Shown here piece after piece: positions 1 to 64,000 of a DNA stretch of 64,000 nt; position 1 is the stretch's first letter, and each line of letters begins with the position of its first letter. The notes under the pieces were generated by a model. That model did not search any database, was not told the origin of the DNA, and saw nothing but the letters and a program-made list of their open reading frames with translations. This DNA comes from Pseudomonadaceae bacterium (GTDB lineage: Bacteria > Pseudomonadota > Gammaproteobacteria > Pseudomonadales > Azotimanducaceae). Where the stretch lies: positions 496,001-560,000 of the forward strand of contig JANSXA010000002.1 of assembly GCA_024743175.1 (NCBI GenBank). Direction: 5' to 3'. The position numbers and the translations under genes are program-made.

Positions 1-391
1 AGGTAGCAGTGCAGCAACAGATACTGCCCTGGGCCATTTTGCCCGCTGGCAGGCAGAGGCTGACAACGGGCCGCTGAATGCCCTGGCCGAAGCCAGCAAC
101 CTGCTGAGCGATGCGCCTTGCATGGAGAATCTTGCCAGTTACACCCAGCTCCTGGGCCAACTGGACAAAGCTGCGGACCTGAATATTTTCACCCCAGCAC
201 ACCAGCGCTTAGCTACAATTGCGCACGCGCATCATCTTATCTATAAACCCTGCGGTGCCGGCGGTGGTGACATCGGCATAGCAGTGGGTGAAGACCGCAG
301 TGCTGTGCAACAATTCTGCAGCCAAGCAGCTGCTGCGAACTATGTTCCGCTAAACCTGGAGATTGCGCCCCATGGCGTCGAAAAAGCCTGA
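1..391 (+). CDS. Phosphomevalonate kinase, C-terminal part (cut by window edge)
   Basis: The reading frame is open from base 2 to the stop at 391, about 129 codons, so the 5' end lies outside the window. The product would phosphorylate mevalonate-5-phosphate to the diphosphate with ATP in the cytosol. The clearest signature is the third GHMP-kinase motif, KPCGAGGGDIGIAV, close to the SGAGGGDCGIA of known phosphomevalonate kinases. The next gene, an HMG-CoA reductase-mevalonate kinase fusion, overlaps its end by about 20 bases, which suggests translational coupling in a mevalonate operon. The ATG at 122 is internal, because the protein similarity continues upstream of it. Confidence 0.85.
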   Translation, partial: GSSAATDTALGHFARWQAEADNGPLNALAEASNLLSDAPCMENLASYTQLLGQLDKAADLNIFTPAHQRLATIAHAHHLIYKPCGAGGGDIGIAVGEDRSAVQQFCSQAAAANYVPLNLEIAPHGVEKA

Positions 392-2615
392 CTCACTGCC
401 TTCATCCCGCATTCCGAATTTTTTCCGCATGCCGGTGAATGACAGAATTGCGGCACTGCACGAACGCGGGTTACTCAACGCCAGCGACGTTGCGCAACTG
501 GTCTCGGCCCAGCATCAGCTTACGGTCAAAGTTGCTGACAAGATGATTGAGAACGTTGTCGGCGTATTTGGTCTGCCGATGGGTGTGGCGCTGAATTTCC
601 TGATTAACAACAAAGATTATGTTGTACCGCTGGTGGTTGAAGAACCTTCGATTGTGGCCGGCCTGTCCGGTGCTGCCCGCATGGCAAGGCTCGGCGGCGG
701 CTATACAGCCACTGCCAGCGATCCGATTCTGATCGGTCAGGTGCAGTCAGTTCTGAACGAAAATCCCGAACAGGCGATGGCAACATTGCTTGAGCATAAA
801 GACGAAATACTCGCCCTGGCCAACAGCCTGCACCCGAAAATGGTGGCGCGAGGTGGTGGCGCTATTGATATAGAAGTGTTTCATCATCACGCAGAACAGG
901 ATGGTCGACACATGGTGGTCCTGCACCTGCTGGTGAATACCTGTGATGCCATGGGCGCGAATCTGGTCAACACCATGTGCGAAGGCATTGCCGGGCTGGT
1001 GGAAAGCCTTACTGGCGGACAGGTTTTTCTGCGCATCCTGTCCAACCTGACCGACCGCGCGATCGCCCGGGCAAAAGTGGTCATTCCTACCGCCAATCTG
1101 GAAGGCAAAGGGTACAGTGGTGAGCAGGTTCGTGACGGCATCATTCTTGCCAATGATCTTGCCCTTGCCGACCCTTACCGGGCTGCAACACACAACAAAG
1201 GCATCATGAACGGTGTTGACGCGGTGGCCATCGCTACCGGCAATGACTGGCGCGCTATCGAAGCCGCCGCCCACGCTTTTGCCGCGCGCAGTGGTCGCTA
1301 CAAGGGGTTAACCCGCTGGTACAAAAACGCAGCAGGCGCGCTGGTTGGTGAAATTGAGATACCCATGAAAGTCGGTACCGTAGGCGGCTCGTTAGAGAGC
1401 AACCCATCGGTCAAAATCAACCACCGCCTGCTGGGTTCACCAAATGCCACCGAGCTGGCCTCGATCATGGGCACCATCGGACTGGCGCAGAATTTTGCCG
1501 CTCTGCGCGCGCTGTCAACCAATGGCATTCAGCAGAATCACATGAACCTGCATGCACGCAGTGTCGCCAGCAGCGCCGGTGTGCCTGAAGAACATTTTGA
1601 GAGCGTGGTAGAGGGGCTTATTGAATCCGGCGACATCAAAGTGTGGAAAGCTCAGGAAATAGCCAAAAACCTGTCGCGCAAAATAGCCCAACCGGACAGC
1701 GGTGAACGTTTTGCTGCCTGCGGCAAAATTATTCTGTTGGGCGAACATGCGGTAGTTTACGGCAGACCGGCAATTGCACTACCGATACCGCTGGCGGTGG
1801 AAGCCATGGTGCGACGCGAAGGCCAGGGTATCAATATTGTTATTCCACGATGGGGACTGGAACAGCCCGTGCACGCCAATACCCAGGGGCTCAGCGGCAT
1901 TCTGGCGAAAATTCTGAGTGACCTGGATCTTGACCAGGAGAACATGACCATAGAAGTGTTCCCGCACATTCCACGCGCCATGGGATTGGGTGGTTCTTCC
2001 GCGCTGGCGGTGGCTATTCTGCGCGCGATGGATGCCCAGTTTGAGCTTGGCCTGGACAACAATCGCATCAATGAACTGGCTTACGAGTGTGAAAAAGCAG
2101 CCCATGGCACACCCTCGGGTGTGGACAATACCGTGGCCACCTATGGCACGCCGCTGCGCTATCAGAAGACTGACGAGGGGCCTGTTTTCCGCGATCTACG
2201 CCTGACCGAACCCCTGCAGCTGGTGGTTGGCATCACCGGGCGGGAAAGCTTAACGGCTGACACCGTCGCCCAGGTGCGCAACGCCTGGACGCAGCATCCG
2301 GATCGATATAACAGCATTTTTGATCAGATTGGATCATTGACCGAGGCGGCTCAGGTAGCTCTGGAACAAGGTAAAACCGGGGACCTGGGGGACCTGATGA
2401 ACGTCTGCCATGGCTATCTCAATGCCCTGCAGCTGTCGACGCCAGAACTTGAGGAACTGATCCACATCGCCCGATCTAATGGCGCGTTAGGTGCAAAACT
2501 CACCGGCGGTGGTGGCGGCGGTTCGATGATTGCACTGTGCCCGGACAACCAGGATGCGGTCGCCCGCGCCATGCAGACCGCGGGATATGAGACCCTCAGC
2601 GTTACCGTGGGTTAG
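372..2615 (+). CDS. HMG-CoA reductase (class II) fused to mevalonate kinase
   Basis: One uninterrupted 747-residue frame. Residues 1 to about 425 are a class II HMG-CoA reductase, with ENVVG and GLPMG near residues 60-70, EEPS near 90 (catalytic Glu), DAMGAN, a Lys in the NKGIMNG segment and the catalytic His in QNHMNLHARS. Residues from about 445 to 747 are a GHMP mevalonate kinase with LLGEHAVVYG (about 452), the ATP loop GLGGSS (about 538) and the third motif LTGGGGGGS (about 710). All catalytic motifs are visible in both halves. Together they would reduce HMG-CoA to mevalonate and phosphorylate it. I prefer ATG 372, which has GGAG ten bases upstream, over the in-frame TTG at 363. I know of thiolase-HMGR fusions (MvaE) but not this pairing. 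Confidence 0.92.
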   Translation: MASKKPDSLPSSRIPNFFRMPVNDRIAALHERGLLNASDVAQLVSAQHQLTVKVADKMIENVVGVFGLPMGVALNFLINNKDYVVPLVVEEPSIVAGLSGAARMARLGGGYTATASDPILIGQVQSVLNENPEQAMATLLEHKDEILALANSLHPKMVARGGGAIDIEVFHHHAEQDGRHMVVLHLLVNTCDAMGANLVNTMCEGIAGLVESLTGGQVFLRILSNLTDRAIARAKVVIPTANLEGKGYSGEQVRDGIILANDLALADPYRAATHNKGIMNGVDAVAIATGNDWRAIEAAAHAFAARSGRYKGLTRWYKNAAGALVGEIEIPMKVGTVGGSLESNPSVKINHRLLGSPNATELASIMGTIGLAQNFAALRALSTNGIQQNHMNLHARSVASSAGVPEEHFESVVEGLIESGDIKVWKAQEIAKNLSRKIAQPDSGERFAACGKIILLGEHAVVYGRPAIALPIPLAVEAMVRREGQGINIVIPRWGLEQPVHANTQGLSGILAKILSDLDLDQENMTIEVFPHIPRAMGLGGSSALAVAILRAMDAQFELGLDNNRINELAYECEKAAHGTPSGVDNTVATYGTPLRYQKTDEGPVFRDLRLTEPLQLVVGITGRESLTADTVAQVRNAWTQHPDRYNSIFDQIGSLTEAAQVALEQGKTGDLGDLMNVCHGYLNALQLSTPELEELIHIARSNGALGAKLTGGGGGGSMIALCPDNQDAVARAMQTAGYETLSVTVG

Positions 2616-2629
2616 GCGTCAGAAGTTAA

Positions 2630-3238
2630 CTATTTGTTGTCGTCTAACGACAGGTGTGTCGTGTCCGGCGGCGGCGGTGCAGGCTCACGCTCGAGTTGCG
2701 CCAGAATTTCACCAACCCCGGCGAGTTCAAAATCAGCATCAATCTCAGCAACCACAACATCTGCAGAAATATCTTTTATACCCAGCTGGGCGCCTAACTC
2801 GGCCAGCGTCAGGTGATCCACATCCGGTACTGCAGGTTGAGGCTCTGGTTCATCCGTGTTGAAGACCGCACCCTGCACCGACAGATGAGAGGTATCTACG
2901 TCTATCTCAGGCGCTGTGGGTCGCTCATGTGGCGCCAGGACATCAGCACCAGGTGGCAGTACATGCAGACCATCTGCCTGCGGCGGCTTTTCTGCTGGGG
3001 TATCGGATTCCAGTGGCAGTACGCGTAAGCGAGCACCCGCCTTTTCAAACGCTGTCTGGTAGCGCACCGCTGTGGCTTCATCCGTGGCTTTTTTAACCAC
3101 AACCGGCTTGCCTGAGAACAGGGCTTCCATACGATCGTCATCCAGTTTCAGTACCGCCTGCAGGCGCTTCTTCACAACCGCTGGATGTTGACCAGAGGTC
3201 ACCTCTGCGGAGAAAACCAAACGATATTCATCACTCAT
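2630..3238 (-). CDS. Conserved hypothetical protein, Pro/Glu-rich C-terminus
   Basis: 202 residues from ATG 3238. A TTG at 3268 would add ten residues, but neither start has a strong ribosome site. Residues 1-75 form a compact domain, SDEYRLVFSAEV then FSGKPVVVKK and a segment rich in Ala and Lys. I recognise this as the N-terminal module found in many proteobacterial hypotheticals, often ahead of membrane domains. Here the rest is acidic and proline-rich, with no membrane segment and two THLSL/SHLSV-like repeats (DVDTSHLSVQ and DTTHLSLDD), which suggests a disordered tail with short binding motifs. It converges on the mevalonate operon. No function can be assigned. Confidence 0.75.
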   Translation of the reverse strand: MSDEYRLVFSAEVTSGQHPAVVKKRLQAVLKLDDDRMEALFSGKPVVVKKATDEATAVRYQTAFEKAGARLRVLPLESDTPAEKPPQADGLHVLPPGADVLAPHERPTAPEIDVDTSHLSVQGAVFNTDEPEPQPAVPDVDHLTLAELGAQLGIKDISADVVVAEIDADFELAGVGEILAQLEREPAPPPPDTTHLSLDDNK

Positions 3239-3314
3239 GGCGGCGAATGTACACGTGATTGATCTCAAAACCTAGTCGAGGGAAACTGCAGGCACACAAA
3301 AGGGAGATGGGATC

Positions 3315-4409
3315 ATGGGCACACCTGCAAACGTAGTGGTATTACCACAGGACAGCGCTGAATTACGCATTGAGAGTCTCAACCTGCCTGACCCTGGTCC
3401 AACCCAGGTGGTGGTCAAACAGTATGCTTCCGGTATCTGCCACTCTCAGCTGCACCAGATGCACCGGCCACGTACCTCACCGGTCATTCTCGGGCATGAA
3501 TCCACCGGTGTCGTGCTTAAGACCGGATCAGAAGTCAGCCACGTGCAGGAGGGTGATACGGTGCTGGTGACCTGGGTGCCACGTAATGCTGCAGCCACAG
3601 ACGTGCCACCTGTTACCGCCACCCTTGACGTCAGCGACGGCGTGGCGGTGTCAGAGAACGTGTTTACCTGGGCTGACCACACATTATGTGATCAGCAATA
3701 TGTGGTGAAAGTTAACGCTGATATTGCTAAAGACGTCACCGCGATTATCGGCTGTGCCGTGATGACCGGCGCCGGTGCGGTGATCAATACCGCCAAAGTT
3801 CAGCCTGGTGACAGCGTAGTGATCTTCGGTGTTGGCGGTGTCGGGCTTTCAGCTGTAGTTGGCGCCCGGGTAGCCGGTGCCAATCCGATCATCGCCGTGG
3901 ACCTCGACGACAACAAACTCGACTTTGCAAAAGCCTTTGGGGCCACCCACGGCATCAATGCCAGCCACACAGATCCTATTGCGGCTATTCACGAAATGAC
4001 CGCCACCGAGGGTAAGTTCACCATTTTCAAACAACCGGTTTCAGGCGTAGATTTCGCCTTTGACTGCATCGGTATCAAACAGACCATGGAGCAGATTGTG
4101 CCCGCCTGCCGAGCCGGACATTTTGGCGCAGGCCCAGGCGGTACCGCTGTACTGGTTGGTGTCCCGACAACTTCCGTGGAACTGAACGCAATAGACGTGC
4201 TGGTCAATGAGAAGCACTTCATCGGCAGTATCGGTGGTTCCTGCGCGCCGGATCGGGATTTCCCCACATTTCTCGGCTGGCATGCTGACGGCACACTGGA
4301 CCTGGAACGCATGGTCACCGCCCGCTACCGGCTGGAGGACATCAATGAAGCCACCGACGCTCTGCAGGCGGGTAAAATCAGCGGCCGCGCAATCCTCGAG
4401 TTCGACTGA
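3315..4409 (+). CDS. Zinc-type alcohol dehydrogenase without the structural-zinc lobe
   Basis: A 364-residue medium-chain dehydrogenase of the class III alcohol dehydrogenase type. Visible catalytic-zinc ligands are Cys42 (GICHSQ), His61-Glu62 (GHEST) and the Cys of IIGCAV. The nucleotide fold is FGVGGVGLS followed by an Asp after the second strand (IAVDLDD), pointing to NAD. Where family members have four structural-zinc cysteines, this protein has an insert of about 40 residues without cysteine. The ATG is preceded by AGGGAGATGGG. A hydrolase gene follows 18 bases after its stop on the same strand, so the two are probably co-transcribed. The substrate is probably an alcohol or aldehyde and is not otherwise known. 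Confidence 0.85.
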   Translation: MGTPANVVVLPQDSAELRIESLNLPDPGPTQVVVKQYASGICHSQLHQMHRPRTSPVILGHESTGVVLKTGSEVSHVQEGDTVLVTWVPRNAAATDVPPVTATLDVSDGVAVSENVFTWADHTLCDQQYVVKVNADIAKDVTAIIGCAVMTGAGAVINTAKVQPGDSVVIFGVGGVGLSAVVGARVAGANPIIAVDLDDNKLDFAKAFGATHGINASHTDPIAAIHEMTATEGKFTIFKQPVSGVDFAFDCIGIKQTMEQIVPACRAGHFGAGPGGTAVLVGVPTTSVELNAIDVLVNEKHFIGSIGGSCAPDRDFPTFLGWHADGTLDLERMVTARYRLEDINEATDALQAGKISGRAILEFD

Positions 4410-4427
4410 ATCAGTTTGAGTCCAGAC

Positions 4428-5279
4428 ATGCACACCACCTGCTTTTACAATCACCCGCCTGCCGATGACACCACCATGGGTCTCGGCCTGCAGACCGCAT
4501 ATAACGATATCGGTAAGGGCGAAGCCTTTGTGCTGGTACACGGCTATACCGGCTCCAAACTGGACTTCCAGGACCAGCTGCCCTGGTTCGCCGATCGTTA
4601 TCGTGTCATTGCAATAGATCAGCGTGGGCACGGCGAAAGCAGCAATCTGGGACCCTATTCACTGAATCAGTCTGTTACTGATCTGATCCGATTTCTTGAT
4701 GGTCTGGATATCGAGCGCTGCCATCTGCTGGGCCATTCTCTTGGCGGTATGGTTGTTATGCGTACCCTGCTTGATGCGCCACAGCGATTCGCCTCTGCAA
4801 TCCTGATGGATACAGCACCTCATGGGATAACACTGTACCCGGAAAACATACGCAAGCTGCTGAATCAGAAAGTTGCAGACGAGGGTTGTGCTACTTTACT
4901 CGAGGGGATGCAGGGTCAGCCGCAGAACTCTGCAACTCAGCGCGGTATCGATTATCTGGGAGAAGCTGAACACTGGCGCCGCATCCGCACCAAACTGGAA
5001 CAGATGGATCCTGCCGCGTTTGCACAACTGGGTATGGCAATCAGTGAACAGGCGCCGGTGACCGAACAGCTGAGTGAAATTACCTTACCCGTCTCCATCA
5101 TTGTCGGCAGCGAAGACAAACCTTTTGTTGGTCCAGCCAAACTGATGCAGAAGAAACTGCCTGACAGTCAGTTGTTACGCATCAAAAAAGCAGGCCATTG
5201 CCCACAGTATGAAAACGCGGAAGCCTGGCGGGCTGCTGTGGATGCCCATTTTGCCTTTGCCGGCAACCACGCAGCTTAG
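4428..5279 (+). CDS. Alpha/beta-fold hydrolase
   Basis: 283 residues from ATG 4428. TTG 4416 and ATG 4476 are alternatives, and none has a strong Shine-Dalgarno. The core begins with the oxyanion segment VHGYTGSK, then IDQRGHGES, the nucleophile elbow GHSLGG, a charge-relay Asp in VGSEDKPF and the His in KAGHCPQ, so the catalytic triad is complete. The length is normal for a cytosolic monomeric esterase or hydrolase, and there is no signal peptide. It follows the zinc dehydrogenase by 18 bases and probably shares its transcript. It converges with the beta-lactamase-fold gene, with 8 bases between stops and no visible terminator. Confidence 0.85.
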   Translation: MHTTCFYNHPPADDTTMGLGLQTAYNDIGKGEAFVLVHGYTGSKLDFQDQLPWFADRYRVIAIDQRGHGESSNLGPYSLNQSVTDLIRFLDGLDIERCHLLGHSLGGMVVMRTLLDAPQRFASAILMDTAPHGITLYPENIRKLLNQKVADEGCATLLEGMQGQPQNSATQRGIDYLGEAEHWRRIRTKLEQMDPAAFAQLGMAISEQAPVTEQLSEITLPVSIIVGSEDKPFVGPAKLMQKKLPDSQLLRIKKAGHCPQYENAEAWRAAVDAHFAFAGNHAA

Positions 5280-5287
5280 ACCAGCAG

Positions 5288-6421
5288 TTAAAGAGACTTG
5301 TAAGCCGCCTGCAGCAGGTTGAAACCTCTGGTGTCGCCCAGTAAACCTGCAAACATCCGATTCATGACGTAAGAAGTGCACATACGCGCATCCTGATCGA
5401 CCACAATAGTTGAGCCACCCCAGCCACCCCAGTAAGCAATGTGCTCATTGGGACCCATGGGCATGGCATCTCCAGTCAATCCGTAACCCATACCAAAGCG
5501 TATAGGCACTCCCAGAGCCAGATCAGTGCCGTTGGTCTGCTCATCAAACACACGCGCCGCACCTTCGGGTGATAACAGCTGCACGCCAAAGGCTGAACCA
5601 CCATTGGCGACCGGTGTTTGTGCACGAACCACTGCGCGCGCATTACCATGACCATTAGCTGCTGGTATTTCCGCTTTACGCCACGCAGCCGTACGCGACA
5701 TCGACGCTCTGGCAGAGGGGTTGCGGAAGGTTCTGGCGGCAATTGAATTCGGATCGCCACCCGCCTGGGTCGCCAGGTCTTCTTTTGGCGGAATCAGGTT
5801 ACCGATGCGGTCAAAATGCGCCTCACCAATGCCGATATGGAAGTCGGCCTGCAAAGGTCCGGCTATTTCATCTTTGAAAAACGTACCGATGGTTTTACCC
5901 GTGATGCGCCGTACCACTTCACCGATCAGATGACCCTGGGTTAACGCATGGTAGCCACTGGCGGTGCCAGGCTCCCACCAGGGTGCCTGACGGGCCAGCG
6001 CATCAACCATTTTTTCCCAGTCACACACATCTTCACCCTGCATGGTTTCATCCATACCAGATAGTCCGGCGCTGTGACTCATGAAATGACGAACCTCAAC
6101 ATTTTCTTTACCGTTCTGGGCAAACTCCGGCCAGTAGCTGGCCACCTTGGCGTATAAGTCCAACTCTCCGCGATCAGCCAGCACCAGAGCACACAGAGCC
6201 GCCATGGTTTTTGTCGTGGAGTACACATTGACGATGGTGTCTTCCTGCCAGGGCTGAGTTTTTTCTTCATCTTTAAAGCCGCCCCAGAGGTCGACGACAA
6301 ATTCACCTTCAACCGTGATGGCACAACTGGCGCCAAGGTCATCTTTTTCAGTAAAGTTTTTTTCAAAGGCCTCACGCACAGAAGCAAATTTTTCATCACA
6401 GTGGCCGTGGATCGCAGTCAT
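5288..6421 (-). CDS. Class C beta-lactamase-fold serine hydrolase (esterase/EstB type)
   Basis: 377 residues. The SxxK nucleophile motif is Ser68-Thr-Thr-Lys71 (VYSTTKTM), and a Tyr in ASGYHALTQ supplies the second motif. A Gly-rich WGGWGGS segment near the C-terminus sits where the KTG-like strand is expected. There is no signal peptide, so it is likely a cytosolic esterase, transesterase or carboxypeptidase-like enzyme rather than a resistance beta-lactamase. GGAGAG lies at a good distance before the ATG. It is divergent from the MaoC-type hydratase, and the 135-base gap between them must hold both promoters. Confidence 0.88.
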   Translation of the reverse strand: MTAIHGHCDEKFASVREAFEKNFTEKDDLGASCAITVEGEFVVDLWGGFKDEEKTQPWQEDTIVNVYSTTKTMAALCALVLADRGELDLYAKVASYWPEFAQNGKENVEVRHFMSHSAGLSGMDETMQGEDVCDWEKMVDALARQAPWWEPGTASGYHALTQGHLIGEVVRRITGKTIGTFFKDEIAGPLQADFHIGIGEAHFDRIGNLIPPKEDLATQAGGDPNSIAARTFRNPSARASMSRTAAWRKAEIPAANGHGNARAVVRAQTPVANGGSAFGVQLLSPEGAARVFDEQTNGTDLALGVPIRFGMGYGLTGDAMPMGPNEHIAYWGGWGGSTIVVDQDARMCTSYVMNRMFAGLLGDTRGFNLLQAAYKSL

Positions 6422-6556
6422 CAGGTTCTCTCCAGAAATTTAGCCCAACAGAGTAACCGACTCGTTAACAATTTCAAAAAGAGCTTTGACTGGTGGTGCT
6501 TTTCGTTAAGGTAGAGAGATACAGTAGGGACATAGAACCGAGACAGGGAGATACAG

Positions 6557-7393
6557 ATGCCTATTAATCCAGAAGCCGTCGGTGCCAAAGGCACCCCTAC
6601 CCGCCGCAAGTGGGACAGCAAAGATGCGCTGCTTTACGCAGTGGGTGTTGGCGCCGGTACCGATGAGCTTGCTTTCACCACAGAAAATACCAAAGACATT
6701 GAACAGAAAGTATTACCCACCTTTGCCGTGATTATCGGTGGCGGCGGCGCGCCGTTTGATAAAATCGGCAGCTTTAATCCCATGCTCATGGTGCATGGCG
6801 AACAGGGCATAGAGCTGTTTGACGAGATTCCTGCAGAAGGCGAAATTGAAAGTGTCGGCGAGTGCACTGCGATCTGGGACAAAGGGTCTGCTGCGGTGCT
6901 GGAATTTGAATCGACCGCCACCAATGTGGCTACCGGCAAACCTCTGTTAAAAACACGGACCATGCTGTTCTGCCGCGGTGAAGGCGGCTGGGGTGGCGAA
7001 CGTGGTCCCAGCGAAAAGATCGAATTCCCCGATCGCGCGCCGGATCACAGCGTGGAATACACTACCCGCGAAGATCAGGCGCTGACCTATCGCCTGTCCG
7101 GCGATCGCAATCCGCTGCATTCAGACCCATCGTTTGCCGCCGTCGGCGGTTTTGATAAACCCATTCTGCACGGCCTGTGCACCTGGGGTATTACTGGCCG
7201 TGCACTCCTGCATACCCTGTGTGACAGTGATCCGTCACGCTTCAAAGCCATGAACAGCCGCTTTTCGAAGCCGGTTATTCCCGGTGATACATTGACGATC
7301 AACATGTGGGTTGATGGTCAGCAGGCTTTGTTCCAGACCTTGAATCAGAATGGCGACGTGGTCATTGACCAGGGGCAATTCACCTTCATCTAG
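6557..7393 (+). CDS. MaoC-type 2-enoyl-CoA hydratase (hydratase 2, double hot-dog)
   Basis: A 278-residue protein resembling the hydratase-2 domain of peroxisomal multifunctional enzyme 2. The C-terminal half carries the hydratase 2 signature YRLSGDRNPLHSDP, containing the catalytic Asp and His, followed by KPILHGLCTWG. The N-terminal half is the second, degenerate hot-dog. It would hydrate trans-2-enoyl-CoA to the (R)-3-hydroxyacyl-CoA in the cytosol. AGGGAGATACAG precedes the ATG. It stands alone on its transcript and converges with the DUF4139 gene. Confidence 0.9.
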   Translation: MPINPEAVGAKGTPTRRKWDSKDALLYAVGVGAGTDELAFTTENTKDIEQKVLPTFAVIIGGGGAPFDKIGSFNPMLMVHGEQGIELFDEIPAEGEIESVGECTAIWDKGSAAVLEFESTATNVATGKPLLKTRTMLFCRGEGGWGGERGPSEKIEFPDRAPDHSVEYTTREDQALTYRLSGDRNPLHSDPSFAAVGGFDKPILHGLCTWGITGRALLHTLCDSDPSRFKAMNSRFSKPVIPGDTLTINMWVDGQQALFQTLNQNGDVVIDQGQFTFI

Positions 7394-7417
7394 TGCCCCG
7401 CGGGTTCTGGTATCTCA

Positions 7418-9064
7418 TCAGCCTTCCCTGGGGCTCAACCGCATGGAAGCGGGATAGCTGACTTCATACTGATGACGAATTCTGCTGCTTTCGCCCGCGG
7501 CAAGCGTCTGCCGCCAAACGATAACCCCGGGTTTATCCTTGTAATCGGTTTCGCTGGGTGCTGTGGCAGTACGGGGAACAGTGACTTCAATGTCGTCATT
7601 TGCGGCAACCGGATAGCGGTCGAACACTTCGATCTGCGTGTCGCTGCCACGACGGTTGGTGATCTCAAACAGTTTGTCTGTCAGCTCAGTCTTCTGCCGC
7701 CCAATAAAACCACTTTCTGCAGAACTGCCACCCTGATCCGTCACCACAACATCTACCCTGCGGTCCTGTCCCATCGGCAGGGTCACTTCTGCACCGGTTA
7801 GTGTTGTCGGCAGGAAGGTTTCGCCAACATAGACCTGATCGACGTAGACCATCATGTTACTCGCGTACAGAGGCAATTGATCGGTATAAGTAAACTGAGC
7901 GGTCAGAAACGCATCGCTGCTGAAACGCGGCACTATCTGGGTGACCAGCTTCGCAGTTGTGGCAAACTCTGCCAGCTCAAAACTCTGCGCGTCATCGGTG
8001 CGATTGGCCAGATTCACTCGTCCGGGGACGCGATAAGAGACCGCATAATTACCAATTTCAGGTGGTGGGCCAGACGCGCCTCTGCTGGCGGTGACCATCA
8101 CCTCTTCCAGTGCGCTGTCCGCCATCGCCCGTTTCTCCATCTGCGGCGCAAATTGAGGCCTGACCTGAGCCGGATCTATGAGATCAAGAAACTGACTGCG
8201 GGTTGTTGGTGCAACCAGGTTACCGCTGGGGGCACTGGTGGAGAGTGTCAATTCTATGTTGTTCCAGGACTCATCACTGAACTGTTGCACCAGGGCTTTC
8301 TGCACAATGCGCAAGCGCTTGCTTTCACTGTCGAGATAGGACGTGTAATTCGGTGACCATTGCGCGCCGGGCTGGAAATAGTGCAGTTTGATGGTGGCGT
8401 CAGTTGCCGCTGCAGCTGCCAGCGAAACATCAACCTTGAGAGAGGAAAGTCGCTTTCCGCGCAGAGTCTGCATCTCGTTCTTCAGTTTAGCCAGGTCCAG
8501 ATCAAGCTGTTTGCGCTTTCTGGCGTTGTCACGCAGGGTTGCTCGCGCAGCGCTGCTGCCTTCGTCCAACACCGCTAACGCAGCACGCCAGGATGAAATA
8601 TCTGCGGCTCCGCGAGCACCCTCGAACCAGCTTTCTTTAGCGTAACCCTGGGCTATGCCATCCAGAAAACGAAGCTTTAACTGTGCCGTCTGGCTGCTGT
8701 CGTCCAATGCCGCCATATCGTCTACAACGGCATCAATCTGCTGCTGCAGTTCATTAACCTGGGCATCAAATGCGTCGCGCTGTTGCAGAATGTCAAATTT
8801 TATCTGTCCCAGATTGACACCGTCCGCCAGCATTTCAAGCTGAAACCTGGACTGGTCAATGTTGGCGGGCAAACCGGTGAAGCTCAGTGATTGCTGCCCT
8901 GCCTGCAGCGGCACCTGCGCCACCCGGGTAACCGTTGCACCACTGTTGTAAACTGTTACCGCGTCAATCCGCGATGAAACATTTTGCGCGTGCGCATCAC
9001 CAGAGGGCAGCAAAGTCGCAAACACCAGGATTGACAAAACCACCAACACATTCAAACCGCGCAT
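7418..9064 (-). CDS. DUF4139-domain exported protein (mucoidy inhibitor MuiA family)
   Basis: 548 residues with an N-terminal signal peptide (hydrophobic core VLVVLSILVFATLL, cleavage expected after DAHA). A DUF4140-like N-terminal domain (strand-rich, TVYNSGATVTR) leads into a coiled-coil stretch, about residues 100-220, of Asp/Glu/Leu/Lys-rich helices. The DUF4139 beta domain follows, with KLHYFQPGAQWSPNY and an immunoglobulin-like C-terminus ending in RHQYEVSYP. This family is found in envelopes of many bacteria; its biochemical role is unknown to me. A hairpin followed by a T-rich tract lies immediately before the start codon (9077-9109). Confidence 0.88.
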   Translation of the reverse strand: MRGLNVLVVLSILVFATLLPSGDAHAQNVSSRIDAVTVYNSGATVTRVAQVPLQAGQQSLSFTGLPANIDQSRFQLEMLADGVNLGQIKFDILQQRDAFDAQVNELQQQIDAVVDDMAALDDSSQTAQLKLRFLDGIAQGYAKESWFEGARGAADISSWRAALAVLDEGSSAARATLRDNARKRKQLDLDLAKLKNEMQTLRGKRLSSLKVDVSLAAAAATDATIKLHYFQPGAQWSPNYTSYLDSESKRLRIVQKALVQQFSDESWNNIELTLSTSAPSGNLVAPTTRSQFLDLIDPAQVRPQFAPQMEKRAMADSALEEVMVTASRGASGPPPEIGNYAVSYRVPGRVNLANRTDDAQSFELAEFATTAKLVTQIVPRFSSDAFLTAQFTYTDQLPLYASNMMVYVDQVYVGETFLPTTLTGAEVTLPMGQDRRVDVVVTDQGGSSAESGFIGRQKTELTDKLFEITNRRGSDTQIEVFDRYPVAANDDIEVTVPRTATAPSETDYKDKPGVIVWRQTLAAGESSRIRHQYEVSYPASMRLSPREG

Positions 9065-9072
9065 CCATCATC

Positions 9073-9109
9073 TCCAATAAAACCAGGCAGGTTGATCTTC
9101 ATACCTGCC
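9073..9109 (-). terminator. Hairpin with T-rich tail between the 107-aa gene and the DUF4139 gene
   Basis: On the minus strand GGCAGGT (9109-9103 direction) and ACCTGCC form a 7-bp perfect stem with a 10-base loop, followed by TGGTTTTATT. This is a reasonable intrinsic terminator for the upstream 107-aa gene. Its tail ends only about ten bases before the DUF4139 start codon and carries the GGAG ribosome site, so it may also act in that gene's 5' leader. Confidence 0.6.
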
Positions 9110-9188
9110 AACGCACAACGCAAGTCAGGCCTTCAGCTTCTGTTCAGCCGCACTGGGTTAGAGCCTGCAGTTGAATCAGGTGGGCACC

Positions 9189-9512
9189 TTATGGCACATC
9201 ACGCTCTGCCGGTGGCCACGGAAAGTCTTCAGGCGCATTCAACGACGTGGTGACAAATGTGTTCCACAGATCAACCGCCGCCCTCGCCTGGGCCTGATGC
9301 TCGCGTGCAGCAGCCTCGTGACGCTGCATCGCCGCATTCACACAGGCCTGAAACCCATCAATTTCCGCTAAAAACTCCGCCCAGAGCCTGTCGTTTGAAT
9401 CATCAACAGGACGCACCGGGGCTGAACAGTTGTGGGCCATAGGTTCATGAGCGTACGCCGGACTCATACATATCATCAGCAAGACAATGAGCATCCAGTA
9501 AACGTTAGGCAT
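9189..9512 (-). CDS. Small exported protein of unknown function
   Basis: 107 residues from ATG 9512, which has an excellent AGGAGG seven to eight bases upstream; an upstream in-frame start at 9551 is therefore unlikely. A signal peptide (VYWMLIVLLMICMSPAYA) precedes a mature part of about 87 residues with two cysteines (HNCSAP and QACVNA) that could form a disulfide. A long amphipathic Ala/Gln/Glu-rich helix (residues 55-80) and a Pro/Trp-rich tail (FPWPP) follow. I do not recognise the family. It is probably periplasmic. Confidence 0.7.
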   Translation of the reverse strand: MPNVYWMLIVLLMICMSPAYAHEPMAHNCSAPVRPVDDSNDRLWAEFLAEIDGFQACVNAAMQRHEAAAREHQAQARAAVDLWNTFVTTSLNAPEDFPWPPAERDVP

Positions 9513-9607
9513 GTTGAAATCCTCCTGCGCAGGATCGTAGTCACATGGCACTGTAAAGCGAAGGGCTTTAAGATCTGTGCACTGACTAACAGTTTAGAGG
9601 TATAGAA

Positions 9608-10156
9608 GTGGCAGAGCAGTTTAGCGCCTTTACAGACGAACAGGCCAAATGGATAGAAAAACAGCCTATGTTTTTTGTCGCAACCGCGGCCCGGGATGGT
9701 CGGGTAAATTTATCACCCAAAGGCCAGACCAGCTTGAAGGTTATTGATGGCAATACCCTGCTGTGGATGAATCTCACTGGCAGCGGCAATGAAACGGCTG
9801 CTCATCTGCTCGATGTTAATCGCATTACCCTGATGTGGTGCGCTTTTGAGGGACCACCTCAGATACTGCGGGCGTATGGCACTGCAACAATCATCCACCC
9901 GAACGATGAACAATGGGCATCATGCACAGAAGTCATCCCGGCACCTGTGGGTGCCCGTCAGTATTTTTCCGTTGCTGTTGAGATGGTCCAGACATCCTGC
10001 GGTTACGCGGTGCCTCTGATGGCTTTTGAAGAGGAGCGCAAGGTTTTAACGATGTGGTCAGAGAAACGGGGACAGAGCGGTATTGAAGAATACTGGCAGG
10101 AAAAGAATCGGGTCAGTATCGACGGCTTTCCCACCGGTATGCCGGAAAACAGCTAG
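9608..10156 (+). CDS. Pyridoxamine 5'-phosphate oxidase-family (FMN-binding split barrel) protein
   Basis: 182 residues from GTG 9608, with AGAGG about seven bases upstream. The sequence ATAARDGRVNLSPKG near residues 25-40 and the NRITLMWCAFEGPPQILR segment are typical of PPOX-fold proteins that bind FMN or F420. It is probably a flavin-dependent oxidoreductase rather than true PdxH, because the length and substrate-site residues differ. The stop codon overlaps that of the convergent amidase by 4 bases. Confidence 0.8.
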   Translation: MAEQFSAFTDEQAKWIEKQPMFFVATAARDGRVNLSPKGQTSLKVIDGNTLLWMNLTGSGNETAAHLLDVNRITLMWCAFEGPPQILRAYGTATIIHPNDEQWASCTEVIPAPVGARQYFSVAVEMVQTSCGYAVPLMAFEEERKVLTMWSEKRGQSGIEEYWQEKNRVSIDGFPTGMPENS

Positions 10157-11562
10157 TCGGGTGGATGCGGCATGGTGCCCTGGACGTGCTCGTAAGCTGA
10201 TCCAAGAGTGATCAGCTGCTGTTCATGCAGCGATTTACCCATGAGCTGAAAGCTCAACGGTAGGCCTTGTGCATCAAGCCCGGCAGGTAACGTCAGTGTC
10301 GGGTGACCGGAATAATCTGATGGCGCGGTGAAGTTGATGAACGCAGCCCGGCTGTCATCTTCGGCAACTACAGAATCCATCTGAGCGACAGTTGGAACCG
10401 GCCCGGTCATGTTGGGAAAGATCATCACATCTACGTCTTCGAACAGGCGGTCGAGTTTGGCTCGAAAGGTATCGCGCAACACCTGCAATGCCTGATATTC
10501 ACTGCTGGCCACTGCACGTCCCATCTCCAACAGGCCTGCTAACACCGGGCCGTAGAGCGCTTTGTGCGCCGGATACAGGTCTGCATGTGCCTGAGCACAC
10601 TCAACAGCACAGGTCACACCCCAGCCATCAACGAGCAGTCGATACTCCGACGGCATCGTTACTTCTTTGATCTGCACACCTGAAGCTTCAAACTGCTGAC
10701 AGGCGCGCTCAACAGTGGCCACAATTTCCGGGGCCACTCCTTCACGTACATAGCTCCAGTCGACACCAATACGGGTATTCCGCAGAGAACCCTGCAAGAA
10801 CTGCAGATAGTTCGGTACAGGCACATCAAGGGCGCTTGAATCATTGGCATCAGCACCCGCAATAACCCCCAGCATGCGCGCCGCATCTTCGACTGAACGT
10901 GTCATCGGGCCTATATGATCAAGGCTGTGGGCCAGTGCAAACGCGCCATAGCGGCTGACCCGACCATAGGTGGGTTTCAAACCGACCAGACCGCAGCTGG
11001 CACTGGGGAAGCGAATACTGCCGCCGGTATCTGACCCCAGCGCCCCAAAAGCAAGCCCTGCAGCCACCGCTGCGCCGGAACCCGAGGACGAAACGCCAGG
11101 CCAGTAGGCTGTGTTCCAGGGATTTTTAGGTGGGTCAATAGAGGGGTGATGTGCGCCAAAGGCGCCTTCAGTTAACTGGGTTTTGCCGATAATCACAGCC
11201 CCTGCTTCGCGCAGGCGACTCACTACAGTGGCATCATAATCCGGCACAAAATCCGCCATCACCCGGGTACCACTGGCGGTCTCAACCCCTTGTGTAAACA
11301 GCAGATCTTTAATGGCTATGGGCACGCCGTGTAACGCACCTAACCGATCCCCACGACGCTGCATGTCATCAAGTGCGCGGGCCTGTTGCAGAGCAGACTC
11401 GTTGAGAACTCTGACATAACTTTTCAGCGTCTCATCGCGGGATGTGATGCGATCCAGCATGTATTGGGTGAGCCGTTCTGCGCTGAGGGCGCCACTTTTT
11501 GTCTGCCGTACAATTTGCGATATCGTCTGGAAATGCAGGGGCTGAGATTCAAGTTCAGTCAT
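10153..11562 (-). CDS. Amidase (amidase signature family)
   Basis: 469 residues with the complete amidase-signature triad: Lys85 (AIKDLL), cis-Ser158 and nucleophile Ser182 (SDTGGSIR). It hydrolyses a carboxylic amide. It is last in a minus-strand set with an FAD-linked oxidase (33-base gap) and a BCCT carrier, so the natural substrate may be the amide of an imported, oxidised solute. There is no signal peptide, so it should be cytosolic. GatA function is unlikely, because no gatB or gatC neighbours are present. Confidence 0.88.
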   Translation of the reverse strand: MTELESQPLHFQTISQIVRQTKSGALSAERLTQYMLDRITSRDETLKSYVRVLNESALQQARALDDMQRRGDRLGALHGVPIAIKDLLFTQGVETASGTRVMADFVPDYDATVVSRLREAGAVIIGKTQLTEGAFGAHHPSIDPPKNPWNTAYWPGVSSSGSGAAVAAGLAFGALGSDTGGSIRFPSASCGLVGLKPTYGRVSRYGAFALAHSLDHIGPMTRSVEDAARMLGVIAGADANDSSALDVPVPNYLQFLQGSLRNTRIGVDWSYVREGVAPEIVATVERACQQFEASGVQIKEVTMPSEYRLLVDGWGVTCAVECAQAHADLYPAHKALYGPVLAGLLEMGRAVASSEYQALQVLRDTFRAKLDRLFEDVDVMIFPNMTGPVPTVAQMDSVVAEDDSRAAFINFTAPSDYSGHPTLTLPAGLDAQGLPLSFQLMGKSLHEQQLITLGSAYEHVQGTMPHPPD

Positions 11563-11594
11563 GGAGAAACGCCTGTTGAGCTTGTTGGTCAGAG

Positions 11595-12995
11595 TTACAG
11601 ATCAAATACCTTTCCCGGGTTGAGCAAACCCTGGGGATCCAGCGCTTTTTTCAATGTTCGCATCAGTTCAATTTCAGCAGGGCTACGACTGAATGGCAGA
11701 TAGGCTTTCTTTTCTAAACCGATACCATGTTCCGCAGACACCGAACCGCCAATGTCGCGCAGAGGTTCGTAAACACAGCGCTCTACACTCTGGCGCGCCT
11801 GTGCCGAGCCATCTCCCACGCTGATAACAAAATGCAGATTGCCATCTCCCATGTGACCGAGGGTGAAATTTCTCACGTCGGCAAACTTGTCAGACAAGCC
11901 ACGGCCCACCTGCTGCACATAGTCTTCCATCAGCGGAATACGCAACGACACATCAAACACAAATACTGGTGCATATTGAAACGCCTGCTCAACATCATCC
12001 CGCAAGGCCCAGATCTGCAACCTCTGCGCCTCAGATTGTGCAAGTACGGCATCTTCGATCAGACCTTTTGTGAAAGCAGACTCCAACGCATTCTGCATGA
12101 CCTCATCTCGAGCACCAATTGCTTCCACCAGCACATAATAGGGGTAGTGTGACGGCAAAGGCGCAGTATTTTTTGCAGGTGGATTTGTCACAAGATCATA
12201 AAAGTTCTGCCACATCACCTCAAACGCAGAGAGATGCCCGGCCAGCTCAGTGTCCATGTGTTGCAGGAACTTAACCAGATGATTGAAGCTGCTGACGCCG
12301 GCGAGCATTGTGGGTTGCTGTGTCACAAGCGGTCGCGTGCGCAAGACGGCCCGCGTAATAATACCCAGGGTACCTTCGCTGCCGATAAACAGCTGTTTTA
12401 AATCATAGCCCGCGTTATTTTTGATCATCTGATTCATTGAACTGATGACCGTGCCATCAGCCAGAACTGCTTCCAGACCCAGCACCATATCTCTGGTCAT
12501 GCCATAACGAATGACCCGATTACCGCCTGCATTGGTGGACAGATTCCCACCCAGCGTGCATGACCCTCGCCCGCCCAGATCCAGCGGAAACATCAGGCCA
12601 TGTTGGGCAACCTCTTCCTGCAGCGTCTGCAGGACAACGCCTGCCTGGACAATGACGGTGCGTTCGAGCGGATTGATCTGCTCAATGGTGCGCATTCTTT
12701 CCAACGACAGCACAATATCGTCCGGGTTGGTCAACGCACCTTCAACCAGCCCGGTCAAGCCGCCCTGGGTAACCACACTCTGTCCGTGAGCGTGGCAGAC
12801 AGACAAGGCAAGACTGACTTCTTCGGTGCTTTGAGGTCGCACCAGTACCCGAGCTGCAACGGTGTCGCTGCGCCAGATACCCGCACTTCGGGATGTCACA
12901 TCACTATCCAGCAGAACACACCCTGCTGGCAGTTTTGCCTGCAGTTCCTGGACCACCGGCCGGCTTTGGCTCTCAGAGGTTGCTGCTTCAGACAT
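11595..12995 (-). CDS. FAD-binding oxidase/dehydrogenase (GlcD / D-lactate dehydrogenase type)
   Basis: 466 residues of the vanillyl-alcohol-oxidase superfamily. The FAD-binding N-terminal half includes VVTQGGLTGLVEGA and the Gly-rich segment GGRGSCTLGGNLSTNAGG. The C-terminal half has GHMGDGNLHF (the conserved His/Asn active-site segment) and SVSAEHGIGLEKK. These motifs are characteristic of D-2-hydroxyacid dehydrogenases such as D-lactate, glycolate or D-2-hydroxyglutarate dehydrogenase. It lies 17 bases downstream of the BCCT transporter gene and 32 before the amidase on the same strand. Confidence 0.88.
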   Translation of the reverse strand: MSEAATSESQSRPVVQELQAKLPAGCVLLDSDVTSRSAGIWRSDTVAARVLVRPQSTEEVSLALSVCHAHGQSVVTQGGLTGLVEGALTNPDDIVLSLERMRTIEQINPLERTVIVQAGVVLQTLQEEVAQHGLMFPLDLGGRGSCTLGGNLSTNAGGNRVIRYGMTRDMVLGLEAVLADGTVISSMNQMIKNNAGYDLKQLFIGSEGTLGIITRAVLRTRPLVTQQPTMLAGVSSFNHLVKFLQHMDTELAGHLSAFEVMWQNFYDLVTNPPAKNTAPLPSHYPYYVLVEAIGARDEVMQNALESAFTKGLIEDAVLAQSEAQRLQIWALRDDVEQAFQYAPVFVFDVSLRIPLMEDYVQQVGRGLSDKFADVRNFTLGHMGDGNLHFVISVGDGSAQARQSVERCVYEPLRDIGGSVSAEHGIGLEKKAYLPFSRSPAEIELMRTLKKALDPQGLLNPGKVFDL

Positions 12996-13012
12996 CTCTT
13001 ATCCTCATATAC

Positions 13013-14572
13013 TTAATCAGGTCGGGCGGCCAGATTCTTCCATAATGACCAGCACATCAGAACCATCACAAACATTAGAGGCACGGAAGCAAGCGTCACT
13101 GCTGATTGAAGCGGTCGCAGCCCTCCCATTGCAATCAACACAATGGGTAACAGGCCCAGCAGAACCGCCCAGAAAATTCGATGCTGACGACTCGGGTGTT
13201 GGGTTTCCGGCAGATTACGGGTCACTGTGGTTGCCAGAGTATAAGACGCTGAGTCATAACTGGTGGCGGCAAAAATCACACACACCACGGTAAACAACAA
13301 TATCACCGCGGACGAATTTGGCAGCGTATGCAGAATAGCCAGAATCGCTTCCGGCGCTTTGCCTGCACCTATCATGCCTAACACATCAACTGTGTTGTTC
13401 AGTTCCTGGTAAGCAGCATAGTTACCCAGCACGACAAAAAACACCGTGCATCCTAAAGTGCCAAACCCCAGGCACCCAAGAATGATCTGCCGCATGGTGC
13501 GTCCGCGTGAGATCTTAGCAATAAAGATACCCATAAAAGGCCCCAGCGCCAGCCACCATGCCCAGTAAAAGACGGTCCAGGATTCGACAAAATCAGACGT
13601 TGCCTGAGGATCAGTCCAGGTACTCATGCGCACAAAGTTCTGCAACAACATCCCCAGGGTTTCAAGACCCAGTTCAAGGATAAACAGGGTGGGTCCTGCA
13701 ACCAGCACAATGGCAACCAGCAACATGGCCAGCCACACATTCAGATTGCTTAACCGCTTGATGCCTTTTTCCAGGCCCAACCAGGCGCTCGCACCAAACA
13801 GGATGGTGATGACACCGATCACTATCAGATCCAGAGTGAAACCCAGCGCCGGCCTATCGAGCCCCAGCAGATCGCTGACAAGCGTACCGATCAGCGGTAC
13901 CGCTAAACCAATACCCGTACTGCACGCGCCAACCAGGCCGACAACAAATACCAGGTCAATGATCGGATCTACATATCGACGTAGCGCTGGCTTGATGACA
14001 TCGGCACACGCTTCGCTGAGACGCAAGGTTGACGCGCCTTTTACGTAATAGGCATAACCCATCGCTATACCAGGCAGGCAGTAAAACGCCCAACCGATAA
14101 AACCCCAGTGGAAAATGGGATAGCTGGTCGCCCAGGGGAGAGCAGTTGCGCTTTCAGGCGTTATCCCGAAAGGCGGCGCTATGTAATAGTGAGCCCATTC
14201 GATACTTCCCCAGAACAATACACTGGTACCAATGCCACCGCAGAACAACATTGCGCTCCAGCTGAATGTGGAAAACATGGGCTCACTTTCATCCCGCGCA
14301 AAAACAATATTGCGGTGCCGACCAAATGCCAGTACCAACAGAAAAACAAGCGAGCCTATACCCGCCAGAATATACGCAATGCCAAAATTCTGAGTAAGAA
14401 AAATGAAAGCATCGCCGAGCAGAACTCTGCCTTCTTCAGGATAAAGCGCCAGCGGCAGACACAACGAAACAAGCAGCGCAACACTGCTGAGAAAGACAGG
14501 AATATCAATAGACGCAGCAGGCTGCAGCTGCGTAGAGCGGCTCATAAACATCGCCAAAATCCGTTGGGCCAC
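13013..14572 (-). CDS. BCCT-family transporter (betaine/carnitine/choline type)
   Basis: Up to 519 residues with about twelve membrane segments. The substrate-site region FHWGFIGWAFYCLPG and the segments WAMLFCGGIGTSVLFWGSIEW and FYWAWWLALGPFMGIF match the BCCT family. The annotated start is a GTG without ribosome site; ATG 14551 or 14545 are equally likely and would shorten the N-terminus by 7 or 9 residues. It is the first gene of a minus-strand operon with the FAD oxidase and amidase, and is divergent from a methyltransferase gene. It would import a trimethylammonium or related solute across the inner membrane. Confidence 0.9.
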   Translation of the reverse strand: MAQRILAMFMSRSTQLQPAASIDIPVFLSSVALLVSLCLPLALYPEEGRVLLGDAFIFLTQNFGIAYILAGIGSLVFLLVLAFGRHRNIVFARDESEPMFSTFSWSAMLFCGGIGTSVLFWGSIEWAHYYIAPPFGITPESATALPWATSYPIFHWGFIGWAFYCLPGIAMGYAYYVKGASTLRLSEACADVIKPALRRYVDPIIDLVFVVGLVGACSTGIGLAVPLIGTLVSDLLGLDRPALGFTLDLIVIGVITILFGASAWLGLEKGIKRLSNLNVWLAMLLVAIVLVAGPTLFILELGLETLGMLLQNFVRMSTWTDPQATSDFVESWTVFYWAWWLALGPFMGIFIAKISRGRTMRQIILGCLGFGTLGCTVFFVVLGNYAAYQELNNTVDVLGMIGAGKAPEAILAILHTLPNSSAVILLFTVVCVIFAATSYDSASYTLATTVTRNLPETQHPSRQHRIFWAVLLGLLPIVLIAMGGLRPLQSAVTLASVPLMFVMVLMCWSLWKNLAARPD

Positions 14573-14625
14573 CTACACTATGCACCAGCAAAGTTATTGC
14601 AAGCCCAATTGTGGCTGGATATTTG

Positions 14626-15198
14626 ATGAGTTTTGATGAGGCGTATTACCAGCGTTACTACCACAACCCGGAAACGCGTGCTGTTTCGCCTGACGAACAG
14701 CAGCGGCAGGTAGCATTTGTCGCGGCTTATCTGCGTTATCTGCAGGTAGATGTCACTTCCATTGTCGATATCGGCTGCGGCATCGGTACATTCCTGAAGA
14801 AATTCAAAAGCGAATTTCCACACGCCGCGTGCCACGCCGTGGAGTTCAGTACCTATTTATGTGACCAGTACGGATGGCAGCATGGCTCTGCAGTCGACGT
14901 CGACACCGCACCTGCTGATCTGGTTGTTTGTAACGACGTCCTGGCCTATCTGGATAAAAAAGACTGCAGAAAAGCCATACAGCATCTCGCCGGTCTCGCA
15001 CAATCTGCGTTGTATCTCAGCGTGATGACCAGCGAAGATATGGCTACTGTCGACACGGAACTCAGTGATATGCAGCAGCAACCGCGTTCGTTTCGCTGGT
15101 ACCGCAAGCACCTCGACCCCCACTTTCAGAGTGTGGGTGGTGGTCTGTTTATAAAAAGGCCGCTCGCCATTTCGCTGTGGCGCCTGGAACACACTTAG
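14626..15198 (+). CDS. Class I SAM-dependent methyltransferase
   Basis: 190 residues from ATG 14626; a GTG at 14611 would add five. Motif I is VDIGCGIGTFLKKF (residues about 50-63), the acidic end of strand 2 is HAVEFS, and motif IV is DLVVCNDVLAYL. The N-terminus is rich in tyrosine (YYQRYYHNPETR). It is a small soluble methyltransferase whose substrate is not evident. It begins a plus-strand gene set: an amidase start follows 10 bases after its stop. Confidence 0.85.
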   Translation: MSFDEAYYQRYYHNPETRAVSPDEQQRQVAFVAAYLRYLQVDVTSIVDIGCGIGTFLKKFKSEFPHAACHAVEFSTYLCDQYGWQHGSAVDVDTAPADLVVCNDVLAYLDKKDCRKAIQHLAGLAQSALYLSVMTSEDMATVDTELSDMQQQPRSFRWYRKHLDPHFQSVGGGLFIKRPLAISLWRLEHT

Positions 15199-15208
15199 GA
15201 GGCGCCTT

Positions 15209-16627
15209 GTGCCAGTAGAAAACGCTTTAAAATTATGCAGAGACCTGCAACGCGGTGATGTCTCTGCGGAAGAAGTCATGCAACAGACCTACGCACGCAT
15301 TGACAGCATTAACCCACAGGTTAACGCGTTGGTTAACTTATTAACTTCTGAAGAGGCTCTGGCATTGGCCCGAGCAGCTGACAAAGTTCCTGTCGCGCAG
15401 CGAGGTCCCCTGCACGGCCTGCCCATGGCGACCAAAGATGCGGTTGATGTTGCTGGTTTTCCTACCACAAAGGGCTTTGCACCCTGGGCGAACAATATTG
15501 CCCGCAAAGATGACAGCCAGGCTGCACGCCTGCGCAACGCCGGGGCCGTGTTTATCGGTCACAGCAACATGCCGGAATTTGGCCTGGGTTCAAATACGTT
15601 CAACAGCCTGTTTGGTCAGACGCTGAATCCCTATGATCTGGAGAAAACCTGCGGCGGCAGCAGTGGTGGCGCTGCAGTTGCGTTAGCTACGCGCATGCTG
15701 CTGCTGGCGGACGGCAGTGATATGGGTGGCTCGCTGCGCAATCCGGCCAGCTTCTGCAATGTCGTTGGTCTACGTCCTTCCATCGGACGCACGCCTAAAG
15801 GCGACGGATTTGGCTGGTTAGGAAGATTGACCACGACCGGCCCTATGGCCACAAACGTTGCAGACACTGCGCTGCTGTTTTCGGTGCAGGCCGGTCCAGA
15901 TGCATCAGATCCACTCACGCTTGATGAACCTGGACATGCTTTTCTCGACGCGCTGCAGCCCCATCAGGATTTAAAAGGCTTACGTATCGCTTACTGTCCA
16001 AGCATTGGAGATGCACCGGTTGAGCCTGCGGTTGCCTCGATCATTGCAACCGCCGCTGACACGCTGGCAAACCTTGGCGCCGAGGTGGTCGAAACACGCC
16101 CGCCGCTGGATCAGGCGATGGGGGTTTTTCAGATCATGCGGGCCGCTGTGCTTGCCAGCTTGGGACATTCACTGAATCTGACACTGCCGGATTGGAAATC
16201 CAAAGCGAAGCCCACTGCGGTATGGAACATTGAGAAGGGACTTGCATTAAGCGCCGCTGATATTTACGCCGCTGAACTGAGGCGCACGCGGATCTATGCC
16301 GACTGCGTTGAATTCTTCAGTGATTTTGACGCGCTTATCCTGCCTGCAGCCCAGGTTGCCCCGTTTGACAGAAACATTGAGTGGATTGAAGAAATCAATG
16401 GTACGCCTATGGACACCTATATCGACTGGATGACGGTGTGTTGTGCGGTAACCGTCACGGGCCTGCCCGCCCTTTCTGTCCCCGCCGGTTTTACTGCAGA
16501 GGGTCTGCCCGTAGGTCTGCAGATTGTCGGTAAACCTCGCGGCGATTTAGCGCTGCTTAAACTGGCTCACTGTTACGAACAGGCCACATTGTTTTATCAG
16601 CAGACACCGCCGGTTTGCGCTATATGA
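15209..16627 (+). CDS. Amidase (amidase signature family), second copy
   Basis: 472 residues from GTG 15209, preceded by GGAGGC. The triad is Lys76 (ATKDAV), Ser151 (GGSSGG) and Ser175 (SDMGGSLR). Ser151 and Ser175 are 24 residues apart, as in the other amidase here (158/182). The rest differs considerably from the amidase at 10153-11562, so this is a distant paralogue and not a recent duplication. The stop overlaps the start of the PIG-L gene (ATGA), implying coupled translation. Confidence 0.9.
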   Translation: MPVENALKLCRDLQRGDVSAEEVMQQTYARIDSINPQVNALVNLLTSEEALALARAADKVPVAQRGPLHGLPMATKDAVDVAGFPTTKGFAPWANNIARKDDSQAARLRNAGAVFIGHSNMPEFGLGSNTFNSLFGQTLNPYDLEKTCGGSSGGAAVALATRMLLLADGSDMGGSLRNPASFCNVVGLRPSIGRTPKGDGFGWLGRLTTTGPMATNVADTALLFSVQAGPDASDPLTLDEPGHAFLDALQPHQDLKGLRIAYCPSIGDAPVEPAVASIIATAADTLANLGAEVVETRPPLDQAMGVFQIMRAAVLASLGHSLNLTLPDWKSKAKPTAVWNIEKGLALSAADIYAAELRRTRIYADCVEFFSDFDALILPAAQVAPFDRNIEWIEEINGTPMDTYIDWMTVCCAVTVTGLPALSVPAGFTAEGLPVGLQIVGKPRGDLALLKLAHCYEQATLFYQQTPPVCAI

Positions 16628-17472
16628 CCACGCCAGCAGAAACAGTCACCGAGCGGAAACGACTGATGGTGATCACCGCCCATCCGGACGATGCTGAATT
16701 CAACGCCGGCGGCCTGATGCTGAAGTGGGCCAGCGCCGAGCAGGATGTGCTGATCCTGTGCCTGACTGATGGTTCCGCAGGTCACCACAAGCTGGCGATC
16801 GAAGATCTGGCAGGTATCCGCCAGGAAGAAGCCCGCAATGCTGCTGATCTGCTGGGCGCAAAAGTCGTCATCTGGGACGTGCGCGATGGCGAGCTCGAAG
16901 CCAGCATCAGTTTACGCAAACAACTCATCGGCGACATACGGGCATTCAAACCGGACCTGATTCTGACCCATCGCACTGCAGACTATCATCCGGATCACCG
17001 CGCCTGCGCACAGCTGGTGATGGATGCCTGCTATATGCTGCAGGTGCCAAACATCGCACCTGCTTACCCTGCACTGCAAAGTATTCCACCGGTTCTGCTG
17101 TTTGCAGATCGCTTCCAATACCCTCGAGCGTTCCAGCCGGACTGGTTATGCGATACCAGCGATGTGATCAGCGGTGTGATAGAACTGCTACACTGCCATG
17201 TCAGCCAGGTCTATGAATGGTTACCTTATACACAAGGAATAGAGGTGCCTGAGCACAACCGACGACAATGGCTGCGCCAATGGTACAGTCGGCGACCCCG
17301 GAGCATTGCGAGGAGATTTGCACACTCGGGTGTGGAAGCCGCTGAGGCTTTTGAGCTGTCCGAATACGGCGGTGCCTTTGAGCCCGAACGGTTCGACTTT
17401 ATTTCACTGCAAAAGCCCGCATCTCAATCAACAGAACAATCATCAGAAGACAGTTTAAAAAACAAGCCATGA
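16624..17472 (+). CDS. PIG-L family deacetylase
   Basis: 282 residues from ATG 16624, which overlaps the amidase stop in ATGA; an in-frame TTG at 16615 is less likely. The zinc-binding signature AHPDDAEFNAGG (His20, Asp22, Asp23) and the second motif HRTADYHPDHRAC (His and Asp ligands) are complete. The family removes acetyl groups from N-acetylglucosamine-type amino sugars or their conjugates. The last 35 residues are Ser/Gln-rich and probably disordered. The next gene overlaps by 4 bases. Confidence 0.88.
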   Translation: MTTPAETVTERKRLMVITAHPDDAEFNAGGLMLKWASAEQDVLILCLTDGSAGHHKLAIEDLAGIRQEEARNAADLLGAKVVIWDVRDGELEASISLRKQLIGDIRAFKPDLILTHRTADYHPDHRACAQLVMDACYMLQVPNIAPAYPALQSIPPVLLFADRFQYPRAFQPDWLCDTSDVISGVIELLHCHVSQVYEWLPYTQGIEVPEHNRRQWLRQWYSRRPRSIARRFAHSGVEAAEAFELSEYGGAFEPERFDFISLQKPASQSTEQSSEDSLKNKP

Positions 17473-17936
17473 CAGAGCCCAAACTACCGCCACTTTATTC
17501 CCTGACCCAGATCGGGATCGCCACCTTTCTGGGTTCCTCCCTGGCGGCCGGTTACATGCTGGCCAGCAACTACGCTGCGCTTGGCCAGCGCCGCATGGCA
17601 ATGTACAGCTTATGGGGTAGTCTGGGATTGGTCCTGGCCTTTATTTTATTGCCCGGACAATTGAGCGCCAGCGCACCCATCGCCATTGCCATCATGATCG
17701 GTCAGGTGGTGCTGGTGCTGGCCATTGCCAACAAACTGCAAGGGCCCATGTTTGCCAGCTTCGAGGAAATGGGCGGACAGTATTTCCCCATCTGGCGCAC
17801 TGTTGTTGTCGGCATTGGCGCATCTTTTGTACTTGTGTTTGTCTGGGTTCTGTTTGCCAGCCTGTTCGGCGGGGATCTGGCGCAAACACCCATACCTGCA
17901 AATGAAACGACTCTGGGACCTGCGTCGACGCTGTGA
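17469..17936 (+). CDS. Small integral membrane protein of unknown function
   Basis: 155 residues with four hydrophobic stretches: about 12-32, 45-63, 68-90 and 108-135. The start ATG overlaps the deacetylase stop, and the next gene's GTG overlaps its own stop, so it sits inside a tightly coupled set. No cysteines, catalytic motifs or recognised domain. The N-terminus (TEPKLPPLYS) is probably cytosolic. It may anchor or partner one of the neighbouring enzymes, but that is inference from position only. Confidence 0.75.
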   Translation: MTEPKLPPLYSLTQIGIATFLGSSLAAGYMLASNYAALGQRRMAMYSLWGSLGLVLAFILLPGQLSASAPIAIAIMIGQVVLVLAIANKLQGPMFASFEEMGGQYFPIWRTVVVGIGASFVLVFVWVLFASLFGGDLAQTPIPANETTLGPASTL

Positions 17937-18349
17937 GATTTCGCAGTCGCTATAAAACCGCGCGCTGTGTGCTGCGTTTTGAAGACCAGTTTCTGCTGGC
18001 CATTCACTCCAGCTTCCGGGCGCGCAGCCACAAACGCTGGGGGTTACCCGGTGGCAACATAGAGCGTGGCGAAGCACCGGCAGATGCCGTGCGCCGTGAG
18101 CTGGAAGAAGAACTGGAACTCTATCTGACCGACCTCACTGAAATTGGCGCCTATCACTACAAAGGCAATGACCATATGGTTTATGGCGCCGACGTGGATT
18201 ATCGAATATCAGCTTACGACGATACCGAACTGTTAGACCTGAACTGGTTTGACATGCGCCGGCTGCAGACTCTGGATATCGAGCGCAAGTTACATGCGGG
18301 ATATGAGCTACAGGCGGTACGGCAGTTTATCGCTCTGCATGACTACTGA
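17933..18349 (+). CDS. NUDIX hydrolase
   Basis: 138 residues from GTG 17933, which overlaps the preceding stop. The NUDIX box is GNIERGEAPADAVRRELEEE: Gly, then five residues, Glu, seven residues, Arg-Glu, then Glu-Glu. The Gly usually near the end of the box is Glu here. The metal-binding glutamates are all present, so hydrolysis of a nucleoside-diphosphate-linked compound is likely. It is the last gene of the methyltransferase-amidase-deacetylase set. Confidence 0.88.
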   Translation: MRFRSRYKTARCVLRFEDQFLLAIHSSFRARSHKRWGLPGGNIERGEAPADAVRRELEEELELYLTDLTEIGAYHYKGNDHMVYGADVDYRISAYDDTELLDLNWFDMRRLQTLDIERKLHAGYELQAVRQFIALHDY

Positions 18350-18358
18350 CAAAAAACA

Positions 18359-19015
18359 CTAGCTGCTGCGTTTTTCTTCTGCCTGCTTTGATATTTTGTC
18401 CCACTGCGCGCGAAAATCTTCTGTTGAATTCACCCGTGGGTAATCAGCCTCAGGCACTGGCACCTGCAGGAATTCACACAGCGGCTCCCAGCCGTCGCCG
18501 GGTTCATAAACCAGCAACTTCGCAGCCGGTACTTCGTCAATGACCTGTTGATTGTGTTTTTCAAACTGGCTGATAACAAAGTCTTTGTCATCCATGCGGC
18601 CGTCAAAGATACCGTCCCAGATCAAACCAAAGACCATGGCCGAGCGGAGCTTACCTGCAGGATCTTCACTGGCTGCACCCGCTTTTGAACTGGGCCAGAT
18701 CGTATTCATAATACTGGCGTACCACTTCTCAGGGTCGCGGCGACTCAGGATAACTTTCGCGTCTGGGAACGCAACCATCTGTTCACGCCAGAAATTACAG
18801 GACGGCCAGTCTACCGAGGCCTGATAGCCTTCGAACAGCTGATGCCAATCCGGTTCAATGCCATCAGCAAGATCTTTCCAGATTTGTGCATGGGTAGGAT
18901 TCAGGTGCACCTCCATCATGTGGTAACACTTATCAAACCCCAACATTTCCAATCCGTGTTTCAGTGAGAGGGTGCCGGTGCGACCGAATCCTGCACCGAT
19001 GACTTTTATGCTCAT
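18359..19015 (-). CDS. Sulfotransferase-family protein (short, P-loop type)
   Basis: 218 residues. The N-terminal P-loop GAGFGRTGTLSLKHGLEMLG matches the 5'-phosphosulfate-binding region of the bacterial/eukaryotic family Sulfotransfer_4, and the SRRDPEKWYAS segment matches the 3'-phosphate-binding region. It presumably transfers sulfate from PAPS. No signal peptide, so it should be cytosolic. It converges with the NUDIX gene, 9 bases apart, with no terminator seen. Confidence 0.85.
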   Translation of the reverse strand: MSIKVIGAGFGRTGTLSLKHGLEMLGFDKCYHMMEVHLNPTHAQIWKDLADGIEPDWHQLFEGYQASVDWPSCNFWREQMVAFPDAKVILSRRDPEKWYASIMNTIWPSSKAGAASEDPAGKLRSAMVFGLIWDGIFDGRMDDKDFVISQFEKHNQQVIDEVPAAKLLVYEPGDGWEPLCEFLQVPVPEADYPRVNSTEDFRAQWDKISKQAEEKRSS

Positions 19016-19075
19016 GGCTAATTCCTTATCCGAGGCGCTTTGCTCGTTTATCTATCAAGCTGAGAACGAAGCAAC

Positions 19076-20224
19076 CTATGGTGTGGGACCCAGGTACTCA
19101 ACGCAAGCTTCTGCAAAACTTATGGAGGGGTGTACGGCTACCGGTATCAGACATAACTGCTCAGGGTCATCTCGCCATTGCCACTGCCAGGGGCTGGGAT
19201 CCGGGCGAGCAGGTAAGCCTGGTGCGACTCTACCAGCATAGATGTCACCCAGAGCGGCGAAGACACGAGCATAAACCCAGGTCTCCTGTAGAGTGGTCAC
19301 GTAGGATGTAAACGCCGGTCCAAAGGAGCTGTCTTTACCAAAGCTGAAAAGTGGTTGCTGGACCGCTCCGGAACCAGCCAGATCCACGCCTTGCGACCAG
19401 AATGCAGAGAAGGTGCGCTCACTCAGCTCGCTCCAAAGATCGATCATCAATCGGTACTCTGCAAAGAAAGACTCAAGCGTCACGCCTTCGTCCAAATTAG
19501 ACAGCGCATCATCGGGAACGCGACGTGCAAGCTCTTCCACTAGCAGAAACTCATATTCAAGACCAGGACGCAGGCTTTTATTCGCCTCATCTACTAACAG
19601 CTGTTGAATCCGCAGCGCTGCGTTACGGTTGTTGTCAGCACCCAACTGCCAAAGCACTTGATGAGCTACGACATTGCCGATACCAATCAATGCAGTCGAT
19701 ATCATTTCTTCTCTTAAAGACTGACTCTTACTGGATAGTCGGCGGGAGTGACGCATTAAGGTAAGTGTATCTTTAACATCTATCGCGCCGCGCGTTGCGT
19801 ACTGATGAAGCGGCCATTGCCAGGATGCATCGATCAAACTGTGGAATTCATATTTACTCGGAACACCCGCCTCAAAATCCTTCGGATTGTAGGCAGGCTC
19901 AAACCCTTCCATCACCGCCCAGTAGTTCTGCCAGTACAACGGGTTGTTTGGCAGTACCCGTTGAGCCAGGGCGCGATTCTGACGAATGTATGCCAGGCAC
20001 TCCGCTGTCACCGCATAACACTGCTCGAAAAACGTCTCACGGGCAGGATCATCAGCAAAGATAGGATCAAGAGTTGGCGGTGTCTGGTTGAATCGCTGCA
20101 GGAGTTCCAGACTTGAAAGTCCTGTTACCGACACATCAGCACTATTATCGGCTGGCGCAGCAGGCTCGCCCGAGGCCGTTAGAGCGCACAGGATGACTGA
20201 CACCATCAATACTGATCGAAACAT
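19076..20224 (-). CDS. Exported protein of unknown function
   Basis: 382 residues from ATG 20224, which is preceded by AAAGAGG at a good distance. A 43-residue upstream extension is open but would overlap the symporter start at 20331, so it is rejected. A signal peptide (FRSVLMVSVILCALTASG) precedes an alpha-helical mature part rich in Leu, Arg and aromatic residues, with cysteines at CYAVTAECLAY and near the C-terminus (QLCLIP and ACVEYL). It probably faces the periplasm. No family recognised. It has its own promoter in the gap shared with the divergent symporter. Confidence 0.75.
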   Translation of the reverse strand: MFRSVLMVSVILCALTASGEPAAPADNSADVSVTGLSSLELLQRFNQTPPTLDPIFADDPARETFFEQCYAVTAECLAYIRQNRALAQRVLPNNPLYWQNYWAVMEGFEPAYNPKDFEAGVPSKYEFHSLIDASWQWPLHQYATRGAIDVKDTLTLMRHSRRLSSKSQSLREEMISTALIGIGNVVAHQVLWQLGADNNRNAALRIQQLLVDEANKSLRPGLEYEFLLVEELARRVPDDALSNLDEGVTLESFFAEYRLMIDLWSELSERTFSAFWSQGVDLAGSGAVQQPLFSFGKDSSFGPAFTSYVTTLQETWVYARVFAALGDIYAGRVAPGLPARPDPSPWQWQWRDDPEQLCLIPVAVHPSISFAEACVEYLGPTP

Positions 20225-20330
20225 CTCGCTCGCCTCTTTAGAGCAACCGGCAATCGATTGCAATTCGTGCGCTTGCGCGCCGGATATGTAACTATCGGCC
20301 AATATAACAAGAACAACATTAGGGGCACCA

Positions 20331-21785
20331 ATGCATCCATTGGACTTTGCCATTGTCGCCGGCTACCTGATTCTGATTACCTTTGTTGGCGTGCGGCTGT
20401 CCGGTCGGGTGAAAAATGCCAAAGATTTCTTTCTCGCCGGCAAGTCCCTGGCCTGGTGGGTTATCGGTTTGTCTATTATCGGTACCAATATAGGCGCTAA
20501 CAGCTATGTTGGCGCGGCGGGTAATGCGTTTAACATTGGCATAGCGCAAGCCAATTTCGAATGGATAGGCGCCATTCCAGCAATGATCATTGCTGCGCTG
20601 GTATTTATCCCCCTCTACTGGAAAGCCGGCGTGTACTCAATTCCCGAATATCTGGGCTTACGTTACAACCCGGCGGTTCGCGTCACTGCAGCGGTAATCA
20701 CCAGCGTCGTCACAGTGTTTGCGATTGGCGTTGCTTTATGGGCGATAGCCCTGACCTTACAGACTTACCTCGACTGGCCTATCTGGGTGGGCATTGTTGT
20801 TACGGGTACGGTGGTGGGCGCTTACAGCATCGCCGGTGGTCTTGCGGCGGTTGCGTTCACTGACACGTTACAGGTCTGCATCATGTTCATTGGCGGACTT
20901 GTTATTGTCGGGCTCGGTATTTCTGAGACTGGCGGCTTTACAGGCTTTGCCGAAACTCTAACCCGGGACAACCCGAATCATCTGCAGGCTTATCTGCCTG
21001 CGGATCATGAGAGCTTCCCGTGGCCCGGCGTATTGCTGGGTCTCGGGCTGGTGTTATCACCGGCTTACTGGTGCGCGGGACAGGCGATTCTGCAACGCAC
21101 CCTTGGGGCTAAAACTCAGTGGGATGCCAGCGCGGGCATGATGTTTGCCGCGTTTGGCAAAATGTTTATTCCGCTACTTGTGGTGTTCCCGGGATTGCTG
21201 GCGCTGGTGATGAAAGCACAGATTGAGTACCCGGACATGGCCCTGCCCTGGGTGATCAAAAACGTGCTGCCACCGGGCATTTCCGGCCTTATGTTCATCG
21301 CGATCATCGCCGCCCTGCAGTCCACCATCGATTCCGGGGTGAACTCCACCTCGCTGATGATCACCCGGGACATCCGCCACGTACTGATCAAAAACCCGAA
21401 ACCCGAGAACGATCTTAAAATTGGCCGCTATCTGACCCTGATCCTGCTGCTGCTTGCCATGTGTACCGCGCCCCTGGTGGCTAACATGGGCGGCATCTTT
21501 ACCTTCATCCAGACCATCCTTTCCCTGTTTCAGGGTCCGATGCTGGCGCTTCTGCTGCTCGGTGCATTTACCACCCGGGCCACTCCACAGGCTGGTCTGT
21601 GGACACTGATCAGTGGCGTGGTGATATCGTCGATGATGTTATGGGCAGGTATGAACATGTTGTATGTTGCGTTTTACAGCTTTATTTACAGCCTGGCAGC
21701 ATTATGGATCTTGAGTTTCATCACCCCTGCTCACCCTGAGTCCGACCTCAGCAAACTGACCTACTCACCCTGGAGGCGCGCCTGA
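20331..21785 (+). CDS. Sodium/solute symporter (SSS family)
   Basis: 484 residues with about 13-14 membrane segments. The N-terminal region YLILITFVGVRLSGR, KNAKDFFLAGKSLAWW and IGTNIGANSYVG, and later SIPEYLGLRYN, are characteristic of sodium:solute symporters of the SGLT fold. The AGGxxxVxxTD core is present (AGGLAAVAFTDTLQ). The substrate cannot be read; sugars or organic acids are typical. Its stop overlaps the start of a 66-aa membrane protein (TGATG), so the two are translationally coupled. Confidence 0.92.
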   Translation: MHPLDFAIVAGYLILITFVGVRLSGRVKNAKDFFLAGKSLAWWVIGLSIIGTNIGANSYVGAAGNAFNIGIAQANFEWIGAIPAMIIAALVFIPLYWKAGVYSIPEYLGLRYNPAVRVTAAVITSVVTVFAIGVALWAIALTLQTYLDWPIWVGIVVTGTVVGAYSIAGGLAAVAFTDTLQVCIMFIGGLVIVGLGISETGGFTGFAETLTRDNPNHLQAYLPADHESFPWPGVLLGLGLVLSPAYWCAGQAILQRTLGAKTQWDASAGMMFAAFGKMFIPLLVVFPGLLALVMKAQIEYPDMALPWVIKNVLPPGISGLMFIAIIAALQSTIDSGVNSTSLMITRDIRHVLIKNPKPENDLKIGRYLTLILLLLAMCTAPLVANMGGIFTFIQTILSLFQGPMLALLLLGAFTTRATPQAGLWTLISGVVISSMMLWAGMNMLYVAFYSFIYSLAALWILSFITPAHPESDLSKLTYSPWRRA

Positions 21786-21985
21786 TGGATCTGTCTTCCC
21801 TGCCCGTTGCCTGGGCCAACTACCTGTCAATCTTCGGCTTTCTGGTACTCGGCGTCCTGGTCTGGCTTATTCCCAACACAGTCATTTTCACCGAGGCACC
21901 TGATCAATCGCGCTGGCGGGATATGCGATTGTGGGCCTCTGTATTAATTGCCATGCAACTGGTGTTGTACACCTTGTTCGATTAA
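21785..21985 (+). CDS. 66-aa membrane protein coupled to the SSS symporter
   Basis: 66 residues with two hydrophobic helices (residues about 12-30 and 46-64) separated by a short acidic, charged loop (TEAPDQSRWRDMR). The ATG overlaps the symporter stop in TGATG, the classical arrangement of translationally coupled subunits. No known domain recognised; it does not resemble the DUF4212 small subunit as I remember it. The lactonase gene follows after 11 bases. Confidence 0.75.
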   Translation: MDLSSLPVAWANYLSIFGFLVLGVLVWLIPNTVIFTEAPDQSRWRDMRLWASVLIAMQLVLYTLFD

Positions 21986-21996
21986 GGAGCGTTGTT

Positions 21997-22827
21997 TTGC
22001 GTTTATCTATTACCCTCATTGCCCTGGTTTTTGCCGGCGCGCTCAGCATGTCAGCGTCTGCGGCACCCAGAGTCTACGTCTTCAACTGCGGCAGCATAAA
22101 CATTACTGACGTGGCCAGCTTCGGCCTGACAAACGAAGAAACCGACGTACGCGATTTATTTGTACCCTGTTATCTGATCGAAAATGGTGATCAGCGCCTG
22201 TTCTGGGACGGCGGCTTGCCGCTGAGCCTGGTTGGCAGTAAAGATCTGGAACTGGAACCCGGCATGAAGGTGTCATACCCGCGCTCAGTGCTGGACCAGC
22301 TGCAGGACATCAATTTAACACCTGCCGATATTGATCTGGTGGCTTTTTCTCATTTCCACTTTGATCATATTGGCGCGGCAGGTGCTTTTGCAGACAGCAC
22401 GCTGCTGATCAATAAACGTGAATACACGGCTGCATTCCTGCAGGCTGATCAGTACGAGATATTTGATCCAAGCCTTTACAGCAAACTTGCCGACGCAGAT
22501 CGCATTGAACTCACCGATGCAGACTACGATGTGTTTGGTGATGGCTCTGTCATCCTTATTTCAGCCCCAGGACATACACCCGGACACCAGGTACTGCTGG
22601 TGAAACTCGAAAACACCGGTCCGATATTGCTGTCAGGTGACCTGTATCACTTTGAATTCAATCGCCGACATCAGCGCGTACCGGCGTTCAACACCGACAA
22701 AGCACAGACGCTTAAAGCCATGCAGAAAATCGAGCAGCGTCTGGAAGCCGAAGGTGCCACTCTGTGGCTGGAGCACAGCCAGGCGCTGGCAGACAGTTTG
22801 AACCTGGCGCCAGCCTTCTACGACTAG
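21997..22827 (+). CDS. Exported metallo-beta-lactamase-fold hydrolase (acyl-homoserine lactonase-like)
   Basis: 276 residues from TTG 21997, with AAGGAG seven bases upstream. A signal peptide (LIALVFAGALSMSASA) directs export. The zinc motif HFHFDH (His119, His121, Asp123, His124), a later PGHTPGHQ His, the Asp in SGDLYHF and a C-terminal His in LEHSQ complete the binuclear site. The pattern fits the N-acyl homoserine lactonase family, but lactone specificity is not provable. It may process compounds before the symporter imports products. It converges with the amidohydrolase gene. Confidence 0.87.
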   Translation: MRLSITLIALVFAGALSMSASAAPRVYVFNCGSINITDVASFGLTNEETDVRDLFVPCYLIENGDQRLFWDGGLPLSLVGSKDLELEPGMKVSYPRSVLDQLQDINLTPADIDLVAFSHFHFDHIGAAGAFADSTLLINKREYTAAFLQADQYEIFDPSLYSKLADADRIELTDADYDVFGDGSVILISAPGHTPGHQVLLVKLENTGPILLSGDLYHFEFNRRHQRVPAFNTDKAQTLKAMQKIEQRLEAEGATLWLEHSQALADSLNLAPAFYD

Positions 22828-22836
22828 CCACTACTT

Positions 22837-22864
22837 CCTGTAGTACTACCCTGTAGTACTACAG
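22837..22864. repeat. Two adjacent copies of a 13-bp palindromic unit
   Basis: The unit CCTGTAGTACTAC occurs at 22837-22849 and again directly at 22850-22862. Each contains the perfect 10-bp palindrome GTAGTACTAC, and the second copy extends to the 14-bp palindrome CTGTAGTACTACAG. It lies between convergent genes, and the amidohydrolase stop codon falls inside the second copy. It could fold into a hairpin in either transcript, but there is no T-run. Confidence 0.7.
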
Positions 22865-23854
22865 CCGATAAGCTTCAACCGCCGTATCGTGAAACAGGCG
22901 GCGCTTGTCTTCGGCACTGTGGTCCGCTGCAATCTTCTTGAATGCGTTCCATAAAACCGCGTAAGAACAACTCTGCTTGTCTACCGGGAAGTTACTCTCA
23001 AACATGCAGCGCTCAGGGCCAAACAGTTCAATGGCTGCGCGATGATAACGACCGGTTGCAGCCACAATTTCATCTGAGGTCGCCGGCGTGTCGCGTTTAT
23101 GCCAGCCAAAGCCGTTGATGGGCATGACAATGCCTCCCAGTTTGGCATACACATTTTTACACTCAGCAAGGCTTTGCACATCCAGTTGCCACTGCGCATA
23201 TATCTCATCGGCGCGACCTGCATAAGGGCCTATGCCTAACGGACCGCCAAAGTGGTCAAGGATAATTGTGGTGTCCGGAAAAGCTTTTGCCAGATCGGTA
23301 AGCTCGGGTATCTGCGGGTGATAGAGCCATGCATCAAAGCTCAACCCGCGCCTGCCAAGCTCAGCAAAACCGACACGAAAGTTGTCCTGTAGAAACAAGC
23401 TCTCACACGGATCAGTATGAGAGTTCCGCACACCTTTATCCGCATCCCAACCCGCGGCGTGCCGTATGCCCCGAAAACGTTGTGACGCGGCCATGTGAGC
23501 GTCCAGCACAGGCCCCACCTGCTCCCCCAACGTCAGGTCTGCATAACTCACAATACCCGCACACGCGCGTATGTCTCCGTAGCGGCCACTGGCTGACATC
23601 GCAGCAACACCATTCACAAACTCTGTCTCACCCACCGGCCGCATGGATTCCGGTCCGTCAGCCCGGTACATGGCGGCACATTCAACAAATACGGTACTGA
23701 CCACATTATGCCCGGCACCGGTATCTGCCAGCAGCTCTGGCAGCAGATAAGGGTTGTTGTCATCATCCCAGAGGTGATGATGGGGATCACAAATCGGCAA
23801 GTCCGGTTCAATGATCGCTTCGCGTACCTGTGCCAGCCACTGGGCTCTGTCCAT
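22859..23854 (-). CDS. Amidohydrolase (TIM-barrel, fuconolactonase-like)
   Basis: 331 residues. The N-terminal metal motif CDPHHHLWDD is typical of the amidohydrolase_2 family. Later segments ILDHFGGPLG and MFESNFPVD carry the conserved His and Asp/Asn of that barrel. GAGGGAACAACT precedes the ATG. It converges with the lactonase gene. The pairing of an exported lactonase with a cytosolic lactonase-like amidohydrolase suggests sugar-acid or lactone use, which is inference. The gene is bounded on both sides by short exact duplications. Confidence 0.87.
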   Translation of the reverse strand: MDRAQWLAQVREAIIEPDLPICDPHHHLWDDDNNPYLLPELLADTGAGHNVVSTVFVECAAMYRADGPESMRPVGETEFVNGVAAMSASGRYGDIRACAGIVSYADLTLGEQVGPVLDAHMAASQRFRGIRHAAGWDADKGVRNSHTDPCESLFLQDNFRVGFAELGRRGLSFDAWLYHPQIPELTDLAKAFPDTTIILDHFGGPLGIGPYAGRADEIYAQWQLDVQSLAECKNVYAKLGGIVMPINGFGWHKRDTPATSDEIVAATGRYHRAAIELFGPERCMFESNFPVDKQSCSYAVLWNAFKKIAADHSAEDKRRLFHDTAVEAYRL

Positions 23855-23868
23855 AGTTGTTCCCTCTG

Positions 23869-25143
<1,275 letters not shown>

Positions 25144-25149
25144 TTAAAC

Positions 25150-26961
25150 ATGCGACCGGCTCTCTGGTTCAAGATGGGGTTACGGGAATGGCCAGGCTAC
25201 CTGCCCCTTATCCCCATTCTGCAGCACTACAAGCGAGATGACTTCAGCCACGATCTGATTGCCGGGCTGATCGTCGGTATGGTGACTATTCCGCAGGCAG
25301 TTGCCTATGCTTTTCTTGCCGGGGTGCCGCCGGAGGCTGGCTTGTACGCCTGTCTGGTGCCCATGGTGTTGTACGCACTATTCGGCAGCAGCCGGCAAAT
25401 GGTGGTGGGGCCGGTTGCAGTCGCCGCTCTGCTGGTTGCCGCAACCGTGAGTGAGTACGCGCCAAAATACAGCGAAGAATATCTGCAGATCACCACCATC
25501 ATCTGCCTGCAGGCGGGTCTGTTTCTATGGATCTTACGCCTGTCGCGCATGGGCGGCCTGGTTAACCTCTTAAGCCACCCGGTGATTACCGGTTTTGTTA
25601 ACGCCGCTGCAATTCTGATTATTGTCAGTCAGATTCCCGCTTTCACCGGCATTGAGAGTGAATCATCTCAGCCCCTGGCGGTGATCACCGCGCTGATCAC
25701 CGCATTACCGCAGATTGACAGGCTGACCCTGGTTACCGGCGCCGTGGCGCTCACGCTGCTGCTTGCCTGGCCGCGCATCCTGCCGCCTCTGAGTCGAATC
25801 GTGGGCATGACGATTGACGATACTCATCCCGCTACCAAGGTGGGTCCAATGCTCGTTGCCACCATTGCTGTCGTCTGGGCAACGCTCAGCGGCGCCGACC
25901 AGCAACTGGCAACTGTCGGGGTTGTACCTGCAGGATTACCGGAAGTGTCACCACCACCACTCGATCTTGAATTGTGGCTCGCCCTGTTACCTGCTTCGGT
26001 GGTTATCGCCCTGGTGTCCTATGTGGAAAGCTATTCCATCGGTGCCACCCTTGCCGCCCGTAAACAGACGCGGGTGAATTCCCATCAGGAACTGATTGCC
26101 ATTGGCGCCGCAAACATTGGTGCAGCCTTCACCGGCGCATACCCGGTAGCCGGCAGTTTTTCACGCTCCAGCGTGAACTTTCTCAGCGGCGGCCGCACCC
26201 CGGTCAGCAGTCTGGTTTGCGCGGCGGTGATTGTTGTTGTGCTGTTGTTTTTCACCCAGTTATTCAGCGCCCTGCCGCACGCAGTCCTGGCTGCCATTGT
26301 CATGGTCTCTGTGGTGGGACTGATGGATTTGAAAAGCTCCCGCCATCATTGGGCTATCCATCGCCACGATACACTGACAGAAATTGCCACCATGCTGATG
26401 GTGCTGTTTCTTGGTGTAGAGGTGGGTCTGGCCGCGGGGGTACTGTTGTCTATCGCGTTTTTTATCCGCACTTCAAGTCGACCCAACATCACCCAGGTTG
26501 GCCGACTGGCTGACACAGAACATTTCCGATCCATCAAACGCTACGACGTCGAGACACTTCCCGGGGTGCTGGCTCTACGCGTCGACGAAAATATTTATTT
26601 TGCCAACGCTGTACAGATTGAAGACAAATTCATGAAACGTGCCCAGCGACGCATAGGTACCCAACACCTGCTGATCGTCTGCGGCTCCGTGAATACGATT
26701 GATGCCACCGGATTGCAGATGTTGATCCGACTGAACAACAATCTCAAAGAAGCAGGTATCACTTTGAGTTTGAGTGACCTGAAAGGCACCCTGCTGCCGC
26801 ACCTGAACGCAGCAGGACTCGGAGATATACTTACCGGCCAGATCTTCTTCAGCACCGACCGCGCCATGCGCTATTTTGCCGACGAGGCCAAAGCAAAAGC
26901 CGAAGAGAGTAAAAATTCCGAGGACACTGAGCAACCACCAGATCAACAGCAGACGAGCTGA
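25150..26961 (+). CDS. SulP-family inorganic anion transporter with STAS domain
   Basis: 603 residues from ATG 25150. The N-terminal two-thirds has 12 or so membrane spans, with DLIAGLIVGMVTIPQAVAYAFLAGVPPEAGLYA, the SulP signature. The last 130 residues form a cytosolic STAS domain (segment VCGSVNTIDATGLQMLIRL). Typical substrates are sulfate or bicarbonate. The tail is Lys/Glu-rich. lptG begins 9 bases after the stop. An upstream open extension lacks a ribosome site and was rejected. Confidence 0.92.
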   Translation: MRPALWFKMGLREWPGYLPLIPILQHYKRDDFSHDLIAGLIVGMVTIPQAVAYAFLAGVPPEAGLYACLVPMVLYALFGSSRQMVVGPVAVAALLVAATVSEYAPKYSEEYLQITTIICLQAGLFLWILRLSRMGGLVNLLSHPVITGFVNAAAILIIVSQIPAFTGIESESSQPLAVITALITALPQIDRLTLVTGAVALTLLLAWPRILPPLSRIVGMTIDDTHPATKVGPMLVATIAVVWATLSGADQQLATVGVVPAGLPEVSPPPLDLELWLALLPASVVIALVSYVESYSIGATLAARKQTRVNSHQELIAIGAANIGAAFTGAYPVAGSFSRSSVNFLSGGRTPVSSLVCAAVIVVVLLFFTQLFSALPHAVLAAIVMVSVVGLMDLKSSRHHWAIHRHDTLTEIATMLMVLFLGVEVGLAAGVLLSIAFFIRTSSRPNITQVGRLADTEHFRSIKRYDVETLPGVLALRVDENIYFANAVQIEDKFMKRAQRRIGTQHLLIVCGSVNTIDATGLQMLIRLNNNLKEAGITLSLSDLKGTLLPHLNAAGLGDILTGQIFFSTDRAMRYFADEAKAKAEESKNSEDTEQPPDQQQTS

Positions 26962-26970
26962 GTACACGCC

Positions 26971-28041
26971 ATGGGTACACTGGACAGATACATAACCGGT
27001 CACGCCAATCGCGCCATATTTGTGGTTATCGCCGTACTGTTGAGTCTGATCACCCTGTTTGCTTTGTTTGAAGAAATGGATGAAAGCCAGGTGACCTACG
27101 GTTTATGGGAAGCTGGCGTTTACGTGCTGCAGACTCTGCCTCGTCGCTTCGATGAAATTCTGGTCTACGGACTTTTTCTGGGTTACCTGATTGCGCTGGG
27201 CAGCCTCGCTGAATCAAACGAACTCACCATCTGCAGGGTGTCGGGCATGTCGGCTCAACGGCTCTGTCAGGCGCTGGCACCGTCAATGATTCTGTGGCTG
27301 GCATTAAGCGTCATTGTTGCTGAATTCATCGCACCTGCCAGTGAACGAACAGCTGAAGTGGGCAAACTGCAGGCACAGTATGGCGACGACGCGCTGGGGT
27401 TGATGGGTGGCTTGTGGCTGCGGGACCAGCAACTGTATATGCGCTTGAACGCCATAGACGAAGAAGGTCAGATCTGGGGTATAGAGCAACTCTGGCTGGA
27501 TGATGATAAACAGCTGCAGACCACCATATCTGCAGCTTCCGGGCGCTACTCGGAAAGTGAAAAGAACTGGCTGCTGCAGGACGTGACCAGAACACAACTC
27601 ATCAACGGATCGGCAACACAACAGACCCTGACCGAATGGGAGTGGGACAATCCAATCACCCCGGAGCTGCTGGCAAGCCAGGCCTTTCTGGAGCCAAACA
27701 AGATGTCTATGGCTGCACTTTACCGTCAGATTGCGTTTGCGCGCTCCCAGAGCCTGGGCGTCTCCGAATACGAACTGGCGTTCTGGAACCGGGTCTTGAA
27801 ACCGCTGACCTTTCTCGGCCTGACGCTGTTTGCACTGGCGGTGGTCATCGGACCACTGCGCGAAGTGGGTATGGGACTGCGACTGACTTTTGGCATATTT
27901 GCCGGACTGGGGTTCAAGTACTTGCAGGACCTGTTTGCTCCTGCAGCTATTGTGTTCAACATTCCCGCGCTGATCGCTATTCTGATTCCGATAGCCGTCT
28001 ACTGGTTTGCAGCGATTGCCTTGATCCGTAAAAACGCTTGA
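26971..28041 (+). CDS. lptG: LPS export ABC permease LptG
   Basis: 356 residues, normal length for the family. The N-terminus LDRYITG and the C-terminal membrane segment GPLREVGMGLRLTFGIFAGLGFKYL correspond to LptG rather than LptF. Six membrane segments flank a periplasmic beta-jellyroll domain (about residues 100-250, GLWLRDQQLYM). It would work with LptF and LptB2 to extract LPS from the inner membrane. No lptF lies beside it; usually the two are adjacent. It is co-oriented with the SulP gene. Confidence 0.88.
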   Translation: MGTLDRYITGHANRAIFVVIAVLLSLITLFALFEEMDESQVTYGLWEAGVYVLQTLPRRFDEILVYGLFLGYLIALGSLAESNELTICRVSGMSAQRLCQALAPSMILWLALSVIVAEFIAPASERTAEVGKLQAQYGDDALGLMGGLWLRDQQLYMRLNAIDEEGQIWGIEQLWLDDDKQLQTTISAASGRYSESEKNWLLQDVTRTQLINGSATQQTLTEWEWDNPITPELLASQAFLEPNKMSMAALYRQIAFARSQSLGVSEYELAFWNRVLKPLTFLGLTLFALAVVIGPLREVGMGLRLTFGIFAGLGFKYLQDLFAPAAIVFNIPALIAILIPIAVYWFAAIALIRKNA

Positions 28042-28050
28042 GCCGCGGCC

Positions 28051-28521
28051 TCAATTGATCTGGCGATAACCGCGCTGCGCGTAGTCAAAGTCATGCAGCT
28101 CGGCATTGGCCGGGCTGTGCAGATAATAATTGTTGTGATACGAGCGTATTTCCGCAATTTTGTTTTCTGCAAATACATACCACTCGCTACCGCGCAGCAG
28201 TTCCACTTCACCACTCTCACGCTTCGCAGCAGGCACCCAGGACATACTCCATTCAATGACCGCTTCCGGTTCCTGTATAAGCGCATGATCCAGCACCCAG
28301 TTCGCCTGGGTTTTTGGCGCCACCTTAGACCAATAGTTAGCCAGTTCCCGGGCTCCACGAACAGCACTGTGATCAACAAAATAATGAACCACATCGTCGG
28401 TGAACGTCGACATCATCAATTCCACGTCATAGGTGTTACAGCCATGATAGTAGCGGTTGATCAGATCAATATAAGCGTGCCCTGATGTGCGCGGCTTAAG
28501 CATCTCGTCCCAGTTCCGCAT
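28051..28521 (-). CDS. SnoaL-like NTF2-fold protein
   Basis: 156 residues, single NTF2-like domain with the helix-strand pattern INRYYHGCNTYDVELMMSTFTDDVVHYF followed by EWSMSW and the Tyr-rich YHNNYYLH. Family members act as small isomerases, hydrolases or binding proteins. Its start overlaps the end of the crotonase gene by 26 bases, so the two are coupled. Substrate not readable. Confidence 0.8.
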   Translation of the reverse strand: MRNWDEMLKPRTSGHAYIDLINRYYHGCNTYDVELMMSTFTDDVVHYFVDHSAVRGARELANYWSKVAPKTQANWVLDHALIQEPEAVIEWSMSWVPAAKRESGEVELLRGSEWYVFAENKIAEIRSYHNNYYLHSPANAELHDFDYAQRGYRQIN

Positions 28522-29332
28522 TCAGTTCATTGACGCGCAATTCTCCTTCCCGCGTCTGGCCACCAATTTCAAGATAGCGCTGCATGTTTGTCTGCGCGCT
28601 GTCGTTACGTAACAATCGTTGGAAAAGATAAGCTTCTTCGAGCAGACCCTGCGACAGCGGCTGGTCCGCAGCACTGACAGATGCTTTTGCCAGCCGCACG
28701 GATTCAACTGGAAAGCCTGCAATGCGACGCGCAAAGCCATCTACCCAGGCTTCGATCTCATCAGCGGGGAAGATCCGGTTTAAATAGCCCCACCGTTCTG
28801 CGGTAGCCGCATCAAGGTCATCCGCTCCCAGAATCACTTCCATAGCTCGAGCACGCCCGATCAGGCGTGGCAGCCGTTGCGTGCCTGTGCCTCCGGGTAG
28901 AATGCCCAGTGGCACCTCCATCTGATTGATTCTGGTTTTACCTTCAACACCAAACCGCATGTCCATGCTGGCCGCAAACTCGCTTCCACCACCGCCCACC
29001 CGACCTTCAATCTGGGCAATAGTGACTTTATCCATGGTACGGACGCGCTCACACATGATGTGATACAGATTCAGCTCGGGGTCTTTTTCCGCGGGCTTGT
29101 CGATTGGAAACTGCAGAATGGCTTCGACATCAAAATGCGCAATGAAAAAATCCGGATCTGCGCTCTTAAACACCACCACCGTCAGGTCCGGGTCTTGTTT
29201 CAGTTCTTCGGTCAGCGCATTCAGCTCAGCATAGAGCGGCAACGTCAGTAAATTGATAGGTGGGTTGTTAATTGTGACAACCGCAAGACGCCCATCAACC
29301 TCTACCTGCAATAGTTCGTAGTCGTAAGCCAT
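28496..29332 (-). CDS. Enoyl-CoA hydratase/isomerase (crotonase) family protein
   Basis: 278 residues from ATG 29332 with GAGGGGAATAGCG upstream. The crotonase fold is visible as TINNPPINLLTL, the oxyanion segment GRVGGGGSEFAASMD and MEVPLGILPGGTGTQRLPRL. The CoA-binding region (VVFKSADPDFFIAHFD) is present in modified form. Catalysis of hydration, isomerisation or decarboxylation cannot be told apart. It overlaps the SnoaL-like gene. Confidence 0.85.
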   Translation of the reverse strand: MAYDYELLQVEVDGRLAVVTINNPPINLLTLPLYAELNALTEELKQDPDLTVVVFKSADPDFFIAHFDVEAILQFPIDKPAEKDPELNLYHIMCERVRTMDKVTIAQIEGRVGGGGSEFAASMDMRFGVEGKTRINQMEVPLGILPGGTGTQRLPRLIGRARAMEVILGADDLDAATAERWGYLNRIFPADEIEAWVDGFARRIAGFPVESVRLAKASVSAADQPLSQGLLEEAYLFQRLLRNDSAQTNMQRYLEIGGQTREGELRVNELNAELGRDA

Positions 29333-29392
29333 CGCTATTCCCCTCATAACTTTATCTTGATGTCCCCGAGCGCCCGGTCATACTTGGCCGCT

Positions 29393-30655
29393 ATGTCCGA
29401 AATAACAATAACCAAGCGACAGAGAAGTTACACCCTGTTTCTGCTGGTGGTGGTTTTCACTTCCAGCCACATCGACAGACAGATTGTGGCCATTCTGCAG
29501 GAACCGATAAAACAGGCATTCCAGATCAGCGATACCCAGCTGGGTCTGCTGACCGGCGTTATGTTTGCCGTATTTTACGCCACCCTCGGCATGCCGATGG
29601 CGATGTGGGCTGACCGTCGCAACCGCCGCAATCTGATCACTTTTTCCATCGCCACCTGGAGCCTGATGACCGCTTTATGTGGTGCAGCGGTCCAGTTCTG
29701 GCAGCTGCTGATCGCGCGTATTGGCGTCGGTGTCGGGGAAGCGGGATCCAATCCGCCCTCTCACTCGATCATCTCCGATTTGTACCCGGCTTCGGAACGC
29801 GGTACCGCCATGGCGATTTTTGCCCTTGGCGTCAATTTTGGGGTCATGTTCGGTTACCTGATCGGTGGTTGGGTCAACGAGTTTCTCGACTGGCGCTGGG
29901 CCTTTGTTGCCGCCGGTGCCCCAGGGCTTCTCATCGCTGTGGTTGTTCGCTACACCATGGTGGAGCCACCCCGGGGTTACTCCGATGGTTTGACAGAAAA
30001 ACCTGTAGCACCGCCCTTCTGGCAGGTCGTGAAACTCATGATGGCCCACGTTACGATCCGCAACCTGCTGATGGCCAGCATGTTACTCAGCTTCGCCGGT
30101 TACGCGGCGATCGCCTGGGTGCCGGTTTATCTGCAGCGTGTGCACGGCTTTACCACCGGTGAATCCGGCACTGTCCTGGCACTGGCGATCGGCGTTGGTG
30201 GCGGCATTGGTACTTTTTTCGGCGGCTATCTGGCAGACCGCCTGGCCAGATTCAGCGAAGGCTGGCGCGCCTGGGTTGTCCTGGTGGCTGTGATTGTCTA
30301 CGTCCCCACAGCCTATTTGAGTTTTACTGCAACCGATCCGTTCTGGGCTGCCGCCTGGTTCTTTGGACCGGCAACCCTGGGTGGTGTTTACCTGGGTACC
30401 AACTTTGCCATGTTACAGTCTCAACTGCCGGTGGAGATGCGTGCGGTTGGTGCTGCGATAAATCTTTTTGTGTTGAATATAATCGGCCTGGGTTTAGGAC
30501 CGCTTTCTGTGGGTATCATCAGCGACGCAACAGTGGCCAGTGATGGCGTAGACAGCATTCGCAACGGTCTGCTGGCGATGATATTCATCATGGTCTGGGG
30601 CGCACTGCATCAGGCCCGAGTGGGTCAATTGCTGGTCAGGTCGACGAGGTACTGA
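29393..30655 (+). CDS. MFS transporter (spinster-like)
   Basis: 420 residues from ATG 29393. TTG 29357 and ATG 29360 give N-terminal extensions and no start has a ribosome site. Twelve membrane segments are visible. The MFS signature MAMWADRRNRRNLITFS follows helix 2. The motif SSHIDRQIVAILQEPIK in helix 1 resembles the sugar-phosphate/lipid branch of spinster-like carriers. The substrate is unknown. An M20 hydrolase gene follows after 49 bases, which may be functionally linked. Confidence 0.88.
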   Translation: MSEITITKRQRSYTLFLLVVVFTSSHIDRQIVAILQEPIKQAFQISDTQLGLLTGVMFAVFYATLGMPMAMWADRRNRRNLITFSIATWSLMTALCGAAVQFWQLLIARIGVGVGEAGSNPPSHSIISDLYPASERGTAMAIFALGVNFGVMFGYLIGGWVNEFLDWRWAFVAAGAPGLLIAVVVRYTMVEPPRGYSDGLTEKPVAPPFWQVVKLMMAHVTIRNLLMASMLLSFAGYAAIAWVPVYLQRVHGFTTGESGTVLALAIGVGGGIGTFFGGYLADRLARFSEGWRAWVVLVAVIVYVPTAYLSFTATDPFWAAAWFFGPATLGGVYLGTNFAMLQSQLPVEMRAVGAAINLFVLNIIGLGLGPLSVGIISDATVASDGVDSIRNGLLAMIFIMVWGALHQARVGQLLVRSTRY

Positions 30656-30704
30656 AGCAGCAAAACTGATCTGCATACCATCAACAACGTCCAGGGAGAT
30701 CGCC

Positions 30705-31895
30705 ATGTCTGATCCGATATACCAGAGCATCGTCAGCCGAATCGATGAACTTGCCGACGAGTTGATTAAGGTATCCCACGCAATTCACGCACATCCGGAA
30801 CTGGCTTTTCAGGAACACTATGCCTGCGAGACGCTCACCGGCTCGCTGACAAAACATGGCCTCGAACCTCAGAGAGACGTGTTCACCTTAGCAACCGCAT
30901 TTGAAGCCAAACTGAACCCCGCAACAGAAGGTCCAACCGTTGCCATCCTCGCTGAATACGACGCTTTGCCTGGCATTGGACATGCCTGTGGTCACAACAT
31001 TATTGCAACAACAGCCCTTGGCGCCACGCTTGGCCTGCAGGCGGTGGCAGAACAGCTCCCCGGCAAAATCCGTTTGATTGGCACACCCGCAGAGGAACGT
31101 GGTGGCGGCAAAGAACTGATGGCTCGCGCCGGCGCTTTTGATGGCGTGGATGCAGCCATGATGATACATCCCGCAGGCGTCAATCTGGCATCGATGCCCT
31201 GCATTTGTGTGGCCGAGGTTGAAGTCATCTATCACGGCAAATCTGCACACGCATCAGCCATGCCACACAAAGGTATCAATGCGTTAGATGGATTGTTGCT
31301 GGCGTATCAGGCGATCTCCAATCTCCGCCAGCACATCCGCGCAACCGAACGCATCCACGGCATCATTACCCAGGGTGGCGACGCACCCAATATCGTACCC
31401 GACCATTGTGCAGGTGAGTTCTATGTTCGAGCGGCCAATGAAAAAGATCTGGCCAAATTGAAACCACGTGTGCAGGCCTGTTTTGAAGCCGGTGCCAAAG
31501 GCAGCGGCTGCGAGGTTGAAGTTAACTGGGCCAATGTCGACTACCTCGACCTGAATACCAACTGGCCATTGGCAGATCAGTTCCAGGCGCATGCTCAGAG
31601 CCTGGGTCGGGAATTTGTGCCCTTTGAGGATGCACAAAAATTTGGTGCTGGGAGCACCGATATGGGTAACGTCAGTTATCGGGTGCCGTCAATACACCCG
31701 ATGCTGGCGGTTGCACCACCCAGCGTGGTTATCCACAACCCGGAATTTGAGAAATGGGCTGGGAGCGATAAAGGCGACCAGGCCTGCCTGGACGGTGCCA
31801 AAGCCCTGGCGCTGACTGCCGCAGATTTTCTCTTATCCCCAGGGCTGCAGGAGCAGACGCGCAAAGCCTACGACGTGTCACAGGGTCTGGCGTAA
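30705..31895 (+). CDS. M20-family metallo-amidohydrolase (aminoacylase type)
   Basis: 396 residues. Metal-binding features are EYDALPGIGHACGHN (Asp/His/Cys region), PAEERGGGK with the catalytic Glu, and a HGKSAHASAMPHKGINALDG dimerisation-domain segment. AGGGAGATCGCC precedes the ATG. Such enzymes cleave N-acyl amino acids or dipeptides. The MFS gene upstream may supply the substrate. It converges with the aminotransferase gene. Confidence 0.9.
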   Translation: MSDPIYQSIVSRIDELADELIKVSHAIHAHPELAFQEHYACETLTGSLTKHGLEPQRDVFTLATAFEAKLNPATEGPTVAILAEYDALPGIGHACGHNIIATTALGATLGLQAVAEQLPGKIRLIGTPAEERGGGKELMARAGAFDGVDAAMMIHPAGVNLASMPCICVAEVEVIYHGKSAHASAMPHKGINALDGLLLAYQAISNLRQHIRATERIHGIITQGGDAPNIVPDHCAGEFYVRAANEKDLAKLKPRVQACFEAGAKGSGCEVEVNWANVDYLDLNTNWPLADQFQAHAQSLGREFVPFEDAQKFGAGSTDMGNVSYRVPSIHPMLAVAPPSVVIHNPEFEKWAGSDKGDQACLDGAKALALTAADFLLSPGLQEQTRKAYDVSQGLA

Positions 31896-31898
31896 GGT

Positions 31899-33062
31899 TT
31901 AAACGGCGACTTCAGGAATCTCATCCAGCGCTGACGGCAGCGCCGCAACATACTGTTGAACGTCTTTAATCTCACCCATGCTGACCCTGGACCACTGGGT
32001 GTAATCCCGGTAGATACCGCGGATTAAGACGTTTCTCTGTGCCATCGCAGCGCGAAAATCTTCTGCACTGCGCTTGCCCAGATCAACAAACATGAAGTTG
32101 GTACTGGAGGGTAATGCGCTGAGCCCATTAGCAGCGAGACCTTCACTGATAAGACCGCGGGCCTCTACAACTTTGGCTTTGGCGTAGGCCAGAAACGGTT
32201 CATCGTCATAACTGGCAACCGCCGCAGCAACACCGGCCTGATTCAGCGAATAATCACCCAATGCATACTGACTGATCATTTCAATGGTTTCCGGCGCCGC
32301 GATCAGATAACCCACACGCATGCCGGCAAGTCCATAGATCTTGGAAAATGTCCGCGCAACCACAACGTTGTAGCCCTGTTTGACCAGCGGCACCATGGAA
32401 TTGGCTTCAGGGTCGTCGGTGAGTTCGTTATACGCTTCATCCAGCAGTACCAGCGTTTTCTTCGATGCACGCTTGGTAAACATCACAAGTTCATCCGGCG
32501 CAAGTACCATACCTGTTGGGTTGTTGGGATTGGTAATCTGCACCATTGCAACATCATCAGATATGGCGTCCTCCATCGCAGCAAGATTAATGGCAAGATC
32601 CGATGCTTTTGGCAGGCGTTTGATTTCACCCTGCTGACGTGTGCCCATTCTGGATGTTGTATCCCAGAACAGGTCCGGACCGAGTATTTTCCCCGACCCG
32701 GACACCGCCTGGGCAAGATAAGTGAGCCCGCCGCTGGAGCCGGAACTCAACAGAATGTGCTCTGAGGTCAGTCCGTGTCGCTCGGCAATCATTGCTTTCA
32801 GGCGGGTGACCGAATCATTCACATAGTAAGCGCCTTTGCGCATTGCCGCATCCATGGCTTTTAACGCTGCCGGACTTGGACCATAGGGATTTTCATTGGC
32901 ATTGAGTTTAGCCACACCAGGCAGAGGCCCATAAGCAGGCGCGCTGCTGACCATGGCACCGGGTGCAGCGGCAGCTAACCCGGGCAGTACCATGCTGGAC
33001 CCGATTGCAGCAGATGAGCCCGCCAGAAACATTCGTCTATTGATCGCTGAACCGTTCGACAT
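31899..33062 (-). CDS. Tat-signal-bearing PLP aminotransferase (HisC-like)
   Basis: 387 residues. The N-terminus has a twin-arginine signal: Asn-Arg-Arg-Met-Phe-Leu followed by a hydrophobic Ala/Gly/Ser stretch. The fold-type I core starts at LNANENPYGPSP (residue about 53), with ITNPNNPTG, LLDEAYNEL and the PLP Lys241 in RTFSKIYGLAGMRVGY. It is closest to histidinol-phosphate aminotransferase among the families I know. Export of a folded, PLP-loaded enzyme is what the signal implies. AAGGA sits before the ATG. A TauE-like permease gene lies 21 bases upstream on the same strand. Confidence 0.88.
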   Translation of the reverse strand: MSNGSAINRRMFLAGSSAAIGSSMVLPGLAAAAPGAMVSSAPAYGPLPGVAKLNANENPYGPSPAALKAMDAAMRKGAYYVNDSVTRLKAMIAERHGLTSEHILLSSGSSGGLTYLAQAVSGSGKILGPDLFWDTTSRMGTRQQGEIKRLPKASDLAINLAAMEDAISDDVAMVQITNPNNPTGMVLAPDELVMFTKRASKKTLVLLDEAYNELTDDPEANSMVPLVKQGYNVVVARTFSKIYGLAGMRVGYLIAAPETIEMISQYALGDYSLNQAGVAAAVASYDDEPFLAYAKAKVVEARGLISEGLAANGLSALPSSTNFMFVDLGKRSAEDFRAAMAQRNVLIRGIYRDYTQWSRVSMGEIKDVQQYVAALPSALDEIPEVAV

Positions 33063-33083
33063 TTTTGAAATCCTTAAGTTGTG

Positions 33084-33908
33084 TTAAACCTGCATCGACT
33101 TATAGAACATCGATGCGGAAACCATGACGAGGTAAACCCCAAACAGTCGTTTGAGATGTTGTTCATCAAGGCTGTGTGCCCAACGGGCACCAATAGGGGC
33201 AGTGAGAACGGAAGCTGAGCAGATTGCTAACAGGGCTGGGATGTTAATAAAGCCTATGGAACCTGTAGGCAGGGACGTATGGCCCATACCCAGCAGCGCA
33301 AAACCCATTGTACCGGGGAGCGCAATAATGAAACCTACTCCTGCCGCGGTTGCCACAGCCTGATGTACCGAGCGATTACACATCACCATGGTCATGACGG
33401 TAATCGTGCCACCACCAATGCCCAGCAGCGCCGAGAATCCACCCAGGAAGGTGGCCAGGCCAGCTTTACCCGCACCTCTGGGCATCGACAGTGAACGGGT
33501 TGAATTCACAAACATGTCTGGAAACAGGAAGTAGATGGAGTACAGCAGGACGCCTACTGCAAATACAAGAAACAGGCTTTCGCCGTCGGTGATAGACGCG
33601 ATATACAAACCGATGGCGACACCCATCACCAGCCAGGGTGCCCATGATTTCAAGGTTTGATAGTCAACCGCTTTGTGCTTGTGATGGGCCTGCACTGAGC
33701 GCGCTGATGACACGACGATGGAGGCCAGGGACGTGCCTATAGCTACATAGATCAGATCACTGGTGGTTTCGCCGAGAATAGAGAACACTGCAATCAGAGA
33801 GGGAACAACAACAAAGCCACCGCCATTGCCGAACAACCCCGCGGTGACACCCGCAAAGGCGCCCGCCAGGGCCAACAGCCCGATCAGCATAATCAGTTGT
33901 GTTTCCAC
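33084..33908 (-). CDS. TauE/SafE-family sulfite exporter-like permease
   Basis: 274 residues, seven to eight membrane segments. The N-terminal repeat GLFGNGGGFVVVPSL and the second half-repeat ALLGIGGGTITVMTM are the paired signature of TauE/SafE proteins. This family exports sulfite or sulfonates. It lies upstream of the aminotransferase gene on the same strand, 21 bases away, so the two likely share a transcript. Confidence 0.85.
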   Translation of the reverse strand: METQLIMLIGLLALAGAFAGVTAGLFGNGGGFVVVPSLIAVFSILGETTSDLIYVAIGTSLASIVVSSARSVQAHHKHKAVDYQTLKSWAPWLVMGVAIGLYIASITDGESLFLVFAVGVLLYSIYFLFPDMFVNSTRSLSMPRGAGKAGLATFLGGFSALLGIGGGTITVMTMVMCNRSVHQAVATAAGVGFIIALPGTMGFALLGMGHTSLPTGSIGFINIPALLAICSASVLTAPIGARWAHSLDEQHLKRLFGVYLVMVSASMFYKSMQV

Positions 33909-34177
33909 ACCCCGTTACCAGCTTTACCTAGTTAAAGAAAAGATCTCTACGACTAACGGAGTATTCAAAGATTGTGCCAGGCCCTGAAAAGCCAGCAGAG
34001 CGAGGTAACAGCCATCTATTGCCTGAAAGCCTGCGCCTAAGTGGTGCAGGGACGAAGATCAGAGACAGATTAAGGTGCAGAAACTGCAGGGTAACAGCGC
34101 TTTGCGTATCACCCGCGCCTTGCCAGCCTGGAATAGAATGTGCAAGGTTGATGGTTTACCGCTTTGACGATCAAGAT

Positions 34178-35224
34178 ATGTATAAATCGCTCGTGCTTCT
34201 GTTCGCCACACTCCCACTGAGCCTGGCGGCGATCGACAACACCCACGCGGCCGGCGACCTTTCCGGCACCTATGACGTAGGCACGCTGACCCCACTGCAA
34301 CGCCCGGAAGCTTATGGCAACAATCTGTTCCTCACAGAAGAGCAGGCTGCAGAATATGCTCGACGGATGGAAGCCCGGGTTGCTCAGGACGCAGCAGACA
34401 GCGACCCCAATCGTGACGCGCCAGAAAAAGGCGGCAACGTTGGGGGTTACAATTTTTTCTGGCTGGATGTGGGTACCGGCGCTGCCAACGTCGATGGAAA
34501 ATTCAGAACCTCGATCATTACAACACCGGCCAACGGCCGCATTCCCGCGATGACGCAGTACGGCGCCGCGCGCTTAAACGGTTTTCTGGATAGCTGGCAG
34601 ATCATCTGGCGCGATCCGGACCCGACGACCGGTAAAAACTCGGGTGTTGCCTGGTGGCTCGATGGCGACAACGGCCCTTATGACAATATGGAGCAACGAC
34701 CGCTGGCTGAACGTTGCATCATCGGCTCACGCTCTACCGCTGGACCACCAATGCTGCCCAACATCTACAACAACCATAAACGCATCATCCAGACACCGGA
34801 TCACATCATGATCCTCACAGAGATGAATCACGATGCCCGCGTCATCCGCATGAACGCTACGCATCGCCCCGACAACATAAGAACCTGGTTAGGGGACAGC
34901 ATCGGGCGCTGGGAAGGTGAAACCCTGGTGATAGAGACAAAAAACTTCAAACAGACCCCGGCTTTATCAGGCGCTGATGAAAATCTGCAGGTCACCGAAT
35001 ACCTCAGGCGCACCAAAGATGGCGGTCTGTTGTACCGCTTCGAGATCAACAACCCGGAAATCTGGTCACAGCCCTGGGGTGGTGAATACCCCTGGGCCCC
35101 AGCGGATGGCAAGGTTTATGAGGTGGCCTGCCACGAAGGCAACTACGCGTTGGGCAATATCATGCGTGGTGCTCGCGTGCTGGAAGCGGATGCCAAGATC
35201 AACCCGTCAGAACCGGCGGGTTAG
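34178..35224 (+). CDS. Exported conserved protein of unknown function
   Basis: 348 residues from ATG 34178. The frame is open upstream to 33974 but the 269-base stretch looks non-coding. The signal peptide is MYKSLVLLFATLPLSLAA. The mature protein has highly conserved-looking blocks, EKGGNVGGYNFFWLDVGTG, a WWLDGDNGPYDNMEQRP block, and GRWEGETLVIETKNF, and few charged clusters. I associate it with a large family of uncharacterised exported proteins in soil and marine bacteria. Cysteines are few. The ChaC-like gene follows after 13 bases. Confidence 0.8.
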   Translation: MYKSLVLLFATLPLSLAAIDNTHAAGDLSGTYDVGTLTPLQRPEAYGNNLFLTEEQAAEYARRMEARVAQDAADSDPNRDAPEKGGNVGGYNFFWLDVGTGAANVDGKFRTSIITTPANGRIPAMTQYGAARLNGFLDSWQIIWRDPDPTTGKNSGVAWWLDGDNGPYDNMEQRPLAERCIIGSRSTAGPPMLPNIYNNHKRIIQTPDHIMILTEMNHDARVIRMNATHRPDNIRTWLGDSIGRWEGETLVIETKNFKQTPALSGADENLQVTEYLRRTKDGGLLYRFEINNPEIWSQPWGGEYPWAPADGKVYEVACHEGNYALGNIMRGARVLEADAKINPSEPAG

Positions 35225-35237
35225 GCAGCGAGACCTT

Positions 35238-35795
35238 GTGGCCACGCCGGACTCTGATGCAGCCTGGGTGTTTGGCTATGGCTCGCTGATCTGGCGACCA
35301 GGCTTTGAATACCTGCAGGCGCAACCCGCAATTCTGCCCGGCTACGTGCGACGCTTCTGGCAGGGTTCTCACGATCATCGCGGCATACCGGAACAGCCAG
35401 GACGGGTGGTGACCCTTATCCCACAGGCAGACGCCCACTGTCTGGGAATGGCTTATCTGCTGCCACAACAGACAGTGAAAACCACCTTCGAGCAACTCGA
35501 CCATCGGGAAAAGAACGGTTACAGCCGCATTAACAGCGAACTCCACCTGAACGACGGCAACCGGGTTGACGGTCTGGTCTACATTGCCACCGAGGGTAAC
35601 TTTGCTTACCTGGGTGAAGCGCCGATGGCTGAAATCGCCCGGCAGATTGTCCGCAGTGAAGGCCCCAGCGGTCACAACCTTGAATATCTTCAGGAACTTG
35701 CACTGGCGCTGCGTCAATTGGGTGCCGACGACCCGCACGTGTTCGAGTTAGAATCTCTCGCTGTAACCATGAATAAACCGCCAGATCCAGATTGA
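35238..35795 (+). CDS. ChaC-like gamma-glutamylcyclotransferase
   Basis: 185 residues from GTG 35238. The signature VFGYGSLIW (residues about 11-19) and the general-acid Glu in DHREKNGY match ChaC/GGCT proteins, which cleave gamma-glutamyl peptides, in particular glutathione, to 5-oxoproline and Cys-Gly. There is no ATG in frame near the start. The upstream frame continues in a shadow of the preceding gene and is not coding. The acyl-CoA dehydrogenase start lies a few bases beyond its stop. Confidence 0.85.
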   Translation: MATPDSDAAWVFGYGSLIWRPGFEYLQAQPAILPGYVRRFWQGSHDHRGIPEQPGRVVTLIPQADAHCLGMAYLLPQQTVKTTFEQLDHREKNGYSRINSELHLNDGNRVDGLVYIATEGNFAYLGEAPMAEIARQIVRSEGPSGHNLEYLQELALALRQLGADDPHVFELESLAVTMNKPPDPD

Positions 35796-35803
35796 GGGGA
35801 AAT

Positions 35804-37003
35804 ATGGATATCTCGTTCAGTGCCGAGCACGAAGCTTTCCGTGATGAAGTCAAAGAATTTTTGAGCAGCGCCCTCACAGACGAGTTGAAGCAGGCGGCGG
35901 CATTCTGTCCGGGCATTTTCCTCGATTACGAACACAACATGGCATGGCACAAAATCCTCTACCAGCAGGGGTGGGTAGCGCCGGCATGGCCTGAAGAGTA
36001 CGGCGGCACTGGCTGGGACCTCATGCAACAGTATATCTGGACCACAGAGACGAGTCTGGCGGGTACACCCAGCACCGCACCTATGGGCCTGGGTATGTGT
36101 GGGCCCATGCTGATCGGACATGGTACCGCTGCACAAAAAGATTATTACCTGCCGCGCATTCTCTCCGGCGAAGATTACTGGTGCCAGGGGTACTCCGAAC
36201 CCGCTTCAGGCTCGGATCTGGCTTCCCTGCAATTGAAAGCCACCAGCGACGGTGATCACCTGGTACTTAACGGGTCAAAAATCTGGACCACCCATGCGCA
36301 CTATGCCAATCGCATGTTTATCCTGGTACGCACAGACGATAGTGGCAAACCGCAACAGGGTATTACCTTTCTATTGCTGGATATGGACCTGCCGGGCATC
36401 AGTGTTGAACCCATCCTGTTTGCTTCAGACACCCATGAAGTCAATCAGGTGTTTTTCGATAATGTCCGCGTGCCGAAAAAAAATATAGTCGGGGAAGAAA
36501 ACCAGGGATGGACTGTTGCTAAATATCTGCTGGAGTTTGAACGCGGTGGCGGTGGCGCTGCGCGCTTCGGTATCGGTTTGCAGCGCCTGCGACGGCTTGC
36601 AGAACAGACTAACGTTGGCGGGCAGAAGCTCGTTGATGACGAGGACTTCAAAAACAAACTGAATGAAACCGGCGTCAAAATTGACGCCCTGCAGTTCACC
36701 GAATTCCGCATCATGGCGCAGATTTCAAAAGGTGGCAGTCCGGGACCGGAGTCTTCCATCATGAAAACGCTGAGCGCTGACATGGGCCAATATCTGTCTG
36801 AACTGATGGTCGAAGCGCTGGCATTTTATGCCAGCCCACACCAACCCGAGGCAAGAGAAGTGGGACAGAACACGCCCGCTATTGGTCCTGCTGCAGGCGT
36901 TGCTGCTTTTCCGCGTTATTTCAACTATCGCGCCTCTTCAATTGCAGGTGGCAGCAATGAAGTCCAGCGCAACATCGTCGCCAAGCTGGTGCTGGGCCTG
37001 TAG
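35804..37003 (+). CDS. Acyl-CoA dehydrogenase
   Basis: 399 residues from ATG 35804 with GAGGGGAAAT upstream; a TTG at 35792 is less likely. The family blocks are WCQGYSEPASGSDLASLQLKA (FAD/substrate site), the strand-rich middle domain, and the C-terminal helical domain ending in SSIAGGSNEVQRNIVAK. A catalytic Glu is not obvious to me at the usual C-terminal site. It uses FAD and passes electrons to ETF. It is followed by a MATE gene 10 bases away. Confidence 0.88.
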   Translation: MDISFSAEHEAFRDEVKEFLSSALTDELKQAAAFCPGIFLDYEHNMAWHKILYQQGWVAPAWPEEYGGTGWDLMQQYIWTTETSLAGTPSTAPMGLGMCGPMLIGHGTAAQKDYYLPRILSGEDYWCQGYSEPASGSDLASLQLKATSDGDHLVLNGSKIWTTHAHYANRMFILVRTDDSGKPQQGITFLLLDMDLPGISVEPILFASDTHEVNQVFFDNVRVPKKNIVGEENQGWTVAKYLLEFERGGGGAARFGIGLQRLRRLAEQTNVGGQKLVDDEDFKNKLNETGVKIDALQFTEFRIMAQISKGGSPGPESSIMKTLSADMGQYLSELMVEALAFYASPHQPEAREVGQNTPAIGPAAGVAAFPRYFNYRASSIAGGSNEVQRNIVAKLVLGL

Positions 37004-37013
37004 GTCTGAAACA

Positions 37014-38375
37014 TTGAGTCAAACCGCCGCAGACCTGCGCACTGCCAGCATTCTTAACGGCCATCCGCTACCCATTCTACTGAAGATGGCGACGCCTAAT
37101 GCGCTGGCGTTCCTTGTCCAGGCCAGTGTCAGCATGACGGAAGTCTGGTATGTGGGTCAGCTTGGCACTACGTCCCTGGCTGCCATGGCGTTTATTTTTC
37201 CTGGTCTGATGTTGATGCAGATGCTCTCTGGCGGTGCAGTGGGCGGCGCAGTCGCCAGCTCAATCGCCAGAGCCATGGGCTCCGGGCAGATCCAGCGCGC
37301 CCAGGAGCTGATCTGGCACGCGATTTTTATCGCTGTGTGCGCAGGCTTGTTTTTCGCAGCAAGTTTTGCACTGCTCGGCGAGCAGCTTCTGCTGGCTATC
37401 GGTGCACGCGAGGCTGTGCTCGAAGAAGCTCTGGCTTACGGTTACGTCATGTTTGGCGGGTGCATCAGTATCTGGCTGATGTCTCTTCTATCCGGTGTTT
37501 TCCGTGGTCTTGGAGAGATGCGTTTTCCAGCGCTGTTAATGGCCGGTGGTGGTCTGGTGCAGGTGATCTTATCCGGCACGCTGGTGCTGGGCTGGTTTGG
37601 CATGCCGCAACTCGGCATTCTTGGTGCGGCACTGTCCGTCATCACCGTAGCCACCTTTAATACCTGTATAGCGGTGAGCAAACTACGCAGCACCACGTTG
37701 AGCATTCAACTCACACGGTCTGCCGCCACCTTGAAACCGGAACTCTTTGGTGACATTTTCAAAGTGGGTGCGCTGGCGTCGCTGTCACCGGTGCTGACAA
37801 TTCTGTCGATCATGATTGTTAATGGTGTGATCAGCCGTTTCGGCGTCGCCGTTGTGGCAGGTTATGGTATTGGTTCAAGGCTCGAGTTTCTGCTGATTCC
37901 GATGGTGTTCGGGTTTGGCGCAGCCATGAACACCATGGTGGGTATGAATGTCGGGGCAGGTAATGTGCAGCGGGCAGAACATATTGCATTTGTTGGCGGT
38001 AGCGCAGCCGCCGCACTCACCGGCATTATCGGTATAACACTTGCGGTTTTTCCCGAAGTCTGGGTGAACGTTTTTTCTGACGATCCAGCGACTGTAGCCG
38101 CTGGCGCACAATATCTGCAGTACTCCGGCTGGGCTTTTGCCTTCCAGGGCCTGGGTTTGTCTCTATATTTTGCCTCTCAGGGCGCCGGCACGGTGGTATG
38201 GCCGGTCATTGCAAACTTCATCAGATTTGGCGTTGGCGCAGGTGGCGCTGCGCTCGCTGTGCTGGTATTCGATGCTGCCGTGGAATGGGTTTTCATCTAC
38301 CTGGCATTAGGCATGGCGCTTTATGGCATAGTTACGGCGGGTTCTATCAAACTTGGGGCATGGCGTCGCAGCTGA
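37014..38375 (+). CDS. MATE-family efflux transporter
   Basis: 453 residues from TTG 37014; ATG 37086 is an alternative. Twelve membrane segments are visible, with ASVSMTEVWYVGQLGTTSLAAMAF near the N-terminus and a matching half-repeat in the C-terminal part (YGIGSRLEFLLIPMVFGFGAAMNTMVGMNVGAG). These are classical MATE features. It exchanges sodium or protons for organic cations. It follows the acyl-CoA dehydrogenase by 10 bases. Confidence 0.85.
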   Translation: MSQTAADLRTASILNGHPLPILLKMATPNALAFLVQASVSMTEVWYVGQLGTTSLAAMAFIFPGLMLMQMLSGGAVGGAVASSIARAMGSGQIQRAQELIWHAIFIAVCAGLFFAASFALLGEQLLLAIGAREAVLEEALAYGYVMFGGCISIWLMSLLSGVFRGLGEMRFPALLMAGGGLVQVILSGTLVLGWFGMPQLGILGAALSVITVATFNTCIAVSKLRSTTLSIQLTRSAATLKPELFGDIFKVGALASLSPVLTILSIMIVNGVISRFGVAVVAGYGIGSRLEFLLIPMVFGFGAAMNTMVGMNVGAGNVQRAEHIAFVGGSAAAALTGIIGITLAVFPEVWVNVFSDDPATVAAGAQYLQYSGWAFAFQGLGLSLYFASQGAGTVVWPVIANFIRFGVGAGGAALAVLVFDAAVEWVFIYLALGMALYGIVTAGSIKLGAWRRS

Positions 38376-38412
38376 GCCTGACAACACAACGCTTTACACG
38401 AGGACTACCGAT

Positions 38413-39150
38413 ATGGCACTTGTTACCCGTCGCGACCAGGATGGCCTGGCTATCATCAGTCTTAATCGACCCGATACACTTAATGCCCTGAGCCCGAATA
38501 TGTTTGTTGAGCTGAGGCAACATGTGGATAACATAGCTGCAGACACAGACAATATCGGCTGTGTCATTCTGCGCGGCGAAGGCAGATCTTTTTCCGCCGG
38601 CAACGACCTTAAAGCCATTCAGGCTGGCGAGCGAGCGCCCAGCGCCCACTTTCAGGCGGAAACCCTCGATGCCATTGAACAACTGCCACAGCCGGTCATC
38701 GCTGCTGTGCAGGGGCACTGCTACACCGGCTCTCTGGAACTGGCCATATCCTGTGATCTGATGATCGCCGGTGACTCGGCAAAGTTTGCTGACACCCACG
38801 GCAAGTGGGGTATGTCTCCGACCTGGGGCATGAGTCAGCGGCTGCCCCGACGCATTGGCCTGCTGGCCGCAAAAGAAATGATGTTTTCCGGCCGTGTGAT
38901 AGGCGGAGAAGAAGCCGCAAATCTGGGACTGGCCAACCGCTGCGTGCCTGACGATGAACTCCTGGATGCTGCCATTGAAATGGCGCAATCGTTCCTGGCC
39001 AACTCCTGGTTCACTTTGCGTACCGATAAAATGCTGGTCAACGGTGGACTGCAGCATACGCTGGCAGATGGCCTTGCATTTGAACGTGAGAACAGCCCCG
39101 GCGCTGGTCCTGATATGGCTGAACGCCTGGCTGGATTCAGCAAAAAATAG
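38413..39150 (+). CDS. Enoyl-CoA hydratase-family protein
   Basis: 245 residues from ATG 38413 with GAGGAC nearby. Crotonase blocks are LNRPDTLNALSPNMF, RGEGRSFSAGNDLKAI (oxyanion hole), and TGSLELAISCDLMIAG with the second oxyanion residue. WGMSQRLPRRIG is also present. It hydrates or isomerises enoyl-CoA thioesters. It converges with the LexA-controlled gene with no gap between the stop codons. Confidence 0.88.
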   Translation: MALVTRRDQDGLAIISLNRPDTLNALSPNMFVELRQHVDNIAADTDNIGCVILRGEGRSFSAGNDLKAIQAGERAPSAHFQAETLDAIEQLPQPVIAAVQGHCYTGSLELAISCDLMIAGDSAKFADTHGKWGMSPTWGMSQRLPRRIGLLAAKEMMFSGRVIGGEEAANLGLANRCVPDDELLDAAIEMAQSFLANSWFTLRTDKMLVNGGLQHTLADGLAFERENSPGAGPDMAERLAGFSKK

Positions 39151-39456
39151 TCAGACCAGGCGGACATTCCAGTCCGCCACGGCATATACACCCGCCTGAG
39201 TTAAACAGCCCTGCACGTGGCGCCCTTGCGCAACATCGCGCCATTCAATGTGGGTCTCCCCCTGATGCCCTACCCGACAGACCTGCAGGCGCACGGGCTT
39301 GCCTAAGCGACGCGCCTGTCCGCGATCTATAAAGCCCAGCCATTGCTGATACGAATAGGTGCCGTCACGGCGTAATACCCCAACGGTTTCACCGCGGGTA
39401 GAAGCATGGAGCTCTATGAGTCGCTTGTTAAGGTAGCGGGCCAGGACAATCTGCAT
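39151..39456 (-). CDS. 101-aa protein of unknown function downstream of a LexA box
   Basis: 101 residues, basic (many Arg), with two strand-like blocks (ETVGVLRRDGTYSYQQWLGF and HIEWRDVAQGRHVQG). No recognised domain, no membrane segment, one pair of cysteines (VCRVG and GCLT). The ATG has no ribosome site; instead a near-perfect LexA operator ends one base before it and lies inside a likely sigma70 promoter, so translation may be leaderless. No alternative ATG, GTG or TTG exists in frame upstream to the nearest stop (TAA). The clpP paralogue ends 51 bases upstream. Confidence 0.7.
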   Translation of the reverse strand: MQIVLARYLNKRLIELHASTRGETVGVLRRDGTYSYQQWLGFIDRGQARRLGKPVRLQVCRVGHQGETHIEWRDVAQGRHVQGCLTQAGVYAVADWNVRLV

Positions 39457-39457
39457 A

Positions 39458-39473
39458 CTGTATATTTGTACAG
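39458..39473 (-). promoter_or_regulatory. LexA (SOS) box
   Basis: On the minus strand CTGTACAAATATACAG is CTG-N10-CAG with AT-rich middle, very close to the E. coli consensus CTGTATATATATACAG. It ends one base before the ATG of the 101-aa gene and overlaps its predicted -10 element, the ideal place for repression. A LexA homologue is assumed in the genome, none is in this window. Confidence 0.75.
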
Positions 39474-39494
39474 CATTACAAATTGTCCCGTCAA
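39465..39494 (-). promoter_or_regulatory. Predicted sigma70 promoter inside the LexA box
   Basis: The -35 element TTGACG (39494-39489) is followed after 18 bases by TACAAA (39470-39465). Transcription would start within about one base of the ATG at 39456, implying a leaderless transcript. Positions were read by eye and no transcription data support them. Confidence 0.45.
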
Positions 39495-39507
39495 CAAACG
39501 TGTTGAA

Positions 39508-40098
39508 TTATGGTAGTTCGCCGATGCCGCTGATGACCTTACCCACCAGCCCATACTCGATGGACTCTTCAGCACTCATCCAATAATCGCGATCGGTATC
39601 AGCGGTGACACGATCAAGCGGCTGCCCGGTTTGCTCGGCAATGATGCCGTTGATCCGTGCGCGGGTTTTCACAATTTCGCGCGCATGGATTTCAATATCT
39701 GAGGCGTCACCACCAAAGCCACCCGCAGGCTGATGAATCAGAAACCGGGTATTAGGCAGGCAGAAACGGTTCTCTCGCGCCGGGGCCAGATAGATATGTG
39801 TGGCAATGCTGCCCACCCAGCCGGTACCAATGGTGTACACCACAGGTTTGATATAGCGGATCATGTCAAAAATGGTGTCGCCGGATTCCACATGGCCGCC
39901 CGGTGAACTGATATACAGATAAATCGGCTCATCCGATTCATACGCCAGGCTCAGCAGCTTTTCAGCGGTACGCCGGGAAACGTCCTGATTGACCTCACCG
40001 AACAACGTCAGCGTGCGATGCTTGAGGAGTGAGGACTCCAGAGGGTTTAAGTTTTTGGCGACATCGGCCAGCTCTTGTTCGCCATCCAATGTGGTCAT
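39508..40098 (-). CDS. ATP-dependent Clp protease proteolytic subunit (second-type ClpP)
   Basis: 196 residues. The catalytic triad is Ser97 (WVGSIATH), His122 (FLIHQPAGG) and Asp167 (ADTDRDYWMS). Standard ClpP has GQAASMG at the serine and DTERDRF at the aspartate, so this is the divergent paralogue known from Pseudomonas and Shewanella, not the housekeeping subunit beside clpX. No clpX or tig is nearby. The oxyanion segment YISSPGG is intact. It would form heptameric rings with a Clp ATPase. Confidence 0.88.
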   Translation of the reverse strand: MTTLDGEQELADVAKNLNPLESSLLKHRTLTLFGEVNQDVSRRTAEKLLSLAYESDEPIYLYISSPGGHVESGDTIFDMIRYIKPVVYTIGTGWVGSIATHIYLAPARENRFCLPNTRFLIHQPAGGFGGDASDIEIHAREIVKTRARINGIIAEQTGQPLDRVTADTDRDYWMSAEESIEYGLVGKVISGIGELP

Positions 40099-40199
40099 GG
40101 GCGTACTCCGTGTTCAAGTGGTAGTGTTTTTTAGACTCATAGTGTAGCTTCATTCGAAGCTAATTGGATTGATAATTGGGGCAACAAAAGGGGATTTCA

Positions 40200-41126
40200 A
40201 TGCCACTCGCACCGGAATATGCAGCCATGTTTGAACAACTGGCAGAACAACCACCCGCACCGGGACTGTGGGAAATGACGCCTGAACAAGGCCGGGAAAT
40301 GTACCGCGCCATGCGGCCATTAAATCCTGAGTTGCCGATCCACAAAATTGAAGACCAGGTCATTCACGGCTCTCTCGGAGAAATCCCGATTCGTATCTAC
40401 ACACCAGCCGGTGAGGGACCGTTTGGCGTGCTGATGAATTTTCATGGTGGTGGATGGGTGATTGGCGATCTTGATACTGCAGATGCCGTTTGCCGCGAAC
40501 TGGCGACCCTGGCAGAGGTTGTTGTTGTCTCCGTAGACTATCGCATGGCACCCGAGGCACCTTACCCGGCTGCGGTTCACGACGCCTATGATGCAACAGT
40601 CTGGGCGGCGAACAACATGCATGAACTGAACGGTAACGGCAAAATCGGTCTGACCGGAGAAAGTGCAGGCGGCAATCTATCCGCTGTTGTTGCATTAAAA
40701 GCCCGCGACGAACACGGGCCACAAATCGCCTTTCAATGCCTGCTCTATCCCGTGGTCGATTGTGACCTCACGCGCCCGTCCTATTCAGCAAACGGTGAAG
40801 GCTACCTGCTGGAAACAAAAACCATGCAGTGGTTCTGGGACACCTACTGCCCGGATCCCGCCCAGCGCAAAGAGGCAGATGCTTCACCTCTGCTGGCGAC
40901 GGACCTGTCCAACCTGCCGCCTGCGCTGGTTGTGACTGCAGAATTTGATCCACTGCGCGATGAAGGTGAGGCGTATGCTGACGCGCTGAAAGCTGCCGGC
41001 AATCAGGTCACGGCTGTACGCTATGACGGCATGGTGCATGATTTCATGGCCACTGCCGCGTTATTTGAAAGCTCACGCAAAGGCCTGCTCGAAACCGTAA
41101 GCGCACTTAAGGCGGCTTTGAACTGA
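40200..41126 (+). CDS. Alpha/beta hydrolase of the hormone-sensitive lipase family
   Basis: 308 residues from ATG 40200 with AAAAGGGGATTTCA upstream; TTG 40176 is less likely. HSL signatures: the oxyanion-hole motif FHGGGWV, the nucleophile motif GESAGGN, and the Asp (EFDPLRDEG) and His (VHDFM). It hydrolyses short-chain esters. Its stop overlaps the YciI start (TGATG), so it starts a three-gene operon. Confidence 0.92.
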   Translation: MPLAPEYAAMFEQLAEQPPAPGLWEMTPEQGREMYRAMRPLNPELPIHKIEDQVIHGSLGEIPIRIYTPAGEGPFGVLMNFHGGGWVIGDLDTADAVCRELATLAEVVVVSVDYRMAPEAPYPAAVHDAYDATVWAANNMHELNGNGKIGLTGESAGGNLSAVVALKARDEHGPQIAFQCLLYPVVDCDLTRPSYSANGEGYLLETKTMQWFWDTYCPDPAQRKEADASPLLATDLSNLPPALVVTAEFDPLRDEGEAYADALKAAGNQVTAVRYDGMVHDFMATAALFESSRKGLLETVSALKAALN

Positions 41127-41401
41127 TGCTCTACGTCCTTGTATGTGAAGACAAACCCAACAGTGAATCCCTGCGCAAAGCTGTGCGTGAAGACCATCTG
41201 GCTTTCCTTAAAAATTATGATGTGCGCTTTGCCGGACCCATGCTGGGTGACGACGAAACGACAATGGTGGGATCCATCATTGTTATCAACGTCGACAACC
41301 TCGAAGCTGCACAGGCTTTTGCCGCCGCAGACCCCTATGCAGCAGCAGGTCTGTTTACCCACGTTACGCTGCGCGCGTTTAAACAGGTGATCGGCGCATG
41401 A
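41126..41401 (+). CDS. YciI-family protein
   Basis: 91 residues, the YciI ferredoxin-like fold, with REDHLAFLKNYD (the conserved His) and the FAGPMLGDDE segment. ATG overlaps the esterase stop and its own stop overlaps the SDR start (ATGA), so three genes are coupled. YciI proteins bind small acidic ligands or act as hydrolases. The role is unknown. Confidence 0.85.
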   Translation: MLYVLVCEDKPNSESLRKAVREDHLAFLKNYDVRFAGPMLGDDETTMVGSIIVINVDNLEAAQAFAAADPYAAAGLFTHVTLRAFKQVIGA

Positions 41402-42117
41402 CAAAAACTGCTGTGGTTCTGGGTGTCGGCCCTGTTAACGGCCTTGGGGGTCAACTTTGTCTGCGCCTGGCTCAGCACGGCCTGCATGTGATTGTTGCGG
41501 GTCGTACGCAAACAAGCCTGGACGCTATCGTCACGGCCATCGGCGAAGCTGGCGGTGCAGCCACCGCGGTGGTTGCAGATGCCACAATCGAAGCTGACGT
41601 GAACAGACTGTTCGAAACTGCTGGCGCGGATCTGGATCTTGCAATCTACAATGCGGGCAACAATACACCGGGACGCATTGTCGACATGGAAGCCAGCTAC
41701 TTTGAGAACAGCTGGCGGGTCTGCTGCTTCGGCGGGTTTCTGTTCGGCAAAGCAGCAACCCAACAATTCCTGAAAGGTGATGGCGGCACCCTGCTCTTTA
41801 CCGGTGCCAGCGCTTCGCTGCGCGGCCGCGCGAACTTTGGCGCGTTCAATTCATCCAAAGGCGCACTGCGAAACCTCGCTCAGGCGATGGCCAAAGAGTA
41901 TGGTGCCGAAGGCGTTCACGTCGGTCATATTGTGGTCGACGGACCCATCGGTGGCGACAAAATCATCAACGCTTTTCCGGAGTACGCCGAACGTTTAGGT
42001 GAAGCTGGCATGATCGATATCAACGGTATCGTTGACGGCTTCATGTATCTGTATCAACAGCCGCGACGGGCCTGGACATTCGAACTCGACGTGCGCACGT
42101 CGGTAGAAAAATGGTGA
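41398..42117 (+). CDS. SDR-family oxidoreductase with Phe in place of the catalytic Tyr
   Basis: 239 residues. The nucleotide site is unusual (GVGPVNGLGGQLCLRLAQHG, instead of TGxxxGxG). The Asn-Ala-Gly motif is YNAGN and the Ser is in FTGASAS. Where the catalytic YxxxK is expected, the sequence is FNSSK, so Lys is kept and Tyr replaced by Phe. I recall other SDRs with F-x-x-x-K here, so the change may be a subfamily trait. The start overlaps the YciI stop. It is followed by a hairpin. Confidence 0.85.
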   Translation: MTKTAVVLGVGPVNGLGGQLCLRLAQHGLHVIVAGRTQTSLDAIVTAIGEAGGAATAVVADATIEADVNRLFETAGADLDLAIYNAGNNTPGRIVDMEASYFENSWRVCCFGGFLFGKAATQQFLKGDGGTLLFTGASASLRGRANFGAFNSSKGALRNLAQAMAKEYGAEGVHVGHIVVDGPIGGDKIINAFPEYAERLGEAGMIDINGIVDGFMYLYQQPRRAWTFELDVRTSVEKW

Positions 42118-42130
42118 AACGGAGAGTTTT

Positions 42131-42155
42131 TGTGAGGCCCCGATGGGACCTCACA
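42131..42155. terminator. Hairpin between convergent SDR and MaoC genes
   Basis: TGTGAGG (42131-42137), one mismatch, CCC, GAT loop, GGG, one mismatch, CCTCACA (42149-42155): a 10-bp stem with a single internal mismatch. No T-run follows on the plus strand, so it may be a Rho-type or protective hairpin. Confidence 0.4.
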
Positions 42156-42169
42156 ACTATCGGTGCTAT

Positions 42170-42577
42170 CTAATCAACCCGTGCCTGGGCGTAGCCTGAC
42201 AATACTTTTACACCGTCCTGATTAACTGTTTCGACATTCAGGTTAACCAGACCATCTTCGATGCTTTCTACCGTCGCGGTAGAATTCAGCGTATCACCCG
42301 GCCAGACCTGGCTGGTAAAACGCACACCATACTTGGTCAGACGGCCGTCCCCGACATAGTTGGTCAGCATCGCGCCGGTCATGCCCATGGTTAACATGCC
42401 ATGTGCAAACACAGAGGGATATTTGGCTACCTCAGTGGTAAACACTTCATCTGTGTGGAGCGGATTGTAGTCACCTGATGCACCTGCGTACTGGACAATC
42501 TGGGTGCGTTTAAGATCTTCAACCAGACACTCAGTGTAGGTATCACCTACGTTCAAATCTGCTGCTTTTAACGCCAT
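42170..42577 (-). CDS. MaoC-family dehydratase (short hot-dog)
   Basis: 135 residues, single hot-dog fold with YAGASGDYNPLHTDE and the segment VFAHGMLTMGMTG: the Asp-His dyad typical of R-specific enoyl-CoA hydratases. It lies 8 bases after the stop of the partner MaoC-type gene. The two subunits probably make a heterodimer in the manner of the mycobacterial HadAB type. Confidence 0.9.
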   Translation of the reverse strand: MALKAADLNVGDTYTECLVEDLKRTQIVQYAGASGDYNPLHTDEVFTTEVAKYPSVFAHGMLTMGMTGAMLTNYVGDGRLTKYGVRFTSQVWPGDTLNSTATVESIEDGLVNLNVETVNQDGVKVLSGYAQARVD

Positions 42578-42585
42578 GTTACCTC

Positions 42586-43080
42586 CTATTGATCCACTGG
42601 CCGTTCGGTGCGAACACCAACGCCGCGGGCTGTGATGACTAATTCTCCGTTCTGATCACGATATTCAGTGACCGTTTCAGAGAACACCAGCTTGCCGGAT
42701 CGTTTACCTTCTTTCTCCCAGGTTTTGCCGGGCAGGTTGGTTGCCGTCAGGACGTCACCGGGCTTGAGATGACGGTGGTATTCAAAATGCTGTTCGGCAT
42801 GCAAACCGCCGCCACCGCCGCCGCCGCCGCCGGAAGATTCTTTTTTAATGCCGGTGGGCGAACCGCCGGAGCCAAACCAGGGCTGACCGATTTTCGGTCT
42901 GAGAAAGTAATCAGGGTCAAATTGAGCGCTGGCCTGCGCAAAAGTTGGTGGTGCTATCACGGTGCCGGGCTCGGTACCTTTCGCGTAATCAGCGTCGTAG
43001 TAAATCTGGTTATCATCACCCACAGAACGCGCAAACATCATGATGTGGCTCGCTTCTACGGGAAACCTGTCAACAGCCAT
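42586..43080 (-). CDS. FAS1-like/MaoC-type dehydratase partner with a nine-glycine run
   Basis: 164 residues with the hot-dog segment FARSVGDDNQIYYDADYA and a conserved C-terminal part GLHAEQHFEYHRHLKPGDVL. Between them is a tract of nine consecutive glycines (about residues 84-92) encoded by nearly pure GGC/GGT repeats. Glycine-rich linkers at this place may be a family trait, but a run of nine is also prone to slippage. It pairs with the 135-aa hydratase, and the CDS begins upstream on the same strand. Confidence 0.88.
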   Translation of the reverse strand: MAVDRFPVEASHIMMFARSVGDDNQIYYDADYAKGTEPGTVIAPPTFAQASAQFDPDYFLRPKIGQPWFGSGGSPTGIKKESSGGGGGGGGGLHAEQHFEYHRHLKPGDVLTATNLPGKTWEKEGKRSGKLVFSETVTEYRDQNGELVITARGVGVRTERPVDQ

Positions 43081-43152
43081 AAGCCTCTCCCTTACGTTGA
43101 AAAATCAAGGGGACCGAGTATCTAATAGGCGGTGGCTGAGCGCCAGTGTGAA

Positions 43153-43929
43153 TTAGCGGCCTTTGAAATCCGGGTCGCGCTTTTCCAGAAAGGCGTTGAT
43201 GCCTTCAACTTTGTCTTCTGTCTGCACCAGTGCGCCCTGGGCATATTTTTCAAACATCAGAGCACCGGCCAGACTGGCTTCCATGCCAAAATGCACCATG
43301 GCTTTCATCGTACGCGGTACAAACGGCGCAAAGCCGGCCAGGTGATCTGCCATGCGACGTACTTCCGCCAGCAACTCATCAGACTCAACCAGGCGAGTGA
43401 CTAAGCCCATGGCCAGTGCACGCTCAGCGCCAATGGGCTCACCCATCAGCAGCATCTCCATACCCCAGCCGCGCCCGACAATACGCGGTAGCCGTGCAGT
43501 CGCCCCGCCGCCCGGGATAATACCGAGCTTACCTTCAGGTGTGGCAAAGCGAGACTGCGGTGTCGCAACACGCAGATCACAGCCTAACGCCACTTCCAAC
43601 CCACCACCCATACAGATGCCATCAATGGCGGCAATGGTTGGTTTCGGCGTGCGCTCCAGCTTATCAGCGAGACCCTGCACAATAGGTTCCAGGGCCTTCT
43701 TGAAATCTCTGTGGATCACTTCGGAAAGATCAGAACCGGCGGCAAACGCTTTGCCACCCGCACCGGTAATCGCGATCACGCGCACCGCATCATCATCCGC
43801 TGCAGCGTCAACCGACGTGTGCAGATCGTCCAGGGTTGCCAGGGAAATCGCATTATGTTTTTCGGCACGATTGATCGTGATCAGCGCCAGCGGGCCCTGC
43901 ACGTCATATAGGACATTCTCGAGTTGCAT
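43153..43929 (-). CDS. Enoyl-CoA hydratase
   Basis: 258 residues. Blocks are TINRAEKHNAISLATL, GAGGKAFAAGSDLSEV, GICMGGGLEVALGCDLRVA (with the first catalytic-site Glu) and PEGKLGIIPGGGATARLPRIVG (second Glu region). It hydrates trans-2-enoyl-CoA. It lies downstream of the AsmA-like gene (24-base gap) and upstream of the MaoC pair, so it may share in a minus-strand transcript. Confidence 0.9.
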   Translation of the reverse strand: MQLENVLYDVQGPLALITINRAEKHNAISLATLDDLHTSVDAAADDDAVRVIAITGAGGKAFAAGSDLSEVIHRDFKKALEPIVQGLADKLERTPKPTIAAIDGICMGGGLEVALGCDLRVATPQSRFATPEGKLGIIPGGGATARLPRIVGRGWGMEMLLMGEPIGAERALAMGLVTRLVESDELLAEVRRMADHLAGFAPFVPRTMKAMVHFGMEASLAGALMFEKYAQGALVQTEDKVEGINAFLEKRDPDFKGR

Positions 43930-43953
43930 TTTTCTTCTACGGGGCGTGAAAGG

Positions 43954-44700
43954 TTACTTGCTCAGGCTGTCAGTCAGACTCTTCAAACCGCTGCCAATTT
44001 TATCGCGTACTCGCTGCTCGATATTCTGCTTCACACCATCGATATCCAGGCCCTGCTTCACCGCTTCATTGGTGATTGATGCGGTCAGGGGTTTGAGTAT
44101 CTGCTGAGCCAGTTCCACGCCGGTAACGCCGTTGCTCTTGCGGCCTATATCCTGCAATCGGATATCTGGAATCGCTAACGCCAGTTGCCCGACAACATCT
44201 GAATCCAATGCAGCCCGGGTATTGGTGAAGCTGAATTTATCAATAATGAACTTCGGTCCAGGCGCAGAATCCGACGTTTCGGTGGTCGCCTGTGCATCAC
44301 TCCCGTTTGCAGCGTCCAGATTAGCCAGCAGCTGTTGAAAGTTGGTCCGCTGACCTTTTGCAATAGCAGTGATATCAGCGCCGTCTATGACAACTTCTTT
44401 CATCACCACAAGGGTATCGCTGATCTGGCTGGTATCCAGTACCACTTTGACTTGATCAACCTGCATCATGTCAGCACCGGCAAAGCCCTCTGGATTACCC
44501 AACCGGAAGCCATTAACAGCCGCCGAACCTTCGGTGATGGCCAGTTCTACATCATCAACCTCGACCTCAACACCCAGGAACTGCGGACCAAATCTCTCAA
44601 TCCCACTTTTCACCAGGCTGCCGGAGTTAAATGCCACGTAAGCGACCGCGCCGCCAATCAGAAGTAGCAGCACAACAACGATCCAAGCAAACGTTTTCAT
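43954..44700 (-). CDS. AsmA-like envelope protein
   Basis: 248 residues with one N-terminal membrane helix (FAWIVVVLLLLIGGAVAYVAF) and a periplasmic part containing beta-strand repeats (GVEVEVDDVELAITEGSAAVNGFRLGNP, VIDGADITAI) that resemble AsmA-superfamily bridge proteins, although much shorter. Linker (about 135-150) is Ser/Thr/Ala-rich. It is third in a minus-strand group after OmpA-like and DUF2959 genes, 18 bases from the latter. A role in membrane lipid or envelope homeostasis is plausible but not proven. Confidence 0.75.
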   Translation of the reverse strand: MKTFAWIVVVLLLLIGGAVAYVAFNSGSLVKSGIERFGPQFLGVEVEVDDVELAITEGSAAVNGFRLGNPEGFAGADMMQVDQVKVVLDTSQISDTLVVMKEVVIDGADITAIAKGQRTNFQQLLANLDAANGSDAQATTETSDSAPGPKFIIDKFSFTNTRAALDSDVVGQLALAIPDIRLQDIGRKSNGVTGVELAQQILKPLTASITNEAVKQGLDIDGVKQNIEQRVRDKIGSGLKSLTDSLSK

Positions 44701-44718
44701 ATCACCTTCCCGGCTGGC

Positions 44719-45363
44719 TTAACTGTTTTCCATTGTATTGATAAAACTCTGCGCTTCGGCAATAGAGGCTTCCATATCGCGAATCAGGCGTCCAACGTCT
44801 GATTCAATCCCACCAAGCTCACCCTGCAGAGAGGCAACCGCCTGGGCATTGAGATTGTGCTTCAGATAAAGAACGTGATCTCGGAAAGAAGTCAGCACTG
44901 GCTCCATCCGGGACTCCGCACGGCGCATGGCTTTCACCAGATTGGATGAGCGGCGTTTGGACATCCGCAATTGATCCGCACTGCGACTGCGCAGGGAAGC
45001 ATTAGAGATCTGCTCTAACTCTTCCTCCCATTCTTCAAACAGATCTTCAGCAACATCTTCAACCGAGTCGATGCGATCAGAAACAGTCTCAGCTTTGTCT
45101 TCTGCATCCTCAAACGCATCGTTGAGACGGTTATATACCGACTTCAGCTGCGATTCGGGTACACCAACAACAGCTTCAAACTGCTCCAGAGCGCTTTTGA
45201 ACTCTTCTTTGGCATCTTCCTGGGCTTCCATTGCGTCTTCCACACGGTCGACCAGAATATCGTTTTTGAGATTGCCAAACTTCTCTTGCACGCCATAGTA
45301 GGCGCTTTCACAAGCGCCTACCAATAGCACAGTGCAGCTGAGAATAAGAACGCGTTGCATCAT
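44719..45363 (-). CDS. DUF2959 lipoprotein
   Basis: 214 residues with a lipobox LVGAC (Cys18), so it is an outer- or inner-membrane-anchored lipoprotein. The rest is a highly charged, Glu/Asp-rich helical coiled coil (residues 40-150, EDAKEEFKSALEQFEAVVG). Two possible Met codons start the ORF; the second may be used. It lies 44 bases downstream of the OmpA-like gene and 18 bases before the AsmA-like gene, so an envelope operon is likely. Confidence 0.85.
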   Translation of the reverse strand: MMQRVLILSCTVLLVGACESAYYGVQEKFGNLKNDILVDRVEDAMEAQEDAKEEFKSALEQFEAVVGVPESQLKSVYNRLNDAFEDAEDKAETVSDRIDSVEDVAEDLFEEWEEELEQISNASLRSRSADQLRMSKRRSSNLVKAMRRAESRMEPVLTSFRDHVLYLKHNLNAQAVASLQGELGGIESDVGRLIRDMEASIAEAQSFINTMENS

Positions 45364-45407
45364 TTCCTCAGACTCCTTTCTCCTCAGGCTCCTTTCGGGG
45401 TTCGCCT

Positions 45408-46619
45408 TTACTGGCGAACCTTGTGCGTACCAGAAACAACCGCGCTGACGCGTCGGTTAGTCTGCTTGCCTGCCGCCGTATTGTTAGGCGCGATTGGTCG
45501 AGTTTCTCCGAAACCTGCCCAGGTCAAACGACTGGCTGCAACACCCGCTTCGTTTACAAGATAGTCGTAAACTGCTTTGGCACGCTGCTCAGAAAGATCC
45601 TGATTGTAAGACGCAGCACCATCACTGTCCGTGTGGCCTTCGATGACCGCTTTGGTGGTTGGATACTGTCGCAGGAAACGAACCGCTCGAGCCAGTTCAC
45701 TGGTGTGATCAGGACGCAGCTCCGCTTTGTTTGTTTCAAACTCGATGCTCATGTCAATGGTGACTTCTTCTTCGAGCTCTATGTAACAACCGCGGTCATT
45801 CACTTTGGCACCGCGTTCGGAATCAGGGCAGTCGTCACGGAAATCCGGCACGCCGTCGCCATCCGAATCCAGAGGACATCCATTGCCGTCAACTGAAACA
45901 CCGGCTGGTGTGTCAGGACACTGATCCGCACCGTCAACGACGCCATCATTGTCCGCGTCCAGCTCACAACCCTGTGCATCAACAACACGACCCGCAGGTG
46001 TGGTAGGACAATTGTCCATATCGTTGGGTACGCCGTCGCCGTCTGAATCAGCAGGCGCTACCGGCGCAGCAGGAGAACCGATAAATCCGGTAATACCCAG
46101 GAAAGCAAATGGCTCCATGCCACCTACTTTAGAACTGGTGACACCACGTACATCCGCACGCAGGGAGATGTGATCGCTTAACTGACGATAAACACCAACG
46201 CCGGCATTCAACTGGTTATCGCGGGCATCTTCACGAATGCCATCCATATCGTACTCAGATCGGCCGCCACCAACCAGCAGGAAGGGCTGCCAGGCATTCT
46301 TTGCAGGTAAGTTGTAGACAAAGTCCAACCAGCGCAGGTTGACCTGATCTTCACTCGAGCCGAAGCGGTTTTCAAAACCGGCATCTTCAACGCGGCCGGC
46401 CATAACTTCCACAGACCAGTTGTCAGACAGTCCATAACCCAAAATCAGTGCACCGCCCACTTCGGTATCTTCATAACCGATGTTGGATGAATCCGGCCCT
46501 GTATAAGCAATAGCACCAGGCGATACGTAAAACTGCCCCTTGTGAGGGTTGTTGTGACCATCTGCCGCAACGTTAGTTGCCCAGAGCAGAGCGATCGCCA
46601 ACGTCAAAAAACTTTTCAT
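45408..46619 (-). CDS. OmpA-family outer-membrane protein with thrombospondin type 3 repeats
   Basis: 403 residues. A signal peptide (FLTLAIALLWATNVAA) precedes an eight-stranded beta-barrel domain (residues 20-190). About three calcium-binding thrombospondin type 3 repeats follow (DSDGDGVPNDMDNCP, DADNDGVVDGADQCP, DSDGDGVPDFRDDCP). The C-terminal OmpA domain binds peptidoglycan (EGHTDSDGAASYNQDLSEQRA, and the Arg in NRRVSA). AAAGGAGTCACTG precedes the ATG. It probably belongs to the EnvZ/OmpR-type envelope control, by analogy. Confidence 0.92.
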   Translation of the reverse strand: MKSFLTLAIALLWATNVAADGHNNPHKGQFYVSPGAIAYTGPDSSNIGYEDTEVGGALILGYGLSDNWSVEVMAGRVEDAGFENRFGSSEDQVNLRWLDFVYNLPAKNAWQPFLLVGGGRSEYDMDGIREDARDNQLNAGVGVYRQLSDHISLRADVRGVTSSKVGGMEPFAFLGITGFIGSPAAPVAPADSDGDGVPNDMDNCPTTPAGRVVDAQGCELDADNDGVVDGADQCPDTPAGVSVDGNGCPLDSDGDGVPDFRDDCPDSERGAKVNDRGCYIELEEEVTIDMSIEFETNKAELRPDHTSELARAVRFLRQYPTTKAVIEGHTDSDGAASYNQDLSEQRAKAVYDYLVNEAGVAASRLTWAGFGETRPIAPNNTAAGKQTNRRVSAVVSGTHKVRQ

Positions 46620-46792
46620 CAGTGACTCCTTTATTAGAATGCGCGCAGGTTACGGGATGCTTGGAAAGCTGTATACCCGGATTTTAAAACCCGTGTAAAA
46701 TCCGCTACCCGGCGGGCGCGCAACATTACTCAATGTTACACACTAGCGTCCAGTACTTATGTAACGAAGAAAAAAATCAATTGGAGACACAA

Positions 46793-47638
46793 ATGGAAGT
46801 TATTCCAGAGGAGCTGTCGGCTGACCGCATCCAGGGCTACATCGACCAGGGTGTAGAAATGGCCATTCAGTACGGGCCCAAGCTTTTACTCTCAATCGTC
46901 GTACTGCTGGTTGGTCTTTGGATCATCAAGCGGGTCATCAACGTTGTAAACAAAGGCCTGAATGCCAGCAAAACGGACCCTACCCTGGCTAAATTCCTGG
47001 GCAGCCTGACCTCTATCATTTTAAAAGCACTGCTGTTCATCAGTGTTGCCAGCATGGTGGGCATCGAGACAACGTCCTTTATTGCCATATTGGGTGCAGC
47101 TGGCCTGGCTATCGGTCTGGCATTGCAGGGCAGCCTGGCAAACTTTGCCGGTGGCGTCCTCATACTGATGTTCCGCCCATATAAGGTGGGTGACTTTGTT
47201 GATGCGCAAGGTGTCTCGGGAACAGTCTCGGCGATTCAGATTTTCAACACGATCATCAAGACGCCTGACAACAAGGTCATCATTGTGCCGAACGGGTCAA
47301 TTTCGAACGGTATCATCACTAACTTCTCAGCCGAAGAGACGCGCCGCGTGGACTTCACATTCGGTATTGGTTACGACGACGATATCGCAAAAACCAAGGC
47401 GACACTCAAAGCCATCTTTGCTGACGACGAGCGTATATTTTCTGACCCTGAACCTTTTGTGGTTCTGTCGGAACTGGCAGACAGCTCGGTTAATTTCACC
47501 TGTCGCGTATGGGCAAAATCCAGTGACTACTGGGGTGTCTACTTCGACACCATGGAAACTGTGAAGCTGCGCTTTGATGAAGAAAACATATCTATCCCAT
47601 ACCCACAAAGGGATGTGCATATGCATCAGGTGGGATAA
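46793..47638 (+). CDS. mscS: Small-conductance mechanosensitive channel MscS family
   Basis: 281 residues from ATG 46793 with TTGGAGACACAA upstream; the frame extends upstream to 46733 without a ribosome site. Three membrane helices, and the pore helix has GAAGLAIGLALQGSLANFAGGVLILMFRPY, matching MscS TM3. The middle beta domain and C-terminal domain are present. It opens on hypo-osmotic shock to release solutes. It is divergent from the OmpA-like gene and ends in a clear terminator. Confidence 0.93.
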   Translation: MEVIPEELSADRIQGYIDQGVEMAIQYGPKLLLSIVVLLVGLWIIKRVINVVNKGLNASKTDPTLAKFLGSLTSIILKALLFISVASMVGIETTSFIAILGAAGLAIGLALQGSLANFAGGVLILMFRPYKVGDFVDAQGVSGTVSAIQIFNTIIKTPDNKVIIVPNGSISNGIITNFSAEETRRVDFTFGIGYDDDIAKTKATLKAIFADDERIFSDPEPFVVLSELADSSVNFTCRVWAKSSDYWGVYFDTMETVKLRFDEENISIPYPQRDVHMHQVG

Positions 47639-47655
47639 AACCACCCGCAAAAAAG

Positions 47656-47690
47656 AAAACCGCCAGCCTGGAGAGGAAGCTGGCGGTTTT
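47656..47690 (+). terminator. Intrinsic terminator of mscS
   Basis: Left arm AAAACCGCCAGC (47656-47667) pairs perfectly with GCTGGCGGTTTT (47679-47690); loop of 11 bases. The U-rich end of the right arm makes it a typical Rho-independent terminator. Confidence 0.85.
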
Positions 47691-47824
47691 AGGAGGATCT
47701 CAGGGTCGCTACCCAAATCAGAGATCTCAAGGGGATAGACATCACTTTTCGGTGATGTTGCTTACTATGCGGCAAAGACGTTTCAAGAGAATTTCTGCCC
47801 CTGCTGTTTTTGTGACATTTTGTT

Positions 47825-49117
47825 TCAGGTTGCGCAAGCGAATTGCAGGGTCACCTCGGCACCACCGTGCGCACCGTTTTCGATGCTCACATGCCATTGA
47901 TGGGCCTGACACAGCTGCTGCACAATGGCCAGACCCAGACCGCTACCACCGGTTGTTGCACTACGTGAACTGTCCAGGCGGAAAAACGGCTGAAACACCT
48001 GTTCTCGAAACTCCTCCGGTATGCCTGGACCATCATCAATCACCTTTATCTGATCTGCAGTCGCGATCACAGTGACATTGCCACCATGCTGAAATCCATT
48101 GGCGATCAAATTGATCAGAACTCGCCGGAAGGCACTGGGCGCAATTTTTATTCTGAAATCTTGAGGGACACGCAAATCTGCAGTTATATCCCTTTCGAAA
48201 GTGGCCAGAATCTCCTGCACAAATGGCAGCAGCTCAATTTCCTGCGGCACCTCGCCGGTACCGCGCGCAAACCTCAGAGCATCGCTGATCAGCTCGTCCA
48301 TGGATTCCAGATTGCGCTCGAAGCGACTGATCAGCTGGGGATCAACGTTCTCCGGTAAGAGCGCGAGCGCCAGCCGCATCCGCGTGAGCGGGGTGCGCAA
48401 ATCATGAGATATACCTGCCAGCAGAGTCGTTCTGTTGGTCAACAACAAGCCTATCTCAGAGGCCATCGTATTGAAGTTACGCGCCAGCGAAACCAGCTCT
48501 CTTGGACCGGTTTCCGGCAGCGGTTCCATCTGAGTTGCTCCGCGAAAGCTCTCTGCCTGACGGGCGACTTTGACCAGCGGTCGGGCGATGCGCCGAACAA
48601 TGAACAGAGACGTGAAAAAGACAATCCCCGCACCCAGACCAACAATCACCATCGCCACATACAGCGGCTGAATCTCCCGGCGTTCAGACGAAAATCCAAT
48701 CTGCAGCGCAAAACCACCCATGGGGACATCAACCCAGAGCAGATCATCGCCTTCAAGCAGCACAACCTGCTCACCTATACGTGTCGACAACTCGATTTTA
48801 AGCAGCTCAAAATATTGCGAGTAACTGTCCACTTCCGGCAGTGCCTGGTGCGCTTCACTGATAATCAGATCATGGCTTTCAGCCATTTCGAGCTCGAAGT
48901 AAGGACGCGCCTCTGGGGGTAATTCGACCCAGGTTTGAGCTGACAACACCAGCAGAGCGGCTTCATCATCTGCAGATTGTTCAGTAATGGGGCTGATCAC
49001 AAACAGATATAAGGCAAACGTTGCAATGACAACAATCAGCAGTGCGCCGACCGCCAGGATCAACGTGGTTCGCGCCAGCAGCGAGGACGGGCCCCGCAGA
49101 CTGAAGCTGTCAGCCAT
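47825..49117 (-). CDS. envZ: Sensor histidine kinase EnvZ-like
   Basis: 430 residues with an N-terminal membrane helix (LILAVGALLIVVIATFALYLFV), a periplasmic segment and a second helix (AMVIVGLGAGIVFFTSLFIV), then HAMP (RRIARPLVKVARQAESF), the phospho-acceptor motif GISHDLRTPLTRMRLA, and the HATPase motifs NLIANGFQHGG, DDGPGIP and GGSGLGLAIV. All N, G1 and G2 boxes are intact. It overlaps the OmpR gene by 8 bases, so the two are coupled. Confidence 0.93.
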   Translation of the reverse strand: MADSFSLRGPSSLLARTTLILAVGALLIVVIATFALYLFVISPITEQSADDEAALLVLSAQTWVELPPEARPYFELEMAESHDLIISEAHQALPEVDSYSQYFELLKIELSTRIGEQVVLLEGDDLLWVDVPMGGFALQIGFSSERREIQPLYVAMVIVGLGAGIVFFTSLFIVRRIARPLVKVARQAESFRGATQMEPLPETGPRELVSLARNFNTMASEIGLLLTNRTTLLAGISHDLRTPLTRMRLALALLPENVDPQLISRFERNLESMDELISDALRFARGTGEVPQEIELLPFVQEILATFERDITADLRVPQDFRIKIAPSAFRRVLINLIANGFQHGGNVTVIATADQIKVIDDGPGIPEEFREQVFQPFFRLDSSRSATTGGSGLGLAIVQQLCQAHQWHVSIENGAHGGAEVTLQFACAT

Positions 49118-49820
49118 TACCCGCAGGACAGAACATGTAACCTTTGCCCCAGATGGTGCGGATATAAACCGGCTGGGTGGGATCAGGTTCTATTTTTGAT
49201 CGCAGGCGTGTAACCCGAACATCAATGGAACGGTCGAAGGGTGAGCGCTCTGCACCGGTCAACAGATCAAGGATACGATCACGATCCAGCACTTTATTCG
49301 GGTGGGCCACAAGGATAGCCAGCAGATCAAACTCGCCGGACGTCAACGGCACGGTGTCGCCGTTTTTTGTCAGGCGATGGGCATTGGTATCCAATGCAAA
49401 GACGCCAAATGTTGTTGCAGTATTACCTTCGGCGCCGCTGCTACCGGACTGTGATCGCCGCAGTACCGCACGAACCCGGGCCAGCAACTCCCTGGGGTTA
49501 AATGGTTTCGACAGATAGTCATCTGCACCGACTTCAAGACCGACAATCCTGTCTACATCTTCTCCCTGCGCGGACACGATTATGATCGGCAGGTCGGAGT
49601 GTTTTTTCATACGCTGGGCGATAGACAGACCGTGTTCGCCAGGCAGCATCAAATCGAGGATAAGCAGGTCAACGTCATGGTTTTCGAGGTGATTGTCCAT
49701 GGCTTCACCGGACTCCACACAAGCGACATGAAAGCCCTGTTTTTCCAGATAAGCCTGAATAAGTTCGCGCAGTTCCGGGTCATCGTCGACAACCAGCAGG
49801 TTGGCACTTTCGACTTCCAT
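49110..49820 (-). CDS. ompR: OmpR-like response regulator
   Basis: 236 residues. Receiver: acidic pocket at residues 12-14 (VVDDDPEL), phospho-acceptor Asp56 (LILDLMLPG) and the Lys of VGADDYLSKPFNPREL. The C-terminal winged helix ends with VYIRTIWGKGYMF. Close to E. coli OmpR in overall sequence. The histidine kinase gene overlaps its stop. It likely responds to osmotic or envelope conditions. Confidence 0.93.
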   Translation of the reverse strand: MEVESANLLVVDDDPELRELIQAYLEKQGFHVACVESGEAMDNHLENHDVDLLILDLMLPGEHGLSIAQRMKKHSDLPIIIVSAQGEDVDRIVGLEVGADDYLSKPFNPRELLARVRAVLRRSQSGSSGAEGNTATTFGVFALDTNAHRLTKNGDTVPLTSGEFDLLAILVAHPNKVLDRDRILDLLTGAERSPFDRSIDVRVTRLRSKIEPDPTQPVYIRTIWGKGYMFCPAGNG

Positions 49821-49827
49821 GCCGGAG

Positions 49828-50484
49828 TCAGCGGTTCGAACTGAGAGGTGATTCTTGACTGATCACGACGGTGGGTTGATCAACATCTGCCCTCACCGAA
49901 CTGTCGTTTGTGTTGTTCTCCGCCCCGGGGGCCTGCTCTGTTACACGAACTTGTTCGGGTCTACGCGTGCGCTGCTCAAAGCCGATGCCGAAGGTGACAC
50001 GCGGCTGGGCTGTCTCGTGATGGTTCAGCTTGCCGCTGGCGCTGTTCGGCTTTCCGCTGGCGCTGATCCGGGGATCCTGGCGCGGTCTGATCTGCACAAC
50101 ACGTGTCTGCACGACAACAGAGCCATCTGACTTGCGCACAACGCGACCATAACGACGCTGTACAACCACGCCTTGCGGACGGCGTGCCTGACGACTGTTA
50201 ACCATACGTCCGCGTACTTCAGCGAGCAGGCGTCGACGCTGTTCCGGACTGAGCTGACTCCACTGGGCGGTCAGTGCGGTCAGTTCGGTGTCACTACGTT
50301 GAGAAAGGTCTTCCTGACTCAGCTGTTCCTGGGGAAGGTTTGTTGACGAAGCAGCTTTTTCGCTGAGAGTAAGGTCACCGGGCACAGGCTGCTGAGCGCT
50401 TTGTGCCAACACAGCATTGCCTGCCAACAGCGTTATAACAGCTATTGCGAATCGCAAGTTGTCGCCTGTGGTTCTGTGAAACAC
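49828..50484 (-). CDS. Exported hypothetical protein with DUF3106-like segment
   Basis: 218 residues from GTG 50484, with AAAGGG upstream. A signal peptide (FAIAVITLLAGNAVLAQ) is followed by an acidic region, then SQLSPEQRRRLLAEVRGRM (residues about 80-100), which looks like the DUF3106 helix pair. The C-terminal half is rich in Arg, Gln, Ser and Asn and probably disordered, with RVTFGIGFEQRTRRPEQ. It begins just upstream of ompR on the same strand (7-base gap), so it may be in the same transcript. Confidence 0.7.
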   Translation of the reverse strand: MFHRTTGDNLRFAIAVITLLAGNAVLAQSAQQPVPGDLTLSEKAASSTNLPQEQLSQEDLSQRSDTELTALTAQWSQLSPEQRRRLLAEVRGRMVNSRQARRPQGVVVQRRYGRVVRKSDGSVVVQTRVVQIRPRQDPRISASGKPNSASGKLNHHETAQPRVTFGIGFEQRTRRPEQVRVTEQAPGAENNTNDSSVRADVDQPTVVISQESPLSSNR

Positions 50485-50790
50485 TCAATACCCTTTCGAA
50501 AACTGATGGGCGCAATCAGGTTAAATCTATCTCCGGGACCATCCCGGGGGGAGCCCGTGCACCGCTCTGTTCAACCGCAAATAGTACAGCAAAAAAAACT
50601 GTGCGGAAAATCACACAATATGGGTCACAACAGCCGCACATTGTGCTGCGGCGCTGTTACACAGCAATTTCCTTAACGTTTCAATTTGTTTCATCTGGGA
50701 CAGCGCCGGTTTTGCAGGCGAAAAAAAAGCGCCACCAGTCAACTGGAGACGCTTTTTTCGCAGCGGACTATCGCTGCACAATAGCGCTAT
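50485..50790. other. 306-base intergenic region upstream of the DUF3106-like gene
   Basis: It holds an 8-bp perfect or wobble hairpin (CTCCGGGA/TCCCGGGG, 50531-50549) inside the likely leader of the 49828-50484 gene, a purine-poor CACA-rich stretch, and the thiolase terminator at its right end. The -35 and -10 elements are not clear. No ORF with a start and ribosome site was found. Confidence 0.4.
50723..50758 (-). terminator. Intrinsic terminator of the thiolase gene
   Basis: AAAAAAGCG (50723-50731), 3-base internal loop, CCAGT, two-base loop, ACTGG, 3-base internal loop, CGCTTTTTT (50750-50758). On the minus strand the arm ends in TTTTTT after the GC-rich stem. The thiolase stop lies about 30 bases upstream. 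Confidence 0.8.
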
Positions 50791-51972
50791 TTACGCAGAT
50801 TCAAATAAACCTGCAGCACCTTGTCCACCACCGATACACATGGTGACAACACCATATTTCTGGTTACGACGACGCAATTCGCGCAGCACCAGACCAGTTT
50901 GACGTGAACCTGTCATACCAAAGGGATGACCAATAGAAATACTGCCGCCCAGGACGTTGTATTTTTCGTTATCAATATCCAGAGCGTCACGACAGTAGAG
51001 ACACTGAGAAGCAAATGCTTCATTCAACTCCCAGAGGTCGATATCACCCATATCCAGACCAGCGTTTTTCAGCAGACGTGGAATGGCAAATACCGGTCCA
51101 ATACCCATTTCGTCCGGCTCACAACCGGCAACGGTGAAACCACGGTAAATACCCAGTGGCGCAAGGCCCAGCTGAGCCGCACGTTCTGCACTCATCAACA
51201 GGGTCATAGAAGCGCCATCAGACAACTGCGATGCATTTCCTGCGGTTACAGAGCCGTCTTCTTCAAAAGCTGGCGGAAGACCTGCAAGGCCTTCAAGGGT
51301 CGTGTTTGGACGATTACATTCGTCTTTATCTACCACAACATCGACATGGCTTTCTTCACCGCTTTCTTTGTCGACTTTCAGCATCGTCGCCTTCATCGGC
51401 ACAATTTCTTCCGCAATTTTGCCAGCCTCTGCTGCGGCTGCGTAACGCTGCTGACTCTGCAGTGCATAAGCGTCCTGCTGCTCGCGTGTCACCTGATAAC
51501 GACGCGCAACCACCTCAGCGGTGTTGCCCATCGCCATGAAAATCTCAGGCTTTTCTTCTAACAGACGCTTGTTCTGCTTGGCTTTACCAGGCTCCTGGCG
51601 GGTACGCATGGAAATAGAATCCACACCGCCGGCCATAGCCACGTCGGTTTGACCCGACGCAATCTGGTTGGCCGCAATCGCAATCGACTGAAGACCAGAA
51701 GAACAGAAGCGGTTGATGCTGACGCCAGCTGCACTGACGGGCAGTTTGGACAGAATGACGGCCAGTCGCGCAAGGTTGCCATCCTGCTCACCGGCGTGGG
51801 TAGCTGCACCAACGACAACGTCTTCAACTTCTGCTGGGTCAACGTCATTACGTTCCAGCAGACTGTCGATGCAATGCGCCAACATGTCGTCTGAACGGGT
51901 TAAATTAAAACTTCCGCGAAAGGCCTTAGCCAGACCGGTTCGCACACTGTCGACGATAACTACATCGCGCAT
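50791..51972 (-). CDS. Acetyl-CoA C-acyltransferase (thiolase)
   Basis: 393 residues. The acylation nucleophile is Cys90 in [11 protein letters not shown], the second site His is in [10 protein letters not shown], and the catalytic Cys in [10 protein letters not shown]. Length and motifs match degradative thiolases of the FadA/AtoB group. ACAGGAGAACCACC precedes the ATG. It is divergent from the glutathione peroxidase gene with 217 bases between. Confidence 0.94.
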
Positions 51973-52189
51973 GGTGGTTCTCCTGTATCTCTCTTGAATT
52001 GATGTGTTTGCTTAAGACGCCTTCACCAGGCATGTCCAGGCAACAAATTTGTTCCGTATAGACACGTACAGAAGTAGTGTCCTATCCCCAAACCCTTCGA
52101 TGGTACCCAGAACCGGGCATCGGCGCTACCATAGCAGGCAACCCGCCAGTTACGGGATTACCCCAACACCATGCTAGGAGCATCACTCT

Positions 52190-52669
52190 ATGAGCCACTT
52201 TCACGACCTGCACATGGCTGATATCAGCGGTCAGGATACCGCTTTTGGTCAGTACAAAGACAAAGTCTGCCTGATCGTAAACTTAGCCAGCCGCTGAGGC
52301 CTGACCAATCAGTACGCCGGGTTGCGTACATTGCAGGAACAATATGCAGATCAGGGTTTTACAGTTTTAGGTTTCCCCTGTAACCAGTTTGGTGCGCAGG
52401 AACCAGGCAGCAACGAAGAGATTCTTGAGTTCGCTCAGTCAAAATACGACGTTAACTTCCCCATGTTTGCCAAAATTGAAGTGAACGGCAGCGGCGCGTG
52501 TGAGTTGTACAAGTATCTCAAAGCTGCAAAAGCCGGAGATGATGGCAAAGCTGACATCGGCTGGAATTTCACTAAATTCCTGGTAGGCAAGGATGGTGAA
52601 GTCCTTGCTCGATATGCGCCTCAGACCACACCTGAAGAAATTGGATCCGACCTGGCTGATTACCTTTAA
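52190..52669 (+). CDS. Selenocysteine-containing glutathione peroxidase (in-frame TGA)
   Basis: A 160-codon frame from ATG 52190 (AGGAG 9 bases upstream) to TAA 52669, interrupted only by TGA at 52295-52297, codon 36. The residues around it, NLASR-TGA-GLTNQY, align exactly with the peroxidatic site of glutathione peroxidases (Cys in most bacteria, Sec in animals). The other tetrad residues are Gln66 (CNQFG), Trp125 and Asn126 (GWNF), so the protein would be a full-length 159-aa enzyme reducing peroxides with glutathione. A hairpin of bacterial SECIS type follows. The usual resolving-cysteine position (EILEFAQSK) holds Ala, not Cys. A frameshifted or dead gene is unlikely. Confidence 0.9.
52306..52333 (+). 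promoter_or_regulatory. Predicted bacterial SECIS element after the Sec codon
   Basis: CAAT (52306-52309), two unpaired bases CA, GTACGC (52312-52317), loop CGGGTT, GCGTAC (52324-52329), ATTG (52330-52333). All 10 base pairs are Watson-Crick. The loop begins 20 bases after the TGA and has G at its second position; both agree with the bacterial SECIS rule of about 16-37 bases and a G among the first two loop bases. SelB would bind it. Confidence 0.7.
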
Positions 52670-52700
52670 TCAGCCAGCATAGATCGTTTCCTTCAAAACA

Positions 52701-52722
52701 GACCCCTTCCAGGGAAGGGGTC
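52701..52722 (+). terminator. Hairpin between convergent gpx and SDR genes
   Basis: GACCCCTTCC and GGAAGGGGTC (52701-52722) form a perfect inverted repeat with two bases between, effectively an 8-9 bp GC-rich stem. It lies between two stop codons. No T-run, so bidirectional Rho-like or weak intrinsic termination. Confidence 0.6.
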
Positions 52723-52736
52723 GCAGCGGCGTTTCA

Positions 52737-53453
52737 CTACCAGGGCAGTTCGCCGCCGTCGGCGCGTAGAAACGATCCGCTGGATGCTGCCTCAAGCTGA
52801 TCTGCCAACTGCCAGATCAATGCGGCACATGCTTGTGGGGTCTGCACCTGGCCCTGTCGGCGGGCCAGAAAGGGTTCTGACAAAGCAGTTGCTGTGGTGC
52901 CGGGGTGAACGGCGACAAGTGAGGCATCGTTGCGCCAACGGCCGGCTTCAATGGCTGCCGTTCTAACACCCTGATTCAAAGCGGCTTTAGCCATGCGGTA
53001 GCCGTACCACCCGCCTAACCTGTTGTCGCCAATGCTACCCACCTGTGCGGATAAAAACAGCACCTTGGGTGCGGTCGCTTGTTTGAGCAGAGGTTCCAGC
53101 GCAGCAAATACCAGCATCGGTCCAAGCGCATTGATCTGCACAACGCGCTGCAGAGTTTCGCCATCAAGCTCACGTAGTGCTTTTTCCGGAGAGTGCTGTG
53201 CATCGTGCAGAAAACCTGAGGCAATGATCAGTCGGTCAATTTGATCGACGTCTGCGCAGACCTTCTGCACAGCACTTGTCATGCTTTGTGTGCTGCACAG
53301 GTCCAGTGCCACGGGTAGCAGCTTGTCATGTGATGGCAAGCTATCCGGATCGCGACTGGTTGCCAGCAGGCGGGAAACATTATCATCTGCCAGTGCCTCT
53401 TCACACAGGGCTGCGCCGATGCCGCCTGACGCACCGATAATCAGCGTATTCAT
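52737..53453 (-). CDS. SDR-family oxidoreductase (C-factor/CsgA-like)
   Basis: 238 residues with IIGASGGIGAALCEEA (cofactor site), VALDLCS, the Ser in LFLSAQVGS and the active-site YGYRMAKAALN (YxxxK). This resembles CsgA-type SDRs, often found beside photolyase-related genes. The start codon overlaps the photolyase stop in ATGA, so the two are coupled; the divergent MerR regulator lies beyond. Confidence 0.88.
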   Translation of the reverse strand: MNTLIIGASGGIGAALCEEALADDNVSRLLATSRDPDSLPSHDKLLPVALDLCSTQSMTSAVQKVCADVDQIDRLIIASGFLHDAQHSPEKALRELDGETLQRVVQINALGPMLVFAALEPLLKQATAPKVLFLSAQVGSIGDNRLGGWYGYRMAKAALNQGVRTAAIEAGRWRNDASLVAVHPGTTATALSEPFLARRQGQVQTPQACAALIWQLADQLEAASSGSFLRADGGELPW

Positions 53454-54922
53454 AACGTATTCTGCTCCAGAAACTGCGTGGCTCTGGCGAAGATCCGCTC
53501 GCGGCGCTCGGGTTTCATACGCCCCAGCCCCTGAACCATGAAATTCGCCCGTGCGTTACACCGCAGCAGCGTCTGATGTTTTTCAACAAAACGCCAGAAC
53601 AATCCATCTACGACATCGCACCATTCACCTTTCAGATAATCGCTCATACGCAGCATGTAGTTTGAACCACAAATGTAGGGCTTCGAGGCAAAGGTGCCCC
53701 CTTCTGAGGTCAACCCCATACCAAAAACGTTAGGGACCATAACCCAGTCATAGGCGTCGAGGTAGTTGCTGCTGAAGAACTCATAAGCATCAGCTGGCCG
53801 TATCTCGCAGAGGTTCATCATATTCGCAATCACCATTAACCGCTCAGTGTGATGATTCCAGGCATATCGCTGTGTGTTTTTCAGAGCGCCATCAAGTGGC
53901 GGTATGCCCGTTGTAGCGTTTGACCAGCTGCGCCCCATGCGACGCTGTGCGTTCCAGATGTTCCCACTCCGCATGCCTTTACGGTGATGCAGATAGATCC
54001 CACGCATGAACTCACGCCAGCCGATGACCTGCCGCACAAACCCTTCAACATCGTTCATCGGCACATCGTGGCTTGTGGCGAAATCCATCACCGCATCAAT
54101 CACTTCCCGTGGGGTCAGCAGTCCAATATTCAGATAAGGTGACAGAACACTGTGAAACAATGTTGCTGAACGTCGCGAGATAGCATCTTCATAGGTTCCG
54201 AAGCCAACCAGGCGTTCAGTGACAAATTCTTCCAGCTGCGTTTTTGCACCCTCACGCGTAGTCGGGATCCACAGATTTTCCGCGTTCCCGGGGTGGTCAG
54301 CAAAAATCTGGCGGACACTCTGTAGCGCATCCCGGGTGACATCACTGTGGTTGACCCGTGGCAGTTCCGGCAGTTCGATATGACTTGGCACGGCTTTCCG
54401 GTTATCACCGTCAAAACTCCATTTCCCACCCAGCGGCCGATCGTCCGCCATCAGGAGGTCCAGGCGTTTACGCTGGGACTGGTAAAAGTTCGCCATACGG
54501 GGATTGTCAGCTGCCAGGCACTCAAGGTCTGCAGGCTCCGTGAGAAACATCGGATCCGCCAGCAGCTGCAGCGGCCTGGCTGCTTTCTGCGCGGTGATCT
54601 GCAGGTAGCTTTTCTGTCCGGCATTGGCCGGTGTGAACGCAACAATTTCTTCCACATCCAACTGAGTCGCCAGTGCCACGGTCTGCTGGCATAAGGTTTT
54701 GTTCGCTTCGAGGTCCTGGTAGACCACTTTGTACCCCGCACTGCGCAGCCCATCAGCGTATTCACGCATGGCCGCTATCAGAAACCCGAGCTTTTGCTGA
54801 TGGTACCGGTGACGTGTACACAAACGGCGGTCTTCAACAATCAGAACCGTTGTCTGACCTGCATCTGGCAAACCCTGCGGATCGTACAACTGATTGCCCA
54901 TTATCACTGCTAACTTGGACAT
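53450..54922 (-). CDS. Cryptochrome/photolyase-related protein lacking the usual iron-sulfur loop
   Basis: 490 residues of the deoxyribodipyrimidine photolyase-related (DPRP, PhrB/CryB) family. N-terminal Rossmann-like domain begins LAVIMGNQLYDP; the C-terminal helical FAD domain has WREFMRGIYL, AWNHHTERLMV and the ASKPYICGSNYMLRMSDY block. In known iron-sulfur members that block continues as CxxCxYDP...GxxACPF, supplying three cluster cysteines. Here it continues as LKGEWCDVVDGLFWRF, about ten residues shorter, so the cluster is probably not present. GGAAAGGA precedes the ATG. DNA repair or light sensing is possible. Confidence 0.85.
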   Translation of the reverse strand: MSKLAVIMGNQLYDPQGLPDAGQTTVLIVEDRRLCTRHRYHQQKLGFLIAAMREYADGLRSAGYKVVYQDLEANKTLCQQTVALATQLDVEEIVAFTPANAGQKSYLQITAQKAARPLQLLADPMFLTEPADLECLAADNPRMANFYQSQRKRLDLLMADDRPLGGKWSFDGDNRKAVPSHIELPELPRVNHSDVTRDALQSVRQIFADHPGNAENLWIPTTREGAKTQLEEFVTERLVGFGTYEDAISRRSATLFHSVLSPYLNIGLLTPREVIDAVMDFATSHDVPMNDVEGFVRQVIGWREFMRGIYLHHRKGMRSGNIWNAQRRMGRSWSNATTGIPPLDGALKNTQRYAWNHHTERLMVIANMMNLCEIRPADAYEFFSSNYLDAYDWVMVPNVFGMGLTSEGGTFASKPYICGSNYMLRMSDYLKGEWCDVVDGLFWRFVEKHQTLLRCNARANFMVQGLGRMKPERRERIFARATQFLEQNTL

Positions 54923-55137
54923 TTTTTCCTTTCCAGCGATTTATTCGGGACTTATATTAGACTTTATTGCGAAATTGAGCAATAACCGGTACATTATTTC
55001 GCCAACTGAGGCGTAATTGCACCGCGTTCAGGTGAGCGTCCAAACTTGGTCGAATAGTAGTTTCAGATTGACGCTTCCAGACAAGCCAATGTACCCATAC
55101 ACTTAGACATTCATTAGACGAGATAAACTTCTACGCA
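54923..55137. promoter_or_regulatory. Divergent promoter region of photolyase operon and MerR regulator
   Basis: 215 bases, AT-rich in its left half. An inverted repeat ATTGC-N8-GCAAT lies at 54966-54983, a plausible MerR-type operator near the photolyase promoter. TTGACG at 55068-55073 is a possible -35 for the regulator gene; a convincing -10 was not identified. The regulator start codon has only a weak ribosome site. Confidence 0.35.
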
Positions 55138-56073
55138 ATGGAACAACTCACAATTGCCGCAGTAGCGCGGTTGACCGGGGTGCCTGCACACACCTTGCGA
55201 AAATGGGAAAGCCGCCACGGTATCGGCACCCCTCAAAGAACACCCACAGGCCGCCGGGTCTACGACATGTCCCACGTAGAACTCCTGCGCCTCGTCCGAT
55301 TGCTCAGCGACAGCGGCCACAGCCTCACACACCTTGCGGCCCTGGATCTTCCCGGCCTGAAAGCTCTGGCCAGCAAACACAACCTGCAGGACGCTCAACA
55401 CGCAGTCGTCGACTCGGTATTACTGGTGGGCCACAAACTTGCTCACCTGGCGCTGCCAGCGGCGCAGTTCGAAGAGATCGGTCGACAGGCGTGCAGCGGC
55501 GACGAGTGGTTGAGTCAACCCACCCGGACTCAGCACCAGGCTCTGGTGATCGAACTGGCCACGATTAACCCCGAAGGTGTTGATCACCTGCTCGAACTCC
55601 GTGATACCTATGAAAAAATCATTGTGGTTTACAACTTTGCCAACCGCACCAGCCTGAGGCACCTGGAACTCGGGAGCATCAACGTCTGTCAGGCGCCGAT
55701 CTCAGCCGAGACCCTGATGGGCTCCCTGCAAGCCAAACCCATCGACGCAGATATGCTGGAGCAACCCGCTGAGCGAGCACGATTCAGCGATGCAACGCTG
55801 GCGCAGATTGCAGCCATGACGCCGAAACTGCAGTGCGAATGTCCGAATCACATTGCCAGCCTGTTAATGAGTATTGGCGCTTTTGAACAGTATTGCAGAG
55901 AGTGTGAAGACACGGATCCGAAAGAGAAAGTCTTGCATCAACACCTGGCTGATTTATCAGGTGCTGCAAGAGGGATTTTTGAACAGGCATTGATCGAGGT
56001 TGCCAAGGCTGACAACCTCGATCTGGCCGCTATCGATAAAGCAGCCTCAGAGTCAGGTCTTTCCAGCGTTTAG
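55138..56073 (+). CDS. MerR-family transcriptional regulator
   Basis: 311 residues. The N-terminal winged helix-turn-helix is typical MerR (TIAAVARLTGVPAHTLRKWESRHG, then GRRVYDMSHVELLRLV). The middle part has a Rossmann-like pattern but lacks the DxHxxG and Wx9EH motifs used to bind cobalamin by CarH/LitR proteins. The C-terminal block LQCECPNHIASLLMSIGAFEQYCREC is characteristic of regulators found next to photolyase genes. It is divergent from the photolyase-SDR operon and probably controls it. Its end overlaps the convergent lipoprotein by four bases. Confidence 0.85.
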   Translation: MEQLTIAAVARLTGVPAHTLRKWESRHGIGTPQRTPTGRRVYDMSHVELLRLVRLLSDSGHSLTHLAALDLPGLKALASKHNLQDAQHAVVDSVLLVGHKLAHLALPAAQFEEIGRQACSGDEWLSQPTRTQHQALVIELATINPEGVDHLLELRDTYEKIIVVYNFANRTSLRHLELGSINVCQAPISAETLMGSLQAKPIDADMLEQPAERARFSDATLAQIAAMTPKLQCECPNHIASLLMSIGAFEQYCRECEDTDPKEKVLHQHLADLSGAARGIFEQALIEVAKADNLDLAAIDKAASESGLSSV

Positions 56074-56459
56074 TTATTCAGACCGTCCAGGGCGCCTTCG
56101 ACTTCGTCTGCGCCTTCAGAGACAGCATCGCTGACTGCATCAGCAGCATCGTCTGCCATGTCCTGCGCGTCATCGACCATCTCCGCGCCTTTCGCTTTGG
56201 CATCGTCCATCATTTCCGCACCTGCTTCGGTTGCATCATCAACCATCGCGGCACCGCTTTCTGCTGCGTCATTCGCCATGTTTGAAGCACTGTCCGCAGC
56301 TTCGTCCAGCATGTTGCCTGCAGAATCCATAGCGTCCGATGCGCTATCCATCATCTCGGATCCCGCCTCAGAGGCATCACTTGCACCGCTATTTGACTGG
56401 CCACAAGCTACTAAACCCGCCAGCAGCACAACCCAACCCAGTCTTTTCATAAATAACAT
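56070..56459 (-). CDS. Small acidic repeat-rich lipoprotein
   Basis: 129 residues from ATG 56459, eight bases after AAGGAG; the alternative ATG at 56450 is less well placed. The lipobox LVACG marks acylation of Cys. The remainder is almost entirely Ala, Asp, Glu, Met, Gly and Ser, in tandem 11- to 12-residue units of the form MVDDATEAGAE or MADDAADAVSD, predicted to form a long amphipathic helix. Homologues of similar composition occur in many proteobacteria, function unknown. It converges with the MerR gene. Confidence 0.75.
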   Translation of the reverse strand: MLFMKRLGWVVLLAGLVACGQSNSGASDASEAGSEMMDSASDAMDSAGNMLDEAADSASNMANDAAESGAAMVDDATEAGAEMMDDAKAKGAEMVDDAQDMADDAADAVSDAVSEGADEVEGALDGLNN

Positions 56460-56611
56460 TCAATATTCTCCTTGTAGTGGAGCCAACACATATTGTCGAC
56501 ACCCTAAAACTATAAAGCGAGCGCGCAGATGAACCAAGTGGAATCCGGGAAGTTGTTGGTAAAAGACCTGTAAAACGCCCTAAACTGGCATTTTTAAAGT
56601 CCGAGTCCGCT

Positions 56612-57448
56612 ATGTCTGCCGATATATTGATTGATGGCCTGTGTTTTGGTGAAGGTCCACGCTTCCACAACAACGCCCTTTGGTTGTCCGACATGCACGC
56701 TCAGGAGGTTTTGAAAGTCACTCCGGACGGGCAGCGCACCACAATAGTTACGCTGGTCGATGACCAGCCTTCCGGACTGGGCTGGTTACCTGACGGCAAC
56801 CTGCTGATTGTCAGCATGACTCACAAACAGCTGCTCAGATGGGATGGGGAAACTTTGCATCTGCACGCTGATCTGTCAGAACTTGCCTCTGGCATTTGTA
56901 ACGACATGGTGGTGGATAGACACGGGCGCGCGTATGTCGGCAACTTTGGCTTTGACCTGCACAACAACGAAAAACCAAAACCCGCTCAACTGATTCGAGT
57001 TGACCCTGACGGCACCTGTCATGTTGAAGACGACGATCTGATGTTCCCGAACGGCGCCGTAATCACAGCGGATAACAGGACACTTATCGTTGCCGAAACG
57101 TTTGCGTCACGCTTAACCGCATACGACATTGCAGCTGACGGCCGCTTGAGCGGCAAACGGCTATGGGCTGACCTGCCGGAAAAAGCCGTTCCAGATGGTA
57201 TATGTCTGGATGCAGAGCAGGGCATCTGGAGCGCATCTCCAACCACTAACAATTGTATTCGGCAGGTTGAAGGCGGCGCGATCACGCATGAGATTCGACT
57301 GGATAGAGGTGCGTTTGCCTGCATGATCGGCAATGACAAGCTTTATGTACTGACCTCCTCATCTTCCCATCCAGACAAATGCCGCAGCCAACGCGATGCG
57401 CGCGTCGAGGTATACGACGCTCCCTTCCCTGCTGCTGGCTTACCGTAA
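56612..57448 (+). CDS. SMP-30/gluconolactonase-like beta-propeller protein
   Basis: 278 residues with SMP-30/LRE signatures: FGEGPRFHNNALWLSD (the metal Glu), LPDGNLLIVSM, NDMVVDRHGRAYVGNFGF (metal Asn/Asp) and PDGICLDAEQGIWSA. The six-bladed propeller with a bound divalent metal hydrolyses sugar lactones or related lactones. No signal peptide, so cytosolic. An acyl-CoA dehydrogenase gene follows after 25 bases. Confidence 0.88.
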   Translation: MSADILIDGLCFGEGPRFHNNALWLSDMHAQEVLKVTPDGQRTTIVTLVDDQPSGLGWLPDGNLLIVSMTHKQLLRWDGETLHLHADLSELASGICNDMVVDRHGRAYVGNFGFDLHNNEKPKPAQLIRVDPDGTCHVEDDDLMFPNGAVITADNRTLIVAETFASRLTAYDIAADGRLSGKRLWADLPEKAVPDGICLDAEQGIWSASPTTNNCIRQVEGGAITHEIRLDRGAFACMIGNDKLYVLTSSSSHPDKCRSQRDARVEVYDAPFPAAGLP

Positions 57449-57473
57449 CTCCAGAAACCTGACAGGACCCTAA

Positions 57474-58637
57474 ATGACCGCAATTTTTGAAAACTACGAA
57501 TCCCCCTGGCTGAATGAAGAACTGAGAATTCTGCAGGATGCTGCGCGAAAATTTTTCAACGATGAATTTGTACCGCGCAACGAACAATGGGAGACCGATC
57601 GAAAAGTCAGCGCTGATGCCTGGCGACAGGCAGGGCAGGCTGGCCTGTTGTGCGCAGAGATTCCCAGCCAGTATGGCGGTGGCGGAGCCAGCTATTTGCA
57701 TGAAACGGTAATTACCGAAGAGCAGCTGCGTGCCGGCCTGGTTGGCTTCGGTAACCAGGTTCACAGCCAGATTGTTGCACCCTACATCTGGCACTACGGC
57801 ACCGAAGAGCAGAAAAACAAATGGCTGCCGAAAATGGCCAGCGGTGAAACCATCGGCGCTATTGCCATGACAGAACCCAATACGGGCTCAGACCTGCAGA
57901 GTGTAAAAACCACCGCCATCAAAGACGGCGACGATTACGTCATCAACGGATCGAAAACCTATATCAGCAACGGTCAGAACTGTGGACTTGTCATTGTTGT
58001 TGCAAAAACGGACCCCAGTAAAGGCGCCAAAGGTATCTCGCTGGTGGTTGTGGAGTGTGACAATCCTGGCTTCAAGCGAGGCCGCAATCTCAAAAAGCTC
58101 GGACAAAGTGCAGCAGACACATCTGAGATGTTTTTCGAAGACTGCCGGGTTCCACAAAGCAACCTGCTCGGCGAAGAAGAAGGCAAAGGCTTCATACAGC
58201 TGATGCAGCAACTGCCCCAGGAAAGACTCAACATTGCACAGGCAGCGGTCGTAGAGATGGAGCGTGCATTGCAGGTTACCATCGACTTTGTCAAGGAACG
58301 CAAAGCCTTTGGCCAGCGCGTGCTGGATTTCCAGAACACCAAATTCAAACTTGCAGAGTGTAAAACCGAGGCTCTGATTGCCCGTACCTTTGTCGACCAG
58401 TGCCTGCTCAAACACATGCGCGGCGAACTGGATGCCGCCACCGCGTCCATGGCGAAGTACTGGTGCACCCAGAAACAGTGTGAAATTGTTGATGAATGTC
58501 TGCAGTTGCATGGTGGCGCTGGTTACATGGACGAGTATCCCATCTCGCGCATGTATAAAGATGCGCGCGTGCAGAAAATTTACGGCGGCACTAACGAGAT
58601 TATGAAAGAACTCATCGGTCGCACCCTGGACACTTAA
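57474..58637 (+). CDS. Acyl-CoA dehydrogenase
   Basis: 387 residues. Typical blocks: GAIAMTEPNTGSDLQSVKTTA, the ERLNIAQAAVVEMERAL segment, and the C-terminal LHGGAGYMDEYPISRMYKDARVQKIYGGTNEIMKELIGR, which matches the medium/long-chain dehydrogenase subfamily. FAD-dependent; electrons go to ETF. It lies between the lactonase and an epimerase on the plus strand. The two acyl-CoA dehydrogenases in the window are distant paralogues. Confidence 0.93.
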   Translation: MTAIFENYESPWLNEELRILQDAARKFFNDEFVPRNEQWETDRKVSADAWRQAGQAGLLCAEIPSQYGGGGASYLHETVITEEQLRAGLVGFGNQVHSQIVAPYIWHYGTEEQKNKWLPKMASGETIGAIAMTEPNTGSDLQSVKTTAIKDGDDYVINGSKTYISNGQNCGLVIVVAKTDPSKGAKGISLVVVECDNPGFKRGRNLKKLGQSAADTSEMFFEDCRVPQSNLLGEEEGKGFIQLMQQLPQERLNIAQAAVVEMERALQVTIDFVKERKAFGQRVLDFQNTKFKLAECKTEALIARTFVDQCLLKHMRGELDAATASMAKYWCTQKQCEIVDECLQLHGGAGYMDEYPISRMYKDARVQKIYGGTNEIMKELIGRTLDT

Positions 58638-58663
58638 CCGACAGGTCGACCAACACAACGCCG

Positions 58664-59653
58664 ATGAAAATACTGGTAACAGGCAGTGCGGGGCATCTGG
58701 GCGAAGCCCTGATGCGCACCCTGCGGGCATCCGGCGATGCTCCGCTTGGGCTGGACATCAAACCGTCAGCGTTCACCGACTATGTGGGTTCTGTTACAGA
58801 CAGATCGTTTGTCCGCAAGTGTATTGCCGGCTGTGACGCTATCATCCACACCGCGACGTTACATAAACCTCATGTGAGTACGCATAGCCGCCAGGCATTT
58901 GTTGACACCAATATCACCGGCACGCTGAATCTTCTGGAAGAAGCGATCAGCCAGGGGTGTGGCACTTTCATCTATACCAGCACAACCAGCACCTTTGGTG
59001 ATGCTATGCGCCCCGCTGCAGGTGAACCCGCAGTCTGGGTCACAGAAACCCTGCAGGCAAAGCCGAAAAACATCTACGGCGTCAGCAAAACATCCGCCGA
59101 AGATCTGTGCGAATTGTTCCATCGGAAAGCAGGACTAGCCTGCATTGTCCTGAAAACCTCACGATTCTTTCTTGAAGAAGATGACGCACCAGTACAGCGG
59201 GAGAATTTTGATGACAACAATCTGAAAGTAAACGAACTTCTGTTTCGACGAGTTGATATTGCTGATGTGGTTAAGGCGCACCAGCTGGCGCTGCGCAAAG
59301 CAGAAAAAATCGGTTTCGACCGATTCATCATCTCCGGCATGACACCTTTGCAAAGAAGCGATGCGTACAAACTGGCGATTGATGCTCCGTTTGTTGTGCA
59401 TAAATACGTGCCTGCATACCTTGCACAATACCAACGCCGGAACTGGAAGATGCTCCCCACCCTGGATCGCGTCTATGACAGCACCTACGCACAAAATCGT
59501 CTTGGATGGACACCGGAGTTTACTTTCGAACACGCTATCGAGAAGCTCAGCCAGGATGCAGACTATAGAAGCCCGTTAGCCCGCACGATTGGAATCAAGG
59601 GTTATCACGATACTGAATTCACAGACGGACCTTATCCGACGGATGGTTTTTAA
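58664..59653 (+). CDS. NAD-dependent epimerase/dehydratase
   Basis: 329 residues, extended SDR. The nucleotide site is TGSAGHLGEALMR and the active-site YxxxK is YGVSKTSAE, with the Ser/Thr in TSTTSTFGD. IDxxx-type acidic residue (GLDIKP) suggests NAD. Substrate undefined; could be a nucleotide sugar or a 3-beta-hydroxysteroid-like compound. It follows the acyl-CoA dehydrogenase by 26 bases. Confidence 0.87.
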   Translation: MKILVTGSAGHLGEALMRTLRASGDAPLGLDIKPSAFTDYVGSVTDRSFVRKCIAGCDAIIHTATLHKPHVSTHSRQAFVDTNITGTLNLLEEAISQGCGTFIYTSTTSTFGDAMRPAAGEPAVWVTETLQAKPKNIYGVSKTSAEDLCELFHRKAGLACIVLKTSRFFLEEDDAPVQRENFDDNNLKVNELLFRRVDIADVVKAHQLALRKAEKIGFDRFIISGMTPLQRSDAYKLAIDAPFVVHKYVPAYLAQYQRRNWKMLPTLDRVYDSTYAQNRLGWTPEFTFEHAIEKLSQDADYRSPLARTIGIKGYHDTEFTDGPYPTDGF

Positions 59654-59664
59654 GACGATGGATG

Positions 59665-60621
59665 TTATCGGTAATCACCCATCTGAAATCGATAAAACGC
59701 AGGATTTACCCATATATCGTAGGGTGTTATCTGCCACTCGTCACTCAGGGCACGCAACTTGAGCAAGCGTTCCGGCGCCTGTTCGGGAAGAGACAGCAGG
59801 TTCACGCGAAACCCCCTGTAACTGACCAACATGACAACTAAGCGGTTAAGTTGTGGGAAGGGTGCAAAAGTTCGGTAGAACGGCTGCCACCAGGCACCAT
59901 GAATCAATCCAACCTCATCCTGACTGTCACGCTTTGCATACTGCGTTACAAGTTCACCAAATTTTTCAACCTGCCGAGGTGAATCAAAGCGAAAAAACAA
60001 TTCAAATTCGAGCTGGTCGATCACTCGCTGACCATTCGAAAGGGTCGGCAGATCACGCTCAGCGTTACCCCACTCCTGCCGAGCCACAAATTTTGATTGC
60101 TTGACCAGAGGCGTTACCTCAGGGGTTAACCCATGCAGAGCCAGCAGCGCTACCAGCTGGCGTGCGTGTTGCCAGTCCGAATGACTGTAAATAACCGTGC
60201 TTTCCGCGTCGAACTCAGGCCAAAGCGCTTGTGGCACAATGTTATAACCGGTGCTCAAGCCAGCAACCATGGCAGCGCCCAGGAGCGCTTCAAAGTCGCG
60301 CAAATCCGCCGCTCGCTCCTGCAACCAGAGCGGCGCACCGGGATCTCTTAAGCGGCCGTAAACCGGGTGATTCTGCCAGCGCTGAAGCACGGTCTCTGCA
60401 GGTCCCGCAAAACCGAGGCACGCCAGCACGCTTTGCGCGCGCCATTCAATCGTGTCCTGAACAGGTGCTACCAGACAATCGGCCTGGGAGGTAGAGGCAA
60501 GCGTTTGCGCAACTTCAGACAAACCCATTTCGCGGATCAGACCCTCGGCGCTGGCATCCGCATTAACAGCCTGACACCCACCTGCCAGGCTCACCAATGC
60601 CAGCAACGCTACATATTTCAT
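59665..60621 (-). CDS. Putative lipoprotein of unknown function
   Basis: 318 residues with a lipobox SLAGGC (Cys16), so a lipid-anchored envelope protein. The mature part is helix-rich with several Trp residues and cysteines at ADCLV and VLACLG that could form a disulfide. No domain recognised. It is an isolated minus-strand gene; its promoter must lie in the 220-base gap to the right, the same region as the hairpin array. Confidence 0.7.
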   Translation of the reverse strand: MKYVALLALVSLAGGCQAVNADASAEGLIREMGLSEVAQTLASTSQADCLVAPVQDTIEWRAQSVLACLGFAGPAETVLQRWQNHPVYGRLRDPGAPLWLQERAADLRDFEALLGAAMVAGLSTGYNIVPQALWPEFDAESTVIYSHSDWQHARQLVALLALHGLTPEVTPLVKQSKFVARQEWGNAERDLPTLSNGQRVIDQLEFELFFRFDSPRQVEKFGELVTQYAKRDSQDEVGLIHGAWWQPFYRTFAPFPQLNRLVVMLVSYRGFRVNLLSLPEQAPERLLKLRALSDEWQITPYDIWVNPAFYRFQMGDYR

Positions 60622-60676
60622 TCCGAGCCACCCGTTTAACTACTGAGTCACTTTACGCATACGTCTGAAATAAGTG

Positions 60677-60718
60677 AATCCGCCCCTCCCTTGTTTTAAC
60701 ACAAGAGAGAGGCGGATT
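60677..60718. repeat. Hairpin 1 of the hairpin cluster
   Basis: AATCCGCC (60678-60685) pairs with GGCGGATT (60711-60718); inside, CTTGT/ACAAG forms a second stem. It lacks a T-run in both directions, so it is not a typical terminator. Confidence 0.65.
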
Positions 60719-60726
60719 CTGGAGAG

Positions 60727-60746
60727 GCGTGCTGTCGCCAGCACGC
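60727..60746. repeat. Hairpin 2 of the hairpin cluster
   Basis: GCGTGCTG and CAGCACGC form a perfect 8-bp stem around a TCGC tetraloop. GGAGAG lies just before it and GGGGAGAAGG just after. Confidence 0.7.
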
Positions 60747-60759
60747 AAGGGGAGAAGGT

Positions 60760-60783
60760 GCAGCGCCCGGGGAGGGGCGCTGC
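60760..60783. repeat. Hairpin 3 of the hairpin cluster
   Basis: GCAGCGCC and GGCGCTGC form a perfect 8-bp stem; the loop contains GGGGAG, a GGA motif like those recognised by CsrA/RsmA. Further GGA motifs follow at 60791-60836. Confidence 0.65.
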
Positions 60784-60841
60784 GTTTCCGGAGCCCTGGG
60801 CATCGCAGCCCTATGGAGAGAGGAACATTGGAGTAGAGAGT

Positions 60842-61702
60842 CTAAGCGGCCTCCGGAAAACTGGTTGATCGACTGGTGCCAGCCTCACCTGACGATGCGG
60901 CTAACTCGGTTTCTGATCTGTTGTTAATGAAGTTCAGGTGCACACGGTTCAGACGACGTGCAAGGCAGTCTGTGGCAGCAGCGACATCGCTGCCCTGTGA
61001 AAATTCAACCGCGGGCAGAAACTCAATGGTCGCCTGACCACGATCCGCACTGCGGCTGCCTTTCGGCCGTAAGCTCTGCAGTCCACCCAGATAAACGGGC
61101 ACTACAGGTACCTGATTCTGCAGCGCCAGCAACGTGGCGCCATGTTTGAATTCACCGAGGTGCTCGCCGGTGGCTCTGGTGCCTTCGGGAAACAGAAGCA
61201 CATGCTGGCGCTTCTGCAACAGCCAGTGAGCGTAAGACAACGCGCCAGCACCACCGCCTCGCATAATGGGAAAGTTGCCCAAAGCCAGCGATTGATACCA
61301 GGGCTGCAACACCATTTTGTCTTTACCTTTCACAAACCAGCGATCCTGGGCCGCACCGTAAAAGAGATTTTGCCGCACATGTGCCGGCAGCGATTCGTTG
61401 ATCACCAGCGTATCCAGGTGACTGCTGTGATTCGCCACAAAAACACAGGGACCTTTGAGGTTCTGCAGGTGTTCGAGGCCAATCACGTCAATCTGTTCGC
61501 AGGCTTTCTCGACCCACCGCGTGTAGGTTCGATAGCGCCAAACCCGTCTGACAAGTTTTGCCCATGCCTGTACCTGCCATTTGTGCGGACCAGCGTATTT
61601 GGAAGTGTCTTCCTCGTACAATGTCGGCACCACTTTCTGGCGGCTGCCGGCGGCTGTCCTGCTCAGCAGAAGTGACTTTATGTTCAGGTCAACAATACTC
61701 AT
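60842..61702 (-). CDS. 1-acylglycerol-3-phosphate acyltransferase (PlsC family)
   Basis: 286 residues. The HX4D acyltransferase motif is NHSSHLD (His92, Asp97), the block FYGAAQDRWFVKGKDKMV corresponds to motif II and the FPEGTRATG block to motif III. Membrane association is probable, although no long hydrophobic segment is clear. It transfers acyl groups to a lysophosphatidate-like acceptor. No strong ribosome site is visible at the ATG. The sequence after the stop holds the hairpin cluster. Confidence 0.88.
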   Translation of the reverse strand: MSIVDLNIKSLLLSRTAAGSRQKVVPTLYEEDTSKYAGPHKWQVQAWAKLVRRVWRYRTYTRWVEKACEQIDVIGLEHLQNLKGPCVFVANHSSHLDTLVINESLPAHVRQNLFYGAAQDRWFVKGKDKMVLQPWYQSLALGNFPIMRGGGAGALSYAHWLLQKRQHVLLFPEGTRATGEHLGEFKHGATLLALQNQVPVVPVYLGGLQSLRPKGSRSADRGQATIEFLPAVEFSQGSDVAAATDCLARRLNRVHLNFINNRSETELAASSGEAGTSRSTSFPEAA

Positions 61703-61956
61703 CAGACGTCTTGTTTGGGCTATGTAGTTGCGATGACTAACTCATAGCAAAGGCCGTGCCAACATCCAGCGAGGTCACCAGAAAAAGGCACTTTCGCGCC
61801 AGGCAGCTATCAGCAGACGGGGTAGTCAAAACGAGGACATCAAAAACTCAGGAGCAAGGCCGGAAAATGGCCGGGAAAACGAACCAATTCGAGGCAGCTG
61901 TTATCTGCGGTGCACCAAGCTGGTTCACGGGTCCGATTTCCACAGTGGCGCGCAGA

Positions 61957-62832
61957 TCAGGTGTTGGCAATCAGCCCATCGTCACCCAGGCGTAAATTCA
62001 GCGCGGCCAGGTACCGCACCACATCTTTATTCGCCGCGACGACACGCTGGGCACTTGTGTCTAGCTGAGTTTGCCATTTCAGGTCCGGACGGATTTCTGA
62101 TTGTTTCACCGCATCTGCATGAGCGGTCTTGGTTGTGCCGAAGGTGTTACCTTCGCCAAAGCGCAGCTGTTTGGGTTCGAATTCGAGACCCAGACGAGGC
62201 ATCAGTTTCTGCAGCGTGGCCTGGGTGTCAAACACCACATCACGATAGGTGACGACAGCATGGGCAACTTTGCTCTGGGTCATATAATCACTGATCTGAC
62301 GATTTTCGCGCAGCCACTTGTAGATGAAGACATCCACCCAGCTGCCGGTGAGAATCTGTGCAGCTCGAGCAGGCACGCGCCTGGCTACCCGCAAGCGTTG
62401 AGTGCGCCGACGTTTTTCCGAGTCATAGGTATTCAACCAACGCAACACCAGAGCGCGTGGATCGCGAATCAGGTGCACCAGACGCAAATCCATCTGTGCA
62501 CCGCCAGTGACGCGTTTCACCCACTTCACTTTTTTCGAGTTATCGACAATCACCGGTGCCACGATACCCTGGTCAGCGCTGAACCGCTGAGCGAGGGTTG
62601 CATACCATTGCTCTACCGGCTGCTCACTCAAATTGTGAAACAGCGGCGACGCGTTGTACTGCGACACTACGGGTGCCTGGTTTGAGGTATCCACAAGTTG
62701 CTCGTAACGATGTAATTCCCCTACTCCGAAACACTGTGAGTGCGCGCTGACCAGGTGGGACAACAGATGTGAACCTGAATAATTTGTGCCCAGAAGAATG
62801 ACGACACGGTGTTTGGATTGAGACGATTGCAT
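61957..62832 (-). CDS. Sulfotransferase family protein
   Basis: 291 residues from ATG 62832. The 5'-phosphosulfate loop is LLGTNYSGSHLLSHLVSAH and the 3'-phosphate region is RLVHLIRDPRALVLRWLN, both typical of PAPS-dependent sulfotransferases. Longer starts to 63198 would overlap the divergent YceI gene and are rejected. A basic middle (RRRTQRLRVARRVPARA) suggests binding to an acidic polymer or nucleotide. No signal peptide. The ribosome site is weak. Confidence 0.83.
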   Translation of the reverse strand: MQSSQSKHRVVILLGTNYSGSHLLSHLVSAHSQCFGVGELHRYEQLVDTSNQAPVVSQYNASPLFHNLSEQPVEQWYATLAQRFSADQGIVAPVIVDNSKKVKWVKRVTGGAQMDLRLVHLIRDPRALVLRWLNTYDSEKRRRTQRLRVARRVPARAAQILTGSWVDVFIYKWLRENRQISDYMTQSKVAHAVVTYRDVVFDTQATLQKLMPRLGLEFEPKQLRFGEGNTFGTTKTAHADAVKQSEIRPDLKWQTQLDTSAQRVVAANKDVVRYLAALNLRLGDDGLIANT

Positions 62833-62947
62833 GACACTATTGTCGCCTACATCGACAGAGCCTGCCACAGCTGCAAATCTGTCTGACCAGCGCTGCAAAC
62901 CGGTATCAAGGCTGCGTATACTGCAAACAAACCGACCAAGGATCGAC

Positions 62948-63535
62948 ATGCTTATCTCACCACTGAGCCGACTCTTCACCATTGTGCTGCTATGTGCATC
63001 AGCTCCCGCAGCGCTTGCCAACTGGACCGTTAACAGTGATCTATCGCGCTTGAGTTTTGTCTCCATGAAAGCCACGCACATTGCAGAGGTGCACAAATTC
63101 AGCACATTCTCGGGTGGATTGGCTGACAGCGGCGCCATTGACGTGGAAATAAACCTGGCCAGTCTGGACACGCTGATTCCGATACGAAACGAACGCATGC
63201 TGGAATTTCTGTTTGAAGCGGCAACCTATCCCACCGCAACAATCAGCGGCCAGGTTGATCCTGCAGCCATCAAAGCGCTGCAATCAGGCGAAGTTGCCAT
63301 CCTTGCCATTGAAGCGATGGTGACCATCAAAGACAGCCAGACACCGGTCACTACCGAGGTACTGGTCAGCAGGCATGATAATCGCGTTGTTGTGACCAGC
63401 CTGCAGCCTGTTGTGCTCAACACTGCTTCATTAGGCTTAAGTGCAGGTGTTGAGAAGCTGCGTGAACTGGCTGGCCTACCCAGCATCAGCCAGTCTGTAC
63501 CGGTTTCCCTGGTCATGACGTTTGATGCGGACTAG
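62948..63535 (+). CDS. YceI-family lipocalin-like periplasmic protein
   Basis: 195 residues from ATG 62948 with AAGGATCGAC upstream. A signal peptide (LFTIVLLCASAPAALA) precedes the YceI beta-barrel domain, NWTVNSDLSRLSFVSMKATH. YceI proteins bind isoprenoid or amphiphilic ligands and some respond to high pH or base stress. Given the mevalonate genes at the left edge, an isoprenoid-binding role would be in keeping, but that is inference. Confidence 0.9.
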   Translation: MLISPLSRLFTIVLLCASAPAALANWTVNSDLSRLSFVSMKATHIAEVHKFSTFSGGLADSGAIDVEINLASLDTLIPIRNERMLEFLFEAATYPTATISGQVDPAAIKALQSGEVAILAIEAMVTIKDSQTPVTTEVLVSRHDNRVVVTSLQPVVLNTASLGLSAGVEKLRELAGLPSISQSVPVSLVMTFDAD

Positions 63536-63556
63536 TTTTTCCAGTCGGCAAGTCTG

Positions 63557-63913
63557 TTAAAAAGGCAACGGGTTGCGACTGTAAGCCACCAGAAAAATGT
63601 AACTCACGCTGAGCAGCGCACCGATCAGGCCGATATGTTTACTCATACCCTCACCGCGCAGAGTCATCACGCCGAAACCAATATAAGCCAGCAACGCGAT
63701 CAACTTCACCAGCAGCCAGCCCTGCCAGGGCCCGCCAGGCAGGCTGAAAGCTAACACCACTCCCAGCGTCAGCAGCAGCGTATCCACCACATGTGGGGCA
63801 ATTTTCACCCATTTTTCCTGCAGCAGATCTGATCCCCCGTAGGACCACCCGGCCCGGATAACAAAACCTGCAACGGATAGAAAAGCCAGACTGAAGTGTA
63901 ATGTTTTCAACAT
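63557..63913 (-). CDS. SirB-family inner-membrane protein
   Basis: 118 residues with four hydrophobic helices and the SirB2 pattern KTLHFSLAFLSVAGFVIRAGW. This family has an unknown biochemical role and appears in gammaproteobacteria near cell-envelope genes. It converges with the YceI gene (21 bases between stops). Confidence 0.85.
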   Translation of the reverse strand: MLKTLHFSLAFLSVAGFVIRAGWSYGGSDLLQEKWVKIAPHVVDTLLLTLGVVLAFSLPGGPWQGWLLVKLIALLAYIGFGVMTLRGEGMSKHIGLIGALLSVSYIFLVAYSRNPLPF

Positions 63914-63952
63914 ATGTGTATTTTGATGCCAAAAATCTGATTATACCTTTAT

Positions 63953-64000
63953 ATGCAGAACCAGTCTGACCCCGGCACCCAGAGCATTGACACCCTTATC
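63953..64000 (+). CDS. Possible start of a gene running off the right edge
   Basis: ATG 63953 opens a frame of 16 codons to the window end (MQNQSDPGTQSIDTLI). There is no clear ribosome site and it is too short to identify. It is listed because the spacing from the divergent SirB gene is normal for a promoter. Confidence 0.3.
   Translation, partial: MQNQSDPGTQSIDTLI

Follow-up and report, generated by a model that had tools for sequence, protein, structure and literature searches.

A predicted selenocysteine-containing glutathione peroxidase gene with a SECIS-like coding-sequence hairpin, and about six probable selenocysteine-to-cysteine reversions among its relatives

The window (the whole stretch of 64,000 nucleotides that was analysed) belongs to an assembly of 4.72 Mb in 18 contigs (98.17% complete, 0.67% contamination) and carries, on a contig of 658,920 bases, a glutathione peroxidase (GPx) gene whose frame contains a TGA codon. 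The features of the locus are as follows.

52190..52669, plus strand: predicted selenocysteine (Sec)-containing GPx gene, 159 residues with Sec36, from the reading of the frame and a GSHPx match, the single such match in the genome
52176..52180, plus strand: ribosome-binding site AGGAG, 9 nt before the ATG, from reading of the sequence
52295..52297, plus strand: in-frame TGA, predicted selenocysteine codon at the peroxidatic position, from comparison of codon 36 across homologous loci
52312..52329, plus strand: predicted apical hairpin of a bacterial SECIS element, stem 52312-52317 with 52324-52329, loop 52318-52323 (CGGGTT), from pairing in Sec versus Cys loci, compensatory changes and a model match
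52322..52669, plus strand: truncated open reading frame expected from standard calling, from the standard ORF listing
52385..52387, plus strand: codon of catalytic Gln66, Q in 173/173 distinct loci
52433..52435, plus strand: codon of Ala82, a Cys in outgroup Cys glutathione peroxidases, from locus comparison; the column aligns with a Cys of yeast Hyr1 (3cmi)
52562..52567, plus strand: codons of catalytic Trp125 (52562-52564) and Asn126 (52565-52567), W and N in 173/173 distinct loci

An earlier note on this DNA had described a GPx frame from an ATG at 52190 to a TAA at 52669 with one internal stop, an otherwise intact catalytic tetrad and a good ribosome site, and our reading bears this out: the only internal stop is the TGA at codon 36, Gln66, Trp125 and Asn126 are present and invariant across the 173 distinct loci compared, and AGGAG precedes the start. 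The tetrad of Sec/Cys, Gln, Trp and Asn is complete in the window protein with the TGA codon as its first member. The note's warning about conventional calling also held, the only frame returned being a 115-aa ORF that starts with TTG. The read-through protein matches Pfam GSHPx (PF00255) across the TGA, from residue 4 to residue 111, with 144.4 bits (cut-off 27), and it matches NCBIfam gpx7 and PRK10606 with scores under their stricter cut-offs. Among solved structures the closest to it in sequence is yeast Hyr1 (PDB 3cmi; residues 1-155, E 2.3e-47). A read-through scan of the 64 kb gave 13 candidate frames, GPx included, and among them, judged by eye, no second convincing TGA-read-through gene; the others were a pair of complete neighbouring genes, short stretches extending complete genes, and fragments. 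A promoter scan returned one weak promoter-like site, inside the GPx gene and no more than in shuffled sequence, and a terminator scan two terminator-like sites, both on the minus strand.

Between the GPx gene and SGL, the interval 52737-56073 holds genes for an SDR, a photolyase-related protein (DPRP) and a MerR/CarH-like regulator. No relatives of these three proteins were found in the relatives' GPx loci (L021-L049 and the Sec loci of L050-L129). A relative of the window's thiolase lies beside GPx in 20 of the 29 loci L021-L049 (1.5-kb flanks) and SGL in 18 of the 29, whereas only 2 of 37 distinct Sec loci of L050-L129 have the thiolase.

A search of 206 genomes from the same family with the read-through protein gave matches in 157. 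Among the matches listed, 128 genomes carry one TGA, 20 cover codon 36 without a stop and 2 have only partial matches short of that codon; 7 of the 157 fall outside those listed. We read 189 GPx loci (L001, the 29 family matches L021-L049, 80 from a genome collection and 79 by coordinates), a sample biased to near relatives because the genome-collection loci were the best 80 of at least 579 relatives. Removal of duplicates by identity of the first 120 nt from codon 36 left 173 distinct loci, which represent a subset of the TGA-GPx genomes and not all 128. Codon 36 is TGA in 117 of these, TGC in 40 and TGT in 16 (56 Cys loci), and nothing else; the comparison with Cys and Sec homologues that the earlier note had proposed thus aligns the in-frame TGA with Cys codons. 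The TGA occupies the identical codon in all 117 loci, and protein identity to the window GPx ranges from 50 to 76% across the 116 other Sec loci. A single sequence could not separate such a codon from a nonsense codon, real (a pseudogene) or false (a sequencing error), in a frame closed under the standard code, but because relatives carry the same TGA, chance or sequencing error is excluded, and since many genomes, across 117 distinct loci, have this same codon together with an intact tetrad, with TGC and TGT as the only alternatives and a covarying hairpin downstream, we give this explanation practically no weight.

Eleven Sec-GPx loci titled Acidimicrobiia or other Actinomycetota (L065, L072, L076, L080, L087, L089, L090, L091, L093, L098 and L103) make up a single starred clade nested in the Sec clade, whose remaining named rows are mostly Gammaproteobacteria; transfer between phyla, or mislabelling of metagenome-assembled genomes, is possible. 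Fourteen phage records gave a GPx match, all below 60% identity.

The absence of selenocysteine machinery had been named in the earlier note as an observation that would speak against Sec. We found the machinery in full: selA (518.4 bits, cut-off 267.9), selB (424.3 bits, cut-off 242.25) and selD (270.9 bits, cut-off 125) each have a single locus above the cut-off, and there is one tRNA-Sec (71.7 bits, Rfam cut-off 47) that ARAGORN likewise called tRNA-Sec, with anticodon tca. The genes selA, selB and selC directly follow one another on contig C7. SelD sits at the C-terminal end of a fusion protein whose other partner is a pyridine nucleotide-disulfide oxidoreductase; the fusion has no internal stop and passes the models of SelD and of the N-terminal domain while not passing the 'fusion_not_SelD' model. 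A prophage-like region with an integrase and a tape-measure protein lies between selC and the selD fusion (C7, about 5000-13900 of L130); the phage integrase is at the end of this region far from selC.

Among relatives, selA is uninformative on the Sec or Cys state, being over the cut-off in 106 of the 128 genomes with a TGA and in 19 of the 20 with Cys among the matches listed. The selA search came up empty in 17 of the 128 TGA-GPx genomes of the family and gave a weak match, below the cut-off, in another 5; selB exceeded its cut-off in none of the 18 genomes searched (the 17 lacking selA and G123). Nevertheless, tRNA-Sec passed the Rfam cut-off in 3 of these 17 (G037, G174 and G063), and of seven candidate loci in seven genomes ARAGORN called tRNA-Sec in G180, G179, G178, G037 and G174 and tRNA-Ser in G063 and G114. 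Both G179 (96% complete) and G180 (93%) combine tRNA-Sec with a TGA-GPx (loci L227, L228, L234 and L235). The SelD fusion lies beside the tRNA-Sec in G180, where it was confirmed, and a similar ORF was seen by eye in G179; neither assembly gave a match to selA or selB, and the sequence examined around the tRNA-Sec, 19.0 kb in G180 and 16.5 kb in G179, contains neither gene. Assembly gaps at the joint selA-selB locus are the likely cause of the missing selA and selB in TGA-GPx genomes.

The genome has other candidate users of this machinery. An AhpC-TSA search of it gave 17 matches, 7 of them with one TGA.

C8:94822, C14:216438, C14:439826, C8:51449, C9:133633, C14:110632 and C5:79368 (L237-L243): seven peroxiredoxin/ResA-like genes with a TGA, from read-through

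In all seven the TGA is at the catalytic position of the redox motif, which reads UTIQC in one, WUPFC in three and UGC in three; of five compared with NCBIfam, one passes WAxxUGC_long. These seven and the GPx make at least eight likely Sec genes, counting from the AhpC-TSA search only, and the genome looks rich in predicted selenoproteins. Formate dehydrogenase was considered as the main Sec user and rejected, as none of five matches exceeded the Fdh-alpha cut-off and none had an internal stop.

Downstream of the GPx TGA lies a SECIS-like hairpin whose case rests on comparison, because the window hairpin by itself is unremarkable (z-scores of +0.34 to -1.92, depending on the stretch folded). 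A stem in a single sequence is weak evidence, since random synonymous codons for the same peptide formed a 6-pair stem in 29,785 of 200,000 draws (15%). With the T of the TGA numbered 0, positions 17-22 pair with 34-29; all six pairs form in 112 Sec loci and five in the other 5 (n = 117), compared with 0-4 in the 56 Cys loci. Third-codon-position entropy inside the stem is 0-0.29 bits in Sec loci versus 0.95-1.76 bits in Cys loci. Every one of the 117 Sec loci has GG in the loop (positions 23-28 after the TGA), which reads AGGTCT in 77, CGGGTT (the class of the window) in 39 and CGGGCT in 1. Both main loop classes encode the peptide AGL in most loci, with several synonymous differences between them.

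Covariation was assessed on 107 distinct 42-nt rows (duplicates and rows with N dropped) against 500 shuffles. Paired cells amounted to 99.4% versus 97.8% in shuffles, and 11 cells were changed on both sides versus a shuffle mean of 1.2; two stem pairs showed two-sided change, a count equalled by 11 of the 500 shuffles, while the covariation score was equalled by none. RNAalifold recovered five of the six hairpin pairs. Kinship inflates the covariation counts: five changes on the tree suffice for pair 21-30 and eight for the loop, and a test on independent pairs found only two on starred branches, too few for significance. When pair 21-30 switches from G-C to A-U the codons GCA..CGT become ACA..TGT, and residues 43 and 46 therefore change as a pair: Sec loci have Ala/Arg (104), Thr/Cys (11), Ala/His (1) or Ala/Cys (1), and residue 46 is Glu in 41 of 56 Cys homologues.

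An element model, built with the window sequence included, found the window site (52295-52336) at 55.8 bits, far above all else in the window or the genome. The SECIS model R1 gave 15 matches in the genome, the GPx site being the only significant one (E 9.4e-14; next, E 0.37), suggesting that the hairpins of the other Sec genes are unlike this one. Twelve of the 15 were inspected, and 4 of the 11 non-GPx matches among them (TGA, open frame on both sides) lay over longer open frames. An Rfam scan of the region returned only a chance snoRNA match on the opposite strand and no convincing family. The TGA is coupled across the compared loci to a conserved, covarying SECIS-like hairpin, and recruitment of SelB by this hairpin is predicted.

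UGA might instead be read through without Sec insertion, by a near-cognate tRNA such as that for Trp or Cys or under a changed code. Read-through by Trp-tRNA is known in general, and beyond this precedent nothing specific speaks for such decoding here; against it stand the full Sec machinery, the occurrence of UGA as a normal terminal stop codon elsewhere in the genome (in 3 of the 7 peroxiredoxin-like genes, for example), a hairpin tied to the TGA state and the replacement of the TGA residue by Cys only, and we consider it highly improbable. We are close to certain, from these comparisons, that the gene encodes a monomeric-type GPx in which UGA codon 36 would be read as selenocysteine by the genome's own SelA, SelB, SelD and tRNA-Sec via the downstream hairpin, with a small thiol as the most likely reductant. 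The earlier claim of a GPx with Sec at the peroxidatic TGA is hence supported by machinery, TGA conservation and hairpin; the hairpin, the missing resolving cysteine and the other TGA genes of the genome lie beyond what it covered.

A gene of this kind is already known. Bacterial Sec-GPx has been in print since 2005, when it was described from the Sargasso Sea metagenome (PMC1088965), and passages of PMC1088965 and PMC2398784 give 5 in the Sargasso Sea and, as we interpret the table, 40 in GOS, in keeping with the earlier note's mention of Sec forms in marine metagenomes. As described in these passages, the metagenomic proteins share with ours the COG0386/GSHPx family and Sec at the catalytic position, and those of the Sargasso Sea also a bacterial SECIS just after the UGA (PMC1088965). 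The Sargasso and GOS examples are metagenomic sequences, whereas the present set consists of whole genomes with machinery, neighbourhood and tree. The E. coli fdhF SECIS (L236) is likewise a hairpin in coding sequence after the UGA, and its decamer GCAGGTCTGC is identical in most GGTC-type hairpins of the present relatives, but its AGGTCT loop has an offset of 20 as against 23 here (3 nt further from the UGA), and the window's loop class CGGGTT (39/117 Sec loci) differs from it. The element model scores weakly at E. coli fdhF (E 0.1 in 10 kb). Vertebrate GPX4-type Sec-GPxs have, to our knowledge, no resolving Cys. They (PDB 2obi and other GPX4 entries) are of the same family and similar length; their SECIS, however, is in the 3' UTR and not in the coding sequence as in the bacterial window gene, and the nearest solved relative of the window protein is yeast Hyr1, not GPX4.

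The Cys at column 82, which we take to be the resolving cysteine of Hyr1, occurs in all 43 outgroup Cys loci but is absent from the 117 Sec loci and from the 13 Cys loci nested among them. The window protein has Ala82 and no Cys in residues 75-95, and on the presence of a resolving Cys at 82 it does not group with the 2-Cys (thioredoxin-type) GPxs. Two such Cys enzymes, yeast Hyr1/Gpx3 (3cmi) and the GPX5 of 2p5q, share the family and a near full-length alignment but have Cys36 and a further Cys (column 82 in Hyr1, column 83 of the alignment in 2p5q) in place of Sec36 and Ala82. Bacterial GPxs are said in a passage of PMC8614756 to have both cysteines, unlike the Sec forms of the present set, which are without Cys82.

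Because Cys82 is absent, oxidised Sec would most likely be reduced directly by a small thiol. In the mechanism that we propose, UGA codon 36 would be decoded as selenocysteine by the genome's own SelA, SelB, SelD and tRNA-Sec, with the coding-sequence hairpin, at 17-34 nt past the UGA, recruiting SelB. Hydroperoxides would be reduced by the Sec selenolate, which Gln66, Trp125 and Asn126 would hold in place, and glutathione or another small thiol would reduce the oxidised Sec, like that of vertebrate Sec-GPx, without an internal disulfide and thioredoxin. Sec insertion, peroxidase activity and reductant are all inferred here from sequence. The enzyme could alternatively work as a 2-Cys, thioredoxin-type peroxidase with Cys27, Cys64 or Cys104 as resolving residue. 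Cys64 is invariant (173/173), and Cys27 (77/117) and Cys104 (83/117) occur in many Sec loci and in 0 of 43 outgroup Cys loci; yet Cys64 is also found in all outgroup Cys forms, which have Cys82 besides, Cys27 and Cys104 are each lacking in a part of the Sec forms, and Cys82 is missing in 117 of 117, so that we judge a 2-Cys mechanism unlikely and prefer direct reduction by a small thiol.

Because the 13 Cys loci nest within the Sec clade, the direction of change appears to be from Sec to Cys. Seven Sec/Cys changes are needed on a quick tree (173 rows) and seven on a careful tree (50 chosen rows); the nested Cys rows of the careful tree require six (bootstrap 5-6, at least four forced by starred branches), a number not fully settled, and a single nested Cys clade was rejected by the AU test (p 6e-5). 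The tree groups were named after the first tree seen, and L142 sits on a long branch. In the 13 nested Cys loci only 1-4 of the 6 hairpin pairs are left, and the trees suggest that Sec reverted to Cys about six times, the SECIS hairpin decaying on each occasion. Eight of the 13 nested Cys loci have Cys79, a residue absent from all 117 Sec and 43 outgroup loci. It is found in two lineages (L132-L134, L136 and L138-L140; and L137) while the other four lineages are without it, and one origin was rejected only mildly (p 0.025). Position 79 is three residues, or about one helical turn, from the lost Cys82, and our guess is that Cys79 serves as a resolving cysteine.

These observations allow a joint reading, with somewhat less than an even chance of being right as a whole, in which Cys82 was lost under selenium, some six reversions to Cys followed with hairpin decay, two lineages gained Cys79 as a replacement resolving cysteine, and the RNA hairpin dictates residues 43 and 46, the base-pair switch showing up as a paired substitution without a reason in the protein. 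Open-access papers on the resolving cysteine or on Sec/Cys replacement in bacterial GPx yielded no report of a Cys79 switch, and on coding constraint by SECIS only one unrelated open-access paper was found. The GPx row of a 2006 table, with columns as we interpret them, has one Sec-GPx and no Sec-to-Cys event (PMC1794560).

For annotation, standard ORF calling reduces the protein to 115 residues and loses the active site, and the same is expected in the 128 TGA family genomes among the matches listed. The interest of this Sec-GPx gene, of known kind as it is, lies in how its relatives reverted to Cys and in the Sec-rich set of redox genes in its genome. Aerobic bacteria rarely retain selenoproteins, according to a passage of a 2026 review (PMC13188914), and the at least eight TGA-containing redox genes of this genome contrast with that rarity; that the present organism lives aerobically is a guess on our part. 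Sec forms, Cys revertants and Cys outgroups within one family offer a direct test of what selenium buys in a peroxidase, and if the joint reading is true, the family would serve as a natural experiment for asking why Sec is retained and what a revertant to Cys requires.
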